Assembly (NCBI GenBank): GCA_017883235.1
Contig: JADGNY010000045.1
Coordinates: forward strand, 1 to 46,915
From: Thermoanaerobaculia bacterium
GTDB lineage: Bacteria; Acidobacteriota; Thermoanaerobaculia; Gp7-AA8
Direction: 5' to 3'
Length of the DNA stretch: 46,915 nt
The notes under the pieces were generated by a model that was given only the letters and a program-made list of their open reading frames with translations, did not search any database and was not told where the DNA came from. Below are positions 1 to 46,915 of this stretch, piece by piece (position 1 is the stretch's first letter; every line of letters starts with the position of its first letter). The position numbers were made by a program, and so were the translations under genes.

Positions 1-1
1 C

Positions 2-883
2 TTCTTCGGCCCCCGCACGAACTTCGCCGTGATCGACAACTGGCGCTTCTGGATCATCCACCTGTGGGTGGAGGGCTTCTTCGAGCTGTTCGCCACCGTC
101 CTCGTCGCCGTGATGTTCGTGGTCCTGGGCCTGGTCACGACCCGCATGGCCACGCGCGTAATCTACCTGGACGCCATCCTCTACCTGGCCGGAGGGATCG
201 TGGGGACCGGGCACCACTGGTACTTCACCGGCCAGGGAACGCTCAACATGGGCCTGGCCGCGTGCTTCTCGGCGTTGGAGGTGGTTCCGCTCACCCTTCT
301 CACGCTCGACGCCTGGGACTTCATCCGCCTCCGTGAGCGGCGGTGCGAGGACTGCCAGACGACATTCGCGGACCGTCACCGTTGGGCGATCTACTTCCTG
401 ATGGCCGTCGGCTTCTGGAACTTCGTCGGCGCGGGGATCTTCGGCTTCCTGATCAACCTGCCGATCGTCTCCTACTTCGCGGTCGGCACCTCGCTGACGA
501 ACAACCACGCCCACGGATCGCTCTTCGGTGTCTTCGGGATGCTGGCGCTGGCAGTGCTCATCTTCTGCCTGCGCTCGCTGGCCGAGGACGCGGCCTGGGC
601 CAGCGCTGAGCGCGGGATCAGGGTTGGCTTCTGGGGGCTGAACGCGGGACTCGCGCTCATGATGGCCATCGATCTCTTTCCGGCGGGCGTGCTACAGCTC
701 TGGGACGTCCTGCGGAACGGCTACTGGCACGCGCGGCGGCTCAGCTACCTGATGAGCGGGACATTCCACACGCTCGAGTGTGCGCGCCTCGCCGCCGACG
801 CAGTGTTCCTGGTGGTCGGAGTCGTCCCGCTGGTCCTGGCGGTCGCGGCCCTCTTCACCGGCCCGCGCGAGCGGAAACCATGA
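2..883 (+). CDS. norB: Nitric oxide reductase large subunit (5' partial)
   Basis: C-terminal part of a heme-copper-type NO reductase catalytic subunit, which reduces 2 NO to N2O in the cytoplasmic membrane. The frame is open from the window edge, so the start is missing. Visible signatures are GTGHHWYFTG, with the paired histidines of the heme b3/non-heme iron centre, and NNHAHGSLFG, with the heme-ligand histidines, set among about seven hydrophobic membrane segments. Both cytochrome-c-type NorB and the fused quinol-type enzyme share this region; the N-terminal part that would separate them lies outside. A short basic tail ends at the stop. The following 430 bases hold no partner gene, so a norC or accessory gene would have to lie upstream. 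Confidence 0.9.
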   Translation, partial: FFGPRTNFAVIDNWRFWIIHLWVEGFFELFATVLVAVMFVVLGLVTTRMATRVIYLDAILYLAGGIVGTGHHWYFTGQGTLNMGLAACFSALEVVPLTLLTLDAWDFIRLRERRCEDCQTTFADRHRWAIYFLMAVGFWNFVGAGIFGFLINLPIVSYFAVGTSLTNNHAHGSLFGVFGMLALAVLIFCLRSLAEDAAWASAERGIRVGFWGLNAGLALMMAIDLFPAGVLQLWDVLRNGYWHARRLSYLMSGTFHTLECARLAADAVFLVVGVVPLVLAVAALFTGPRERKP

Positions 884-1314
884 AGCCCACGACCAGCCAA
901 CCAAACACAAGTCCCGGCCCGCTTCGGGTAAACGAAGGTGGAGCGGGCGGGCTTACGCTGTCATTCCTGGTTGGAGCTTAGCTGGAGGTCAGATCTCCAC
1001 GACGCACTCCGGGTGCCGCGCCAAGTCCGGGCACCAAATGATTCCGGCTCAAGCGGTTACCTCGCCTCGGTCGGGAATTAGCCCCGATCCCGGATCCTGG
1101 ACGCGAGGGCAGAGAATGTCGGATGCTGACCAAACACGATTCGGAGCCGTGCGGGAGGCGGAACGCTGTTCGGGAGGCTGAAAACGACCACGCGCGCAAA
1201 TAAACTTCCTATCTTTCCCCTTCTTTCTATCAATCAGATATGATAGTCATGAGGTAACGGAAGATGAAGCGCGTCAGATGGACGTGCAGAAACAACTTCC
1301 GAAGGAGAACGGTC
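884..1314. other. Intergenic region, no gene recognised
   Basis: About 430 bases without a convincing coding frame. The first half is GC-rich with short inverted words; the last 110 bases become AT-richer. A TATGAT hexamer at 1239-1244 could be a -10 box for the next gene, but no clear -35 partner is visible. Confidence 0.4.
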
Positions 1315-2106
1315 ATGAATAGAAGAGAAGTTTTGAAATCTACGTTCGGGGCGTTAGCCCTAGCCAGCGGCATAGCCCCCGCCCAGAACGCCATAGCACA
1401 AACCCGTCGCCGTACTGCTCTGCCTGCCGCTGGAACACCTGATTATGCTCGGTTGAGCAATGCCGTGCTGGACACTCATGGTCATGCGGCCGCGACTGTT
1501 TGGCACGGAACGAACACAGGCACCCTCAAATCGGATGATCTTGTGAAGGCATCGTTGCTGCTGCAGCTGACGACTGGCCACTTTGACGAGATCGGAGTAA
1601 ATGCTTATCTCACTACGCAACTCAGTAAGGCATCATCTGGTACTGTATCTCCAAGCGTTGTTCATGCCATAGGCGAACAATTCCGAACGTACGGGATATC
1701 GCTCACTGACGCCCAGATTCAGAGTATGTATCCCGCCGATGCGAACGCCAGGGAGCGGGGCCGCCTCTATCTTATTCAGGTAGGGATTCCTGGCGTTCAA
1801 CTCCAGATTGCTGGTTCCTTTGATCTGGCTGCAAAAAGACTGAGGTTGCAGGAGATCGCGACGGCTTGTGGAGCGCTGTTGCCCATGTTGCCTTTACGAT
1901 CCGGTCTCACTCCGGTGGCCGAGTCGTGTTCCGACTTGCAGGCTCTGATCGACGCGGCAGAAACGGCATTTGAGCTTGCTACTACGACAGCTGACGCAGC
2001 TTGTTTGTCTCTGCTGCCAACCTGTGAGGCACTTGAGGCAATTGCTGTCGCAATAGGGGTGGCGTTGGCGACCTGGGAGGCGGAATTTGCCCTACTTTGT
2101 ACCTAA
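1315..2106 (+). CDS. Secreted protein of unknown function with Tat/Sec-like signal
   Basis: Protein of 263 aa not recognised as a known family. The ATG at 1315 is preferred over the in-frame ATG at 1264 because AGGAG lies 6 bases upstream and the protein then begins MNRREVLKSTFGALALASG, a classic twin-arginine-like leader ending near AQNAIAQ. The mature part is mostly alpha-helical, with four cysteines near the C-terminus (ATACG, ESCSD, DAACL, PTCEA) and a hydrophobic C-terminal helix ending in LLCT. Codon use and GC are visibly lower than in neighbouring genes (many AT-ending codons), which suggests recent acquisition. It stands alone, with an NO reductase gene upstream and a decayed ATPase downstream. 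Confidence 0.75.
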   Translation: MNRREVLKSTFGALALASGIAPAQNAIAQTRRRTALPAAGTPDYARLSNAVLDTHGHAAATVWHGTNTGTLKSDDLVKASLLLQLTTGHFDEIGVNAYLTTQLSKASSGTVSPSVVHAIGEQFRTYGISLTDAQIQSMYPADANARERGRLYLIQVGIPGVQLQIAGSFDLAAKRLRLQEIATACGALLPMLPLRSGLTPVAESCSDLQALIDAAETAFELATTTADAACLSLLPTCEALEAIAVAIGVALATWEAEFALLCT

Positions 2107-2195
2107 AAGGTGGGCCTGGGAGCTTCAACGGTTGAACTTTACGGTTTCGATGCAGGTACGTTTTTCGGGAATTCCGGGTTTGTAGTGGGTGGCGC

Positions 2196-2490
2196 GGGCT
2201 GACTGTGGCCGATTCCGAGCTGTCAGGAGGCCGAAAACTATTTCTGAGAAGGGAACCCATGGGGCTTCCAGTGGTTCGGAGTGCACTACCGATCCCGTGA
2301 TCCTGTCAACGGTGCTTCGGCAATACCCAGATCTCTCGGTAGTGGGGGCGCGCTGCTGGTCGTCAACGATGTGTTGAACTTTATGCAGGAGCATCGGGCT
2401 GCCGGCGTCGTCGAAACGCTGCAGCGCCGGTTGCAAGTTAGGTGCGCGCGTTCGGCGCGATTCGAGCTGGCAGGCGCTGGGAGCTCAGAT
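2196..2490 (+). pseudogene. Remnant of a P-type (PMA1-like) cation ATPase, N-terminal region
   Basis: Piecing together different forward frames gives the N-terminal order of plasma-membrane H+-ATPase-like P-type pumps: GLTVADSE (about 2196), PKTISEKGTH, VLRQYPDLSVVGA, then LLVVNDVLNFMQEHRA and VETLQRRLQV, and finally ARVRRDSSWQALGAQ after another frame change. Family members read GLT..EA, P.EK, then LL..NAVLSFVQEHRA..AL..LRRRL.V.ARV.RDG. At least three frameshifts and internal deletions are needed, and the catalytic DKTGT domain is absent, so this is a dead fragment. It abuts the metal transporter gene on the other strand. Confidence 0.7.
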
Positions 2491-2491
2491 G

Positions 2492-3187
2492 TCAGCTCAC
2501 ATGAGTGCGGAAGATTGCGCCTACTGCTGACGTCAGTGCCATCGCCAGTGCCCCCCAAAAAGTTACGCGGGCCGCTGCGCGGGCGACGGGTGCTCCTCCG
2601 ATCTTCGCGCCAATGCCACCGAGGAGTGCCAGAAACAGAAGCGAGCTTCCGGCAACGATCGGCATCAGCATGGTCCGCGCGACGAGGAGCGCCGCTAACG
2701 GCAAGAGACCACCGACGGCAAAAGAGACCGCGGATGCGAAGGCTGCCTGAACCGGTTTGGGGGCGAAGGTGTCGTTCATTCCGAGCTCGTCACGCGCGTG
2801 GGCGCCGAGCGCGTCGTGCGCCATCAACTGCTCCGCAACCTCGGTGGCGAGGACTGGCTTCAATCCTCTTCCGATGTAGATCGCAGCGAGCTCCTTGACC
2901 TCCGACTTCCGATCGTTCTTCAACTCCTTCTTTTCCACTTCAAGATCAGCCTGTTCACTGTCGGCCTGGGAGCTGACGGAAACATATTCGCCGGCAGCCA
3001 TCGACATCGATCCGGCAACGACGCCTGCGATTCCGGCAATCATGATGCCGCTTCCTTTCGGGGTAGCGGCTGCCACCCCGAGAATGAGACTGGCGGTGGA
3101 GAGGATTCCATCGTTGGCGCCCAGAACCGCCGCACGCAGCCATCCGGCTCTCTGGGTCCTGTGTGTTTCCTTGTGGCGTACGAACAT
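2492..3187 (-). CDS. VIT family (CCC1/VIT1-like) iron/manganese transporter
   Basis: Predicted inner-membrane protein of 231 aa from the VIT/CCC1 family, which exports or sequesters Fe2+ or Mn2+. The ATG at 3187 follows GGAGA at a good distance; the longer open frame upstream is unrelated basic sequence. The protein opens with LRAAVLGANDGILSTASLILG, the family's first membrane helix with its conserved Asn-Asp, then GSMSMAAGEYVSVSSQ, a Glu-rich cytoplasmic segment (residues about 75-110) that binds metal in relatives, and three further hydrophobic helices. Length and topology are normal. It sits between a P-type ATPase remnant and a metallothionein gene, consistent with metal homeostasis. Confidence 0.92.
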   Translation of the reverse strand: MFVRHKETHRTQRAGWLRAAVLGANDGILSTASLILGVAAATPKGSGIMIAGIAGVVAGSMSMAAGEYVSVSSQADSEQADLEVEKKELKNDRKSEVKELAAIYIGRGLKPVLATEVAEQLMAHDALGAHARDELGMNDTFAPKPVQAAFASAVSFAVGGLLPLAALLVARTMLMPIVAGSSLLFLALLGGIGAKIGGAPVARAAARVTFWGALAMALTSAVGAIFRTHVS

Positions 3188-3481
3188 TCGTTCTCCACCC
3201 CGCACATCTGGAAAGTGGCGGAGCGTGGATTGTAGCGAGGTCAGCCCTCGTTTCAGGCGCCTGGCCCCCCGGTGCGCGAAGACTCCGCGCGCGGTTTTGG
3301 CGTGTTCGACCTGAAGATTGCGCGCTTTTCGAGCAGTCGATGATGGCTTCGAGAATGGGCGCCGAACGCAAAATGACGGGGCGCGCGCGCGAAAAATGAT
3401 GCGTTGAGGATTCGGTCGATGAGCCCGCTTTGCGCCGCGGGTTCTCCGGCGCAAAGCAAACAGCCTGCGGAGTAGATCAAC
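3188..3481. other. Spacer between metallothionein and VIT genes
   Basis: Nearly 300 bases with no convincing gene on either strand. Possibly leader of the VIT gene; no promoter, hairpin or repeat stands out. Confidence 0.35.
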
Positions 3482-3622
3482 TCACTTGCACTTCGCGTGG
3501 CCGCAGGAGCATTTGCCTCCAGCCACCGTTTCCTTCTTGCAGGAATCCGAACAGTGGCCATCCGGTCGAACGTCTGTTCCAGAACAATGACAGGCTTTGT
3601 GTTGGCATTTCTTGTCTTCCAT
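3482..3622 (-). CDS. Small bacterial metallothionein (SmtA/BmtA-like)
   Basis: Short gene of 46 codons starting at ATG 3622 with AGGAG 6-7 bases upstream. The product begins MEDKKCQHKACHCSG and ends GGKCSCGHAKCK. It has nine cysteines and several histidines in the order C-Q-H-K-A-C-H-C ... C-S-D-S-C-K ... K-C-S-C-G-H-A-K-C, matching bacterial metallothioneins such as SmtA (CxHxxCxC, YCSxxC, CxCGHxxC). Such proteins bind Zn2+, Cd2+ or Cu+ in the cytoplasm through a Cys/His cluster. No regulator gene (SmtB/ArsR type) is adjacent. It is in the same orientation as the VIT transporter, about 300 bases upstream of it. Confidence 0.85.
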   Translation of the reverse strand: MEDKKCQHKACHCSGTDVRPDGHCSDSCKKETVAGGKCSCGHAKCK

Positions 3623-4036
3623 GGCGTCTCCTTTCGCTCAGACAGTTGCACGAACCGGGCCGAGTTTCTCCGAGGACGAAACCATAAGGGGAGACCTGAC
3701 CGCGCACATCCGCACAGGAAGCAACTCGCCGCTCGTAGCCCGCTCCACGACCAAGACGCGCCCCTCACCGTGAAGCCCGTGACCGCGCTCGATGTGATCC
3801 TGTTCAAGGTCGGTGAGATGGGAAACGCGGTGCGAGACGCGGAAGCATCATCATCCCGCGAAGCCCGGGCGGATGGAGGGCGGAACGCGGCTGAAATTGA
3901 GTCAGAGGCGACTGGGCGTGCTTTTCGTTTCTCGGTTGACGGTGTGGAACATGCGTGGAACAGCCGGTCCGGATTTCTACGGAAATGCGTGATCGCCAAC
4001 AATCGAGAAAGGTGCTAGGGTTTCTACGCAGCACTT
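3623..4036. other. Gene-poor spacer
   Basis: No coding region recognised. It presumably contains the promoter for the metallothionein gene on the reverse strand. Long open frames here lack plausible ribosome-binding sites and have no family signature. Confidence 0.35.
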
Positions 4037-4153
4037 CACTTTGTCAGGTCGAGCTGATTGGCAGTCGGCCAGACCGGGCGCGTGCTGCTGCGCCAGTCGG
4101 TCGACCTCGCCACGGGAAAACATCTTGAGAATCTGCTGAAAAACACTGCATAC
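4037..4153 (-). pseudogene. Possible N-terminal remnant of an IS4-type transposase
   Basis: The reverse strand encodes VFQQILKMFSRGEVDRLAQQ, which resembles the N-terminal dimerisation region of IS4-family transposases (VF.QLL..F.R.EFDR....H). The similarity stops within about 40 residues, and no DDE region or terminal repeats are seen. It could be chance; recorded as a weak call. Confidence 0.28.
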
Positions 4154-4174
4154 TCGCAGGGGTGACTCCGACTC

Positions 4175-5278
4175 ATGGCTGATCCGCAACGTTTCGACCT
4201 CCACATCCCCACGATAACGATTGTGAAGATTCTCGTCACGGTTCTCCTGCTGTTCATCCTCGTGAGACTCTGGACGCCGTTCCTTCTTCTCATCGTGGCT
4301 GTTCTCCTTGCGGTCACCTTCGACTCGTTCGTCGTTATGATGGAACGTCGCAGCATACCGAGACAGATCGGTGTGCTCGTCGTCGGTCTCATCATGCTCG
4401 TTCTTGTAGTACTGCTCTTTGGCGTCGTGCTCCCGGCGATGTTCACGGATATTGCCGCGCTCCTCGTCGACCTCGAAGCGTCTTGGGGCCAGTTGCGCAA
4501 GGGCGCTCTCTCTCATTCTCCATCCATCCGCCATGTCATCGACACTATGTTTTCTGCGCCTAACCTCGACGTTCGCTGGCTCCAGACTCCGCTGACCTGG
4601 GCGCAGGCGACCATCGAGGCGACCGGCACTGTGATTCTCATTCTCGTTTTGAGCCTCTACCTGCTCCTCGATGGCCGGCGCCTATATGCCTGGATGCTGA
4701 GCTATGCCCCGCGCAAGCATCGCGCGAAAGTCGCGGAAACGCTCCCCGAGGTGCAAGCAGTCATCCGCGAGTACATGCGCGGACAGCTCCTGACCTCGTG
4801 CATCTGCGGCCTCTGGGTCTTCGTCGTCTTGACTGCGGTGGGGGTTCCAGCAGCTTTGCCCCTGGCGTTCCTTGCGGCCGTCTTCGATATTCTTCCCATT
4901 CTCGGCACCATCCTCATGACCATACCTGCGGTTCTGATGGCCTTGAGTGTCTCCGGCACGGCGGCGATTGTCGTTCTTATCGCGTATCTTCTGTATCACG
5001 TGCTCGAGAACTACATCATTGTTCCACGCATCTATGGCCGCAACCTCCGTCTTTCGACGCTCGCCGTCCTCCTCGCTCTCATCGTCGGCGGCAGCCTTCA
5101 GGGGATTCTCGGCATCCTCCTCGCGCTCCCGATCGTCGCCGCGTACCCCATCATCGAGCGGATCTGGCTTCAGGATTACATGCGGAGCGAGGTCATCGCC
5201 GAACACGCAGCGCTCGCTGGCGCCACTGACACTCAAGCAGAGGATGCCGCTGTCGACGAAGTGCTTCACGGACGTTGA
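4175..5278 (+). CDS. AI-2E family transporter (PerM/YdiK-like permease)
   Basis: Predicted integral membrane protein of 367 aa from the AI-2 exporter (DUF20/PerM) family. These proteins have about eight helices and are linked to efflux of small molecules or Na+/H+ exchange; the substrate cannot be read from sequence. Visible are two N-terminal helices (ILVTVLLLFILVRLW, LLIVAVLLAVTF), a hydrophilic middle region, and the family's C-terminal block with GQLLTSCICGLW, LPILGTILMTIPAVLMA and NYIIVPRIYGRNLRLSTLAV. The conserved PRIYGR...LS segment is diagnostic. The C-terminal tail is short and acidic. The start at 4175 has a weak AGGGG about 12 bases upstream. The downstream lipoprotein gene begins 84 bases after the stop. 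Confidence 0.9.
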   Translation: MADPQRFDLHIPTITIVKILVTVLLLFILVRLWTPFLLLIVAVLLAVTFDSFVVMMERRSIPRQIGVLVVGLIMLVLVVLLFGVVLPAMFTDIAALLVDLEASWGQLRKGALSHSPSIRHVIDTMFSAPNLDVRWLQTPLTWAQATIEATGTVILILVLSLYLLLDGRRLYAWMLSYAPRKHRAKVAETLPEVQAVIREYMRGQLLTSCICGLWVFVVLTAVGVPAALPLAFLAAVFDILPILGTILMTIPAVLMALSVSGTAAIVVLIAYLLYHVLENYIIVPRIYGRNLRLSTLAVLLALIVGGSLQGILGILLALPIVAAYPIIERIWLQDYMRSEVIAEHAALAGATDTQAEDAAVDEVLHGR

Positions 5279-5361
5279 CGTTGTGAGAGTTGCAGGGTAT
5301 CCGGTGACAGTCGCCTCACGTCGGTTGATGGTTCCTTCTCCTCCGGGTGTATCATGCACCC

Positions 5362-5988
5362 ATGAAAAAAGCGGGATTAACGGTCGCCCTCCTCCTGGTC
5401 GTCGGTTGCGCGACCAGCGCCCCCGATCGTTCGGCGCGCGCAGCGTCGACTCTCGAGGAAATGCAGCAGAACAGCATGAAGGCGCGATTGCAGATCGATG
5501 CAGTCCTGTCGTCACTCGAGGGGCTTCTGAATGCAGAGCCGGACCGGCTTCGCAAAGCGTATGACCGCTACGACGGCGATGTGAAGAAGATGAAGGACTA
5601 CGCGAACGCGATTCGCGAGAACAATGCTGATCTTCAGAAGAACGGCAGCGCGTATCTCAATCAGTGGCAGAAGGACGCGTCGAGCGTCTCGAACGCGGAG
5701 TTGCGGGCGCTCGCGGAACAGCGGCAGAACGAGATCGCGGATAAGACCCGCAGCATGAAGTCGACGATCAGCACCGCCGCTCAGAGCTTCGCCGGGTTCC
5801 TGCGAGACATCGACGACATTCACAAGGTGATCAGCAATGACCTCACCCCGACCGGTCAGGCCAGCGTGAAGAACACGGCACTCGCGCAGACCGTGCAACA
5901 GGAAGGCGCGCAAGTGAAAACCGCGATTCAGAACGCCGAGCAGTCGATCGCGGACGTTCGCGCGCGGATCACGCCTACTGCGAAGTAG
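5362..5988 (+). CDS. DUF2959-like lipoprotein
   Basis: Predicted lipoprotein of 208 aa. The start at 5362 gives MKKAGLTVALLLVVGCATS, a textbook signal peptide with lipobox VVGC; the longer upstream start would only add MYHAP. The mature part is almost entirely helical and coiled-coil-like, with acidic/basic heptads and the pattern SAYLNQWQKD...AELRALAEQRQNE...DIDDIHKVISNDLTPTG, which resembles DUF2959 proteins of unknown role. Ser/Thr rather than Asp follows the lipid-modified Cys (C-A-T), so outer-membrane sorting is likely. Separate transcription from the permease is possible. Confidence 0.8.
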   Translation: MKKAGLTVALLLVVGCATSAPDRSARAASTLEEMQQNSMKARLQIDAVLSSLEGLLNAEPDRLRKAYDRYDGDVKKMKDYANAIRENNADLQKNGSAYLNQWQKDASSVSNAELRALAEQRQNEIADKTRSMKSTISTAAQSFAGFLRDIDDIHKVISNDLTPTGQASVKNTALAQTVQQEGAQVKTAIQNAEQSIADVRARITPTAK

Positions 5989-6063
5989 CCCAGATCACAC
6001 GACCTCTGTCATTCCGACGCACTCAGGACGTTGTTGGTTGAGATCCCGAACTTTGGAGTCGGA

Positions 6064-6909
6064 TCACGTCGGCTCGCGTTCTTGCGCGTAAACATGGGTG
6101 AATTCGAGACCGAAGAAAAAGATCTGCGCGGACCAGTACGACCACAACAATACGACGACGATCGACCCGGCCGCCCCGAACGCCGAGCCGACAGCCGCCT
6201 TGCCTAGGTAGATGCCGAGCGCAAACTTGCCGATGACAAAGAGGACCGCCGTCACCGCAGCGCCGAGACGGACGTCGCGCCACCCCACCGACGCCTGTGG
6301 CAGGTAACGAAATACGGCCGCGAACAGCGCCGTCAGCACCAGTGTGGAGACGAGAAGCTGCGTGGCCTGCCACAGCAATTCGCCACCCACGAGGCGAGCG
6401 GCGGCGTACTTTCCCGTGACGGCGATGGCGGCGTCGGCAATGACCGATGCCAGGACGACCCCGCCGACCGCAAACACGAGAAGCATCGACGCCAGTTTCT
6501 TCTTGAGCCCGCGGACCCTTCCGACATCTTCGTCCGCCTTCTCACTCCAGATCGTCCGCAGGGCGTCGTCAATCTGCCGGTACACACCCGCCAAGCCAAA
6601 GTACATCGACATGAAACCGAGCGTGGTGGCCAGCAATCCGGCGCGCCGCGGCGTGGCGTCTTTGATCATTGCGGCGATAGCGATGCCAGCAGCGGATCCG
6701 AAGCTACCTCCGATGCGGTCGAGGATCTCCAGTTGTGCCTGTTGCCTTCCGAAGAGGCTTCCCGCAATGGCAATTGCAATCAGCAGCGTTGGTGCGATCG
6801 AAAAGACGATGTAGAACGCGAGCGCGGCGCCGAAACGTGAAGCGTTGTGTTTTCTGAACGCAGTGAGCGTCAGACGGCTTGCCGTCGCGAGTCGTGGTCG
6901 TTTCGACAT
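6064..6909 (-). CDS. YihY/virulence factor BrkB family membrane protein
   Basis: Integral membrane protein of 281 aa of the YihY (formerly 'RNase BN') family. It has about six membrane helices; the molecular role is not settled. Signatures are HNASRFGAALAFYIVFSIAP near the start, GFMSMYFGLAGVYRQIDDALRTIW in the middle (the family's conserved ALN.IW-type segment), FRYLPQASVGWRDVRLGAAV, and GSIVVVLLWSYWSAQIFFFG at the end. Length matches the family. The start at 6909 has no strong ribosome-binding site. It converges on the lipoprotein gene, and its start faces the start of the next gene. Confidence 0.9.
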   Translation of the reverse strand: MSKRPRLATASRLTLTAFRKHNASRFGAALAFYIVFSIAPTLLIAIAIAGSLFGRQQAQLEILDRIGGSFGSAAGIAIAAMIKDATPRRAGLLATTLGFMSMYFGLAGVYRQIDDALRTIWSEKADEDVGRVRGLKKKLASMLLVFAVGGVVLASVIADAAIAVTGKYAAARLVGGELLWQATQLLVSTLVLTALFAAVFRYLPQASVGWRDVRLGAAVTAVLFVIGKFALGIYLGKAAVGSAFGAAGSIVVVLLWSYWSAQIFFFGLEFTHVYAQEREPT

Positions 6910-6954
6910 CCGTCAGACGATATCTCACGATTCAGGCCAGGACAACGTCGATGA

Positions 6955-7551
6955 CTGAACGCCTTCAACGCGCTTGCAGTGGTCGTGGTCGTGACCCTCA
7001 ACGCGGCATGCACGACGGCAACCCGAAACACACATCCCGCACCGCTCGTGATTCAGGAGCAAGGCAGTTTCGCCGTCGGCGGAACAGTCGTCACCGCTCC
7101 CGGCAATTTCGACCCCGTCAAGCTGTTGATAACCGATTTCAGTAGTGCCTTCACCGCCCAGGCGGATTTCACCGCCATCCGGGACCGCCGCATGCGGAGT
7201 GTGTCGTTCAACTACGCCTGTCTCGTCTCCGCGAATTTTCATAACGTCGAGATCATCGGCGGACCCGACCGCCGTTCGAGCTTCACCGGCGCCTGCCTGC
7301 TCGGAACGAATTTCTCCAGCGCAACGCTGACCGGCGTCACGCTCACGAATGCGAAGCTCTCCTCGAAGGCTGGCAGCATCAAGGTCATCCTCGAGCCGCT
7401 GGCGCGCGCCGGCGAGCTGAAATACGAGCCGACGCAATTGTCTCCCGACATCACCGGTCCAAGCACCCTCTGTGCGGACGGCCGCGATGGGCCTTGCACG
7501 CGGGAACATCTGATCACCGACGTCCCCGACACGTGGTCGCTTCGGTCCTGA
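6955..7551 (+). CDS. Pentapeptide-repeat-like lipoprotein (start disrupted or CTG)
   Basis: The coding frame reads, from a CTG at 6955, LNAFNALAVVVVTLNAAC, a lipoprotein signal with lipobox LNAAC; a GTG at 6979 would leave too little signal peptide. An ATG at 6951 with AGGAC upstream is one base out of frame. So either CTG is the start or there is a one-base change near the 5' end. The mature part contains pentapeptide-like stretches (VSFNYACLVSANFHNVEI, SSFTGACLLGTNFSSATL, TGVTLTNAKLS) following an A(D/N)LXX-type pattern, which fold as a right-handed beta-helix in known proteins, then an unrelated C-terminal 60 residues. Likely an envelope protein of unknown role. Confidence 0.65.
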   Translation: MNAFNALAVVVVVTLNAACTTATRNTHPAPLVIQEQGSFAVGGTVVTAPGNFDPVKLLITDFSSAFTAQADFTAIRDRRMRSVSFNYACLVSANFHNVEIIGGPDRRSSFTGACLLGTNFSSATLTGVTLTNAKLSSKAGSIKVILEPLARAGELKYEPTQLSPDITGPSTLCADGRDGPCTREHLITDVPDTWSLRS

Positions 7552-7856
7552 CTCGCGGTTCTATTCCATTCCCGAGGCGCGGGTGGTGGGCGCGTGGGCC
7601 GAGCGCATGCCGCGGCGCTCCCATTCGCGCTTAACATGCCGAAGGAAGTTACGCACGAGCGCCGTGTGGAGTGCTTCGTCCTCGCGCGCATCTCGGTGTA
7701 CTGTCACGGCTGGCAAGCGGCGGAGAGCACGGTGGGCTCGTACTCGGGCCAGAGAATCGCTCCAATGTCGCCCGCATGCAGGGAGGCTCGCTTCGGGCGG
7801 GGGCACCCCGTTCTTTTCACCCTTCAGCCCGAATGATACGAGAGAGGTTTGTTCTG
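7552..7856. other. Spacer, no gene confirmed
   Basis: About 300 bases. A reverse-strand frame ending at 7561 encodes a basic stretch (ALVRNFLRHVKREWERRGM) that looks coding-like but has no recognisable family or start, so it may be a gene remnant. The last 25 bases hold the GAGAGG ribosome-binding site of the following gene. Confidence 0.35.
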
Positions 7857-8636
7857 ATGAATCTTCGCCGGACGATGAACATGGCGGTGGTCGTGCCCGT
7901 CGCACTCCTCTTGCTGCTCGCGATTCTCCTCGGGTGGGAAGTGCGCGAGCTCATCACTCATGGAGCGGCCGTGGCACACACCGAACAGGTGAAAGCCCGG
8001 TTGTTCGAGACGCAGAAACTGCTCCTCGATCAGGAGACGGGCCTGCGGGGCTACCTTCTCACTCACGACGAGAGGTTCCTCGATCCGTACCGCTCGGGAT
8101 CGGCGGCGTATCCGAAGGACGCCGCCGAATTGATGCAGTTGGTGGCCGACAATCCGTTACAGACGAACCGCGTCAACGCCTTGAACCACTCGTATCAGCA
8201 GTGGCTTGCCAGCGCGGAGCAGGCTCGTAGCGCCGCCGCCGCGCATCCTCCGGTCACGTTGCCGGCTGACCGGACAGCCGAAATGCTGGGCCGGAAGAGG
8301 GAGATGGACGGACTTCGCGCGATCACAGGTGCCATGAACGGCGAGGAGGATCGCCTGAATGCGATCCGGCGCGCGCGGCTCGAGTCGTGGACGCGCCGCG
8401 CGACCATCATGGCCGCGGGCCTTCTCGTCGTATTCGCAATCCTGATGAGCACACTTCTTCGCCGCTGGATCACGAACATCGATGCGACCTACGCCACGGC
8501 CCTGCAGGAGGCGAGCGAGGCGAGGCGCGCCGCGGAATCATTCGCGCACGAGGCTCTGGCCCAGAGCCGCGACTTTGAGCAGCGCTACCTCGCGCTGGTC
8601 CGGGAACGGGATTCTCTCCTCGAACGGCGGACATAG
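7857..8636 (+). CDS. CHASE3-domain membrane sensor protein without output domain
   Basis: Protein of 259 aa with an N-terminal membrane helix (VVVPVALLLLLAILLGW), a periplasmic helical region of about 145 residues containing the CHASE3 signature (ETQKLLLDQETGLRGYLLT..ERFL.PY), a second membrane helix (IMAAGLLVVFAILMSTLL) and a short cytoplasmic coiled coil (EASEARRAAESFAHEALAQS). CHASE3 is an extracellular sensing domain normally fused to histidine kinase, GGDEF or methyl-accepting outputs; here no output follows. ATG 7857 is chosen over 7833 because GAGAGG lies upstream at good distance. The stop codon is immediately followed by the ATG of the next gene, so the two are translationally coupled and may act together. 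Confidence 0.82.
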   Translation: MNLRRTMNMAVVVPVALLLLLAILLGWEVRELITHGAAVAHTEQVKARLFETQKLLLDQETGLRGYLLTHDERFLDPYRSGSAAYPKDAAELMQLVADNPLQTNRVNALNHSYQQWLASAEQARSAAAAHPPVTLPADRTAEMLGRKREMDGLRAITGAMNGEEDRLNAIRRARLESWTRRATIMAAGLLVVFAILMSTLLRRWITNIDATYATALQEASEARRAAESFAHEALAQSRDFEQRYLALVRERDSLLERRT

Positions 8637-8882
8637 ATGACCGTCGCGCCGGAGACGATGGACTGGAACGCGTTCGCCTTTGAGAAACTGAACGGAGTTC
8701 TCGGCGAACAGAAAGCACGCAGGACGATGGAGCTCGCCCTCCGTCAGGCCGGCCTTCAGTCGATCACCTCCGCGGCCGACCTTTACAGTTTTGCGCAACA
8801 GCTCGCCGGGATGGACGGATTCGTACGGGCCATCGGAGGCATGTTGAGCCTGCAGGCGGTCATGCGCGGCGCGCGGCCGTGA
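8637..8882 (+). CDS. Small protein coupled to the CHASE3 protein
   Basis: An 81-aa soluble, helical protein starting at the ATG directly abutting the stop of the CHASE3 gene (TAG then ATG). No known domain recognised. It contains WNAFAFEKLNGVLGEQKARR and repeated helix-forming segments, with no membrane helix or signal. The zero-base spacing argues it is a real gene whose product is made with the sensor, possibly as its output partner; that role is inference only. Confidence 0.6.
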   Translation: MTVAPETMDWNAFAFEKLNGVLGEQKARRTMELALRQAGLQSITSAADLYSFAQQLAGMDGFVRAIGGMLSLQAVMRGARP

Positions 8883-9244
8883 GCGAGAACAGACCGCCGG
8901 TTCAGGTTTGCGCGCCTTCAAGACCTGACAAGGGACTATGCGACGTGCCTGTGCGTTGAATTGGCCGAAGCCGCCACAGCCACCCTGTTACGCGTAGCAT
9001 TTCAGGCGAATGAGCATTCTCATCGGCACGCAGGGGTGGACGTAATCCGCGACTTCCTCGATCTCGCCCGGCAGCTCGGGTCGAAGCTGGGGCCGATCCT
9101 GCTGCAGATGGGCTCTCGACGAGTAATAGGGTGCCGACGATTCCGGTCAGAGTGTGAGAAATGCGGTTAAGGTCGCGCCATGCGAGGCCGATGTAAGTCA
9201 GCATCTCGTCATCGCGCCATGCGGGAGGCAGCTTTGCGCCCTTC
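8883..9244. other. Intergenic region with dispersed repeat
   Basis: Holds no supported gene. It contains a copy of a roughly 50-bp dispersed repeat (9115-9165), plus a shorter inverted relative near 8980-9000 sharing CACCCTGTTAC. Confidence 0.5.
9115..9165 (+). repeat. Dispersed 50-bp repeat, copy A
   Basis: This stretch contains CGACGAGTAATAGGGTGCCG followed by ACGATTCCGGTCAGAGTG and GAGAAATGCGG. It matches, with few differences, the reverse complement of 16633-16683. Both copies read RV(I/T)GCRRF.SEC.KCG in one frame, but no gene is evident, so it is treated as an intergenic repeat. Confidence 0.7.
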
Positions 9245-10114
9245 TCAGAGCTGCGCGTAGAAGCCGGCGCTCAGCCTGCGAAACACCAGCCAGCCCGAGA
9301 TCAGCGCGGCCAACGCCCATAGCGACGAGATCATGAGGTCCAGCGACGTGGGAAACAGGCCGTAGTAGATCGGATCGCGGACGATCTGGAGGAGGTGGAC
9401 CAGCGGATTGAGCCTGACGAACCACAGGTACTTCTCGGGCACGATGCTCATCGGGTAGAAGATCGGAGTCAGATACATCAGACCGAAAACAGCGACCGAA
9501 TACGTCTCCTTGATGTCTGCGAAATAGACAGAGAGTGAAGAGAGCGTGAGGGACACTCCGAGTGTAAAGGCGCCGAGGATCAGGAAACTCAAGGGGAGAA
9601 ACACGACCGCGCTCGAAAAAGGAGCACCCCTGATGAGCATGATGATCGCAAGCGGGATGCAGGAAATCACGAGGTTTACGATTCCCGAAAGAGTGGCGGC
9701 TACGGCGAAGATGCTCTTGGGGATTCGGACCCGCTTCATCAGTGGTCCGTTCCACGCCATGCTCGCCATCGAGTTGACAGTGGTCTGTGAGAAGAAGATC
9801 CAGGGAAGGTATTCGGAGAGGAAGTAGACCTCGAAATGCTTGATCGCAAAACGGAAGAACGCGGAAAAGACGATGGTGAGGATCAGCATCGTCAGGAGGG
9901 GATTGAGCATCGTCCAGAACACGCCGAGGACTGACCGTTTGTAGCGGACTGTCAGATCGCGCATCACCAGGCTTCGCAGCAGATGCTCGTGTGCCAGCAG
10001 ATCGCGCGCCTCTTCCAGAAGCGATACTCCCGGTCCGGCGGCATTGCAAAACTCGGGAATTGCCGCGGCAACCTCGGCGGGAGAGTCCTGTTCGGCTGGA
10101 GGGATCGTGCTCAT
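9245..10114 (-). CDS. ABC-2 type transport permease for polysaccharide export (Wzm/TagG-like)
   Basis: Permease of 289 aa that would pair with the ATPase encoded just upstream to export an O-antigen, teichoic-acid-like or other lipid-linked glycan. It has a soluble N-terminus, the family's VMRDLTVRYKRSVLGVFWTM amphipathic segment, then six hydrophobic helices with MKRVRIPKSIFAVAATLSG and TPIFYPMSIVPEKY, both typical of Wzm/RfbA-type permeases. The ATG at 10114 is chosen because it lies one base after the ATPase stop (TGAGATG), giving coupling; the 10183 start would overlap the ATPase by 68 bases. Next to it is a ruined glycosyltransferase gene, suggesting a reduced glycan locus. Confidence 0.9.
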   Translation of the reverse strand: MSTIPPAEQDSPAEVAAAIPEFCNAAGPGVSLLEEARDLLAHEHLLRSLVMRDLTVRYKRSVLGVFWTMLNPLLTMLILTIVFSAFFRFAIKHFEVYFLSEYLPWIFFSQTTVNSMASMAWNGPLMKRVRIPKSIFAVAATLSGIVNLVISCIPLAIIMLIRGAPFSSAVVFLPLSFLILGAFTLGVSLTLSSLSVYFADIKETYSVAVFGLMYLTPIFYPMSIVPEKYLWFVRLNPLVHLLQIVRDPIYYGLFPTSLDLMISSLWALAALISGWLVFRRLSAGFYAQL

Positions 10115-10115
10115 C

Positions 10116-10889
10116 TCAGTCCGGTACTCCGGGCGACAGGCTCCGGTCGTGACGAAGTTCGTGTGAGCCGCTTCGCTCTCCATAGGCTCGGATCACTTCG
10201 GCCGGATTTCCGACCGCGACGATCCTGCCTTCCTCGAGAAACACGGCCCGGTCGCACAATTTTTCGATCTCGCTGAGATCGTGCGACACGAGGAGGATCG
10301 TGCATCCGCTCTCGCGAAAATTGCGGATTCTCTCCTCGCATTGCTCTCGGAATGATGAATCGCCCACGGCCAGGATCTCGTCGAGCAGAACGACCGCCGC
10401 ATCGACCGCGGTGGCGATGGAGAATGCCAGCCGAGCCACCATGCCGGTCGAGTAGGTACGGAGCGGCAGATCGATGAACTGGGCGAGACCGGAGAATTCA
10501 ATGATCTCGTCCGCGCGCGCTCTCATCGTGCGCTGGGATCGTCCGAGGAGGGCTCCGTTGAAGAAGATGTTCTCGCGGCCGCTGAGCTCGTGGTCAAACC
10601 CTGTTCCGAGCTCGATGAGCGGAGCCACAGAGCCGCGGACGATTGCTCGTCCGGCGGACGGGGTGAGGACGCCCGCGGCGACGCGCAGCAGCGTCGACTT
10701 TCCTGCGCCGTTGGACCCAATGAGCCCGAGGCATTCCCCCGGTTCAATGTCCAGAGAAACGTCGCTCAGCGCGGCAAAAGTGTCGATTGTCGCTGTTCCT
10801 CGGAATTTCCGCACGATCCATTCTTTGACGAAGGGAATCCGGGTCGTCGGAAACCGGACCGTCACGCCGTCAAACTCAATCGCCTTCAA
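10116..10889 (-). CDS. ABC transporter ATPase for polysaccharide export (Wzt/TagH-like)
   Basis: Nucleotide-binding subunit of 257 aa. Walker A is GSNGAGKST (residues 58-66), the ABC signature is YSTGMVARLAFS, and Walker B is VVLLDEILAVGD, with H-loop LLVSHDLSEI. The long N-terminal segment before Walker A (FVKEWIVRKFRG) and the AVGD after Walker B are typical of the Wzt/TagH/RfbB subfamily. There is no C-terminal carbohydrate-binding domain, unlike some O-antigen Wzt proteins, so substrate recognition would not involve one. It is in a two-gene operon with the permease. Confidence 0.93.
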   Translation of the reverse strand: MKAIEFDGVTVRFPTTRIPFVKEWIVRKFRGTATIDTFAALSDVSLDIEPGECLGLIGSNGAGKSTLLRVAAGVLTPSAGRAIVRGSVAPLIELGTGFDHELSGRENIFFNGALLGRSQRTMRARADEIIEFSGLAQFIDLPLRTYSTGMVARLAFSIATAVDAAVVLLDEILAVGDSSFREQCEERIRNFRESGCTILLVSHDLSEIEKLCDRAVFLEEGRIVAVGNPAEVIRAYGERSGSHELRHDRSLSPGVPD

Positions 10890-11012
10890 GGCTGGCCCTC
10901 GATGGGGTTGGCGCGGTACGGCCCCGCACGAAGGCGCTGTGGAGAGTTGGGGTGGAGACGTGCTGAGCGTAATCCGGTTGGCCGCGCATGGAAGGCGCGC
11001 ATTGTAGCGGTT

Positions 11013-11466
11013 TCAGATTCTCCTCAGAAGATCCTTGAGCAGACTCACGTATCCGTTCGAGAAGCGATGATAGTGTCTGTTCCGCAGTTCGGAGGCGATC
11101 GCGCCGAGGCGGCGGATGCGGGATGCCGACAGGCCCGCTCGAACGCGGAGATGGTTCACCCGATCTTCGATGGTTCTCATTTGCGTGTGGACTGAGAGAA
11201 CATCGAGGGCGCGTCCCATTCGAACCATTCCTCGTTCGGCGCGATCGAATCCGATTGTCCTCCAAAGCCCCTTCCGCATCGGCTTCCCAGCCTGGTCGAT
11301 CAACTCGGCGTCGGTAAATAGGCAGTCGATCTCGGATGAGCTCATCGGGAAGGCGTATCTGCCTGGCAAGGCTCTCCAGTTGCTCGTCGATGAACTGCCC
11401 GCCGTTCCAACTGCAGAGCGCCACCGAAGTCCGGAGTGGAGCTGGGCTCGCTGGTTGATTCGCCAT
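11013..11466 (-). pseudogene. Collapsed family 2 glycosyltransferase gene
   Basis: Two overlapping reverse frames give pieces of one GT2 protein. The N-terminus is TSVALCSWNGGQFIDEQLES..QIRLPDEL (the family's start, normally followed by the DDxS/DxD nucleotide-binding part). It is then joined directly to CLFTDAELIDQAG and, after another gap, to the C-terminal NRHYHRFSNGYVSLLKDLL. About 60 residues, including the metal-binding DxD region, and a second central block are missing, with a frame change at about 11345-11370. The gene is therefore inactive. It is in the same orientation as the ABC exporter and probably belonged to the same glycan cluster. Confidence 0.75.
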
Positions 11467-11584
11467 TCGGCATTCTGCCCCGACTGCCTCGCTGGCGTGA
11501 AGACTTCCTGACCCCGGAACGAGTTCTTGAAAGAACAGATGCGCTATCCTTACTCAATCCCATCAACAACGCGGAGGTCCTTTC

Positions 11585-13276
11585 ATGAGTGACTCCCCGA
11601 AGTGGACGCGTCGTACCTTCCTGGAAGCGGTCGGCCGCGCGGGCGGCGCGGCGGCGGTGTACGAAACGATGACGGCGATGGGATTGCTGCGGCTGCCCGC
11701 GGCATTCGCCGGCCCGCCCAAGCTTCCCGACGGCAACGGCAAACGCGTGGTCATCATTGGCGCGGGAATCGCCGGACTGACCGCCGGCTACGAATTGCTC
11801 AAGGCGAAGTACGACGTGACCATTCTCGAGGCGAAGCCGCACGCCGGCGGCCGCAGCTTCACCGTGCGGAGGGGCGACGTCATCCACCAGATCGGCCGCG
11901 ATCCGCAGACATGTGTGTTCCACGAGGATCCCAACTTCTACCTGAACGCCGGACCGGGACGGCTCCCCTACCACCACACCGCCATCCTCCACTACTGCAA
12001 CATCCTCGGCGTTCCGCTCGAGGTCTACACGATGATGACGCGCGCGAATTACTTCCAGCGCAACGAGTCGTGGAATGGCGTCTCCACGGTGAACCGCCGC
12101 ATCGCCAACGACACACGCGGCTGGATTTCCGAACTGCTGGCGAAGGTGGTCAATCGCGGGGCTCTCGACGCCGAGTTGCAGGCGAAGGGCGTCGACAAGG
12201 CACAGTTCCTCAGCCTCCTCAGCGTCTTCGGCGACATCGATCCCGCCGACAGCTACGACTACCTCGGATCCTCACGCTCCGGTTACGCGGTGCAGCCCGG
12301 TATCGAGTCATGCGGCACACTCCTCGAGCCGCTCACGCTGGCCGATTTGGTCTCCTCGAAATTCTGGATGGACCGCTTCTATCAGCCCGAGGAGTACGAG
12401 TGGCAGCCGACGCTCTTCCAGCCCATCGGCGGCATGGACAAGATCTGGCACGGCTTCCTCAAAACCGAGGTCGGGAGCCACATCACCTACAGGCGGGAGT
12501 TGGCCGGCGCCTACAACATCACTGAGGGAGGCAAGCCGAAGGTGCGCGTGATGCACCGCCCGTCGGGCACCAAGGGCAAAGGCGAAGAGATCATCGCAGA
12601 CTGGTGCATTTCCACGATCCCCTTGCCGATCCTCGCCGAGGTGAAAAACAACAACTTCACCGACGAGTACAAGGAAGCCATTGAGGCCGGGAAATTCGCG
12701 AAAACGTGCAAGGTCGGCTGGCAGACCAAGGACCGCTTCTGGGAAACGAAGGACGAGATGTACGGCGGTATCTCGTACACGACGGACAACATCACGCAGA
12801 TGTGGTACCCGTCGTGGGACTACTTCGGCAAGAGGGGCGGCATTCTCACGGGCGCGTACAACTACGACGACGACGCGGCCTATATGGCCTCTCTCAAATT
12901 GCCGCAACGCCTGGATCTGGCCTTGAAAGGCGGCGAACGATTGCATCCCGGTTTTGCCAGCCACGTCGATACCAGGCTCGGACTCTCCATCGCCTGGCAG
13001 GACGTGCCGTATCAACTCGGCGGCTGGGCGGATGACTGGACCTGCGACGATTCGGTCTACCAGCGGCTCCTCAAACCGGAGCGCCGGTTCTGGGTGGCCG
13101 GCGATCAGGTGTCATATCTCTCCGGCTGGCAGGAAGGGGCCGTGCGCTCCGCCCTCCACGTGATCGGCGGAATCGCCGGACTGCGCGTCGACAAGTCGAT
13201 GGTCCAGGCTGTGCAGATGCCGATGTCGAAGAGGAAGGCGCCCGGTATCCGAAGGAGAACACGGGGACTGCCGTAG
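11585..13276 (+). CDS. Tat-exported flavin amine oxidase (MAO/L-amino acid oxidase type)
   Basis: FAD-dependent oxidoreductase of 563 aa, predicted to oxidise amines or amino acids in the periplasm. Twin arginines (TRRTFLEAVGRAGG, residues 8-21) mark a Tat leader. The dinucleotide-binding fold VVIIGAGIAGLTAGYELL (residues 55-72) is followed by the acidic end of beta-2 (ILEAK) and GGRS; the C-terminal FAD-contact region is RRFWVAGDQVSYLSGWQEGA. Good GGAGG site before ATG 11585. The last 17 residues (MSKRKAPGIRRRTRGLP) come from a 61-bp sequence also present at 19726-19786, so the native C-terminus may have been replaced. Substrate unknown. Confidence 0.9.
   Translation: MSDSPKWTRRTFLEAVGRAGGAAAVYETMTAMGLLRLPAAFAGPPKLPDGNGKRVVIIGAGIAGLTAGYELLKAKYDVTILEAKPHAGGRSFTVRRGDVIHQIGRDPQTCVFHEDPNFYLNAGPGRLPYHHTAILHYCNILGVPLEVYTMMTRANYFQRNESWNGVSTVNRRIANDTRGWISELLAKVVNRGALDAELQAKGVDKAQFLSLLSVFGDIDPADSYDYLGSSRSGYAVQPGIESCGTLLEPLTLADLVSSKFWMDRFYQPEEYEWQPTLFQPIGGMDKIWHGFLKTEVGSHITYRRELAGAYNITEGGKPKVRVMHRPSGTKGKGEEIIADWCISTIPLPILAEVKNNNFTDEYKEAIEAGKFAKTCKVGWQTKDRFWETKDEMYGGISYTTDNITQMWYPSWDYFGKRGGILTGAYNYDDDAAYMASLKLPQRLDLALKGGERLHPGFASHVDTRLGLSIAWQDVPYQLGGWADDWTCDDSVYQRLLKPERRFWVAGDQVSYLSGWQEGAVRSALHVIGGIAGLRVDKSMVQAVQMPMSKRKAPGIRRRTRGLP
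13216..13276 (+). repeat. 61-bp repeat, copy 1 (3' end of amine oxidase gene)
   Basis: Nearly identical (about four differences) to 19726-19786. Both copies end exactly at a TAG stop and both can encode MSK(R/K)KAPGIRRRTRGLP. Here the repeat supplies the C-terminus of the amine oxidase. Confidence 0.85.
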
Positions 13277-13382
13277 CGTTTCCGTCAGAATTACGCCGCA
13301 CCGAGGTGACTCACCTCGACTGTGACTGTTACCACGCCATTCCACAATCAGGGGGAACGGATGGGCGAGTTCGTTGACGCTG

Positions 13383-13829
13383 TCATTCCTCGAACGAATT
13401 CACGATTAGCTGCGCGGGTAATCGTTCCGACGTACTCGAGATGCGCCATGTTGATCTGATTTGCCGGGAATGACGAAGGATCAGCGTGATCGCCCCAAGA
13501 ATCCTCATCTGTTTGCCTTCGGCGATCGGGTCGAGCTGATCGTCCATCAGCGCCCGCCGGCCCTGCTTCCGCCACCATCGGCCGGCGAAGGCGGCGCCAC
13601 GAGCGATGACGATCACCGCCTCTCCGGTTCGAGCGTTGCCGGCCCTGCGAGGCTCTACGACGAGGAAGTCGCCGGCGCTGACGCCGAGACAGGCGATGTT
13701 CGAGCCGGCGCGAAAGAGCTGGTCGCCAGGGTCCAGCATCAGTTCGTCAGGGAGAGGAACCAGCTCGCCCGCCGAGGCGGTGTCGATCGCTTCACCCTGC
13801 CAGATGGTTCCGTCGAGATGCACGGCCAC
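13383..13829 (-). CDS. S24/LexA-like fold protein lacking the catalytic lysine
   Basis: Protein of 148 aa resembling the C-terminal peptidase half of LexA/phage-repressor proteins: LDPGDQLFRAGSNIACLGVSAGDFLVVEPR matches the G-S-x...G...GD.v.Ve block with the nucleophile-position Ser retained, followed by TGEAVIVIARG. Where LexA-type proteins carry the general-base Lys (V-K-R-...), this has AGRWWRK, so self-cleavage is doubtful. GTG 13829 is chosen for a strong AGGAGG 5 bases upstream; the longer frame upstream overlaps the next gene. There is no HTH in this protein; a separate HTH gene lies 38 bases upstream on the same strand, as if a LexA-like repressor were split in two. The last 28 residues look unrelated to the fold. 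Confidence 0.65.
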   Translation of the reverse strand: MAVHLDGTIWQGEAIDTASAGELVPLPDELMLDPGDQLFRAGSNIACLGVSAGDFLVVEPRRAGNARTGEAVIVIARGAAFAGRWWRKQGRRALMDDQLDPIAEGKQMRILGAITLILRHSRQIRSTWRISSTSERLPAQLIVNSFEE

Positions 13830-13867
13830 GATGGCCTCCTCTCTCGCGCGTTTTGGTACAGTCGGAC

Positions 13868-14089
13868 CTAAACGGGATACTCGGGGTCCAGCTCGAACAG
13901 GTCCGACGCCTTTACCCGTTCGCCCGACAAGCGGTGCAAGGCGCCCGTGATCGCGGCGATGCATTGTCTGCTGGGGTCGATCTTCCCTTCACGAACCATG
14001 AGAAGGTGGACCCGGCTGTAGCCTGATTCCCTGACGAGATGGATGGGCTTGATCCTGTGGCTTTTCAGGTATGCCTCTAATTTCACCAT
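13868..14089 (-). CDS. Small HTH (XRE-like) regulator
   Basis: A 73-aa protein starting MVKLEAYLKSHRIKPIHLVR, with the helix-turn-helix pattern HLVRESGYSRVHLLMVREGK (residues 18-37) typical of Cro/C1-type DNA-binding domains, then a short helical tail ending FELDPEYPV. A TATTAT hexamer lies about 6 bases upstream on its strand. It is transcribed divergently from the HTH/TPR gene pair and just ahead of the S24-like gene, so the two short genes probably form an operon controlling themselves or the divergent genes. DNA binding is supported by the motif; the target is inference. Confidence 0.7.
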   Translation of the reverse strand: MVKLEAYLKSHRIKPIHLVRESGYSRVHLLMVREGKIDPSRQCIAAITGALHRLSGERVKASDLFELDPEYPV

Positions 14090-14183
14090 GGGCGTATAAT
14101 ATCAGCGCATGCGCCGAAAGTACATCCCCCCTGCTATACTTCCGCCGATGACCGAATCCGGTAGCACTACCCAGGGAGGAACG

Positions 14184-14729
14184 ATGGACGTCGAGAACAG
14201 CTTCGGGCTGGAATTGAGAGCCAGGCGGCTACTGCTCGGATACTCGGTGAAAAAGCTGGCGAAGCTGTCAGGCGTCAGCCGCCGATGGATCACCTGCGCC
14301 GAGGAAGGCAGCAATATCACCATCGAGGTCCTCAGGAAGTTGATGCAGACGATGAGGATGACCGTCATCACCATATTTCCCGGCCTCACGGCCGAAGCGG
14401 GTCTGGCGGATACGGGCATCGCCGAGCTCGCGGCGGCGGTGGAAGAGATCACCGGAAGCGCCGCGCTGGCACGGCAGGCAGGCGAACGGATCAAAAGTTT
14501 CGCCCTTGGGGTAGGGAAATCCGTCCCGAAAGACACTCCTGAGAATGAGGGCTTCAACGAGAGGGCCGCGGCTCTGGTCACGCATTTCACGGAACACGTG
14601 CGCTCGCTCAGCGATCCCGATAACTTACAGAAAGTTGAGAAGGCCGTGAGTAGCTTTCTGAGGCCGGAAGCGGATGCGCAAGGCACGGCCAAGGCGCCTC
14701 CGGGAAGGCGGAGGAAGAGCTCGGGCTAA
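14184..14729 (+). CDS. HTH (XRE-family) regulator with helical C-terminus
   Basis: Protein of 181 aa. ATG 14184 follows GGAGG by 5 bases and is preferred over 14109. Residues about 8-60 form a Cro/C1-type HTH: LELRARRLLLGYSVKKLAKL, SGVSRRWITCAEEGSN, then TIEVLRKLMQ. The remaining 110 residues are helical with Ala-rich segments and a basic end (GRRRKSSG), without recognised ligand domain. The TPR protein gene starts 10 bases after the stop, so the two are co-translated. In RRNPP regulators of Gram-positive bacteria the HTH and TPR parts sit in one polypeptide; here they are in adjacent genes. Confidence 0.8.
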   Translation: MDVENSFGLELRARRLLLGYSVKKLAKLSGVSRRWITCAEEGSNITIEVLRKLMQTMRMTVITIFPGLTAEAGLADTGIAELAAAVEEITGSAALARQAGERIKSFALGVGKSVPKDTPENEGFNERAAALVTHFTEHVRSLSDPDNLQKVEKAVSSFLRPEADAQGTAKAPPGRRRKSSG

Positions 14730-14739
14730 ACACGAACCA

Positions 14740-15915
14740 ATGGATCGTTCGGCCGGCGAAAGAAACGAAACGGGTGAGTTGCTGTTGCGGTTCCGACGTT
14801 GGCTCGACGATCCCGAGGCCTCCCCTGGGATCATTCGGGATCTCATCGGCCTGGACAACGAGCGGCTGGGAGAGTTCGTCCGGCTGAACACCGGCGCCGA
14901 GATGCTGTCCTCGATCAGGACGCTGCTGACTCGCTCTCGTGAAAGCTTGGCGGGCGCTCCGAGGGAAGCGATCGCCCTGACTCGATTGGCGACGGCCCTC
15001 GGCTCCTGTTACTTCACGGCCGACCCGCAACTCGATGCCGCGGTGGAAGGGGATGCCTGGAAGGCCCACGCCGATGCACTTCTCCGGGCCGGGGACTACA
15101 GCGAGGCGGACCGCGCCTGCCGGCAGGCGTCATCGTTCTACACCCTGGTTGATCCCGAAGACTGCCTGTACGAACGAACACAGCTCAACGTCACAGAGGC
15201 GAAAGTCGCTCATTTCCTAGGCGACGCGGAGCGGGCGCTCGCTCTCGCCGGCACTGCCGCAGCGACCCTCGCGCGGGCGTTTCCGAAAAAAAAGAAGGAC
15301 TACGTTCGCGCGCGGACGACCTTCGCGACAATCCTGGTGGCCGACTTTCAACGGTACGAGGAGGGGCTCAAGGCGCTCGAGGAGTGCGCCGAGCTCGCAA
15401 GACGTGACGGCGACACGGAAAGTCTCGCGAGCTTGGTCAACAATATTGGGCAGGTGTACGCGCGTATCGGCAAGCTCACGGAGGCGAAAGAGTGCTTCAC
15501 CACCGCGTTACAGGGTTTCACGAGCCTCGGGTTAAAGACCGACATGCCTCGCGTTCATGCCGGCTTAGCTCGTATCCTCATGCAAGAAGGACGTTTTAAC
15601 GAGGCTGTTTCGGAACATTACATGGCGAGAGCCGCCTATCTCGATCTAAGGATGCCGGTCGTTGCAGCCGAGGTGGATACGCACATCATCGAGGCTCTAT
15701 TCGCTGCCGGACGGACGAGAGACATCCCGGCACTGTGCGCTCTGGCAGTCGAGACATTCATGACGGCGAACTTGCCTCGCGAAGCAGCAAAGGCCCTGGC
15801 GTACATGAATGCCGCCGCTCAGCGCGGGACGCTTACGACCGACAAACTTGAGGACGTTCGGGAATTCTACCAACGGCTGCAAGCAGACCCCGACGAGCGG
15901 TTTGACTTTGATTGA
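14740..15915 (+). CDS. Tetratricopeptide repeat protein, partner of the HTH regulator
   Basis: Cytoplasmic protein of 391 aa made of helical hairpins. TPR-like repeats are seen at HADALLRAGDYSEADRACRQ, YERTQLNVTEAKVAHFLGDA, NNIGQVYARIGKLTEAKECF (closest to consensus), VHAGLARILMQEGRFNEAVS and AEVDTHIIEALFAAGR. There is no signal peptide. An N-terminal region of about 95 residues precedes the repeats (FRRWLDDPEA..GIIRDLIGLD). ATG 14740 is chosen because it lies just after the HTH stop; an earlier in-frame start would overlap that gene heavily. TPR arrays commonly bind peptides or protein tails. A terminator follows 3 bases after the stop, then a convergent gene for a small secreted peptide, which suggests a sensing pair. 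Confidence 0.85.
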   Translation: MDRSAGERNETGELLLRFRRWLDDPEASPGIIRDLIGLDNERLGEFVRLNTGAEMLSSIRTLLTRSRESLAGAPREAIALTRLATALGSCYFTADPQLDAAVEGDAWKAHADALLRAGDYSEADRACRQASSFYTLVDPEDCLYERTQLNVTEAKVAHFLGDAERALALAGTAAATLARAFPKKKKDYVRARTTFATILVADFQRYEEGLKALEECAELARRDGDTESLASLVNNIGQVYARIGKLTEAKECFTTALQGFTSLGLKTDMPRVHAGLARILMQEGRFNEAVSEHYMARAAYLDLRMPVVAAEVDTHIIEALFAAGRTRDIPALCALAVETFMTANLPREAAKALAYMNAAAQRGTLTTDKLEDVREFYQRLQADPDERFDFD

Positions 15916-15918
15916 ATG

Positions 15919-15948
15919 AGGAGAGCGGCCTAGCGCCGCTCTCCTTTA
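15919..15948. terminator. Hairpin terminator between TPR and peptide genes
   Basis: Perfect 11-bp stem AGGAGAGCGGC / GCCGCTCTCCT with loop CTAGC, followed by a short T-rich end on the forward strand. It is positioned to end both convergent transcripts. Confidence 0.8.
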
Positions 15949-15976
15949 CAAACTCAAGTTGTTTCGAACACCCACT

Positions 15977-16150
15977 TTACGGCCTCGGAAACGACCAATC
16001 GTACGTATCGAGAGCGTGGACGATCCGAGTGATGAGCCGGCTGATGGCCGATCGTGACGGTTGATCGCCGTTGTCACGGCGAGGAGCGGCCAGGAGCGGC
16101 GAGGACAGGGCGGCGAGGAGCAGAACAACAGCGGTGACGCGTTTAGACAT
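15977..16150 (-). CDS. 57-aa secreted peptide, candidate signalling peptide
   Basis: Small gene convergent with the HTH-TPR pair. ATG 16150 has an ideal GGAGGA 4-5 bases upstream. The product starts MSKRVTAVVLLLAALSSPLL and continues AAPRRDN, a clear Sec signal peptide with a likely cut near LLAA-P. The mature part is about 35 residues, with basic/polar start, an amphipathic segment SAISRLITRIVHALDTY, and a C-terminal DWSFPRP. There is no cysteine, so it is not a lipoprotein. The TPR protein lies tail-to-tail 62 bases away. Position, size and export signal resemble pre-pro-peptides of Rap-Phr or NprR-type systems, but homology to those is not seen and the role is inference. Confidence 0.75.
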   Translation of the reverse strand: MSKRVTAVVLLLAALSSPLLAAPRRDNGDQPSRSAISRLITRIVHALDTYDWSFPRP

Positions 16151-16184
16151 GATTCCTCCAAATGTCCCGCAGGACGGTTAGTTT

Positions 16185-16202
16185 GGAGGAGCGCTCCCCT
16201 CA
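16185..16202. promoter_or_regulatory. Palindrome upstream of the secreted-peptide gene
   Basis: The perfect 10-bp palindrome GGAGCGCTCC (16188-16197) lies about 38 bases upstream of the peptide start. On the peptide strand it falls between a TTGAGG and a TAACCG hexamer spaced by 17 bases, so it could be an operator. Weak evidence. Confidence 0.3.
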
Positions 16203-16363
16203 ACGTTAAGGAGTGTCATTTCGAGGGCGTTTCCCTACGGCGCTACCTTACCCGCAGGCCGCGTGCTACCATACACGCATCCATTCAACGGGCGTTTTGA
16301 AGAGGTACCGCCGCCGGCGGTTTGATGCCCGACAGCCCCCGATAGCCTTAAGCGCTTTACGGT

Positions 16364-16560
16364 CGGAGCGCTGGCGTCTCGCCGGCTGGCCCGGCGTGCG
16401 TCCCGCCGCCGGGTTACCAGCGTTGGGAGTCTTGCCGGTTCGGGGACGAGACGTCAGAGATCCGGAAACCACCGCCGCCCGCCCGGCAAGACTCGAAACA
16501 TTTGCGCTAACCCGGCGGCGGGACGCACGCCGAGCCAGCCGGCGAGACGCCAGCGCTCCG
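16364..16560. repeat. Large inverted repeat with 53-bp arms
   Basis: Arms 16364-16416 and 16508-16560 are reverse complements with about one mismatch (CGGAGCGCTGGCGTCTCGCC ... GCGGGTTA and its complement). The 91-base spacer contains a smaller nested inverted repeat (GAGTCTTGCCGG / CCGGCAAGACTC), so the whole can fold as one long hairpin. A third, partial copy of the arm (CCCGGCGAGACGCCAG) follows at about 16578-16594. It looks like a palindromic intergenic element rather than a gene. Confidence 0.85.
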
Positions 16561-16632
16561 GAAAACCGCCGCCGCCCGACCCGGCGAGACGCCAGGGCTT
16601 GGTTTCGCTAAGTTCAGGCCTTTGCCGATAGC

Positions 16633-16683
16633 CCGCATTTCTGACACTCAGACTGGAATCGCCGGCACCCTGTTACTCGTCGA
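16633..16683 (-). repeat. Dispersed 50-bp repeat, copy B
   Basis: Reverse-complement match to 9115-9165, including ACTCGTCGA, CGGCACCCTGTTACTCG and CCGCATTTCTGACACTC. It separates the large inverted repeat from the 21-nt array. Confidence 0.7.
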
Positions 16684-16841
16684 AAGTCGCAAGTGGTCCG
16701 AGCAGACTGTGAGAAATGCCCGAACGAATCGCTCCCACCACCGGCTACCGCCGTGACGCCTCCGGCGTCCTGCCGGCGAACGGCTCTGCTGACGGCACGG
16801 AATCGACGCCCTCGTAACCTCACTCCTCTGCGGCCAGAGGA

Positions 16842-17219
16842 ATGACGGCGGAATCTCTTCCCCCGAAGCAGAATCCGTTCCGGCAGATCATCATACTGAT
16901 CTGACGGAACCAGAATTCGATCTGACAGATCATCATAATGATCTGACAGATCATTATACTGATCTGCAGGAACCAAAATTCATTCTGACAGATCATCATA
17001 ATATTCTGTCAGAACGAATTTTGATCCTCGCGGAGCTCTCCGCCGCTCCGCCGGAAACAAAAATCGATCCTTCATAACGAAATCTGTTTCCACCAGACCG
17101 CCCGCGCGGTCCGTCAGAAGGAAAATCCGCTCCGCCGGAATGATTTTCTGTTCTTGCAGAATATTATAATGATCTGTTGTTGCCAAAATCGTTTAGTCGG
17201 GACAAACAGCACCGTATAC
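16842..17219. repeat. Array of degenerate 21-nt palindromic units (array 1)
   Basis: About 18 consecutive 21-base units without spacers. Unit boundaries can be placed at 16884, 16905, 16926, 16947, 16968, 16989, 17010, 17031, 17052, 17073, 17094, 17115, 17136, 17157, 17178 and 17199. Many units are near-palindromes, for example CAGATCATCATAATGATCTG, CAGATCATTATACTGATCTG and CGGAGCTCTCCGCCGCTCCG. Because 21 is a multiple of three, the frames stay open and give a 7-residue period (DQYDDLP, DHYDDLS, ERIFLLT on the reverse strand). No ribosome-binding site precedes these frames. It lies 190 bases upstream of the metallopeptidase cluster. Confidence 0.8.
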
Positions 17220-17230
17220 TGAGCTGTTCT

Positions 17231-17262
17231 GAAGGAACGCATGAGCTCCTTCGTCGTATAAT
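17231..17262 (+). promoter_or_regulatory. Possible promoter with dyad upstream of the M4 cluster
   Basis: An exact TATAAT at 17257-17262 is preceded by the dyad GAAGGA-N10-TCCTTC (17231-17252). No good -35 hexamer is seen at 17 bases, so an activator or alternative arrangement would be needed. The first gene starts about 145 bases downstream. Confidence 0.35.
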
Positions 17263-17406
17263 GCATATTCGTAGGCCGGCTTCAAGGCACATGCGCATTG
17301 TGCCGATCGCCCGCGAGCGCCGACGATCGAGGACTCGCGGGTAACGTGCGCCGAGCTTGTTCGCTCGTAGCGAACGCACGGCGCGTAACCGAAGATGGAG
17401 GGACTC

Positions 17407-18003
17407 ATGTCCACAATACAAGCTACTGCTGTGTCTCCAGGGGCGGCAACAGGGGACCAACCTGCTGCCGATCCCCAGGCGAGTCCGATAGCAATCGAAG
17501 ACATCGCCAAACAGATCACCGACGGCCTGACAGCTCTCGCGAAGTTGATCCCCACGTTCGTGGCGAAGCATGACGAGAACAAGGCCTTCGTAAGAAGGTT
17601 TCAGGCCTTCTCGGTCGAGTCGATCCGAAGCATGATCGCCGCGATCGAGGCAAACCCGGAGCTGAACAGCGCCAACAAGTTCGACGTGCAGCAAGCGCGC
17701 GCGGACCTGCAGTTCCTGGACGCGTTCCGTACCGTGGTCGATCAGGTCGAGGAGTTCCGTACGAACGTGCGGTTCACGTATTTCGCCCGGAAAGCCCGGG
17801 CCGTGAACCCGGTGCTGCAGACGTACGCCATCGGCAAGGGAATCGGCCGCGACGCCGCCAGTGCCGGTGTGGCCGCGCATCTGGAGAACGTCAAACGCGA
17901 CCTTCGCGGACCGAGCACGCCGGGCACCAAACGGGCGAAGCCTGCGAAAAAGCCGCAGCAAACACCACCGCCGCAGCAACCACAGACCCCGCCCAAACAG
18001 TGA
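17407..18003 (+). CDS. Unknown helical protein, first gene of the M4 peptidase cluster
   Basis: Protein of 198 aa with no recognised family. ATG 17407 follows GGAGGG by 6 bases and is preferred over 17395. Residues 1-35 are Ala/Pro/Gly-rich and disordered. The middle is helical (IAKQITDGLTALAKLIPTFV, AFVRRFQAFSVESIRSMIAA, FRTVVDQVEEFRTNVRFTYF), and the tail is basic then Pro/Gln-rich (KKPQQTPPPQQPQTPPKQ). No signal peptide or membrane helix. The peptidase gene follows after 81 bases containing a strong hairpin. Shared orientation and spacing suggest the products work together, perhaps as substrate, chaperone or toxin-like partner; this is conjecture. Confidence 0.65.
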   Translation: MSTIQATAVSPGAATGDQPAADPQASPIAIEDIAKQITDGLTALAKLIPTFVAKHDENKAFVRRFQAFSVESIRSMIAAIEANPELNSANKFDVQQARADLQFLDAFRTVVDQVEEFRTNVRFTYFARKARAVNPVLQTYAIGKGIGRDAASAGVAAHLENVKRDLRGPSTPGTKRAKPAKKPQQTPPPQQPQTPPKQ

Positions 18004-18009
18004 AGTAAC

Positions 18010-18039
18010 GGCGCGGCCGCGTATCAGCGCGGCCGCGCC
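18010..18039 (+). terminator. GC-rich hairpin between the first two cluster genes
   Basis: Perfect 12-bp stem GGCGCGGCCGCG / CGCGGCCGCGCC with loop TATCAG, 6 bases after the stop. There is no T-run, so it may be a partial terminator or an mRNA-stabilising structure that sets unequal expression. Confidence 0.55.
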
Positions 18040-18084
18040 CCTGACAAGAGACCCCAAACCGTTCAAAGAAAGGAGTTCCAGTCA

Positions 18085-19149
18085 ATGCGAACCATACAAC
18101 ATTCAACCTGTAGTGTCATTCCGCGCCACATGCTGCAACACATCGCCGTGCATGGTGACGATGATGCCCGCGAAACGGTCTCGTCGACGTTGCACCACTC
18201 GGCACTGATCGCCCGCGAGCGTGCCGTCAACTTCCTCAAGCCGGCGGCGCGTACGAAGAGCGGCGGCAACAAGCGCAGCGTGTACGACGCCCAGAACCTT
18301 CGCCACCTACCCGGCGCCTTTGTGATGAACGAGACCCGAGGCGAGAGCAAGGATGTCGAAGTGAACGAAGCGTTCGCCGGCTCCGGCGCGATGGCCGGCT
18401 TCCTCAAGAACGTCTTCTTCCGCGACTCCATCGACGGCAAGGGGATGGCTCTCATCTCCACCGTTCATTACGGCAACCGTTTCGACAATGCCATGTGGAA
18501 CGGCAAGCAGATGATCTATGGAGACGGTGACGGAAAGGTGTTCACCCGTTTCACCGGCGACATCGCCGTGATCGGCCACGAGCATGCGCACGGCATCACC
18601 CAGCACGACGCCGGCCTTCTCTATTCGGGCCAGAGCGGCGCTCTGAATGAGCACATCTCCGACGCAATGGGCATCATGCTCAAGCAGTATTACCTCTCGC
18701 TGAAAGCGGACCAGTCGGACTGGCTCATCGGCAAGGGAATCTTCGCACCGGGCATCGCCGGCGAGGCCCTTCGCTCGATGAGGGCCCCCGGCACCGCGTA
18801 CGACGATCCGATCCTCGGCCAGGACCCCCAACCCTCTCACATGAAGGACTACGTGCGCTCCGCCGACGACAGCGGCGGCGTGCATATCAACTCCGGAATC
18901 CCCAATCACGCCTTCTTCCTCCTCGCCACGGACATCGGCGGCTACACATGGAGCGTGGCCGGCCGCATCTGGTACGAGGTGGTGCAGCACCGCCTCTCTC
19001 CCGAATCCGGTTTTCAGGACTTCGCCAACGCAACCGTCGCGGTAGCCGGCGAGATCTACGGCGAGGGGGGGCAGGTGCAGAGCGCGGTGAGGAATGCCTG
19101 GTCGGCTGTCGGTCTGGCCGTTCCGCCGTCAATGGCCAAAGCGGCGTAG
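18085..19149 (+). CDS. Protealysin-like M4 (thermolysin-family) metallopeptidase
   Basis: Zinc endopeptidase of 354 aa. Zinc site VIGHEHAHG (His165, Glu166, His169) and the third ligand Glu189 in GALNEHISDAMG; the catalytic-histidine loop is GGVHINSGIPNHAFF (His267). The N-terminus CSVIPRHMLQHIAVHGD (residues 9-25) matches the short protealysin-type propeptide rather than the long FTP/PepSY propeptide of thermolysin. No signal peptide is visible, as in protealysin, which implies a cytoplasmic zymogen or non-classical release. The active site appears complete. A good AAAGGAG precedes the ATG at 18085. It is flanked by two unknown genes in the same orientation; no emfourin-type inhibitor gene is recognised. 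Confidence 0.93.
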   Translation: MRTIQHSTCSVIPRHMLQHIAVHGDDDARETVSSTLHHSALIARERAVNFLKPAARTKSGGNKRSVYDAQNLRHLPGAFVMNETRGESKDVEVNEAFAGSGAMAGFLKNVFFRDSIDGKGMALISTVHYGNRFDNAMWNGKQMIYGDGDGKVFTRFTGDIAVIGHEHAHGITQHDAGLLYSGQSGALNEHISDAMGIMLKQYYLSLKADQSDWLIGKGIFAPGIAGEALRSMRAPGTAYDDPILGQDPQPSHMKDYVRSADDSGGVHINSGIPNHAFFLLATDIGGYTWSVAGRIWYEVVQHRLSPESGFQDFANATVAVAGEIYGEGGQVQSAVRNAWSAVGLAVPPSMAKAA

Positions 19150-19259
19150 AGACGTCTACACCATTGTCGCTGTCAACAACAACCACAGCCCCTGGCGTGT
19201 CCACACGCCCGCGCTTCCAACCGCCGCCTCACCCGGCGGCACCGAAAGGAAAGGACATC

Positions 19260-19610
19260 ATGAGCACTGGATTCGATCATTCCAACAAGGACACCCATCT
19301 CTCGTTCGACAGCATCAATCGCCACGTACAGCAGTTCGACGCCGTTTCGTTCCTCTCCGAGGGGGCCGTACAAACGCCTGCCACCAGCGCGGAACGCCTG
19401 GTTGCGGTGTTCGACGCCGTGCGCCCGATCCTGCTGGCTCTCGCTTCCGCGATTCCGCTGATCCCCGCCGCATGGCGCACGCTGATGAGCGTCTTCATCT
19501 CGACGCTCGACGGCGTCTCGGCGAGTTTCAAGGCCGGCAAGGATTTGGCCACCGCTCCCGTGAGCGGCCAGCCGAAAGCCGACATGGAGCCGAAGCTCCC
19601 GGTCGGTTGA
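19260..19610 (+). CDS. Unknown small protein, third gene of the M4 cluster
   Basis: A 116-aa protein starting MSTGFDHSNKDTHLSFDSIN, with AAGGA 6 bases upstream of the ATG. The central part is hydrophobic and helical (VRPILLALASAIPLIPAAW, RTLMSVFISTLDGVSASFKA) and could span or insert into a membrane; the ends are polar. There is no signal peptide, and the C-terminus MEPKLPVG is proline-containing. No family recognised. The hydrophobic core is compatible with a holin-like, pore-forming or membrane-anchor role, but this is not supported beyond composition. A terminator follows, closing the three-gene cluster. Confidence 0.62.
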   Translation: MSTGFDHSNKDTHLSFDSINRHVQQFDAVSFLSEGAVQTPATSAERLVAVFDAVRPILLALASAIPLIPAAWRTLMSVFISTLDGVSASFKAGKDLATAPVSGQPKADMEPKLPVG

Positions 19611-19686
19611 TGGACATGACGGTCATCGAGACCGTCAAGCGCCGATCGGGCCAAACGGTCCCGGCGCTACCCCAAATGCAGTAGGA

Positions 19687-19716
19687 CCGGAGCCCGCGCA
19701 AGCGGGCTCCGGATCT
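19687..19716 (+). terminator. Terminator after the M4 cluster
   Basis: Perfect 11-bp stem CCGGAGCCCGC / GCGGGCTCCGG with loop GCAA, followed by ATCTTCT. The stable tetraloop and position suggest rho-independent or structural termination. Confidence 0.7.
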
Positions 19717-19725
19717 TCTGGGCCT

Positions 19726-19786
19726 GACGCCGATGTCGAAGAAGAAGGCGCCCGGTATCCGGCGGAGAACACGGGGACTGCCGTAG
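19726..19786 (+). repeat. 61-bp repeat, copy 2 (stand-alone)
   Basis: Nearly identical to 13216-13276. It contains ATG 19733 to TAG 19786 encoding MSKKKAPGIRRRTRGLP, with no clear ribosome-binding site. It is intergenic here, directly after the terminator. The following 210 bases to the methyltransferase start hold no supported gene. Confidence 0.85.
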
Positions 19787-19996
19787 TCTACCGTCTACCA
19801 CTCGGAGATATGATTATCCAGGCTGCCCTTGCCGGTACTTGTGCTTGCGGATTGGCGAGTGCCGAGGGATCATCGTATCCCGATGGAGGAAATGCACCGC
19901 GCTGTCTACCCGAACGTCTACTCCCGCACACGCGGCAGACAGTCCCGGCCGGCTCCCTTTCGCGCTCGACGCCTTGGACGGAACTGACGGAGACGA

Positions 19997-22900
19997 ATGG
20001 AAACGCGGGATCTTCTTGACGCTCTGGGCTATAGCGGCTCGCCGAATTGTCTGACGGGCGGTCAGTTGCATTTTGCCCCCGACTACGGTCATGTTTTCCG
20101 CCGGGCAGCGGAGGGCGCGGGGCTCGAAGCCGTTTATTGCCTCCGCGCGTCCGCTCAGAACCCTGCGCACGAGGTCATTCCTGTCAGCTACGTCTGCAAG
20201 GCCACCTCGTACGAGCACGCAGACGAGATTCATCGCCTTGTCTGGAATCAGAATGTCGTGCCCTTTCTTGTGGTGCTGGCGCCTCAGGGCGTCCGTGTCT
20301 ACACCGGCTTCGAGCGCCAGGACAGGCCAGGAAAGCGGCAGCATCTGCTTGAGTCAGACATAGCAGGCGTAGCGTCTCGTCTCGCCGTGGTTTCATCGGC
20401 ATCCATTGACAGCGGCAATATCTGGGATCATCTCGGTGAGCGAGCAGACCCAAAACGTCGTGTGGAGTGGCGACTGCTGAAGGATCTCGAAGAGCTCGAG
20501 AAGATCCTGGTCAAGGATGGGCTGAAAGAGGCTCCCCTCGTTCACACATTGATCGGGAAGCTCCTTTATCTGCACTACCTGCGGCGACGCGACATTCTCT
20601 CGGACGCGAGGTTGGCGAAATGGGATCTTACATGGACCGAGGTCGCTACTCGAACAGCTCGCGTAAAATCGTTCCAGCGGGTTTGCGCACATCTCGATGA
20701 TTGGCTGAACGGCTCCGTCTTTCCGCTCACCACGCGAATGATGAGCGACATCGGCGCCGATCATTTGCAACGTGCAGCGGGCGTTTTCGCGGGCGACTCA
20801 CCCGGAGGCCAGCAGCATCTGGCGTTCGATGCCTACGACTTTTCATACATTCCGATCGAGACGCTTTCCGTCGTCTACGAACAGTTCCTTCATTCGAAGA
20901 AGAGTGCGGCAGAACCGAGTCTCGGCAGAAAACGCGGAGCCTATTACACACCGCTTCCGGTCGTGAACTTCATGATCGATCGCATGGACGAATTGAAACC
21001 GCTGCGTGCCGGGATGCGGGTGCTCGACCCGTCATGCGGATCAGGGGCGTTTCTGGTCCAGTGCTATCGCAAGCTGATCGAAGATCGTCTCCGCTCCCTG
21101 CCGACGCGGAAACTGCGCCCTCCGGAGCTCCGCGAGTTGCTCGTTCGGCATCTGTTCGGGATCGACGTCGATGCCGAGGCGTGCCGCGTCGCCGAGCTGT
21201 CGTTGCTGTTGACGATGCTCGACTACATCGACCTGCCCGACCTTACGAATACCAATTTCAAGCTGCCGAATCTGTCCGGAACCAACATCATCGAGGCCAA
21301 TGCGTTCGACGGCGTCCACGAGTTCATCGTGGGCGCGAAGGCGCGTGGATTCGACTGGGTGATCGGCAACCCGCCGTGGAACGAGATTTCAGCTGACACG
21401 AACGACCCGATCGACAAACCAGTGCTGGACTGGATCGTAGCCCACAGGAAAGAGTGCCCGACCGGCGGCAATCAGGCCGCGGAGGCGTTTATCTGGCGCG
21501 CCCGAGAGTTGGCTCATGCCGACGCGATCGCGGGTCTTCTGGTTCCCGCGATGATTCTCTTCAAGTCCGAATCAGAGGAGTTTCGCGAGAGGTTCTTTGG
21601 CGAGACGCAGCTCGCCTACGTTGCGAACTTTGCTAATCTCGCTGAGGTGCTCTTCGCCGGGCGATCGCGCGTTCCGGCAGCGGCGTTGATTTTTCGGCCG
21701 ACTGCCGGCGACGTCACCACGATACCGGTATTCTCGCCGCTCGTTGCCAATCAGGAACCGACGCGGCCGCGCAAGGAAGGCACACGCGTGGATACCTGGA
21801 GCCTCGTCATCGACGAGAACGAGTTGCGATTCGTGAATCAACACGATATCGCGAGTGGCGACTCACTCGTTTGGAAGTTGGCGGCATGGGGTTCTGAGCT
21901 CGATCGCGCGATCCTGCGCCGTATGAAATCGCTCAAGTCACTGGATGACATAGCGGACATCTTTGATCTGAAAATCGCACAAGGGATGGAGCTCCGAACG
22001 GAACCGAAAAAGGGCGGTGAACCTGCACAGCATCACCCGGAGCTGACCGGCAAGCTGACGATCAACCTGAATGCGTTGGCCGGATCACGGCTGCTGTTCA
22101 CATTTCCACGCAAAGCGCTTGCTCCCATACCAGCCGAGCAAACGTGGGTGCGCGTACGCGGTGGCTTTTCAGCGCCCGAAAGGGTCTCACGTCCACCTCA
22201 CATCCTGGTCAATGCGGCGCGGAATTGGGCGGTCTTCTCCGATGAGTACGTGATCGTGCCGCCTCTGCAGATAGGTGTGGCAGGTGGATCTGCTGACGTG
22301 TCTCTGCTGAAAGCGTTGACACTCTATCTGAACTCGCACTTCGTCCAGTACCACCAGTTCTTTGCGTCGGCACAGAGTGGCGTGAAGCGGGAAGTAAGCA
22401 CCCTTCGCGCGCTCCGTGAGCTTCCCATTCCCCGCTGCCTCATAGAACCTGACCACGGCGTGATCGAAACCTGGGCACACCTGCACGATGAGCTGGCGGC
22501 ATGCGACGCAGTGAGTGCGGGGACCCACGAATCACGAAAAGCAGGGTTGCTGTCAGAACTGAACAGAAACGTGAATGCAGCGCTGCATCTGCGCCAGCAG
22601 GATTGTATCCGGATTGCCGATTTCGTCGACGTAATGCTCGGTCTGCGCGACGGCAAGATCGAAGAAAGGGCCGTGCGGAGGCCGAAAGACGAAGAGCTGC
22701 GCGTCTACGCGGAACGTCTCAGGCATGACCTCGACGTCTTCATCGGCCGAGAGGCAGGCGCTACTCACGGGATTGACGTTTGGCATGATGAACACCAGGG
22801 GGTCATCGGGATCGATCTTCTCGCCAGCGACGGCGGCGTGACCGTGCATCCGTCTGCGCAAGGCACGGGTGTCATGAGTCAGCTCGCCGATCTGAGAAAT

Positions 22901-23080
22901 CAACTTGCTCGTGAGTTTTCGCAGTGGCGTTACTTCAATCGAAACCTGCGCCTCTTTGCGAACGATCGGGTGTACTTGTTCAAACCGATGCAGCGATTCC
23001 ACTGGCTCGAAAGCCAGGCGATTCAGGATGCCGGCGAGGTCGTCGGACTCGTCCTCCATCGACTCCGTGCACCCGCATGA
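19997..23080 (+). CDS. N6-adenine DNA methyltransferase, large type IIG/PglX-like protein
   Basis: Protein of 1027 aa. Motif I is RVLDPSCGSGAFL (residues 341-353) and motif IV is IGNPPW (456-461); just before them is RGAYYTPLPVV, typical of N6-adenine methylases of the Eco57I/type IIG group. The N-terminal 300 residues contain WNQNVVPFLVVLAPQGVRVY, similar to the N-terminal domains of such enzymes, but no clear PD-(D/E)xK nuclease site is seen there. The C-terminal 400 residues would hold target recognition (LKALTLYLNSHFVQYHQFF, ALRELPIPRCL). ATG 19997 follows GGAG. Its last four bases overlap the start of the next gene. It probably acts in restriction-modification or phage defence with that partner. 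Confidence 0.9.
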   Translation: METRDLLDALGYSGSPNCLTGGQLHFAPDYGHVFRRAAEGAGLEAVYCLRASAQNPAHEVIPVSYVCKATSYEHADEIHRLVWNQNVVPFLVVLAPQGVRVYTGFERQDRPGKRQHLLESDIAGVASRLAVVSSASIDSGNIWDHLGERADPKRRVEWRLLKDLEELEKILVKDGLKEAPLVHTLIGKLLYLHYLRRRDILSDARLAKWDLTWTEVATRTARVKSFQRVCAHLDDWLNGSVFPLTTRMMSDIGADHLQRAAGVFAGDSPGGQQHLAFDAYDFSYIPIETLSVVYEQFLHSKKSAAEPSLGRKRGAYYTPLPVVNFMIDRMDELKPLRAGMRVLDPSCGSGAFLVQCYRKLIEDRLRSLPTRKLRPPELRELLVRHLFGIDVDAEACRVAELSLLLTMLDYIDLPDLTNTNFKLPNLSGTNIIEANAFDGVHEFIVGAKARGFDWVIGNPPWNEISADTNDPIDKPVLDWIVAHRKECPTGGNQAAEAFIWRARELAHADAIAGLLVPAMILFKSESEEFRERFFGETQLAYVANFANLAEVLFAGRSRVPAAALIFRPTAGDVTTIPVFSPLVANQEPTRPRKEGTRVDTWSLVIDENELRFVNQHDIASGDSLVWKLAAWGSELDRAILRRMKSLKSLDDIADIFDLKIAQGMELRTEPKKGGEPAQHHPELTGKLTINLNALAGSRLLFTFPRKALAPIPAEQTWVRVRGGFSAPERVSRPPHILVNAARNWAVFSDEYVIVPPLQIGVAGGSADVSLLKALTLYLNSHFVQYHQFFASAQSGVKREVSTLRALRELPIPRCLIEPDHGVIETWAHLHDELAACDAVSAGTHESRKAGLLSELNRNVNAALHLRQQDCIRIADFVDVMLGLRDGKIEERAVRRPKDEELRVYAERLRHDLDVFIGREAGATHGIDVWHDEHQGVIGIDLLASDGGVTVHPSAQGTGVMSQLADLRNQLAREFSQWRYFNRNLRLFANDRVYLFKPMQRFHWLESQAIQDAGEVVGLVLHRLRAPA

Positions 23081-23724
23081 CCGACCGCTCCGTCCCGTCG
23101 ATTTCCTTTGGCGGCATCTATGAAGATGCTCTGGTCCGGCGCAGCCACGAGCTCCTCGCCATGGCGCACGTTCGCCTCGTCCACGCCGATTTGGCCAGTC
23201 TGGAAGAGACCGACATTACCGGGAAGCTGTGCGATGCGATGAACGAGGTGCTGGACGATCAGGGTCCGCCCGGATGGGCCACGATCCTGACGGTCGTGGA
23301 CGACCAACCGGAGAGCGTGAGAGACAGAAGCGGAAAGCGCCGGCCCCGGACGGATGTCTGTGTCCGCTGTATCAACCCTCGGCCGGAGCAACGCTTCCGC
23401 TTCGAGGCGAAACGTCTCAACGAGAAAGCCGCCCTCCGGGCGTATCTGGGTAATGACGGGATGCTCGCCCTCCTCCACGGCTACTACGGCGAGTTGCCCT
23501 ACGGGGGGATGATAGGGTACGTCCAGACGGCCACGCCGGCAGAGTGGAGTGATCGAATCCAGAACGCCCTTCGCGAGGCACCGCAGAAATACGATGTTGT
23601 CGAGCCAGTGGAGTTCGTGCCGCTCGGGATGGGCCTCCCGGAGCCAGTGTTCTGTTCGGAGCATCGCTCCACTTCCGCCAAAGCGGGCAAGCGCATCTCG
23701 CATGCGTTGCTTCAATGCGCGTGA
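23077..23724 (+). CDS. Putative PD-(D/E)xK nuclease partner of the methyltransferase
   Basis: Protein of 215 aa starting at the ATG that overlaps the methyltransferase stop (ATGA), so translation is coupled. The core RPRTDVCVRC ... RFRFEAKRL has the spacing and hydrophobic pattern of a PD-(D/E)xK site: Asp in beta-2 and E-A-K in beta-3. A helix with Glu precedes it (KLCDAMNEVL), as in many such nucleases. The rest (LHGYYGELPYGGMIGYVQTA, the C-terminal RISHALLQ) resembles small proteins found beside large N6 methylases. A restriction endonuclease is the most likely role. No specificity subunit or helicase gene is nearby. Confidence 0.7.
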   Translation: MTDRSVPSISFGGIYEDALVRRSHELLAMAHVRLVHADLASLEETDITGKLCDAMNEVLDDQGPPGWATILTVVDDQPESVRDRSGKRRPRTDVCVRCINPRPEQRFRFEAKRLNEKAALRAYLGNDGMLALLHGYYGELPYGGMIGYVQTATPAEWSDRIQNALREAPQKYDVVEPVEFVPLGMGLPEPVFCSEHRSTSAKAGKRISHALLQCA

Positions 23725-23838
23725 GCGTGCCCTCCAATGCGGGTCGGAAGACGCAACTGCATCCGGGGTCGCTCGAGTCGCTCAATTGCGCGTCAACTGC
23801 GGCGCGGGCGATCGTCTCCTCACCATCGCCGTAGCGCG

Positions 23839-24310
23839 CTACGCCCGCCTGAAATCCAGTCCTCGCAGGCGTGTCTGTACATACGTCGAATCGGCGGCGG
23901 TGCAGTTGCTTTCCAGCCATGACATCGTCAGCGTGTCCGTCCCGAGATTCAGGCTTCCGGCGGATTGCTACGACAATGTGGCCGTCCGGCAGCAGCGCGG
24001 AGACGGTAAGTCCGTGCAACCGCATACCCGCAGCGCCCGCACCGGTGTCGTTGAATCCGGCGAGGTTGACGCTTCCGCCGGCTGTACCGAGGGTACCGGT
24101 GAGGTAGCCGGAGGTCTGATCCTGAACGGTAAGAGTCAGCGTGATTTTCGGATCCTGAACACAGCTCCAGTTACCGTCGACGGGATCGGCGGACGCTGGT
24201 TGCGTAAATGGCGGTGGCCACTCCGGGAGGGCGCCGGACGTGTGCGGAACATACGTCAGCTTGTCGAGGTAGCTGCCGATGATGGCGACGACGCCCGGGT
24301 CCGGAGCGGT
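23839..24310 (-). pseudogene. Frameshifted fragment of a secreted beta-sandwich protein
   Basis: Reverse frames give VAIIGSYLDKLTYVPHTSG, then ITLTLTVQDQTSGYLTGTLG and GMRLHGLTVSALLPDGHIVV, and after a frame change LGTDTLTMSWLESNCTAADS and YVQTRLRGLDFRRA ending at 23839. The alternating beta-strand pattern and Cys suggest a small secreted or lipoprotein domain. The 5' end is missing: it abuts a forward-strand fragment of an unrelated gene. Family not identified. Confidence 0.55.
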
Positions 24311-24315
24311 GGCAA

Positions 24316-24633
24316 CGAGACCATCCGTTCAGGCTCGCCATCGCCTTGAACACCGGCGCCTGGATGTATCAGATGATCGGCGACGTCGCCAAGACCCGCG
24401 AGACTGCGGAGAAACTGGTATCGCTCACGACTTCGCATGGGTTCCCGTCCTACAAGGAGTTGGGGTTGATGATGCGCGGGTGGGCGATGAGTGTCGAGAA
24501 CCTGGCCGCCGGCATCGACGAGATGGAAGCGGGATTCGAGCAATTTCGCTCCACCGCCGGCCCGCTGGTGACGACGTATCACGCCATCCTCCCACAGCCT
24601 GGGTTTAGGGTCGGTTCAGGTTACAGGGGCTAG
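24316..24633 (+). pseudogene. C-terminal fragment of a TPR-type ATPase/adenylate cyclase regulator
   Basis: The frame reads RDHPFRLAIALNTGAWMYQM, then ARETAEKL-like VAKTRETAEKLVSLTTSHGF and LGLMMRGWAMS. This matches the C-terminal repeat region of large AAA-ATPase/adenylate-cyclase-type proteins (HPFSLA.AL...A...Q..G....ARE.AE..I.LS.EHGF...L....RGWAL). No upstream domains are present and there is no plausible start, so it is a fragment created by rearrangement. Confidence 0.6.
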
Positions 24634-24706
24634 GCTCTCGCAACCATGAAGGCGAAACGTATCCGGAATCGTTCTCACGCGTAGCTCGAAGGGGAGAAAA
24701 GAAACC

Positions 24707-25150
24707 ATGAAACGAATGCTGATTGTCAGTTCGGTACTTTGCTTTGGCGCCGGCGTTGCGCTGGCGTCCACGGAGACGTGCCCTGAGCCCGTCACGACTG
24801 CGATTAACAAGGCTCATCCGGCCTCGACGGTCGAGTCGTGCAAGAAGGAAGTAGAGAGGGGGACCACCCTCTACGAGGTCAAGGTCACCACCAAGCAAGC
24901 GTCGAAGCTCGAGGTTGACGTGGCTCCGGATGGAAAGATTCTCCAGACAGAGGAGAAGGTCAACCTCAAAACGGTGCCGAAGGCGGTGATGGACGGATTC
25001 ACCGCGAAATACAAAGGCGCGAAGGCGACCGGAGCGGAGAAGCAGATCAAGGCTGACGGATCAACCCAGTATGAGCTGAGCTTCGGCGCTGGAAAGCAGA
25101 GGAAGGAAGTCACCTTCTCCGAAAACGGCAAGTTTCTCGAAGAAGAATGA
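24707..25150 (+). CDS. Secreted PepSY-like protein
   Basis: Protein of 147 aa with a Sec signal (MKRMLIVSSVLCFGAGVALA, cut before STETC). Two PepSY-like modules follow: VTTAINKAHPASTVESCKKE...YEVKVTTK...KLEVDVAPDGKIL, and VPKAVMDGFTAKYKGAKATG...YELSFG..KQRKEVTFSENGKFLEEE. This pattern (A/K-rich helix, then strands ending in a G-K-x-L turn) is that of the putative beta-lactamase-inhibitor-like PepSY family, thought to bind or inhibit enzymes in the periplasm. A purine-rich ribosome-binding site (GGGGAGAAAAGAAACC) precedes ATG 24707. Free-standing gene. Confidence 0.85.
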   Translation: MKRMLIVSSVLCFGAGVALASTETCPEPVTTAINKAHPASTVESCKKEVERGTTLYEVKVTTKQASKLEVDVAPDGKILQTEEKVNLKTVPKAVMDGFTAKYKGAKATGAEKQIKADGSTQYELSFGAGKQRKEVTFSENGKFLEEE

Positions 25151-25255
25151 GACGATGTCCGCGCCGGAGCAACGACGCCTGCCTGTAGCCTCGCCGGCGA
25201 TAGTCCTGCGAAACGAACCGCTGCTGGTGATCCGCCGGAATTCAAATACGTGCAT

Positions 25256-26710
25256 ATGGTGACTTCGTTTACGACGCTCTACATCGAGGAGCTCAAGGCG
25301 ATGATGCGTGGCCGCTTCGCCTGGCTGGGCGCGGCGGTCGTGCTGCTGGCGGTCGGTGTTCTGGCCACCGTCGGCACACAGGATACGTGGCTCGACGGTT
25401 ACGGCATCATCGCGTACTGCGTCGTCCCCCTGGGGTTCATTCCACTCGCGGCCGGCGCCATCGCCAGCCCGCGAGCCAGTCGTTTCGTCGAGAGCGTCTT
25501 CACGGCGCCTGTCGAACGGCGGACCTGGCTGGCGTCAAAGATTCTCGTGATCTTCACGCTCGCCGCCGGCTATTACCTGGCCCTCGCTCCCATGATGCTG
25601 GTGTACACACACCATGTGGGGCTTCCGTTCCTCCTGACGAAATTCCTGATCTGGAGCATCGGAATTCTCGCCGTGAGCATCGCCGTCGGCACGCTCGTCG
25701 GCGTGCTTTTCATCGGCCGCAGCATCGCCGCGCCTACGGCGACCGGCATGGGCGTGCTCCTCGCGTACGCCGGCCTGCTCCCTCTGCAGGAGCTCATGGT
25801 GGCGCGTGCCGACGGCGCGTCGCGCACCGGCCACCTCACTCTCGCCAGCCCCCCGGTGCTGCTGAAGAACGCTCTCGGCTTCACCTTGGTCGCGCGCAGC
25901 ATTCCTGCTACTACGACGCTGACCTGGCTCTGCCTGGGAATGATCAGCCTGGGCGCGTTTGCGCTCGCCGCCTGGATCTTTCTTCGCGCGCAAGGCGTCG
26001 AAACGTGGGAGACCACGCGCGGGCAACGATGGGCCATCACTCTCGCGCTCGCCGCCATTGCCGTTCTCCCGGTCGCACTGGCCGACACCAATTACGACAA
26101 AACCGCACCGCCAGCGAACAGCGCGCCCGCCGTCCGAGCGCTCTTTGCGCGCACGGGCAGCAGTCTGGCCATGGCTCCTCCCGGCGGGCAACCGCCCGCT
26201 CGGTGCTGTGGGACGATCCTCAACCGCGAAACCTGGCCGCCCTTCGGTACCGACGAGCGCACCCGACAGGATCTTCTGATCCTTCTGCCTGTCGAAACGA
26301 CGCAGCCCGTCCGTGACCTTCGAATCGAGGTCACCGGCGAGGGCGGGTTGGAGGTGACGACCGATCGAGACGCGCTCGCGAACGCCGGCGAGCACCTGGA
26401 GACCCGAACGTATCCGAAAGATCTGGGGCCGCCGGCTGCCGACGGTCATCATGTCGTCACTGGATGGGTCGTGCGAGTACCCGTCACCCTCAACCCAACC
26501 AGACCGTGGGACATCGGCGGTGATCGCTATCCCATCAGCGTGAAAGCCACATACGGCCTCGCGGGCGACACGCAGATCCGCACGTTCAGCGCGCGTGGTG
26601 CGATCGATGCGCAAGTATCACGCGAGATTTACGAGATGGGTGTCGCCTCGTTGATCTTTCCTCTCTTTTGTTTCGGGGCCGCTCTTGCACGCTGGAGACG
26701 CACTCGGTGA
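25256..26710 (+). CDS. ABC-2 type transporter permease
   Basis: Membrane protein of 484 aa with six or seven hydrophobic helices in the first 270 residues (LGAAVVLLAVGVLATVG, IAYCVVPLGFIPLAAGAI, ILAVSIAVGTLVGVLFIG, AITLALAAIAVLPVAL). A periplasmic beta-rich domain of about 190 residues follows (DLLILLPVETTQPVRDLRIE, WVVRVPVTLNPTRPW), and a last helix near the C-terminus (VASLIFPLFCFGAALARW). FVESVFTAPVERRTWLASK is typical of ABC-2 permeases of the NosY type. The start at 25256 has a weak ribosome-binding site. The ATPase gene overlaps its last four bases. Substrate unknown. Confidence 0.85.
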   Translation: MVTSFTTLYIEELKAMMRGRFAWLGAAVVLLAVGVLATVGTQDTWLDGYGIIAYCVVPLGFIPLAAGAIASPRASRFVESVFTAPVERRTWLASKILVIFTLAAGYYLALAPMMLVYTHHVGLPFLLTKFLIWSIGILAVSIAVGTLVGVLFIGRSIAAPTATGMGVLLAYAGLLPLQELMVARADGASRTGHLTLASPPVLLKNALGFTLVARSIPATTTLTWLCLGMISLGAFALAAWIFLRAQGVETWETTRGQRWAITLALAAIAVLPVALADTNYDKTAPPANSAPAVRALFARTGSSLAMAPPGGQPPARCCGTILNRETWPPFGTDERTRQDLLILLPVETTQPVRDLRIEVTGEGGLEVTTDRDALANAGEHLETRTYPKDLGPPAADGHHVVTGWVVRVPVTLNPTRPWDIGGDRYPISVKATYGLAGDTQIRTFSARGAIDAQVSREIYEMGVASLIFPLFCFGAALARWRRTR

Positions 26711-27468
26711 GCGAGGCGGCCGACTACGCCGTCGAGACGGACGGCCTGACGCGTGCCTTCGGCAGGTTTGTCGCGGTCGACGATGTCACGCTGAGAGTTC
26801 CCAAAGGGCAGCTGTTCGGTTTTCTCGGTCTCAATGGCGCGGGCAAGACCACCACCATTCGCATCCTCACTACCCTTCTCCCTCCGAGCGGAGGCACCGC
26901 CAGGCTGTGGGGCTACGACGTGGTAAGAGAACCCCTCGCTGTGCGGCGGCTCGTTGGACTCGTGAGCGACGAGACAAGCAAGAGCCAATCGACCTGGACA
27001 GCGCGCGAATACCTCACGTACTTTGCCCGCATCCGTCATATCCCCAATCCCGGCGAAGTGGTCGAACGCAGCCTGGACGATGTAGGTCTGGACGGGAGTT
27101 TTCGCGGAAAGCTGATCGGCACGTACAGCACAGGCATGAAACGCCGCGTCGAAATTGCGCGTGCGCTGATGGGCAGCCCGAAGGTGCTCTTCCTCGATGA
27201 GCCCACCCGAGGGCTCGATCTGCCGGCCAAACGCGAGATGTGGAATCTGCTGCGGCGCCTTGCAGCGAACGAGCAGGTCACGACCTTTCTGAGCAGTCAC
27301 GACACGCAGGAGATTCGCACGCTCTGCAGCCAGATCAGCGTAATCGCCAAGGGCAGGATCGTCTACACCGGGGCCACCGATCAACTCGGAGCCGACCTCG
27401 ATGCCTTCGAAGAACGTCTCGTCGAGCTTCTGCTCCAGCAACGCTCAGTGCGGAAGACTCTCGTATAG
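26707..27468 (+). CDS. ABC transporter ATP-binding protein (ABC-2 exporter)
   Basis: Nucleotide-binding subunit of 253 aa. Walker A is GLNGAGKTT (residues 41-49), signature is YSTGMKRRVEIARAL, Walker B is VLFLDEPTRGLD, H-loop FLSSHDTQEI. It is of the CcmA/NatA/DrrA drug- or multidrug-export type. The GTG at 26707 overlaps the permease stop (GTGA), giving a strict two-gene operon; the ATG-frame extension upstream would be inside the permease. Its 3' end overlaps the convergent Uma2 gene by 24 bases. Confidence 0.93.
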   Translation: MSEAADYAVETDGLTRAFGRFVAVDDVTLRVPKGQLFGFLGLNGAGKTTTIRILTTLLPPSGGTARLWGYDVVREPLAVRRLVGLVSDETSKSQSTWTAREYLTYFARIRHIPNPGEVVERSLDDVGLDGSFRGKLIGTYSTGMKRRVEIARALMGSPKVLFLDEPTRGLDLPAKREMWNLLRRLAANEQVTTFLSSHDTQEIRTLCSQISVIAKGRIVYTGATDQLGADLDAFEERLVELLLQQRSVRKTLV

Positions 27469-27996
27469 AACGGAGAGATCCAGCGTGGGACCGGAGACGA
27501 GCTTCACGACGCCTTCCCTCACGTCGAGATACTCCCAGCTTTCTCCCGTGCGGCGACGGTAGATCTCGACGCGCGCGTCCTGGCTGACCAGGACATACTC
27601 CTGCAGCGACGGGATGAGTTGATAGTCTCGCCACTTGCCTCCCCGATCGACTTCTTCGGTCGACGGGGAGAGGACTTCGATGAGCAACGTGGGATTGGTG
27701 ATGGTCGTGCCGCTGCGGTCGTCGGCATCGAGCTCGATCGCTCCGCACACCATCGAGACGTCCGGATAAGTAGCTCTGCCGGTAGTGAGAACGCGGATCC
27801 GCATATCCGACTGGAAAGCGGTGCATCCAGGAGGGCGAGTGTTCACTCGAGGGCCGCACTGATCCTCGACGCGAGGGCGCTGTGATCCACCCGCCATTGC
27901 GAAGATCTCCCCGGCGTCGAACTCATGCTTCCGGTCGCTGTCGCGCTCGTATGCGAGGTATTCCTCGTATGTGTAATGGTGGCGTGCGTGAGGCAG
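27445..27996 (-). CDS. Uma2 family (DUF820) endonuclease-like protein, probably decaying
   Basis: Protein of up to 183 aa. The true N-terminal region YTYEEYLAYERDSDRKHEFD and GEIFAMAGG is in frame back to a CTG at 27996 (AGGAG upstream), with no ATG, GTG or TTG available before a stop; an internal ATG at 27897 would remove the conserved N-terminus. After AMAGGS the sequence runs out of register for about 22 residues (QRPRVEDQCGPRVNTR), while the next frame encodes HSALASRISAALE, the expected family segment, so two compensating frameshifts are likely. The second half is normal (FQSDMRIRV, TYPDVSMVCG, NPTLLIEVLSPSTE, DYQLIPSLQEYVLV), with the PD-(D/E)xK-type residues. Function in the cell unknown. 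Confidence 0.65.
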   Translation of the reverse strand: MPHARHHYTYEEYLAYERDSDRKHEFDAGEIFAMAGGSQRPRVEDQCGPRVNTRPPGCTAFQSDMRIRVLTTGRATYPDVSMVCGAIELDADDRSGTTITNPTLLIEVLSPSTEEVDRGGKWRDYQLIPSLQEYVLVSQDARVEIYRRRTGESWEYLDVREGVVKLVSGPTLDLSVLYESLPH

Positions 27997-28384
27997 AGGC
28001 GAGGTCTCCTGTGCTCAGGATAATCGAGCGCCGGTTGACTTATTAATCCGATTGCCGGAGGTTCGAGCCGGAGTCGAGACAGAACCCCTTGGCCGCCCTC
28101 TCGCCGCGTTTTGCAGGGAGAGGCAACTCACACGTATGCCGCCGCCACCTTCCAGCAAACGAGACTCAGCACGTGCTCTCCGCGGGAACGCCGAAACTGT
28201 TCGTCAATAAAGCCAACCGCCCCGTCAATAAAGCGCTGCTGGTGCAGGAAATTTTTCGAACCGCGCTCGTTCCGTCCGGCCTTAGACATCGTTTTCTTCG
28301 ACCGTCTGACGACGAGGATCGGGATGAGTTGGGAGCCTGCCGTAACCGGCTCCCAACTCCTGGTACTGTCCCGGATACGCTGAA
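27997..28384. other. Intergenic region with duplicated Uma2 leader and a terminator
   Basis: The first 45 bases belong to a 71-base segment (27971-28041) repeated at 33994-34065. The middle has no recognised gene; a reverse frame (SKNFLHQQRFIDGAVGFIDE) is unassigned. The end contains the lectin-gene terminator. Confidence 0.5.
28327..28358 (-). terminator. Terminator of the lectin gene
   Basis: Perfect 11-bp stem AGTTGGGAGCC / GGCTCCCAACT with a 10-base loop, lying 27 bases beyond the lectin stop on the reverse strand. No U-tract. Confidence 0.65.
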
Positions 28385-28729
28385 CTAGACCTTGAACGTG
28401 CAGCCGGCAACGCTCATCTGGCCTTCGACCACGGTCTTCCACTGACCGTTCCAGGTGCCACCGTACGAGGCGCACGCGATCGGGGCCTTGTGCTTGGCGT
28501 CATCGTTGTTGAAGATCGGGCCTGCCGGAACGTCGATGGTGAAGGTCGACGACCCGCTGCCTCCGACCGTGAACGTGCAGCCGCAGACGCTCATCTCGTT
28601 GGGTACGACCGTCTTCCACTGGCCGTCCCACGTTCCGAGGTGCGCCGCGCAGGCGATGGGACACTTCACCTTGGCGTCGTCGTTGTTCGAGATGGGGCCG
28701 ACAGGGATGTCGATTGTGAACTTGGACAT
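28385..28729 (-). CDS. MVL-type mannan-binding lectin, two tandem domains
   Basis: A 114-aa protein made of two similar halves: TIDIPVGPISNNDDAKVKCP...GTWDGQWKTVV..EMSVCGCTFTV (residues 4-54) and TIDVPAGPIFNNDDAKHKAP...GTWNGQWKTVVEGQMSVAGC (residues 63-112). This is the fold and repeat of Microcystis viridis lectin (VNIPAGPLWSN.EA...FTGQW.TVVE..MSV), which binds the branched core of high-mannose N-glycans (Man-beta-GlcNAc2). The halves differ from MVL in having cysteines (CAAH, CGC, CASY, AGC), which may pair. No signal peptide. AGGAG precedes ATG 28729. It is next to the FHA/kinase module and shares the window with an endoglycosidase-like gene, suggesting a glycan-directed function. Confidence 0.9.
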   Translation of the reverse strand: MSKFTIDIPVGPISNNDDAKVKCPIACAAHLGTWDGQWKTVVPNEMSVCGCTFTVGGSGSSTFTIDVPAGPIFNNDDAKHKAPIACASYGGTWNGQWKTVVEGQMSVAGCTFKV

Positions 28730-28863
28730 GGTGTTCTCCTTTGTTGTGATGGTTGGTTACTGGGTTTCGCCTCCGCGCGTCCGACGGCCGGCCGTCGTGC
28801 GCACTTGTGACGCATACAAGACGGCGGATTCGCGTTTTGTGAACGGAGCCGGGCGCTCGCCCG

Positions 28864-29502
28864 CTAACCGACAGTTTCCGTCGACGTGTCTTTCCCCAGG
28901 CGCGAGACCTCGACGACGACCTCGCCAATGGTGATGCGGCAGACGTCGAACAAATCGACCGGGGCGTCGATACGGGTCGTCCCGACGAACGTGCCGTTCT
29001 TGCTGCCGAGGTCCGTCAGACGAAGCTCGTGGCGGGATACGGTCAGTTGGGCGTGCTCGCGCGAAACGGAAGGAGCATCGATGACGACCGCGCAGCCGGG
29101 GGCTCGTCCGATCTTGTAGTTTCCGGCTGGCAGGCGGACCGCTCCGTCCAGCCAACGCAACGACACAAGCGCGGTGGGTGCGGTTCCCTCATCGATCTGC
29201 ACACTGCCGGCGAACGCGTATCCGTACCCATAGGCGGTGCGGATGGCATCGGCACGCCCTCCCCGCTGCTCGAGCGCGGTACGGATCTCGAGCACCAGCG
29301 TCTTCAAGTTCGCTTCCTCGACGATTCCGCCCGACCAGACATGGTCCAGCAGTTCACGCTTACTCACCGCTTTCGGGTACTGGCGAAGGAGAAACTCCAG
29401 CAGGCGAAACGCGCGCGGGGTGAGATGAACCGGGTCCTCGCCGCGGCTAAGCAGCATCTGTTCGGAATCGAGGCAGAAACGGTCGAAGCAGAAGCGTGGC
29501 AT
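28864..29502 (-). CDS. Winged-helix DNA-binding / FHA fusion regulator (copy 1)
   Basis: Protein of 212 aa. Residues 1-100 are an OmpR/CadC-type winged helix (HLTPRAFRLLEFLLRQYPKA, SKRELLDHVWSGGIVEEANL, IRTAYGYGYAFAG). Residues about 115-205 are an FHA phosphothreonine-binding domain with its key residues: GR at 132-133, SVSREH at 145-150 and SKNGT at 167-171. It should bind DNA and read Thr phosphorylation, most likely made by the Ser/Thr kinase encoded divergently 256 bases away. No receiver or membrane segment. A nearly identical second copy lies at 36225-36818. Confidence 0.93.
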   Translation of the reverse strand: MPRFCFDRFCLDSEQMLLSRGEDPVHLTPRAFRLLEFLLRQYPKAVSKRELLDHVWSGGIVEEANLKTLVLEIRTALEQRGGRADAIRTAYGYGYAFAGSVQIDEGTAPTALVSLRWLDGAVRLPAGNYKIGRAPGCAVVIDAPSVSREHAQLTVSRHELRLTDLGSKNGTFVGTTRIDAPVDLFDVCRITIGEVVVEVSRLGKDTSTETVG

Positions 29503-29503
29503 G

Positions 29504-29535
29504 CAATACCACCAGATTCCTACCAGTCACTTACG
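29504..29535 (-). promoter_or_regulatory. Conserved leader of the FHA regulator gene, copy 1
   Basis: The sequence just upstream of the ATG (on the gene strand GTAAGTGACTGGTAGGAATC then TGGTGGTATTG) is conserved at 36821-36853 before the second FHA gene and at 34072-34104 without any FHA gene. Conservation outside coding sequence points to a regulatory site. Confidence 0.6.
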
Positions 29536-29650
29536 ACTTCTCGGCCTGGAAGAGCGACATTACACATCGAAAGCAATCAGGAAGATCACATTCTAAGAGC
29601 AGGACGATCTCATGCACGCGAAACCAGCCACACGATGGCAAGACGACGAG

Positions 29651-29690
29651 GGTAGGGATTCGGCGATCCCCAGACTCTCCAATAGGAGAG
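29651..29690 (+). promoter_or_regulatory. GGTAGGG-N16-ACTCTCC hairpin element A
   Basis: GGTAGGG (29651-29657), 16 bases, then ACTCTCC and a hairpin CTCTCC-AATA-GGAGAG. The same motif with identical spacing is at 34180 and 33425. It lies about 70 bases upstream of the kinase start used here. It could be a promoter for an alternative sigma factor, an operator, or a 5' RNA element. Confidence 0.65.
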
Positions 29691-29758
29691 ATAGTTCTCG
29701 TGGTCCCGCGTCGTCGCACTCGGTCGTGGCGTTTCCGCGGCGCGGCCGCGGCATTCTG

Positions 29759-32194
29759 ATGATCGGAAGTCTCATCGGTGGGCACATACGCGTCCTCGGC
29801 GTACTCGGCCAGGGCGGGATGGGAGAGGTGTACGCGGGCGTTGACGAGCGGCTCGGCCGGAACGTAGCGGTCAAGGCGATCCGTGCTGACCGCCGCGAGG
29901 GTGCGCGGGAGCGCTTTCTCCGAGAGGCTCGCGCTCTCTCAGCCCTCGATCATCCAAACATCTGCCGCATCTTCGAATACGTCGAGTCGCCGGAAGGTGA
30001 TTTCCTGGTACTCGAGCTGATTGAGGGCGTAACGCTGGCGCGGGCTATCGAGCGTGGCATGAGCCAGCCGAGGAAGTTGCGGGCCGCCGCCGAGATCCTG
30101 GCCGCTCTCGTCGCCGCGCACAAGAAGGGCATCGTCCATCGCGATCTGAAACCCGACAACGTGATGATCACGCCGGATGGCACCGCCAAGGTTCTCGACT
30201 TCGGGATCGCGCACCTGGAGACGTTCGAGGACGAAGAGAGTCTGGCGAACGGAGATCCAGAAGGGCGCGTGGAGGATGAGGCGACTCTCATCTATCCGAT
30301 CGCCGGTGTTCCCGCACCTCGGCGCCGTTCGCGTTCGATCATTGCCGGAACACCGCTCTATATGAGTCCGGAGCAGGCCGTCGGAGGCGACATCACGCCC
30401 GCCAGCGATCTCTACTCGTTCGGACTCCTGCTGCAAACGCTTCTCACCGAGAAACCGCCGCATGACGTGACTCTCGCCCGCGAAGAGCTGCTGCAAGGAA
30501 CGGCACGAGGCGAGAGTCTTCCCATGACCGGCCAGCCGAGGGACCTCACGGCCCTTGTGGTGGCGCTCAAGGATCTAACGCCGGCAAACCGGCCGACGGC
30601 GGCGGAGGCGCTTGCCACCATCGAGAGAATCATGGACACGCCGAAGCGGCGCGTTCGCATCGCGGCCGCGGCTCTGGCGATTGCGCTGCTCCTCGGCGGC
30701 ACGGCAAAGTACGCGTTCGACGTTACGGCGGCGCGAAACGAAGCGGAGCGGCGGCGTGGTCAGGCGGAGGAACTGGTCCGTTTCATGGTCGGCGATCTTC
30801 GGCGCAAGCTCGAGCCCCTCGGCCGTCTCGACGTTCTCGATGGCGCCGCCTCCCGTGCCCTCGCCTACTTCGCATCGCTCCGTCCCGAGGAGATGACGGG
30901 CCAGGATCTGAACGACAACTCCCTTGCACTCGCCCAACTGGGACAGGCGCGCGATAAGGAGGGAAAGCTGCCGCAGGCCATCGAACTGTTCCGGCAGTCG
31001 GTTCGCTTCGGCGCCGCCGCCGCCAATCGCGATCCCTCTCGCGAGGAATGGCAGTTGACGCTCTCCAACGCGTACTTCTTCCAGGGAGACGCGCTGCGCC
31101 GCAAGGGTGACGCGCCAGGGACGCTCGAGAACTTCCAAGCCTACTTCGCCATCTCGCAACGTCTGGCACAGCGTCATCCGAACGATCTGAAATATCAAGC
31201 GGAAGTGAGCTATGCACATGGGAACCTCGGCGCGGCCTACGAACTCGCCGGAGATCTGCCGCGCGCATTGTCCGAGTATCGAATCGCCGTCGATCTCGAT
31301 CGCGACCGTTTGCGCCACGCCCCCGATGACGAGCAATGGCAAGCCGACGTTGCCAACTCTTCCAATCGCCTCGGTGTGGTCCTGCAGAACAGGGGTGATT
31401 TCACCGGTGCGCGGAGCGCGTTCGATGAAGACCTCCAGATGCGCCGGCGGTTGTTGCAGAAATCCCCGGACGACGCCCGCCGGAAGCGGCGATTGGCCGT
31501 CAGCCTCGCATACGCAGGCGCGCTTCACCAGGCCACCGGCGATGCCGTGCAGGCCCTAGCCTGCTATCGCGAAGAGGCGACACTGACCGCGATGCTCGCC
31601 GCGGGCGATCCTTCCAATGCCGACGCAAGACGAAACCGCGATGTCGCGCGGATGCGTCTCGCCTCCATCTCTGATCCTGCCGAAGGACTTCCGCTGGCCG
31701 AGGGAGCCTCGAAGGATCTGCGCGAGCTGGTGCGAGCCGACGCGCGCTCGACATGGCGGCGCGACCTCGCGGCCGCTCTCGCGCGGCTCACAACGATCCG
31801 GTTGCGGCTGGGCGATCTGCCGGGCGCGCGAAGCACGTCTGATGATGCGCTCCGGTTGAGTGAAGGCCTTGTCGCCGAGCGGCCGAAGGACGCGGCGTGT
31901 ATCCGCATCCTCTGCGAAGCGCTCGTCACCGCCGCCGCGATCGACGAGAGAGACGGCCGCCTGCCGCTGGCGGTGCAACGGAGGACGCGCGCGGCCGCCG
32001 TCGCCAACGCCGCGGCGCAGGATCCTTCCGTCGCAGCGGCTCGCGTTCGAGCTTTGTTCGCACTAGGCCGCCAGGACGAGGCCGCACCCCTGGTGCAGAG
32101 ACTCCTCGCCGGAGGCTACCGCGAAGCGGAATTCGTCGCGCTGACCTCCACCCTTTTCCCACCCCATTCCCCGCCTGGCAAACCCTCGCCGTAA
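29759..32194 (+). CDS. Membrane Ser/Thr protein kinase with TPR-like C-terminus
   Basis: Protein of 811 aa. The kinase domain covers residues 8-290: GQGGMGEVYAG loop, catalytic Lys39 (VAVKAI), HRDLKPDN with Asp129, and DFG at 147-149. A long activation loop of about 50 residues is rich in acidic then basic residues, before GTPLYMSPEQ. One membrane helix (IAAAALAIALLLGG, about 300-320) is followed by some 490 residues of TPR-like helical repeats (LSNAYFFQGDALRRKGDAPG, AHGNLGAAYELAGDLPRALS, NRLGVVLQNRGDFTGARSAF). ATG 29759 is chosen because similarity with the second copy becomes continuous there and the hairpin element lies upstream; a longer start at 29612 is possible. A partner for the FHA regulator is the likely substrate. 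Confidence 0.92.
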   Translation: MIGSLIGGHIRVLGVLGQGGMGEVYAGVDERLGRNVAVKAIRADRREGARERFLREARALSALDHPNICRIFEYVESPEGDFLVLELIEGVTLARAIERGMSQPRKLRAAAEILAALVAAHKKGIVHRDLKPDNVMITPDGTAKVLDFGIAHLETFEDEESLANGDPEGRVEDEATLIYPIAGVPAPRRRSRSIIAGTPLYMSPEQAVGGDITPASDLYSFGLLLQTLLTEKPPHDVTLAREELLQGTARGESLPMTGQPRDLTALVVALKDLTPANRPTAAEALATIERIMDTPKRRVRIAAAALAIALLLGGTAKYAFDVTAARNEAERRRGQAEELVRFMVGDLRRKLEPLGRLDVLDGAASRALAYFASLRPEEMTGQDLNDNSLALAQLGQARDKEGKLPQAIELFRQSVRFGAAAANRDPSREEWQLTLSNAYFFQGDALRRKGDAPGTLENFQAYFAISQRLAQRHPNDLKYQAEVSYAHGNLGAAYELAGDLPRALSEYRIAVDLDRDRLRHAPDDEQWQADVANSSNRLGVVLQNRGDFTGARSAFDEDLQMRRRLLQKSPDDARRKRRLAVSLAYAGALHQATGDAVQALACYREEATLTAMLAAGDPSNADARRNRDVARMRLASISDPAEGLPLAEGASKDLRELVRADARSTWRRDLAAALARLTTIRLRLGDLPGARSTSDDALRLSEGLVAERPKDAACIRILCEALVTAAAIDERDGRLPLAVQRRTRAAAVANAAAQDPSVAAARVRALFALGRQDEAAPLVQRLLAGGYREAEFVALTSTLFPPHSPPGKPSP

Positions 32195-32224
32195 TCGAGA
32201 CGCATCCAAAACGGTTGCCCTTCT

Positions 32225-32243
32225 CCGGGGTCGCACACCCCGG
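32225..32243 (+). terminator. Short hairpin after the kinase gene
   Basis: CCGGGGT-CGCAC-ACCCCGG lies 31 bases after the kinase stop and 42 before the next start. It is a weak terminator or leader hairpin. Confidence 0.45.
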
Positions 32244-32284
32244 CCTTATCAACTGCTGTACTCACGCAAAGAAAGGAAACGACC

Positions 32285-32692
32285 ATGTCCGTTCAACCCC
32301 TCCTGCAGGCCTCCGATCCATGTGTCATGCTTCAAGCCAGCCCGCCAAAAAACGTTACGGTCACCGCCAATGGAACCAACATCGGTATTTCCGAAAACCC
32401 GGTCTCGGTTCCGTGGCTCTACGCCGGAACGATCGTCTTTACGCTCTCTGGTACGGACACGTTTCAAGACCCCGGCATCACGTTCACTACTCCTGACTCG
32501 CCATTTATCGTCAGTCTCACTGATGAAAAACACTGCGTCGTCACGGCCGTGAACGACAACCCGGCGCTGACCATCCTGAACTTCCCAAACGGGTTTCAAT
32601 ACACTCTGAACCTCCTGTCAGGGAACAAACTGATGGGTTTCGACCCCACGGTGGAGAACGATTCGCCTCCTCCGCCGCCGATCGAGGATTGA
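32285..32692 (+). CDS. Unknown beta-rich protein downstream of the kinase
   Basis: A 135-aa protein with no signal peptide, preceded by AAAGGAAACGACC before the ATG, a leader almost identical to that of the GH18 gene at 34844. Sequence alternates hydrophobic strands and turns (NVTVTANGTNIGISENPVSV, LYAGTIVFTLSG, PFIVSLTDEKHCVVTAVNDN, FQYTLNLLSGNKL) and ends in Pro-rich SPPPPPIED. It looks like a small beta-sandwich. A remnant of a paralogue's 3' end (FFDPTVQND-PPG) is present at about 34752-34785, fused behind the broken second kinase, so kinase plus this gene was an ancestral pair. Function unknown. Confidence 0.7.
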   Translation: MSVQPLLQASDPCVMLQASPPKNVTVTANGTNIGISENPVSVPWLYAGTIVFTLSGTDTFQDPGITFTTPDSPFIVSLTDEKHCVVTAVNDNPALTILNFPNGFQYTLNLLSGNKLMGFDPTVENDSPPPPPIED

Positions 32693-32718
32693 CTTCCCGT
32701 CGGAACCACAATCGCCCC

Positions 32719-32746
32719 GAGGCGCGCCGGCCGTCCGGCGTGCCTC
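32719..32746 (+). terminator. Hairpin terminator after the beta-rich protein gene
   Basis: GAGGCGCGCCGG-CCGT-CCGGCGTGCCTC, a 12-bp stem with one mismatch, 27 bases after the stop. Confidence 0.65.
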
Positions 32747-32768
32747 AACACTCCGGAGAAATCTGCTC

Positions 32769-33392
32769 ATGTACTTCCCTGACACGCATTCCACCCGCCC
32801 GGGCCGCTTCCACCCTTCACCTCACGAGCGTAAGGAAGATGACGCGCGCGACCTCGAGCTTCTGCAGGCGCTGCAAGCAGGGCAGGAACAGGCCTTCTGG
32901 ACGCTTTGGATCAAGCACTCCAGGCGACTTCTCGCTGTTTGTCTTCGCGAGATGAACGGAAATCGCGTCGATGCCGAAGACGCGTTGCAGGAGGCGATGC
33001 TGCGAGCCTTCGAAAAGCTTCCGCATTTCGCGGCCGGGATCACCACTCCCGCATCGTGGCTGATCCGCATGACCTCCAATGTCTGCAAGGACGTCTATCG
33101 CGATCGTGCACGTCGTGCGCGGACGGTGGAGCGGATGGAGGTCCTGCAGAGCGAACGCGTGCAACTGCCCGAGGTACAACAAGTCGATCGCGGCTCTGAC
33201 GACTACGATCCCGTCGCCCTTGCCGCGCTCCTCCCCGATCGCCTGCGCGACGTCTTCGTCCTGCGAGTTCTTCAGCACGCGTCGTATCGCGACATCGCCG
33301 CCCGCCTCGGATTGACCTGCGTCACCGTCCGCAAACGCGTGCAACTATCGCGAGCAGCACTACGCGCCTGGCGTAACGGCAATGCCGCGTAG
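32769..33392 (+). CDS. ECF-type RNA polymerase sigma factor
   Basis: Protein of 207 aa. Region 2 is visible as ALQAGQEQAFWTLWIKHSRR, then DAEDALQEAMLRAFEKLPHF and ASWLIRMTSNVCKDVYRDRA, the -10 recognition helix. Region 4 has LPDRLRDVFVLRVLQHASYR, DIAARLGLTCVTVRKRVQLS, the -35 recognition HTH. The N-terminal 27 residues are polar and probably not part of the fold. No anti-sigma gene is adjacent. The next gene is preceded by the GGTAGGG-N16-ACTCTCC element, which could be its target promoter, or control could come through the nearby kinase. Confidence 0.92.
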   Translation: MYFPDTHSTRPGRFHPSPHERKEDDARDLELLQALQAGQEQAFWTLWIKHSRRLLAVCLREMNGNRVDAEDALQEAMLRAFEKLPHFAAGITTPASWLIRMTSNVCKDVYRDRARRARTVERMEVLQSERVQLPEVQQVDRGSDDYDPVALAALLPDRLRDVFVLRVLQHASYRDIAARLGLTCVTVRKRVQLSRAALRAWRNGNAA

Positions 33393-33424
33393 TTCGCGCG
33401 CGAGCCGCGGTTTTCATCCCTGGA

Positions 33425-33463
33425 GGTAGGGAACTGCCGCCGTCAGCACTCTCCTAACAGGAG
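33425..33463 (+). promoter_or_regulatory. GGTAGGG-N16-ACTCTCC hairpin element C
   Basis: GGTAGGG at 33425, ACTCTCC at 33448, hairpin CTCCT-AAC-AGGAG. It ends 30 bases upstream of the lipocalin-like start. The CTCTCCT strand could also pair with the gene's GAGGAGAG ribosome-binding region, so RNA-level control is possible. Confidence 0.65.
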
Positions 33464-33493
33464 CTTCCGTCCTGCTTCGAGAGGAGAGAGCAA

Positions 33494-33931
33494 ATGACCA
33501 AGAAGAAAGACTTTGGCCCCATCGTCGGCTCATGGCAGATGATCGAGGCGTGGGACATGAACGATCCGGGGAAGCCGGGGAAGTCGTATCCGTGGGGGAA
33601 TCCGCCGCTGGGGTACTGGGTGTATGACTCGGCGGGGAACGTATCGGTGCAGATCTCGATCAATCCGCCGCTGCCGATCGTCGACGCGGCGTGGTGGACC
33701 ATGGGCAAGACGGCGAACGACGACATGCTGGCCTCGTTCAACAACTACATGGCCTACTTCGGCACGTATACCGTCGACTACGAGAGCGGCATCGTCACCG
33801 CCAACGTCATCACGGACGTGCTGCGGCAATACACCGGGACGGCGCAGCCGCGTCCGTTCAAGATCGTGCGGGACGAGCTGTTGATCGGCGACGGCAAGAC
33901 GTATCTCCGGCGGTTCAAGCGCGTCGCATGA
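33494..33931 (+). CDS. Lipocalin-like domain protein
   Basis: A 145-aa protein with the Lipocalin_5-type pattern: GPIVGSWQMIEAWDMND (the N-terminal G-x-W of lipocalins), PLGYWVYDSAGNVSVQISIN, FNNYMAYFGTYTVDYESGIV and a final strand RDELLIGDGKTYLRRFKRV. The family forms an eight-stranded barrel that binds small hydrophobic ligands or has polyketide-like roles; the ligand is unknown. No signal peptide. The gene starts after a strong GAGGAGAG site and is preceded by regulatory element C, linking it to the kinase regulon. Confidence 0.85.
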   Translation: MTKKKDFGPIVGSWQMIEAWDMNDPGKPGKSYPWGNPPLGYWVYDSAGNVSVQISINPPLPIVDAAWWTMGKTANDDMLASFNNYMAYFGTYTVDYESGIVTANVITDVLRQYTGTAQPRPFKIVRDELLIGDGKTYLRRFKRVA

Positions 33932-33938
33932 GAGCTGA

Positions 33939-33979
33939 TGCAGGTGGGACCGGTGGTCGGGGCTGCCGGTCCTCCCTGC
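33939..33979 (+). terminator. Terminator after the lipocalin-like gene
   Basis: TGCAGGTGGGACCGG and CCGGTCCTCCCTGCA form a nearly perfect 15-bp stem with an 11-base loop, 8 bases after the stop. Confidence 0.7.
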
Positions 33980-33993
33980 ACGCCAATTCATCA

Positions 33994-34065
33994 GTGTAGT
34001 GGTGGCGTGCGTGAGGCAGAGGTGAGGTCGTCGCGTGCTCAGGATAATCGAACGCCGGTTGACTT
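33994..34065 (-). pseudogene. Uma2 gene 5'-end scar
   Basis: A 72-base segment about 85% identical to 27971-28041, the leader and first codons of the Uma2 gene (LPHARHHYT). The rest of the Uma2 gene is missing. It marks a duplication or recombination joint beside the second kinase copy. Confidence 0.75.
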
Positions 34066-34071
34066 CTTGTG

Positions 34072-34104
34072 AATACCACCAGACCGCTACCAATCACTTA
34101 CGCC
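34072..34104 (-). promoter_or_regulatory. Orphan FHA-gene leader
   Basis: Same conserved sequence as upstream of both FHA genes (AATACCACCAGA, CTACC, TCACTTACG in forward reading), but the FHA gene is absent here and replaced by the Uma2 scar. It indicates a third, deleted or relocated module. Confidence 0.6.
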
Positions 34105-34179
34105 TTTTGCCGCTCGAAGAACGATGTTGCTCAACGAAGTCCAATGAACGCGCAACCGAATCAGCGCCCGACATATGCA

Positions 34180-34219
34180 GGTAGGGATTTTGCCCGGCGG
34201 CGACTCTCCTTAGTGAGAG
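34180..34219 (+). promoter_or_regulatory. GGTAGGG-N16-ACTCTCC hairpin element B
   Basis: GGTAGGG at 34180, ACTCTCC at 34203, hairpin CTCTC-CTTAGT-GAGAG. It lies 48 bases upstream of the second kinase start. Confidence 0.65.
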
Positions 34220-34266
34220 GTCGGCTTCGTCCGGTAGCACTTCCGCGACGTTCGAGCCGCGTTCTG

Positions 34267-34843
<577 letters not shown>

Positions 34844-34857
<14 letters not shown>

Positions 34858-35920
34858 AACGCCAAACGTTGCGCAGTATGAGGGGTCTGACTGGGCAAAC
34901 TTTGTCAGAACGGTACCCAACTGTACGGCCGCCATCGCCAAACGGTTGGCTTTGCAGGATCCTTCAGTTAGTTACTTTTTCTTCTGCAGGGAGCCGATGA
35001 TTCTGACCAATGGGCGCAGCTTCAGCCCCGGTGACGCCGTCTTTTTCAACGGCACGCAGAAACCGTGGTTCGGCTCTGCCCCGCAGTGTGACAGCTACCA
35101 GCGTTTGTGCGTGACCGTTGGTTACGTCGGCGCAACCGCGAGCGACGTAAGTGCTGCTTCGGCCCTGACCTACAATAACAAACCCGCACTCGACGTCATC
35201 ATCTTCACGGCCAACCTGAACCTGCAGAGCACGGGAACGCCTGATGGAACTTGGTGGATGGATCCAAGCGCGCCGGGACCGACCATGTGGCGTGCCAATC
35301 CCGATTTGAAGGCGCTTCTCGAGTCGGACGCAGTACAGGCGGCTCAGGACAAGGGAATTGCCGTTGTTCTCTGTGGACTGAATAACCACGACACATCTGG
35401 CTGGTCTGAGTTTGCGACCGACACCGATGCCGGGCAGTTCGCTGCACAGTGCGCGCACGTCCTCGAGCAGTACGGGCTGGACGGAATCGACATCGATGAC
35501 GAGTATTCAGCCGGCCAGCCGATCCAGGACTCATTGGCGATGGTCAGCTACTTCGTGCGCAAAGCCATCGGCGGCGCTTCGTTCTCGAAGGCGCTATTTA
35601 CCGATGTGCAGTACTTCTCACCCAAGTACAACGGAACGACACTCGGAGAGAACCTGACGTGGGGGTGGACAATGTCGTATTGGGCCTCCCCCAGCCAGCA
35701 ATTGGCGCCTTACGATGGGCTGATGGCGAACGATCACTTGCTGTGCGGGTTCAAAGCCGGTTCCGATTTTTATCAGCCAACGCAAGATGACATCACCTGG
35801 ATGCGTGACAAGGGCTACGCCGGCGTCATGGTCTACCAGCCGGCCGGCGATGGAGTTGCGCTCCTGAATACATTGCTGTCGTACTGGGCCTCTGCCGTAG
35901 TGCCTCCTGCCACACAGTAG
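34844..35920 (+). CDS. GH18 family glycosidase, endo-beta-N-acetylglucosaminidase-like
   Basis: Protein of 358 aa. The GH18 active-site motif is GLDGIDIDDEYS, with DGIDIDDE at residues 213-220; Glu220 is the predicted acid. The barrel strands LDVIIFTANLNL, GIAVVLCGLNN, ALFTDVQYFSP, WGWTMSYWA and GYAGVMVYQPAGDG fit the endoglycosidase F/H-like branch, which cleaves the GlcNAc-GlcNAc core of N-glycans, better than classical chitinases. Residues 1-85 form an extra domain of unknown type (YEGSDWANFVRT, SFSPGDAVFFNG). No signal peptide. AGGAG precedes ATG 34844. A terminator follows. Confidence 0.85.
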
Positions 35921-35981
35921 GTGGAGGGCCTGGACGGTATTGCAACATTCCGGCTTACGGACTGGCCGGATCGAAAACCTT

Positions 35982-36018
35982 GAAGGTGCGAGTTGCCTTG
36001 GCGGCGGCTCGCACCTTC
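35982..36018 (+). terminator. Terminator after the GH18 gene
   Basis: Perfect 11-bp stem GAAGGTGCGAG / CTCGCACCTTC with a 15-base loop, 61 bases after the stop. The rest of 35921-36224 repeats the sequence that follows the first FHA gene (28757-28863) and has no gene. Confidence 0.75.
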
Positions 36019-36224
36019 TTCGAGGAAAGATCGTACCGCTGGCAGTCCGAGGCGATCACTCAGGCGATGGGACGCTTCCGCTTCGCGTTGTCGTTCCAGA
36101 TGGACCGACAGCCGTCGTGCGCTCTTGTGACGCAGACAACACGGCGGATTCGGCTTTGTGAACGCGCGCCGGGCACTCACTAACCGACGGTTTCCGTCGA
36201 CGTGTCTTTCCCGAGGCGCGAGAG

Positions 36225-36818
36225 TTAGACGACGACCTCGCCAATGGTGATGCGGCAGACATCGAACAAATCGACCTGGGAGTCGATTCGGGTCGTCTCG
36301 AAGAACGTGCCGTTCTTGCTGGCGAGGTCTTTGAGTCGAAGCTCGTAGCGGGATACGGTCAGCTGGGCGTGCTCGCGCGAAACGGAAGGAGCATCGATGA
36401 CGACCGCACAGCCGGGGGCGCGTCCGATGTTGTGGATTCCGGCAGGAAGGCGGACCTCTCCCCCCGGCCACCTCAACGTAACCGGTAGGGTGGAGGCGAT
36501 CCCCTCATCGATCCGCACACTGCCGGCGAAGGCGTATCCGTACCCAAAGGCGGTACGGATGGCGTCGCCACGGCCGCCCCGTTGCGCGAGCGCGGTGCGG
36601 ATCTCGAGCACCAGCGTCTTCAGGTTCGCCTCCTCGACGATTCCGCCCGACCAGACATGGTCCAGCAGTTCACGTTTGCTCACCGCTTTCGGGTACTGGC
36701 CCAGCAGAAACTCCAGCAGGCGAAAGGCGCGGGATGTGAGATGCACCGGCTCATCGCCGCGGCTAAGCAGCTTCTGTTCGGAATCGAGGCAGAAACGTTC
36801 AAAGTAGAAGCGGGGCAT
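36225..36818 (-). CDS. Winged-helix / FHA fusion regulator (copy 2, shortened)
   Basis: Protein of 197 aa about 85-90% identical to the FHA regulator at 28864. The winged helix (HLTSRAFRLLEFLLGQYPKA, SKRELLDHVWSGG) and FHA residues (IGRAPG, SVSREH, SKNGTF) are intact. A stop codon at 36225 replaces the Glu codon of copy 1, removing the last 15 residues (still readable downstream as LSRLGKDTSTETVG), which lie outside the FHA core. It probably remains functional. Unlike copy 1 it has no kinase gene divergent from it. Confidence 0.9.
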   Translation of the reverse strand: MPRFYFERFCLDSEQKLLSRGDEPVHLTSRAFRLLEFLLGQYPKAVSKRELLDHVWSGGIVEEANLKTLVLEIRTALAQRGGRGDAIRTAFGYGYAFAGSVRIDEGIASTLPVTLRWPGGEVRLPAGIHNIGRAPGCAVVIDAPSVSREHAQLTVSRYELRLKDLASKNGTFFETTRIDSQVDLFDVCRITIGEVVV

Positions 36819-36820
36819 GG

Positions 36821-36853
36821 AATCCCACCAGATTTCTACCGGTCACTTACGCC
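36821..36853 (-). promoter_or_regulatory. Conserved leader of the FHA regulator gene, copy 2
   Basis: Matches 29504-29535 and 34072-34104: CCACCAGATTTCTACC followed by GTCACTTACG in forward reading. Confidence 0.6.
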
Positions 36854-36921
36854 GCCATGAGCGGCACACCGCGCTTGGCGTAACGGAATGCCGCGTATTC
36901 CCAATCCCGCCGAACTTCCCC

Positions 36922-37320
36922 TCACCGCGCCCTGTACTTTCCGAATGCGGGCTTTGCCACACGGCCGTCATGGGCCATTCGGGAAAGGTGAGTGCGGATG
37001 GCGGAGTGGCCGCGGCGGCCGGTCATCTGGAGCAGGCCGGCGATCTCCAGGGCGGTGAATACCCTTCCGGGGCTCTGGTTGATGACGTGGAGGATCGCCG
37101 CGCTGAGAGCCATCGGTTCGCTCTGCGCCGGCTGGACGGCGGTGGGGAGGTCGGCCGGTGAGACGGCGCCGATCGCGGCAAGGGCGATCTGTTTCATGCG
37201 CTCGGCGATCTGTCCCTCGATCCTCACACGCTCGCCGTCGAGCTGAGCGAGGCGATGACGGAGCTGTGTCACCTCGCGCGCGAGGATCACTACCCGATCA
37301 AGCCCGTCTGCCGTACTCAT
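36922..37320 (-). CDS. Coiled-coil / winged-helix protein of unknown function
   Basis: A 132-aa protein. Residues 8-50 form a coiled coil (VILAREVTQLRHRLAQLDGE, RIEGQIAERMKQIAL). After an Ala/Pro linker, residues 70-130 look like a winged-helix domain (ALSAAILHVINQSPGRVFTA, LEIAGLLQMTG, SAIRTHLSRMAHDGRV). It may be a small DNA-binding regulator. Its start lies 7 bases from the second 21-nt repeat array, so the array forms its upstream region. Confidence 0.65.
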   Translation of the reverse strand: MSTADGLDRVVILAREVTQLRHRLAQLDGERVRIEGQIAERMKQIALAAIGAVSPADLPTAVQPAQSEPMALSAAILHVINQSPGRVFTALEIAGLLQMTGRRGHSAIRTHLSRMAHDGRVAKPAFGKYRAR

Positions 37321-37326
37321 CGCGTT

Positions 37327-37683
37327 AGTATGACACAGTCGTTCCTTAGGATGACCGACTGGATCGCTCGAATGACAGAGTCATACGGATGATTGAAACA
37401 CATGTTCCTTCGCATGACACACCGTTTGGCTTGTATGAATCACTCGTTCATTCACGTGATACACTCGCCGATTCACATGAGGCACTGTTTCATTTCCATG
37501 ACACAGCCTTTCATTCTCATGAAGCACTTTATCAATCGAATGACACACCAGTTCATTCATGTGAAGCACTCCTTCAACCGCATGAAACAGTGTATCGTTC
37601 GCATGTAACAGTGTTTCTTTCGAATGAATCACTTCTACGTTCGTTTGACACAGTTTCTTCTTCGCGTGACGCAGTCGGCTGTT
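37327..37683. repeat. Array of degenerate 21-nt units (array 2)
   Basis: Exactly 17 contiguous units of 21 bases. The consensus is cgcATGAcaCAcnntTTCntt; examples are CGCATGACACACCGTTTGGC, CCATGACACAGCCTTTCATT and CGCATGTAACAGTGTTTCTT. There are no spacers, so it is not a CRISPR array. As in array 1, all frames keep a 7-residue period (for example MTHQFIH, VKHSFNR, MKQCIVR forward; LLHANDT, VLHMNEL reverse). No ribosome-binding site or known product. The unit sequence differs from array 1, but period and layout match. Confidence 0.85.
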
Positions 37684-37706
37684 TGCGCGATGGCTGATCC
37701 GATGAT

Positions 37707-38052
37707 TCAGCCTCCAATCGCGCGCACGAACATGTAGGCGCCGAGCGCAAGGATGAGCACTCCAACGCCCGGCGAAACACGTTCTCAGGGATGAGCCGGA
37801 GAAGTTTCACCCCTACGAACGTTCCGGCCAGCACACCGGCCGTCGCGAGGATCATCGGCATCCACGCGGCGGCCATCTCGTGGTGTTGCCTGGCGATGTA
37901 GACAGGCATCCGCGCTCCATCGACGACGAGAGCGATCGCCGTCGCCGTGGCGACAAACGATTCCTTTTCGATATCGAAGCCGAGGAGCGCGGCCGAACGG
38001 ATCCCGCCCTGATTGCCGACCAGGCCGGAGAGTCCGCCGGCAAACCCTATCG
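37707..38052 (-). pseudogene. Fragment of a TauE/SafE-type membrane transporter
   Basis: The reverse frame carries the second half of a TauE/SafE (sulfite/organosulfonate exporter) protein: ISIGFAGGLSGLVGNQGGIR, SAALLGFDIEKESFVATAT and GTFVGVKLLRLIPENVFRR. A frameshift follows, after which the next frame gives the C-terminal helix GVLILALGAYMFVRAIGG ending at 37707. The N-terminal half is absent; another gene begins there. Confidence 0.8.
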
Positions 38053-38277
38053 AAATTTCCGCACCAGCCGCTCCAGCGGCGACCGCCGAGATTCCATCAC
38101 CAAGCGCGCCGCCGGAATCGTCGTGGCCGCGCCGACGAGCGCAAGCGTCAGCCCGGCATTGCGCCTCGTACGTTTGTTCAGCCCCCGACTGGCAAGCAGA
38201 GCAACGCCCGCTCCCATCATCGCCCGGGTGCTCACGATGAAGAAAAGCTTTGGCAGAGTCAGAGATCGTCGGTTCAT
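38047..38277 (-). CDS. Small inner-membrane protein
   Basis: A 76-aa protein starting at ATG 38277 with AGGAG about 10 bases upstream. Two hydrophobic helices (LFFIVSTRAMMGAGVALLAS and RNAGLTLALVGAATTIPAAR) flank a basic loop (RGLNKRTR); the C-terminus is basic (LERLVRKFR). It resembles small uncharacterised two-helix proteins, without known function. Its 3' end overlaps the TauE/SafE fragment by a few bases. Confidence 0.65.
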   Translation of the reverse strand: MNRRSLTLPKLFFIVSTRAMMGAGVALLASRGLNKRTRRNAGLTLALVGAATTIPAARLVMESRRSPLERLVRKFR

Positions 38278-38344
38278 GATGGTGTTCTCCTGGAGATTTG
38301 CCTGCAATTCGCATGACGAATCGCTACGGGCCGAGCACGGCAGC

Positions 38345-39463
38345 GTAGAGCCGGCGATAGCGCTCTCCGCCGACGCGACACTCCCGGGTTACCGCACCGC
38401 CAATGTCGACGTCTCGGTGGCACCAGAAGAAGATAAGCAGGTCAGTGCCATTGAGCTCGTCCCAGGAGACGCGATCCATGGCCACGTACGCGATGCTTCA
38501 TCGGGGGCGTCTATAACCGGCGCCCTCGTGAAAATCATCGATCCACTCGGTGCTGGTGAGGCCACGAGCGACGACGCCGGTGCGTTCTCACTGACGGCAG
38601 ACGCGACGGCGGCGATGACACTCGAGGCCAGCGCCTCCGGCTTCGCCACGGTTCGGCAGATCCGAACCGGACTCTCGTCAACGGCCGACGATCTCATCAT
38701 TGATCTGCCTCGGCCCGGCAGGCTGGAAGTCGTCGTGTGGGATGAAGAGGCAGACCAGGCCTGCACCGGTTGCACAGTGCACACGAGATTGAATGGCGCG
38801 ATGCGGAGCGAACAAACGGACGCTGCCGGTTTGGCCGTGTTCAGCGACGCTGCCCCTGGCGAATACCAGGTAACGCGTGAGTTTGCACGCGCGGGCGCCT
38901 CATCCGTCCACGTTTCCGGCGGCGGCGTGTGGCGCTCGGCCGTGGTGAAGTCAGGGGAAACGACAAGGGTGCGGATCGGCGAACCCGCCACGCCCATCAC
39001 CGTGACGCTAACACCACCCGTGCCGCCGTCGTGGCGGTTACGAGCGGTCTGCCCCCCGCTCGTCAGCTACGCCAACGCGGATGCCGCCGGAGCGTACGTC
39101 GTGCGCAAGCGCGACAGCGCATGCAGGATCTCACTGGTCGATGAAACACGCGCGACGTACATCGGAACCATTCCGGAGGAATTCCACGAGTCGAGTTTCG
39201 CCATTCCGCTTGCGTCGGGAGTCGTGACGGCGACATTCACCGACAGCCATGGGCCCCTCGCCGGAGCCAATGTGCAACTCACGTCAGCGACAGGCCAGAT
39301 CGCGGCCACGGCAATCACCATGTCGAACGGCTCCGTCGAGATCCCGTTCGTAAGCCCTGGAACCTATCTGATTGCATCGCCCGGAATCGGGGAAAGCCGC
39401 ACCATCTCCGTCGCAGCGGGTGGTAGAACCAACGCCGGCACGATTTCGGTCGCCAGACCGTAG
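38345..39463 (+). pseudogene. 5'-truncated carboxypeptidase-regulatory-like / Ig-like repeat protein
   Basis: The open frame enters in the middle of a beta domain (ATLPGYRTANVDVSVAPEED) and runs for about 370 residues. It contains a CarboxypepD-regulatory-like module (GDAIHGHVRDASSGASITGA, VKIIDPLGAGEATSDDAGAF), more beta-sandwich repeats (RLEVVVWDEEADQACTGCTV) and a final one (FTDSHGPLAGANVQLTSATG). No start codon, signal peptide or ribosome-binding site precedes it; upstream is the start of an unrelated reverse gene. It is probably the 3' part of a large secreted protein gene. Confidence 0.7.
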
Positions 39464-39469
39464 AAAACG

Positions 39470-39547
39470 GGAGTCGGGGGTCGGGAGTCGGGGGTCGGAG
39501 ATGTAACGCCTTTGACTCCGACCCCCGACCCCCGACCCCCGACTCCC
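39470..39547. repeat. G-rich inverted repeat (GGAGTCGGGGGTCGG type)
   Basis: Tandem GGAGTCGGGGGTCGG words (39470-39502) face tandem CCGACCCCCGACCCCCGACTCC words (from about 39514), separated by about 14 bases. It can fold as a very stable hairpin, and the G-strand has runs suited to a G-quadruplex. It ends the preceding gene fragment. The remaining 170 bases before the histidine kinase hold nothing recognised. Confidence 0.8.
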
Positions 39548-39717
39548 CCCGGTTCCTCCAAATATCCGCGCTCCAAATTCGCTTGGTTGGAGATCTAAGG
39601 CATCATGCCCGCGACGATTCAACCAACCGGACGTTTATGTTCAATGGTTTAGATCGATTTCTGCAACGGCACCCCTGTTGAATCGCCTAAACGCGCGTCA
39701 CGTCCGTCTTTTCTCTC

Positions 39718-42531
39718 ATGCGCCGATCCCTTCTCGCGAACCTCGTGATCCTCGCCGTGACGGTGGCGATAGTGGCAGGCGCATTCGCGTCCTTCCAGCG
39801 CAAGCGCTCCTCCTTCGAGCGGATCGATTTCACCTTCACGCGCGACAACGGCGTCGTCGTCGTCAAAACGGTTGACTCCGGCAGCGGCGCGGAAGCGAGC
39901 GGCCTCCGTCCCGGCGACCAGATCTGGCTCATCGGCGATACGCCGTCGAACGAGATCGAGGGCCTGCAGAAAACCCTCCGGCGGATCGGCCAAAAGGTGC
40001 CGCTCATCGTCGCGCGTCAGGTTGGAACTGAGACGAAGACGGTCCGCCTGAACTACCTCGTCCCTGAGCTGAAGATCGACTACGCCTACCTCATCCTCAG
40101 CTTCATCGGCTTCCTCTACCTGGCCATCGGTCTCTTCACGCTTTTCCGCGGCGGGCGGACCGAATCGACGCTCTTTTTCTTCGTCACCCTGTTGTCGTTC
40201 ATCGTCTACGTCTACACGCCGGCGGGCGACATTGATGCGACGTACAAGATCCTGCAGCTCATCGAAGAATTCGCCACGATCCTGCTCCCGCCGCTGACGC
40301 TCAACTTCTTCCTCGTCTTCCCCCGGCCCATTGTCCGCTACCAGCGTCTCATCGCGGCGATGTACATCCCGCCGGCGCTTCTGGCGGCGTGGGATTTCGA
40401 CCTCCTCGTGCTCGGCAACCGTCTGGCCATCGCGCCGGGGTACCGCTCACTCTTGCTCATCCAGCATTGGGAGCTGGTCCACTTCGCCATCTACTTCACC
40501 CTGGCCATCGTGGCGCTGGCGTACACCTACCGCATGGCCGCGGCGGTCGGGAAGAAGCAGATCAAGTGGATTTACCTCGGCATGGCGCTCGGCTTTCTGC
40601 CGTTCCTGCTGGTCTACCTCGTGCCGTACCTCGTCATCGGCTCGGTGAAACCGATCTATTCGACGATCTCCATCCTGCCGCTGGCGCTGATCCCGCTCGC
40701 CTTCGCCGTCTCGATTCTCAAGTACAAGCTGTGGGACGTCGAAGTGGTCATCAAGGAGATCCTGGCCTACTCGGTGACCTTCATCTTCGGCATGATCGCC
40801 TTCTCGACGGTCAATCTGATCCTGTCGCACGTGATCGAAGAGCGGTCGGCGCTGGAGCGGAATTTCCTCGCTTTCACCTCCGGGCTGCTGATCGCCGGTG
40901 TGCTGATCCCGGTCAAGGGACGGATCGAGTCGGTCATCGAGATGTTCGTCTACCGCGACAGCTACAAGCACCGGCGCGCTATCGCCGAGTTCGCGCAGGA
41001 GCTGGCGACCTTCCATGACGTCCACGAGCTGATCTCGATGATGCGCGAGCGTCTTCGCGACGCGCTCGGCCTTCAGAAGATGAACCTCTTCACGCGCGAA
41101 GGTCCTTCGCTCGTGATCTACGACGCCGAGGCCGACATCCCGCGCCGCTCGACGATCATCGAATTCGGCGCCATGCCCTCGGAGGGGCCGCTGATCCTCA
41201 CCGATCCGCGGCTGCCGGAGGGAAGCGAGCTGCCGTGGCAGTTGCTGCGCGCCGGGTATCGCTATCTCTTCCCGCTGCGGAACCGCGGCGAGCTGCAAGG
41301 GCTCCTGCTCCTCGGCACGAAGCGCAACGAAGAGCCGCTCTCGCGCGACGACCTTCACCTCGTCGAGTCGCTCTGCGCGCCGGTGGCCCTGGCCATCGAG
41401 AACTCTCGTCTCTACGGAAGGCTGCGCCGGCAACTCGAAGAGATCCGCGCGCTCAAGGAGTACAACGAGAACATCATCGAGTCGTCGTCGTCAGCGATCG
41501 CCGTGGTTTCGTTCGACGGCACGGTCCTGACGGCGAATCACGCGTTCTGGGAGCTCCTCGGCGGTGTGGTGCCCGGTGAACTCATCGACGAACCGATTGC
41601 CACGCTCTTTCCTCCCTACGACGAGATGCGGCGCACGAAGGCGCGCTCGATCACCACGACTTTCATCAACCGCAATGGTGAGGAGAAGGAAGTCACCATC
41701 ACCGCCAGTCCGCTGAACGCCGAAGAGCCCGACGGTGCGCGCGTGCTCGTCATCGGCGACATCACCGAGCGCGTGCGCCTCGAGCGCGAGCTGCAGGACA
41801 AAGAGCGCCTGGCCTCGCTCGGACTCCTGGCCGCCGGCGTCGCTCACGAAGTCAACACGCCTCTTACCGGCATTTCGTCATACGCGCAACTCCTGCTGGC
41901 CGACACGCAGCCGGACGATCCGCGCTACCGGCTGCTCAAGAAGATGGAGGCGCAGTCGTTCCGCGCGTCGCACCTCGTCAACAATCTGCTCGACCTCATC
42001 GCCAACCGTCCGCGGTCGCGCGAGATGGTCAACATCCCCGCGCTCATCGCCGCGACGGTGACATTGCACGAGGATCTCTTCACGCCGAGAAACATCCAGG
42101 TGCACGTCGGTCCCGTCTCAGACACGGACGTGCAAGGGAACTTCCACGACCTGCAGCAGGTTCTGACGAACATCCTTCTCAACGCCCGCGATGCGGTCGC
42201 CGATGGCGGCAACATCTGGATCTCCGCCGAGGAGAACGGTTCGAAGATCTCGATCCGCATCAAGGACGACGGCAAGGGAATCGCGGCAGACATGATCGGC
42301 AAAATCTTCGAACCTCTCGTCACCACCAGACGCGGCCAAGGTGGCACCGGCCTCGGCCTGGCCATCACACGGCGTATCCTGCACGCCTCGGACGGCGACG
42401 TGACGGTCGAGAGCACGCCCGGCCAGGGAGCCGAGTTCACCATTACGTTGCCAAAGACAAGTAGTGGATTAGTAGATCAGTCGATTGGTCGGTCAGATTC
42501 AGACCAACCTGCCGATCCACTAATCCACTGA
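39718..42531 (+). CDS. Membrane histidine kinase with PDZ, GAF and PAS domains (NtrB-like)
   Basis: Sensor kinase of 937 aa. Order: membrane helix (residues 6-24), PDZ-like domain (about 35-115, SGAEASGLRPGDQIWLIG), about eight membrane helices (120-395), GAF domain (about 425-560), PAS (about 580-690, NIIESSSSAIAVVSFDGTVL), HisKA with phosphoacceptor His710 in GVAHEVNTPLTGISSYAQ, and an ATPase domain (NILLNARDAVADGG, DDGKGI, GGTGLGLAI). The NTPLT H-box is typical of kinases paired with NtrC-type regulators, and such a gene follows 25 bases downstream. The last 20 residues are encoded by an intergenic inverted repeat (42461-42540), so the original stop was probably lost. Confidence 0.93.
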   Translation: MRRSLLANLVILAVTVAIVAGAFASFQRKRSSFERIDFTFTRDNGVVVVKTVDSGSGAEASGLRPGDQIWLIGDTPSNEIEGLQKTLRRIGQKVPLIVARQVGTETKTVRLNYLVPELKIDYAYLILSFIGFLYLAIGLFTLFRGGRTESTLFFFVTLLSFIVYVYTPAGDIDATYKILQLIEEFATILLPPLTLNFFLVFPRPIVRYQRLIAAMYIPPALLAAWDFDLLVLGNRLAIAPGYRSLLLIQHWELVHFAIYFTLAIVALAYTYRMAAAVGKKQIKWIYLGMALGFLPFLLVYLVPYLVIGSVKPIYSTISILPLALIPLAFAVSILKYKLWDVEVVIKEILAYSVTFIFGMIAFSTVNLILSHVIEERSALERNFLAFTSGLLIAGVLIPVKGRIESVIEMFVYRDSYKHRRAIAEFAQELATFHDVHELISMMRERLRDALGLQKMNLFTREGPSLVIYDAEADIPRRSTIIEFGAMPSEGPLILTDPRLPEGSELPWQLLRAGYRYLFPLRNRGELQGLLLLGTKRNEEPLSRDDLHLVESLCAPVALAIENSRLYGRLRRQLEEIRALKEYNENIIESSSSAIAVVSFDGTVLTANHAFWELLGGVVPGELIDEPIATLFPPYDEMRRTKARSITTTFINRNGEEKEVTITASPLNAEEPDGARVLVIGDITERVRLERELQDKERLASLGLLAAGVAHEVNTPLTGISSYAQLLLADTQPDDPRYRLLKKMEAQSFRASHLVNNLLDLIANRPRSREMVNIPALIAATVTLHEDLFTPRNIQVHVGPVSDTDVQGNFHDLQQVLTNILLNARDAVADGGNIWISAEENGSKISIRIKDDGKGIAADMIGKIFEPLVTTRRGQGGTGLGLAITRRILHASDGDVTVESTPGQGAEFTITLPKTSSGLVDQSIGRSDSDQPADPLIH

Positions 42532-42540
42532 TCCACTATT
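42461..42540. repeat. Inverted repeat at the kinase/regulator junction
   Basis: GTGGATTAG (42464) pairs with CTAATCCAC (42520), and TTGGTC (42485) with GACCAA (42502); GATCCACT words recur at the end. The element overlaps the 3' end of the kinase frame. Confidence 0.7.
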
Positions 42541-42556
42541 CACTGATCGACTGCAC

Positions 42557-43963
42557 ATGCGCATCCTGATCGTAGACGATGAAGAAGTCCTTCGCGACGT
42601 GCTCGACGCCGTCCTGCGGCGCGAAGGTTTCGAGGTGGCCATGGCCGCCAGCGGCGAGGAAGCGCTCTCGGTCCTCGACGAGGACGACAGCATCGACCTC
42701 GTCATTCTCGACATCATGCTGCCGGGCATCAGCGGCATCGACACCCTGCGAGCGATCCGCATCTCCAACCCGTCGCTGCCGGTCATCATCATCACCGCCT
42801 TCTCCTCGATCGACGGCGCCATCGAGGCGATGAAGCACGGCGCATTTCACTACATCCCCAAGCCGTTCAAGAACGAGGAAGTCATCCTTACGGTCAACAA
42901 GGCGCTGGAACAGAAGCGCCTCTCACGCGAGAACGAGCGCCTCAAGGAAGAGCTGTCCGAGAAGTACGCCTACGCGAACATCATCGGCAAGTCGGAGCCG
43001 ATGCGGAAGGTGTACGACCTGATCCGCCTGGCGGCGCCGTCACGCTCGAACATCCTCGTTGCCGGCGAGTCGGGCACGGGCAAGGAACTGGTGGCCAAGG
43101 CCATCCACCACGCCAGCCCCCGCGCACGCAATGCCTTCGTCACCGTCAACTCCGGATCGCTGCCGCCGGAGCTCCTGGAGTCGTCACTCTTCGGCCACAT
43201 GAAGGGCTCCTTCACCGGCGCTATCGCCACGAAACGCGGCCTCTTCGAAGTCGCCGACGGCGGCTCGATCTTCCTCGACGAGATCGGCAACATCAATCTC
43301 GAGACGCAGGCCAAGCTTCTCCGCGTGATTCAGGAAAAGGAGTTCATGCGCCTCGGATCGGTCGACACGATCAAGGTCGACGTCCGCATCATCGCCGCCA
43401 CGAACGCCGACCTGTCGAAGCTGATGGCGGAGAACCGTTTCCGCGAGGATCTCTTCTATCGCCTCAACGTCATCAACATCGCCCTTCCTCCGCTGCGCCG
43501 CCGGCGCGAAGACATCCCGCTCCTGGTCGCGCACTTCCTCGATAAATACGCCGAGGAGAACAAGAGGAAGGTGAGAGAAGTGACGCCGGACGCCATGCGC
43601 ATCCTCCTCGACCACGCCTGGCCCGGCAACGTCCGCGAGCTGGAGAACACGATCGAGCGTGCCACCGTCCTCTGCACCGGCGACCGTATCGGCGTCGATC
43701 TCCTGCCCGACTACCTCCGCTTCCCGCAAAAGACCGACCAGCCGGCGATGATCGTCCCGTCGGAAGGTCTCTCGCTCAAGGACGCCGTCTCCCGCTACGA
43801 GCGCGGCATGATCCTGCAATCGCTGGAGATGGCCAACGGCGTCCAGAAGAAAGCCGCCGAACTGCTGCAGCTCAAGCCCTCGACGTTGAACGAGATGATG
43901 AAACGGCTGGGGATCCACGCGAAGTCGAACGCCGCGGTGGAGGAAGAGGTGGGGGTGGAGTGA
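42557..43963 (+). CDS. NtrC-family sigma-54-dependent response regulator
   Basis: Protein of 468 aa. Receiver domain with phosphoacceptor Asp52 (LVILDIMLPG) and Lys101. AAA+ domain with Walker A GESGTGKE (169-176), the sigma-54 loop GSFTGA (216-221) in place of canonical GAFTGA, Walker B GGSIFLDEIG, and arginine-finger region FREDLFYRLNV. C-terminal Fis-type HTH (KKAAELLQLKPSTLNEMMKR). It should activate sigma-54 promoters when phosphorylated by the adjacent kinase. Ala-to-Ser in the loop is a conservative variant. The acidic C-terminus EEEVGVE is short. Confidence 0.95.
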   Translation: MRILIVDDEEVLRDVLDAVLRREGFEVAMAASGEEALSVLDEDDSIDLVILDIMLPGISGIDTLRAIRISNPSLPVIIITAFSSIDGAIEAMKHGAFHYIPKPFKNEEVILTVNKALEQKRLSRENERLKEELSEKYAYANIIGKSEPMRKVYDLIRLAAPSRSNILVAGESGTGKELVAKAIHHASPRARNAFVTVNSGSLPPELLESSLFGHMKGSFTGAIATKRGLFEVADGGSIFLDEIGNINLETQAKLLRVIQEKEFMRLGSVDTIKVDVRIIAATNADLSKLMAENRFREDLFYRLNVINIALPPLRRRREDIPLLVAHFLDKYAEENKRKVREVTPDAMRILLDHAWPGNVRELENTIERATVLCTGDRIGVDLLPDYLRFPQKTDQPAMIVPSEGLSLKDAVSRYERGMILQSLEMANGVQKKAAELLQLKPSTLNEMMKRLGIHAKSNAAVEEEVGVE

Positions 43964-44050
43964 AAGGATGAAGAGTGAAGGATGAAGGATGAAGGGTTCT
44001 CAGCGCATCCTTCATCCCTCATCCTTTATCCTTCATCCTTGACCCCTCAC
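43964..44050. repeat. GGATGAA tandem/inverted repeat
   Basis: Repeated GGATGAA words (43968-44000) face repeated TTCATCC words (44008-44040). They form a long imperfect hairpin that probably acts as a terminator after the response regulator. Confidence 0.7.
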
Positions 44051-44097
44051 TTCGCTCTTCCCTTTTCCCTTTTCACTCTGCACACTTCACCCTTCTT

Positions 44098-46650
44098 ATG
44101 AGACGACTTTCTCTCTGTGTTTTCGTTCTTCTCTTCGCCGCGGCGTCGCAGGCCCAGAATGCCGTTCCGACGCCTGACGAATTCCTCGGGTACACGCTCG
44201 GCGACCGCTTCACGCCGCACGCGCGCATCCTCGACTACTTCCATCTGCTGACGACGCGGTCGAATCTGATCACGATGCAGCAGTTCGGCGAAACCTACGA
44301 GCATCGTCCGCTGATGCTGGCGATCATCACCTCGCCGAAAAACCGCGCCGCGCTCGACACGATCCGCGCCAATGTGGCCGCCCTCACCGACCCGAATGCC
44401 ACCTCACCGGCGCGGGCGAATGAGATCGCGCACACGACGCCCGCCGTGGCCTGGCTGGCCTTCGGCGTTCACGGCAACGAGTCGTCGTCCGCCGAAGCAT
44501 CGATGAACGTGGCCAGCACGTTGCTCAACGATCCGCAGTCGGCGGCGTTGCTGGAGAACCTCGTCGTCATCATCGATCCGCTGCTCAATCCGGACGGACG
44601 CGAGCGCTATGTGCAGTGGTTCATCCGCACGCGCGGCGAGCAGCCCGATCCGAATCCCGACGCCTACGAGCACAACGAGCCGTGGCCCGGCGGCCGCTTC
44701 AATCACTACCTCGTCGACATGAACCGCGACTGGACCTGGACCTCCCAGCGCGAAGTGCTTGCCCGCGTGGCCGAGTACCGCAAATGGAACCCGCAGGTCT
44801 TCGTCGATTTCCACGAGATGGGCTACCAGTCGTCCTACTTCTTCCCCCCCGACGCGCGGCCGGTCAACGCCAACCTGCCGAAGGACGTCGACACGTGGCT
44901 GGAGAAATTCGGCCGCGCGGACGCCGATGCCTTTACGAAGAAGGGTTGGACCTTCTTCACCGGCGAGGAGTTCGACCTTTTCTATCCCGGCTACGGCGAT
45001 TCCTGGCCCTCGCTGCACGGCGCGATCGGCATGACCTACGAGGTGGCCGGCAGCGGCCGCGGAGGCTCGGCCATCACCCGCGATGACGGCACGGTCTACA
45101 CGCTGGCTGACCGCATCGCACGTCACTACACGACCGCGATGGCCACTCTGCGCACCGCTTCGGAGAACCGTGAAGGGCTGCTGCAATATACCTACGAGAT
45201 GATGCGTAAACAGGTCGCTTCGGGGCAGAACACTTACCTGATCCTGCCGAACGCTCCGAACTTCCGGCCCCTCGTCGAGATGCTGCAACGCCAGCAGATC
45301 GCCATGTCGCAACTCGTAGCGCCGGTCACACTGAAAGCGTCGCGCATCGACAGCGACACGACCGATTCGCATCTCTTCCCCGCCGGCACGGTCGTCATCA
45401 GCACACGCCAGCCCCTCGGCGGACTGGCCAACACGCTGCTGGAGAGGTCGCCGGTCTTCACGAAGGGCTACGTCGAAGAGCAGCAGAAACGCGCGCACTC
45501 CGATGAGCCGGACGAGTTCTACGACCTGACGTCATGGTCGCTGCCACTGGCGATGAATGTCGAAACGTATGTGACGACAGCGCCCGTCGCCGGCGAGCTG
45601 CGGCCGTACACCGCCGCCCCGATGCCGGCCTTCCGCCCGGCGCGCTACGGCTACATCATCGACGGCGGCGAGCCGAACGTTTACCGCGCCGCCGGCCGGA
45701 TGCTCCGCGACGGTCTCCGTTTCAACGTGAGCGACGACGTGGTCACCGTGAACGACCGCAACTTCGCCCGCGGCTCCCTGGTCGTCCTCAAAGGCAATAA
45801 CAAGCCGGATGTTGACGCGGCCCTGGAGCGCATCGCGCGCGAGACCGCCGTCCCCACGACGCCGATCGACTCCGGCTGGACGGGAGCGACGAGCTTCGGA
45901 TCGTCGAAGATCCATTTCGTCAAAGATCCGCGCATTGCGCTGGTCGGCGGCCCGCGCGTCAACGCCACGTCGTACGGAATGCTCTGGCACACGATCGACG
46001 TCGATACGCCGCTGCCGCATTCGCTCCTTTCGGTCGAATCGCTGCGCAACGTCGATCTCTCCAAGTTCGGCGTGATCATTCTTCCCGACGGCGACTACGG
46101 CGACCGTTTCGGCAAGAACGCGGAGAAGCTGAAGGCGTGGCTCAACGGCGGCGGCACGCTCGTCACCGTCAAAGGAGCGAGCACGTTCCTGCGCGAGAAG
46201 GATGTCGACATCTCGAAGCTCAAGCCGTGGGAAGCGCCGAAGAAGAAGGACGACGACAAGGACAAGACGCCGGCGACGCCGGAAATGTACAACGACTACC
46301 GCGTCCCCGGCGCCACGTTCCGGACCACGATGAACGACCATTCCTACCTCACCTTCGGCGTCCCGCGCAGTCCGAACGTGCTCATCGAAGGCTCGCACGC
46401 CTTCCTGCCGGTGAGTCACACCGTCGACAACATCGTGACCATTGAGAAAGAGAAGCCGCTCGTTGCCGGCATCGCCTGGAACGAATCGATCGACCGTCTG
46501 AAGGGATCGATCTATCTCGTCAGCGAGCCGTACGGAAAAGGACAGGTCATCACCTTCGCCGACGAGCCCCATTTCCGCCTCTTCTGGCGCGGCACGCTGC
46601 CTCTGTTCATGAACGCGGTGCTGTACTCGCCGAGTTTTCCGAGGGAGTAG
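44098..46650 (+). CDS. Secreted M14 family zinc carboxypeptidase
   Basis: Protein of 850 aa with a Sec signal (MRRLSLCVFVLLFAAASQAQ). The M14 catalytic domain holds zinc ligands His125 and Glu128 (FGVHGNESSS) and His239 (VDFHEMG), the substrate-binding region LLNPDGRER and DMNRDWTW, and the downstream TYEVAGSGRGGSA region, where the catalytic Glu is expected. The C-terminal 450 residues are an uncharacterised region including a glutamine-amidotransferase-like stretch (IILPDGDYGDRFGKNAEKLK, WLNGGGTLVTVKGA) and a Lys/Asp-rich linker (KKKDDDKDK). Such long M14 proteins are common in this type of genome and are probably periplasmic or outer-surface peptidases. Confidence 0.93.
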   Translation: MRRLSLCVFVLLFAAASQAQNAVPTPDEFLGYTLGDRFTPHARILDYFHLLTTRSNLITMQQFGETYEHRPLMLAIITSPKNRAALDTIRANVAALTDPNATSPARANEIAHTTPAVAWLAFGVHGNESSSAEASMNVASTLLNDPQSAALLENLVVIIDPLLNPDGRERYVQWFIRTRGEQPDPNPDAYEHNEPWPGGRFNHYLVDMNRDWTWTSQREVLARVAEYRKWNPQVFVDFHEMGYQSSYFFPPDARPVNANLPKDVDTWLEKFGRADADAFTKKGWTFFTGEEFDLFYPGYGDSWPSLHGAIGMTYEVAGSGRGGSAITRDDGTVYTLADRIARHYTTAMATLRTASENREGLLQYTYEMMRKQVASGQNTYLILPNAPNFRPLVEMLQRQQIAMSQLVAPVTLKASRIDSDTTDSHLFPAGTVVISTRQPLGGLANTLLERSPVFTKGYVEEQQKRAHSDEPDEFYDLTSWSLPLAMNVETYVTTAPVAGELRPYTAAPMPAFRPARYGYIIDGGEPNVYRAAGRMLRDGLRFNVSDDVVTVNDRNFARGSLVVLKGNNKPDVDAALERIARETAVPTTPIDSGWTGATSFGSSKIHFVKDPRIALVGGPRVNATSYGMLWHTIDVDTPLPHSLLSVESLRNVDLSKFGVIILPDGDYGDRFGKNAEKLKAWLNGGGTLVTVKGASTFLREKDVDISKLKPWEAPKKKDDDKDKTPATPEMYNDYRVPGATFRTTMNDHSYLTFGVPRSPNVLIEGSHAFLPVSHTVDNIVTIEKEKPLVAGIAWNESIDRLKGSIYLVSEPYGKGQVITFADEPHFRLFWRGTLPLFMNAVLYSPSFPRE

Positions 46651-46915
46651 CAATGCCATCCTGACGGTGACGCGCAGCGGCACCTGTCAGGATCTCCGGT
46701 GAGGCCGCACTTGAGTTGGGAGTCCCATCCTGCGGCGGAGCGCGCAGGATCTCCGGTGGCACCGCGCGAACCTGAACAAATCACGCATGTCGTGAAGAAC
46801 CTCGCGGTGCCACCGAAGATCCTGACAGGCTCGCTTCGCTCACCGTCAGGATGAAGGCAAGTGGACCTCGCGGTGCCACCGGAGATCCTGACAGGCTCGC
46901 TTCGCTCACCGTCAG
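46651..46915. repeat. Dispersed repeats with 49-bp direct repeat
   Basis: Two direct copies of CTCGCGGTGCCACCGNAGAT continuing to CTCACCGTCAG (46801-46849 and 46867-46915, period 66). Inverted, diverged pieces (CCATCCTGACGGTGAC, GTCAGGATCTCCGGTG) lie at 46655-46760. No gene; the repeat may continue beyond the window. Confidence 0.85.

Follow-up and report, generated by a model that had tools for sequence, protein, structure and literature searches.

The known RRNPP systems (Rap-Phr, NprR-NprX, PlcR-PapR and AimR) come from Firmicutes or from mobile elements of Firmicutes, and the large survey of these systems covered only Firmicutes and viruses (PMC10075063). The locus reported here is like them in that a small precursor gene with a Sec signal lies beside the gene of a 250–500 aa TPR protein, the precursor carries a short conserved C-terminal segment, paralogous cassettes have diverged tails, and the TPR protein is predicted to form a Rap/NprR-like superhelix; it is unlike them in that its host is a diderm member of the Acidobacteriota and the DNA-binding part is either a separate gene or replaced by an ECF sigma factor together with a zinc-finger/TPR protein. 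When the locus was screened for the five features used in published RRNPP detection (PMC10075063), all five were present: a precursor of suitable size, a Sec signal by a rule-based test, a receptor of 391 aa, TPR repeats, and adjacency of the two genes. We refer to the locus as RRNPP-like rather than as an RRNPP member, since its receptor scores higher against unrelated TPR proteins than against the RRNPP receptors.

The second point of comparison is the control of ECF sigma factors, for which oxidative stress, partner switching and mechanosensing are the mechanisms reviewed, and for which a sigma factor with TPRs as a C-terminal extension has been described (PMC8999054). In most relatives of our locus, an ECF sigma gene and the gene of a protein with N-terminal HxxxCxxC overlap by 4 nt, as in sigma factors paired with soluble zinc anti-sigma proteins (RpoE-ChrR, SigH-RshA); unlike those pairs, the sensor here is a TPR superhelix accompanied by an adjacent secreted peptide, and the copy that we started from has neither sigma factor nor zinc motif. 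The TPR-extended sigma factors, which we take to be group ECF42, likewise place a sigma factor and TPRs in one pathway, whereas here the TPRs belong to a separate anti-sigma-like protein with a secreted peptide. A literature search, with most subscription papers outside it, returned nothing on TPR anti-sigma proteins paired with a secreted peptide, nor on systems of this kind in Acidobacteriota.

The window, by which we mean the whole 46,915-nt stretch of DNA analyzed (contig JADGNY010000045.1 of a Thermoanaerobaculia bacterium, assembly GCA_017883235.1), contains an XRE/HTH_3 DNA-binding protein of 181 aa (14184–14729, plus strand; Pfam HTH_3, E 1.1e-6, above cut-off) and a TPR protein of 391 aa (14740–15915, plus strand; Pfam TPR_12, E 2.5e-9, TPR_1, TPR_2 and TPR_8), the proposed cytoplasmic peptide sensor, with paralogues across the family. 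The first-pass annotation had placed an XRE-type gene and a TPR gene 10 bases apart, and both the coordinates and the Pfam matches confirm this. It had also read a tail-to-tail secreted ORF of 57 aa ending in DWSFPRP, which is indeed present at 15977–16150 on the minus strand, convergent with the TPR gene and separated from it by 61 bp. This gene matched nothing in Pfam or NCBIfam; for that reason and because of their small size, genes of its kind will probably escape annotation. The "perfect terminator" claimed between the convergent genes proved overstated: the 12-bp hairpin at 15918–15946 is terminator-like only, since its tail is just TTT, a terminator scan did not call it, and the corresponding hairpin of a duplicate cassette lacks a T tail. 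The next gene downstream of the peptide gene on the same strand is a divergent 73-aa gene, HTH-like by eye, about 1.9 kb away (13868–14089, minus strand), beyond which is a 148-aa gene, S24-like by eye (13383–13829, minus strand); neither has a Pfam match, and both are duplicated with the cassette. Elsewhere in the window, the arms of a 53-bp inverted repeat (16364–16416 and 16508–16560, 98% complementary, 91 nt apart) lie just past the peptide promoter and look like a small repeat element, an array of ATCATCATAATGATCTGACAG-like repeats with 21-nt spacing occupies 16869–17023, and genes for a protealysin-type M4 peptidase (18085–19149) and a large Eco57I/MmeI-type methylase of the restriction-modification kind (19997–23080) are found downstream.

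The duplicate lies in the same genome (G000:C218) and includes the two divergent upstream genes (13383–14089), with DNA identity of 79–83%. The two peptides are 93% identical, differing at two signal-sequence and two tail residues, so that the mature-region differences are confined to the tail (DWSFPRP in the window, DLSWPRP in the duplicate) and the remainder is identical. Synonymous divergence (dS) between the copies is 0.91 for the TPR gene and 0.19–0.30 for the peptide, HTH and S24-like genes; thus, either receptor and tail moved apart and the other parts were kept, or recombination homogenized the flanks. Searching the home genome with the window peptide gave further weak matches, four of which lie beside TPR paralogues (C211 twice, C107 and C121) that a second search, with the window TPR protein as query, recovered on its own. 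The duplication and these matches together put the cassette far beyond chance.

To describe the association more widely, we sampled 18 genomes from 12 genera of one Thermoanaerobaculia family (uncultured soil Acidobacteria) and searched them separately with a profile built from 10 TPR proteins and one built from 11 peptides. An initial contig scan with the single window TPR protein as query had given no match, and a viral-contig scan with the same protein found no relative, so that a phage or virus origin is not supported; a scan with a sigma factor alignment placed the relatives in Acidobacteriota "gp7" and Thermoanaerobaculia metagenome-assembled genomes. TPR and peptide profile matches co-localized across the genera of the family, and peptide homologues occurred in most of the 18 genomes. 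Of the 24 peptide matches (E up to 1e-3) in genomes other than the home genome, about 23 adjoined a TPR match by hand count; the 11 seed peptides had been chosen beside home-genome TPR genes, while the matches in other genomes were not so chosen. Later matches of a wider peptide profile are not independent evidence because that profile was built from TPR neighbors. A profile-free rule called any ORF of 45–110 aa with an ATG start, a Shine-Dalgarno match of at least 5 and a signal-like N-terminus within 250 bp of the TPR gene's 3′ end. By this rule, a secreted small ORF stood at 46 of 62 family TPR genes, a count slightly biased by the few loci that had been fetched via peptide matches, compared with 2 of 21 where the TPR homologues belonged to other families in the class (p 2e-7) and with 2 of 264 for the remaining long ORFs at these loci (p 1e-39). 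That the small ORF is spurious and its position fortuitous might be suspected of a single short ORF in a genome of 62% GC, but the background rate, the homologues across the sample and the selection test described below (p 5e-7) make this so improbable that we rejected it.

The first-pass annotation had made its case depend on a short secreted ORF beside TPR relatives, and this held within the taxonomic family and mostly failed outside it, as the counts above show. In 149 genomes from the class and 396 from the phylum, convincing peptide-profile matches were limited to the family, with a few marginal ones elsewhere. As TPR homologues outside the family mostly lack a peptide, the pairing is best described as a lineage-specific invention. 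Other families of the class (G053–G056, G059–G060, G085–G091) have from 7 to at least 11 TPR-family copies per genome, and the loci inspected there were mostly without a secreted peptide; of these loci, L113 has a Cys-rich secreted ORF nearby and L129 a secreted ORF whose tail contains PPP. Within the family, some TPR genes had no nearby peptide in the profile-free test. On one contig, a degraded-looking ECF sigma and TPR copy without peptide (L033, 4445–5520) sits beside two intact systems. A few peptides also had no TPR neighbor (G007:C57 and G000:C101). Peptide genes in this situation were seen at L088 (4003–4170, ending DLSWPHP) and at L091 (approximately 6070–6531, a tandem of IVWPRP and IVWPHP), and these orphans were possibly left after receptor loss or are sensed by a receptor elsewhere. 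One further candidate orphan (G016:C44:360025) was dropped on finding that TPR-like sequence adjoins it.

The window precursor reads MSKRVTAVVLLLAALSSPLLA|APRRDNGDQPSRSAISRLITRIVHALDTYDWSFPRP, where the bar marks the probable signal peptidase site. Codons 1–21 (16088–16150, minus strand) form a Sec-type signal sequence with predicted cleavage at LLA|APRRD, which would leave a mature part of 36 aa, in keeping with an AxA|xP pattern seen family-wide, and the window peptide and most relatives passed a rule-based test for a basic N-end, a hydrophobic core and an AxA-like site. Relatives are 54–106 aa long and share a plan in which the AxA|xP signal sequence is followed by a basic helix rich in I, V, R and K and then by a C-terminal tail, ending either in PxP (WSFPRP, EWSWPVP, LSWPHP, IVWPRP, TPPKP) or in PPG (SLPPG, SYPPG). 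The window motif, WSFPRP (codons 52–57; 15980–15997, minus strand), is the proposed end of the signal. Conservation of the C-terminus and purifying selection on the peptide gene, both of which the first-pass annotation had treated as decisive, were recovered: PxP or PPG ends recur across the family, and six non-overlapping comparisons gave 88 synonymous and 116 non-synonymous changes (p 5e-7), where neutrality predicts 27% synonymous. One pair left out of that sum (L093/L043) showed no constraint (ratio about 1). Tandem peptide genes also occur, with four at L056 and two each at L032 and L065.

Mature parts of 29–50 aa with a net charge of +1 to +5 and a basic amphipathic segment would also suit an output rather than a signal, namely a secreted cationic amphipathic effector or antimicrobial controlled by a neighboring regulator that senses some other cytoplasmic cue. 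Consistent with export of such a product, one orthologous group has a DrrA/GldA-type ABC ATPase and an ABC-2 permease after the peptide gene. However, the cassettes of convergent loci include neither an exporter nor an immunity gene, the strongest conservation falls on the last few residues and not on the helix, and the precursors in which a PPG-like motif is repeated internally (L047, L043 and L093) have no helix. Tail class also follows the receptor, matching that of the nearest TPR relative at 0.86 compared with 0.52 after shuffling (p 0.0002), a correspondence to which shared ancestry contributes; a Mantel comparison of TPR with mature-peptide distances was weak (rho 0.10). We regard the effector explanation as less likely than signaling, and as its main rival.

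A signal sequence combined with a proline-containing C-terminal end is likewise a property of the arrest peptides SecM, VemP and ApdA/ApdP (RAPP), and the peptide could be imagined as a translation-arrest monitor of the SecM/ApdP kind, whose proline-rich extreme C-terminus would stall the ribosome according to secretion and control a downstream gene in cis. The membrane-transporter gene directly downstream in the orthologous group just mentioned would fit this, yet the next gene in the window, as at other convergent loci, is the convergent TPR gene, so that no conserved cis downstream gene exists at such loci. The tails, moreover, vary (WSFPRP, SLPPG, TPPKP) and are not RAPP-like, and the constant neighbor is a TPR regulator rather than a gene of the localization machinery. 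We consider translational arrest very unlikely.

The partner of the TPR protein differs among loci. Of the 57 long TPR proteins compared, 38 are encoded after an ECF sigma gene, the two genes overlapping by 4 nt in most cases. The N-terminal HxxxCxxC zinc motif is present in 42 of the 57, and Pfam zf-HC2 was matched in 6 of 48. At the window, no ECF sigma gene adjoins the regulator, its place being taken by the HTH_3 gene, and the motif HxxxCxxC is absent from the TPR protein; the HTH version was otherwise found at C218, G008:C30, G008:C180 and G016:C48. The earlier description of HTH and TPR as separate genes is therefore right for the window and describes a minority form of the system. Since the partner is either an HTH protein or an ECF sigma factor, what stays the same across loci is the pairing of TPR protein and peptide, and what is exchanged is the transcription factor. 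A small hydrophobic basic peptide beside an XRE gene, in a cassette duplicated together with S24-like and HTH genes, could also bring to mind a toxin-antitoxin or other addiction module, but most relatives have an ECF sigma factor and no antitoxin, a cleavable AxA|xP signal with a conserved proline-rich tail is atypical for membrane toxins, and both tandem and orphan peptide genes exist, which together leave an addiction module extremely unlikely.

Upstream of the window peptide gene is an ECF-type promoter, GTAGGGA-N14-GACACTC (16211–16238, minus strand), identified from pattern counts. The relaxed motif GTAG[GC]-N12-22-[GA][TA]CAC precedes 22 of 44 peptide genes, with 0.27 expected by shuffling, and many of the loci whose peptide gene lacks it have the motif ahead of the sigma operon. 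From this position and the CGTC-like −10 element, we infer that an ECF sigma factor reads the motif, and its occurrence at both peptide genes and sigma operons suggests autoregulation. The strict pattern GTAGGGA-N13/14-G[TA]CACTC has 28 sites in the genome (L134–L161) and none for the reversed control. Several of these sites precede membrane proteins and sigma operons, which suggests an uncharacterized ECF regulon. Because many sites precede unrelated genes, the promoter represents a wider ECF-type class and is not private to the peptide system; a secreted effector would equally be expected to carry such a promoter as a regulon member. A tentative second copy of the pattern (14511–14538, plus strand), some 200 bp ahead of the TPR gene, falls within the HTH gene and is kept in the C218 copy, a conservation that is ambiguous because the site is within coding sequence.

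The ribosome-binding site of the peptide gene, called ideal in the first-pass annotation, is real and is predicted to be sequestered. A 5′ UTR hairpin (16154–16190, minus strand) is predicted to pair TCCTCCAAA with TTTGGAGGA and so to hide the Shine-Dalgarno sequence. Most peptide genes have the palindrome GAGGGCGCCCTC between promoter and start codon, whose counterpart in the window, from leader comparison, is GGAGCGCTCC (16188–16197); the right arm of the palindrome can pair with the Shine-Dalgarno sequence, enclosing a small stem of variable sequence. In predicted folds, mean Shine-Dalgarno pairing was 0.85 for peptide genes and 0.59 for 147 control genes (p 2e-11), the inner stems of the leaders were more stable than shuffles (Stouffer z −12.8), and the three genomic sites that fit GGGCGCCCTCC-N8-40-GGAGGG all precede these peptide genes. 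The leader hairpin gave nothing above threshold in Rfam. No compensatory pair was found by consensus covariation in a MAFFT leader alignment, as the inner loops vary in length and the Shine-Dalgarno arm is nearly invariant; the folding evidence thus consists of per-sequence folds without formal covariation support.

The AlphaFold2 model of the window TPR protein (pLDDT 90.6) is an all-helical superhelix, and the model of a relative with the zinc motif is likewise all-helical. The best bacterial structural matches of the window model were Rap-pheromone (Z 24.1, rmsd 4.4 over 285 residues) and NprR-NprX (Z 21.7), and the best overall were eukaryotic LGN/Pins chains (Z about 27), so the similarity is not specific because eukaryotic TPR proteins outscore Rap. 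Profile comparison behaved alike, with matches to RapI (6e-14) and NprR (6e-13) and higher scores for unrelated TPR proteins. The modeled fold is compatible with peptide binding and is no proof of kinship.

With moderate confidence, we favor the reading that the HTH, TPR and peptide genes form a peptide-signaling cassette in which the secreted peptide is sensed by the cytoplasmic TPR protein and induces its own expression. The 57-aa precursor would be exported by Sec, signal peptidase and further proteolysis would release a short C-terminal peptide of approximately DWSFPRP, and an oligopeptide permease would return it to the cytoplasm; the genome encodes at least five SBP_bac_5 oligopeptide-binding proteins. 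The re-imported peptide would then bind the TPR superhelix and alter its partner, which is the HTH protein here and in most relatives would be an ECF sigma factor held by the zinc-finger/TPR anti-sigma protein. The activated regulon would include the peptide gene, giving autoinduction, and the hairpin that sequesters the Shine-Dalgarno sequence may act as a second, translational gate. Weighing against this reading are the peptide genes and family TPR genes that lack each other, the exporter genes after the peptide gene in one orthologous group, the finding of the promoter motif at only half of the peptide genes, the weak Mantel correlation and the better fold match of eukaryotic TPR proteins. 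The peptide-signaling proposal of the first-pass annotation has gained family-wide linkage, a conserved tail and purifying selection, and its central step, recognition of the peptide as a signal by the TPR protein, is inferred.

A broader scenario, which we find possible and hold somewhat tentatively, is that of a diderm phylum with its own peptide quorum sensing, in which re-imported peptides bind TPR anti-sigma proteins and free ECF sigma factors, or act on HTH proteins, with autoinduction from ECF promoters and a leader that masks the Shine-Dalgarno sequence. Up to a dozen such channels might run in parallel per genome, told apart by tails such as WSFPRP, LSWPRP, ISLPPG and IVWPHP. As the candidate peptides, which can be synthesized, and the promoters are concrete, the claim is testable in a laboratory strain. 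The pairs look like an undescribed peptide-signaling system outside the Gram-positive bacteria; if this is true, a largely uncultured diderm phylum would be added to the range of intracellular peptide sensing, with approximately 45 receptor-peptide pairs in soil Acidobacteriota, and TPR peptide sensing would be coupled to ECF sigma factors.
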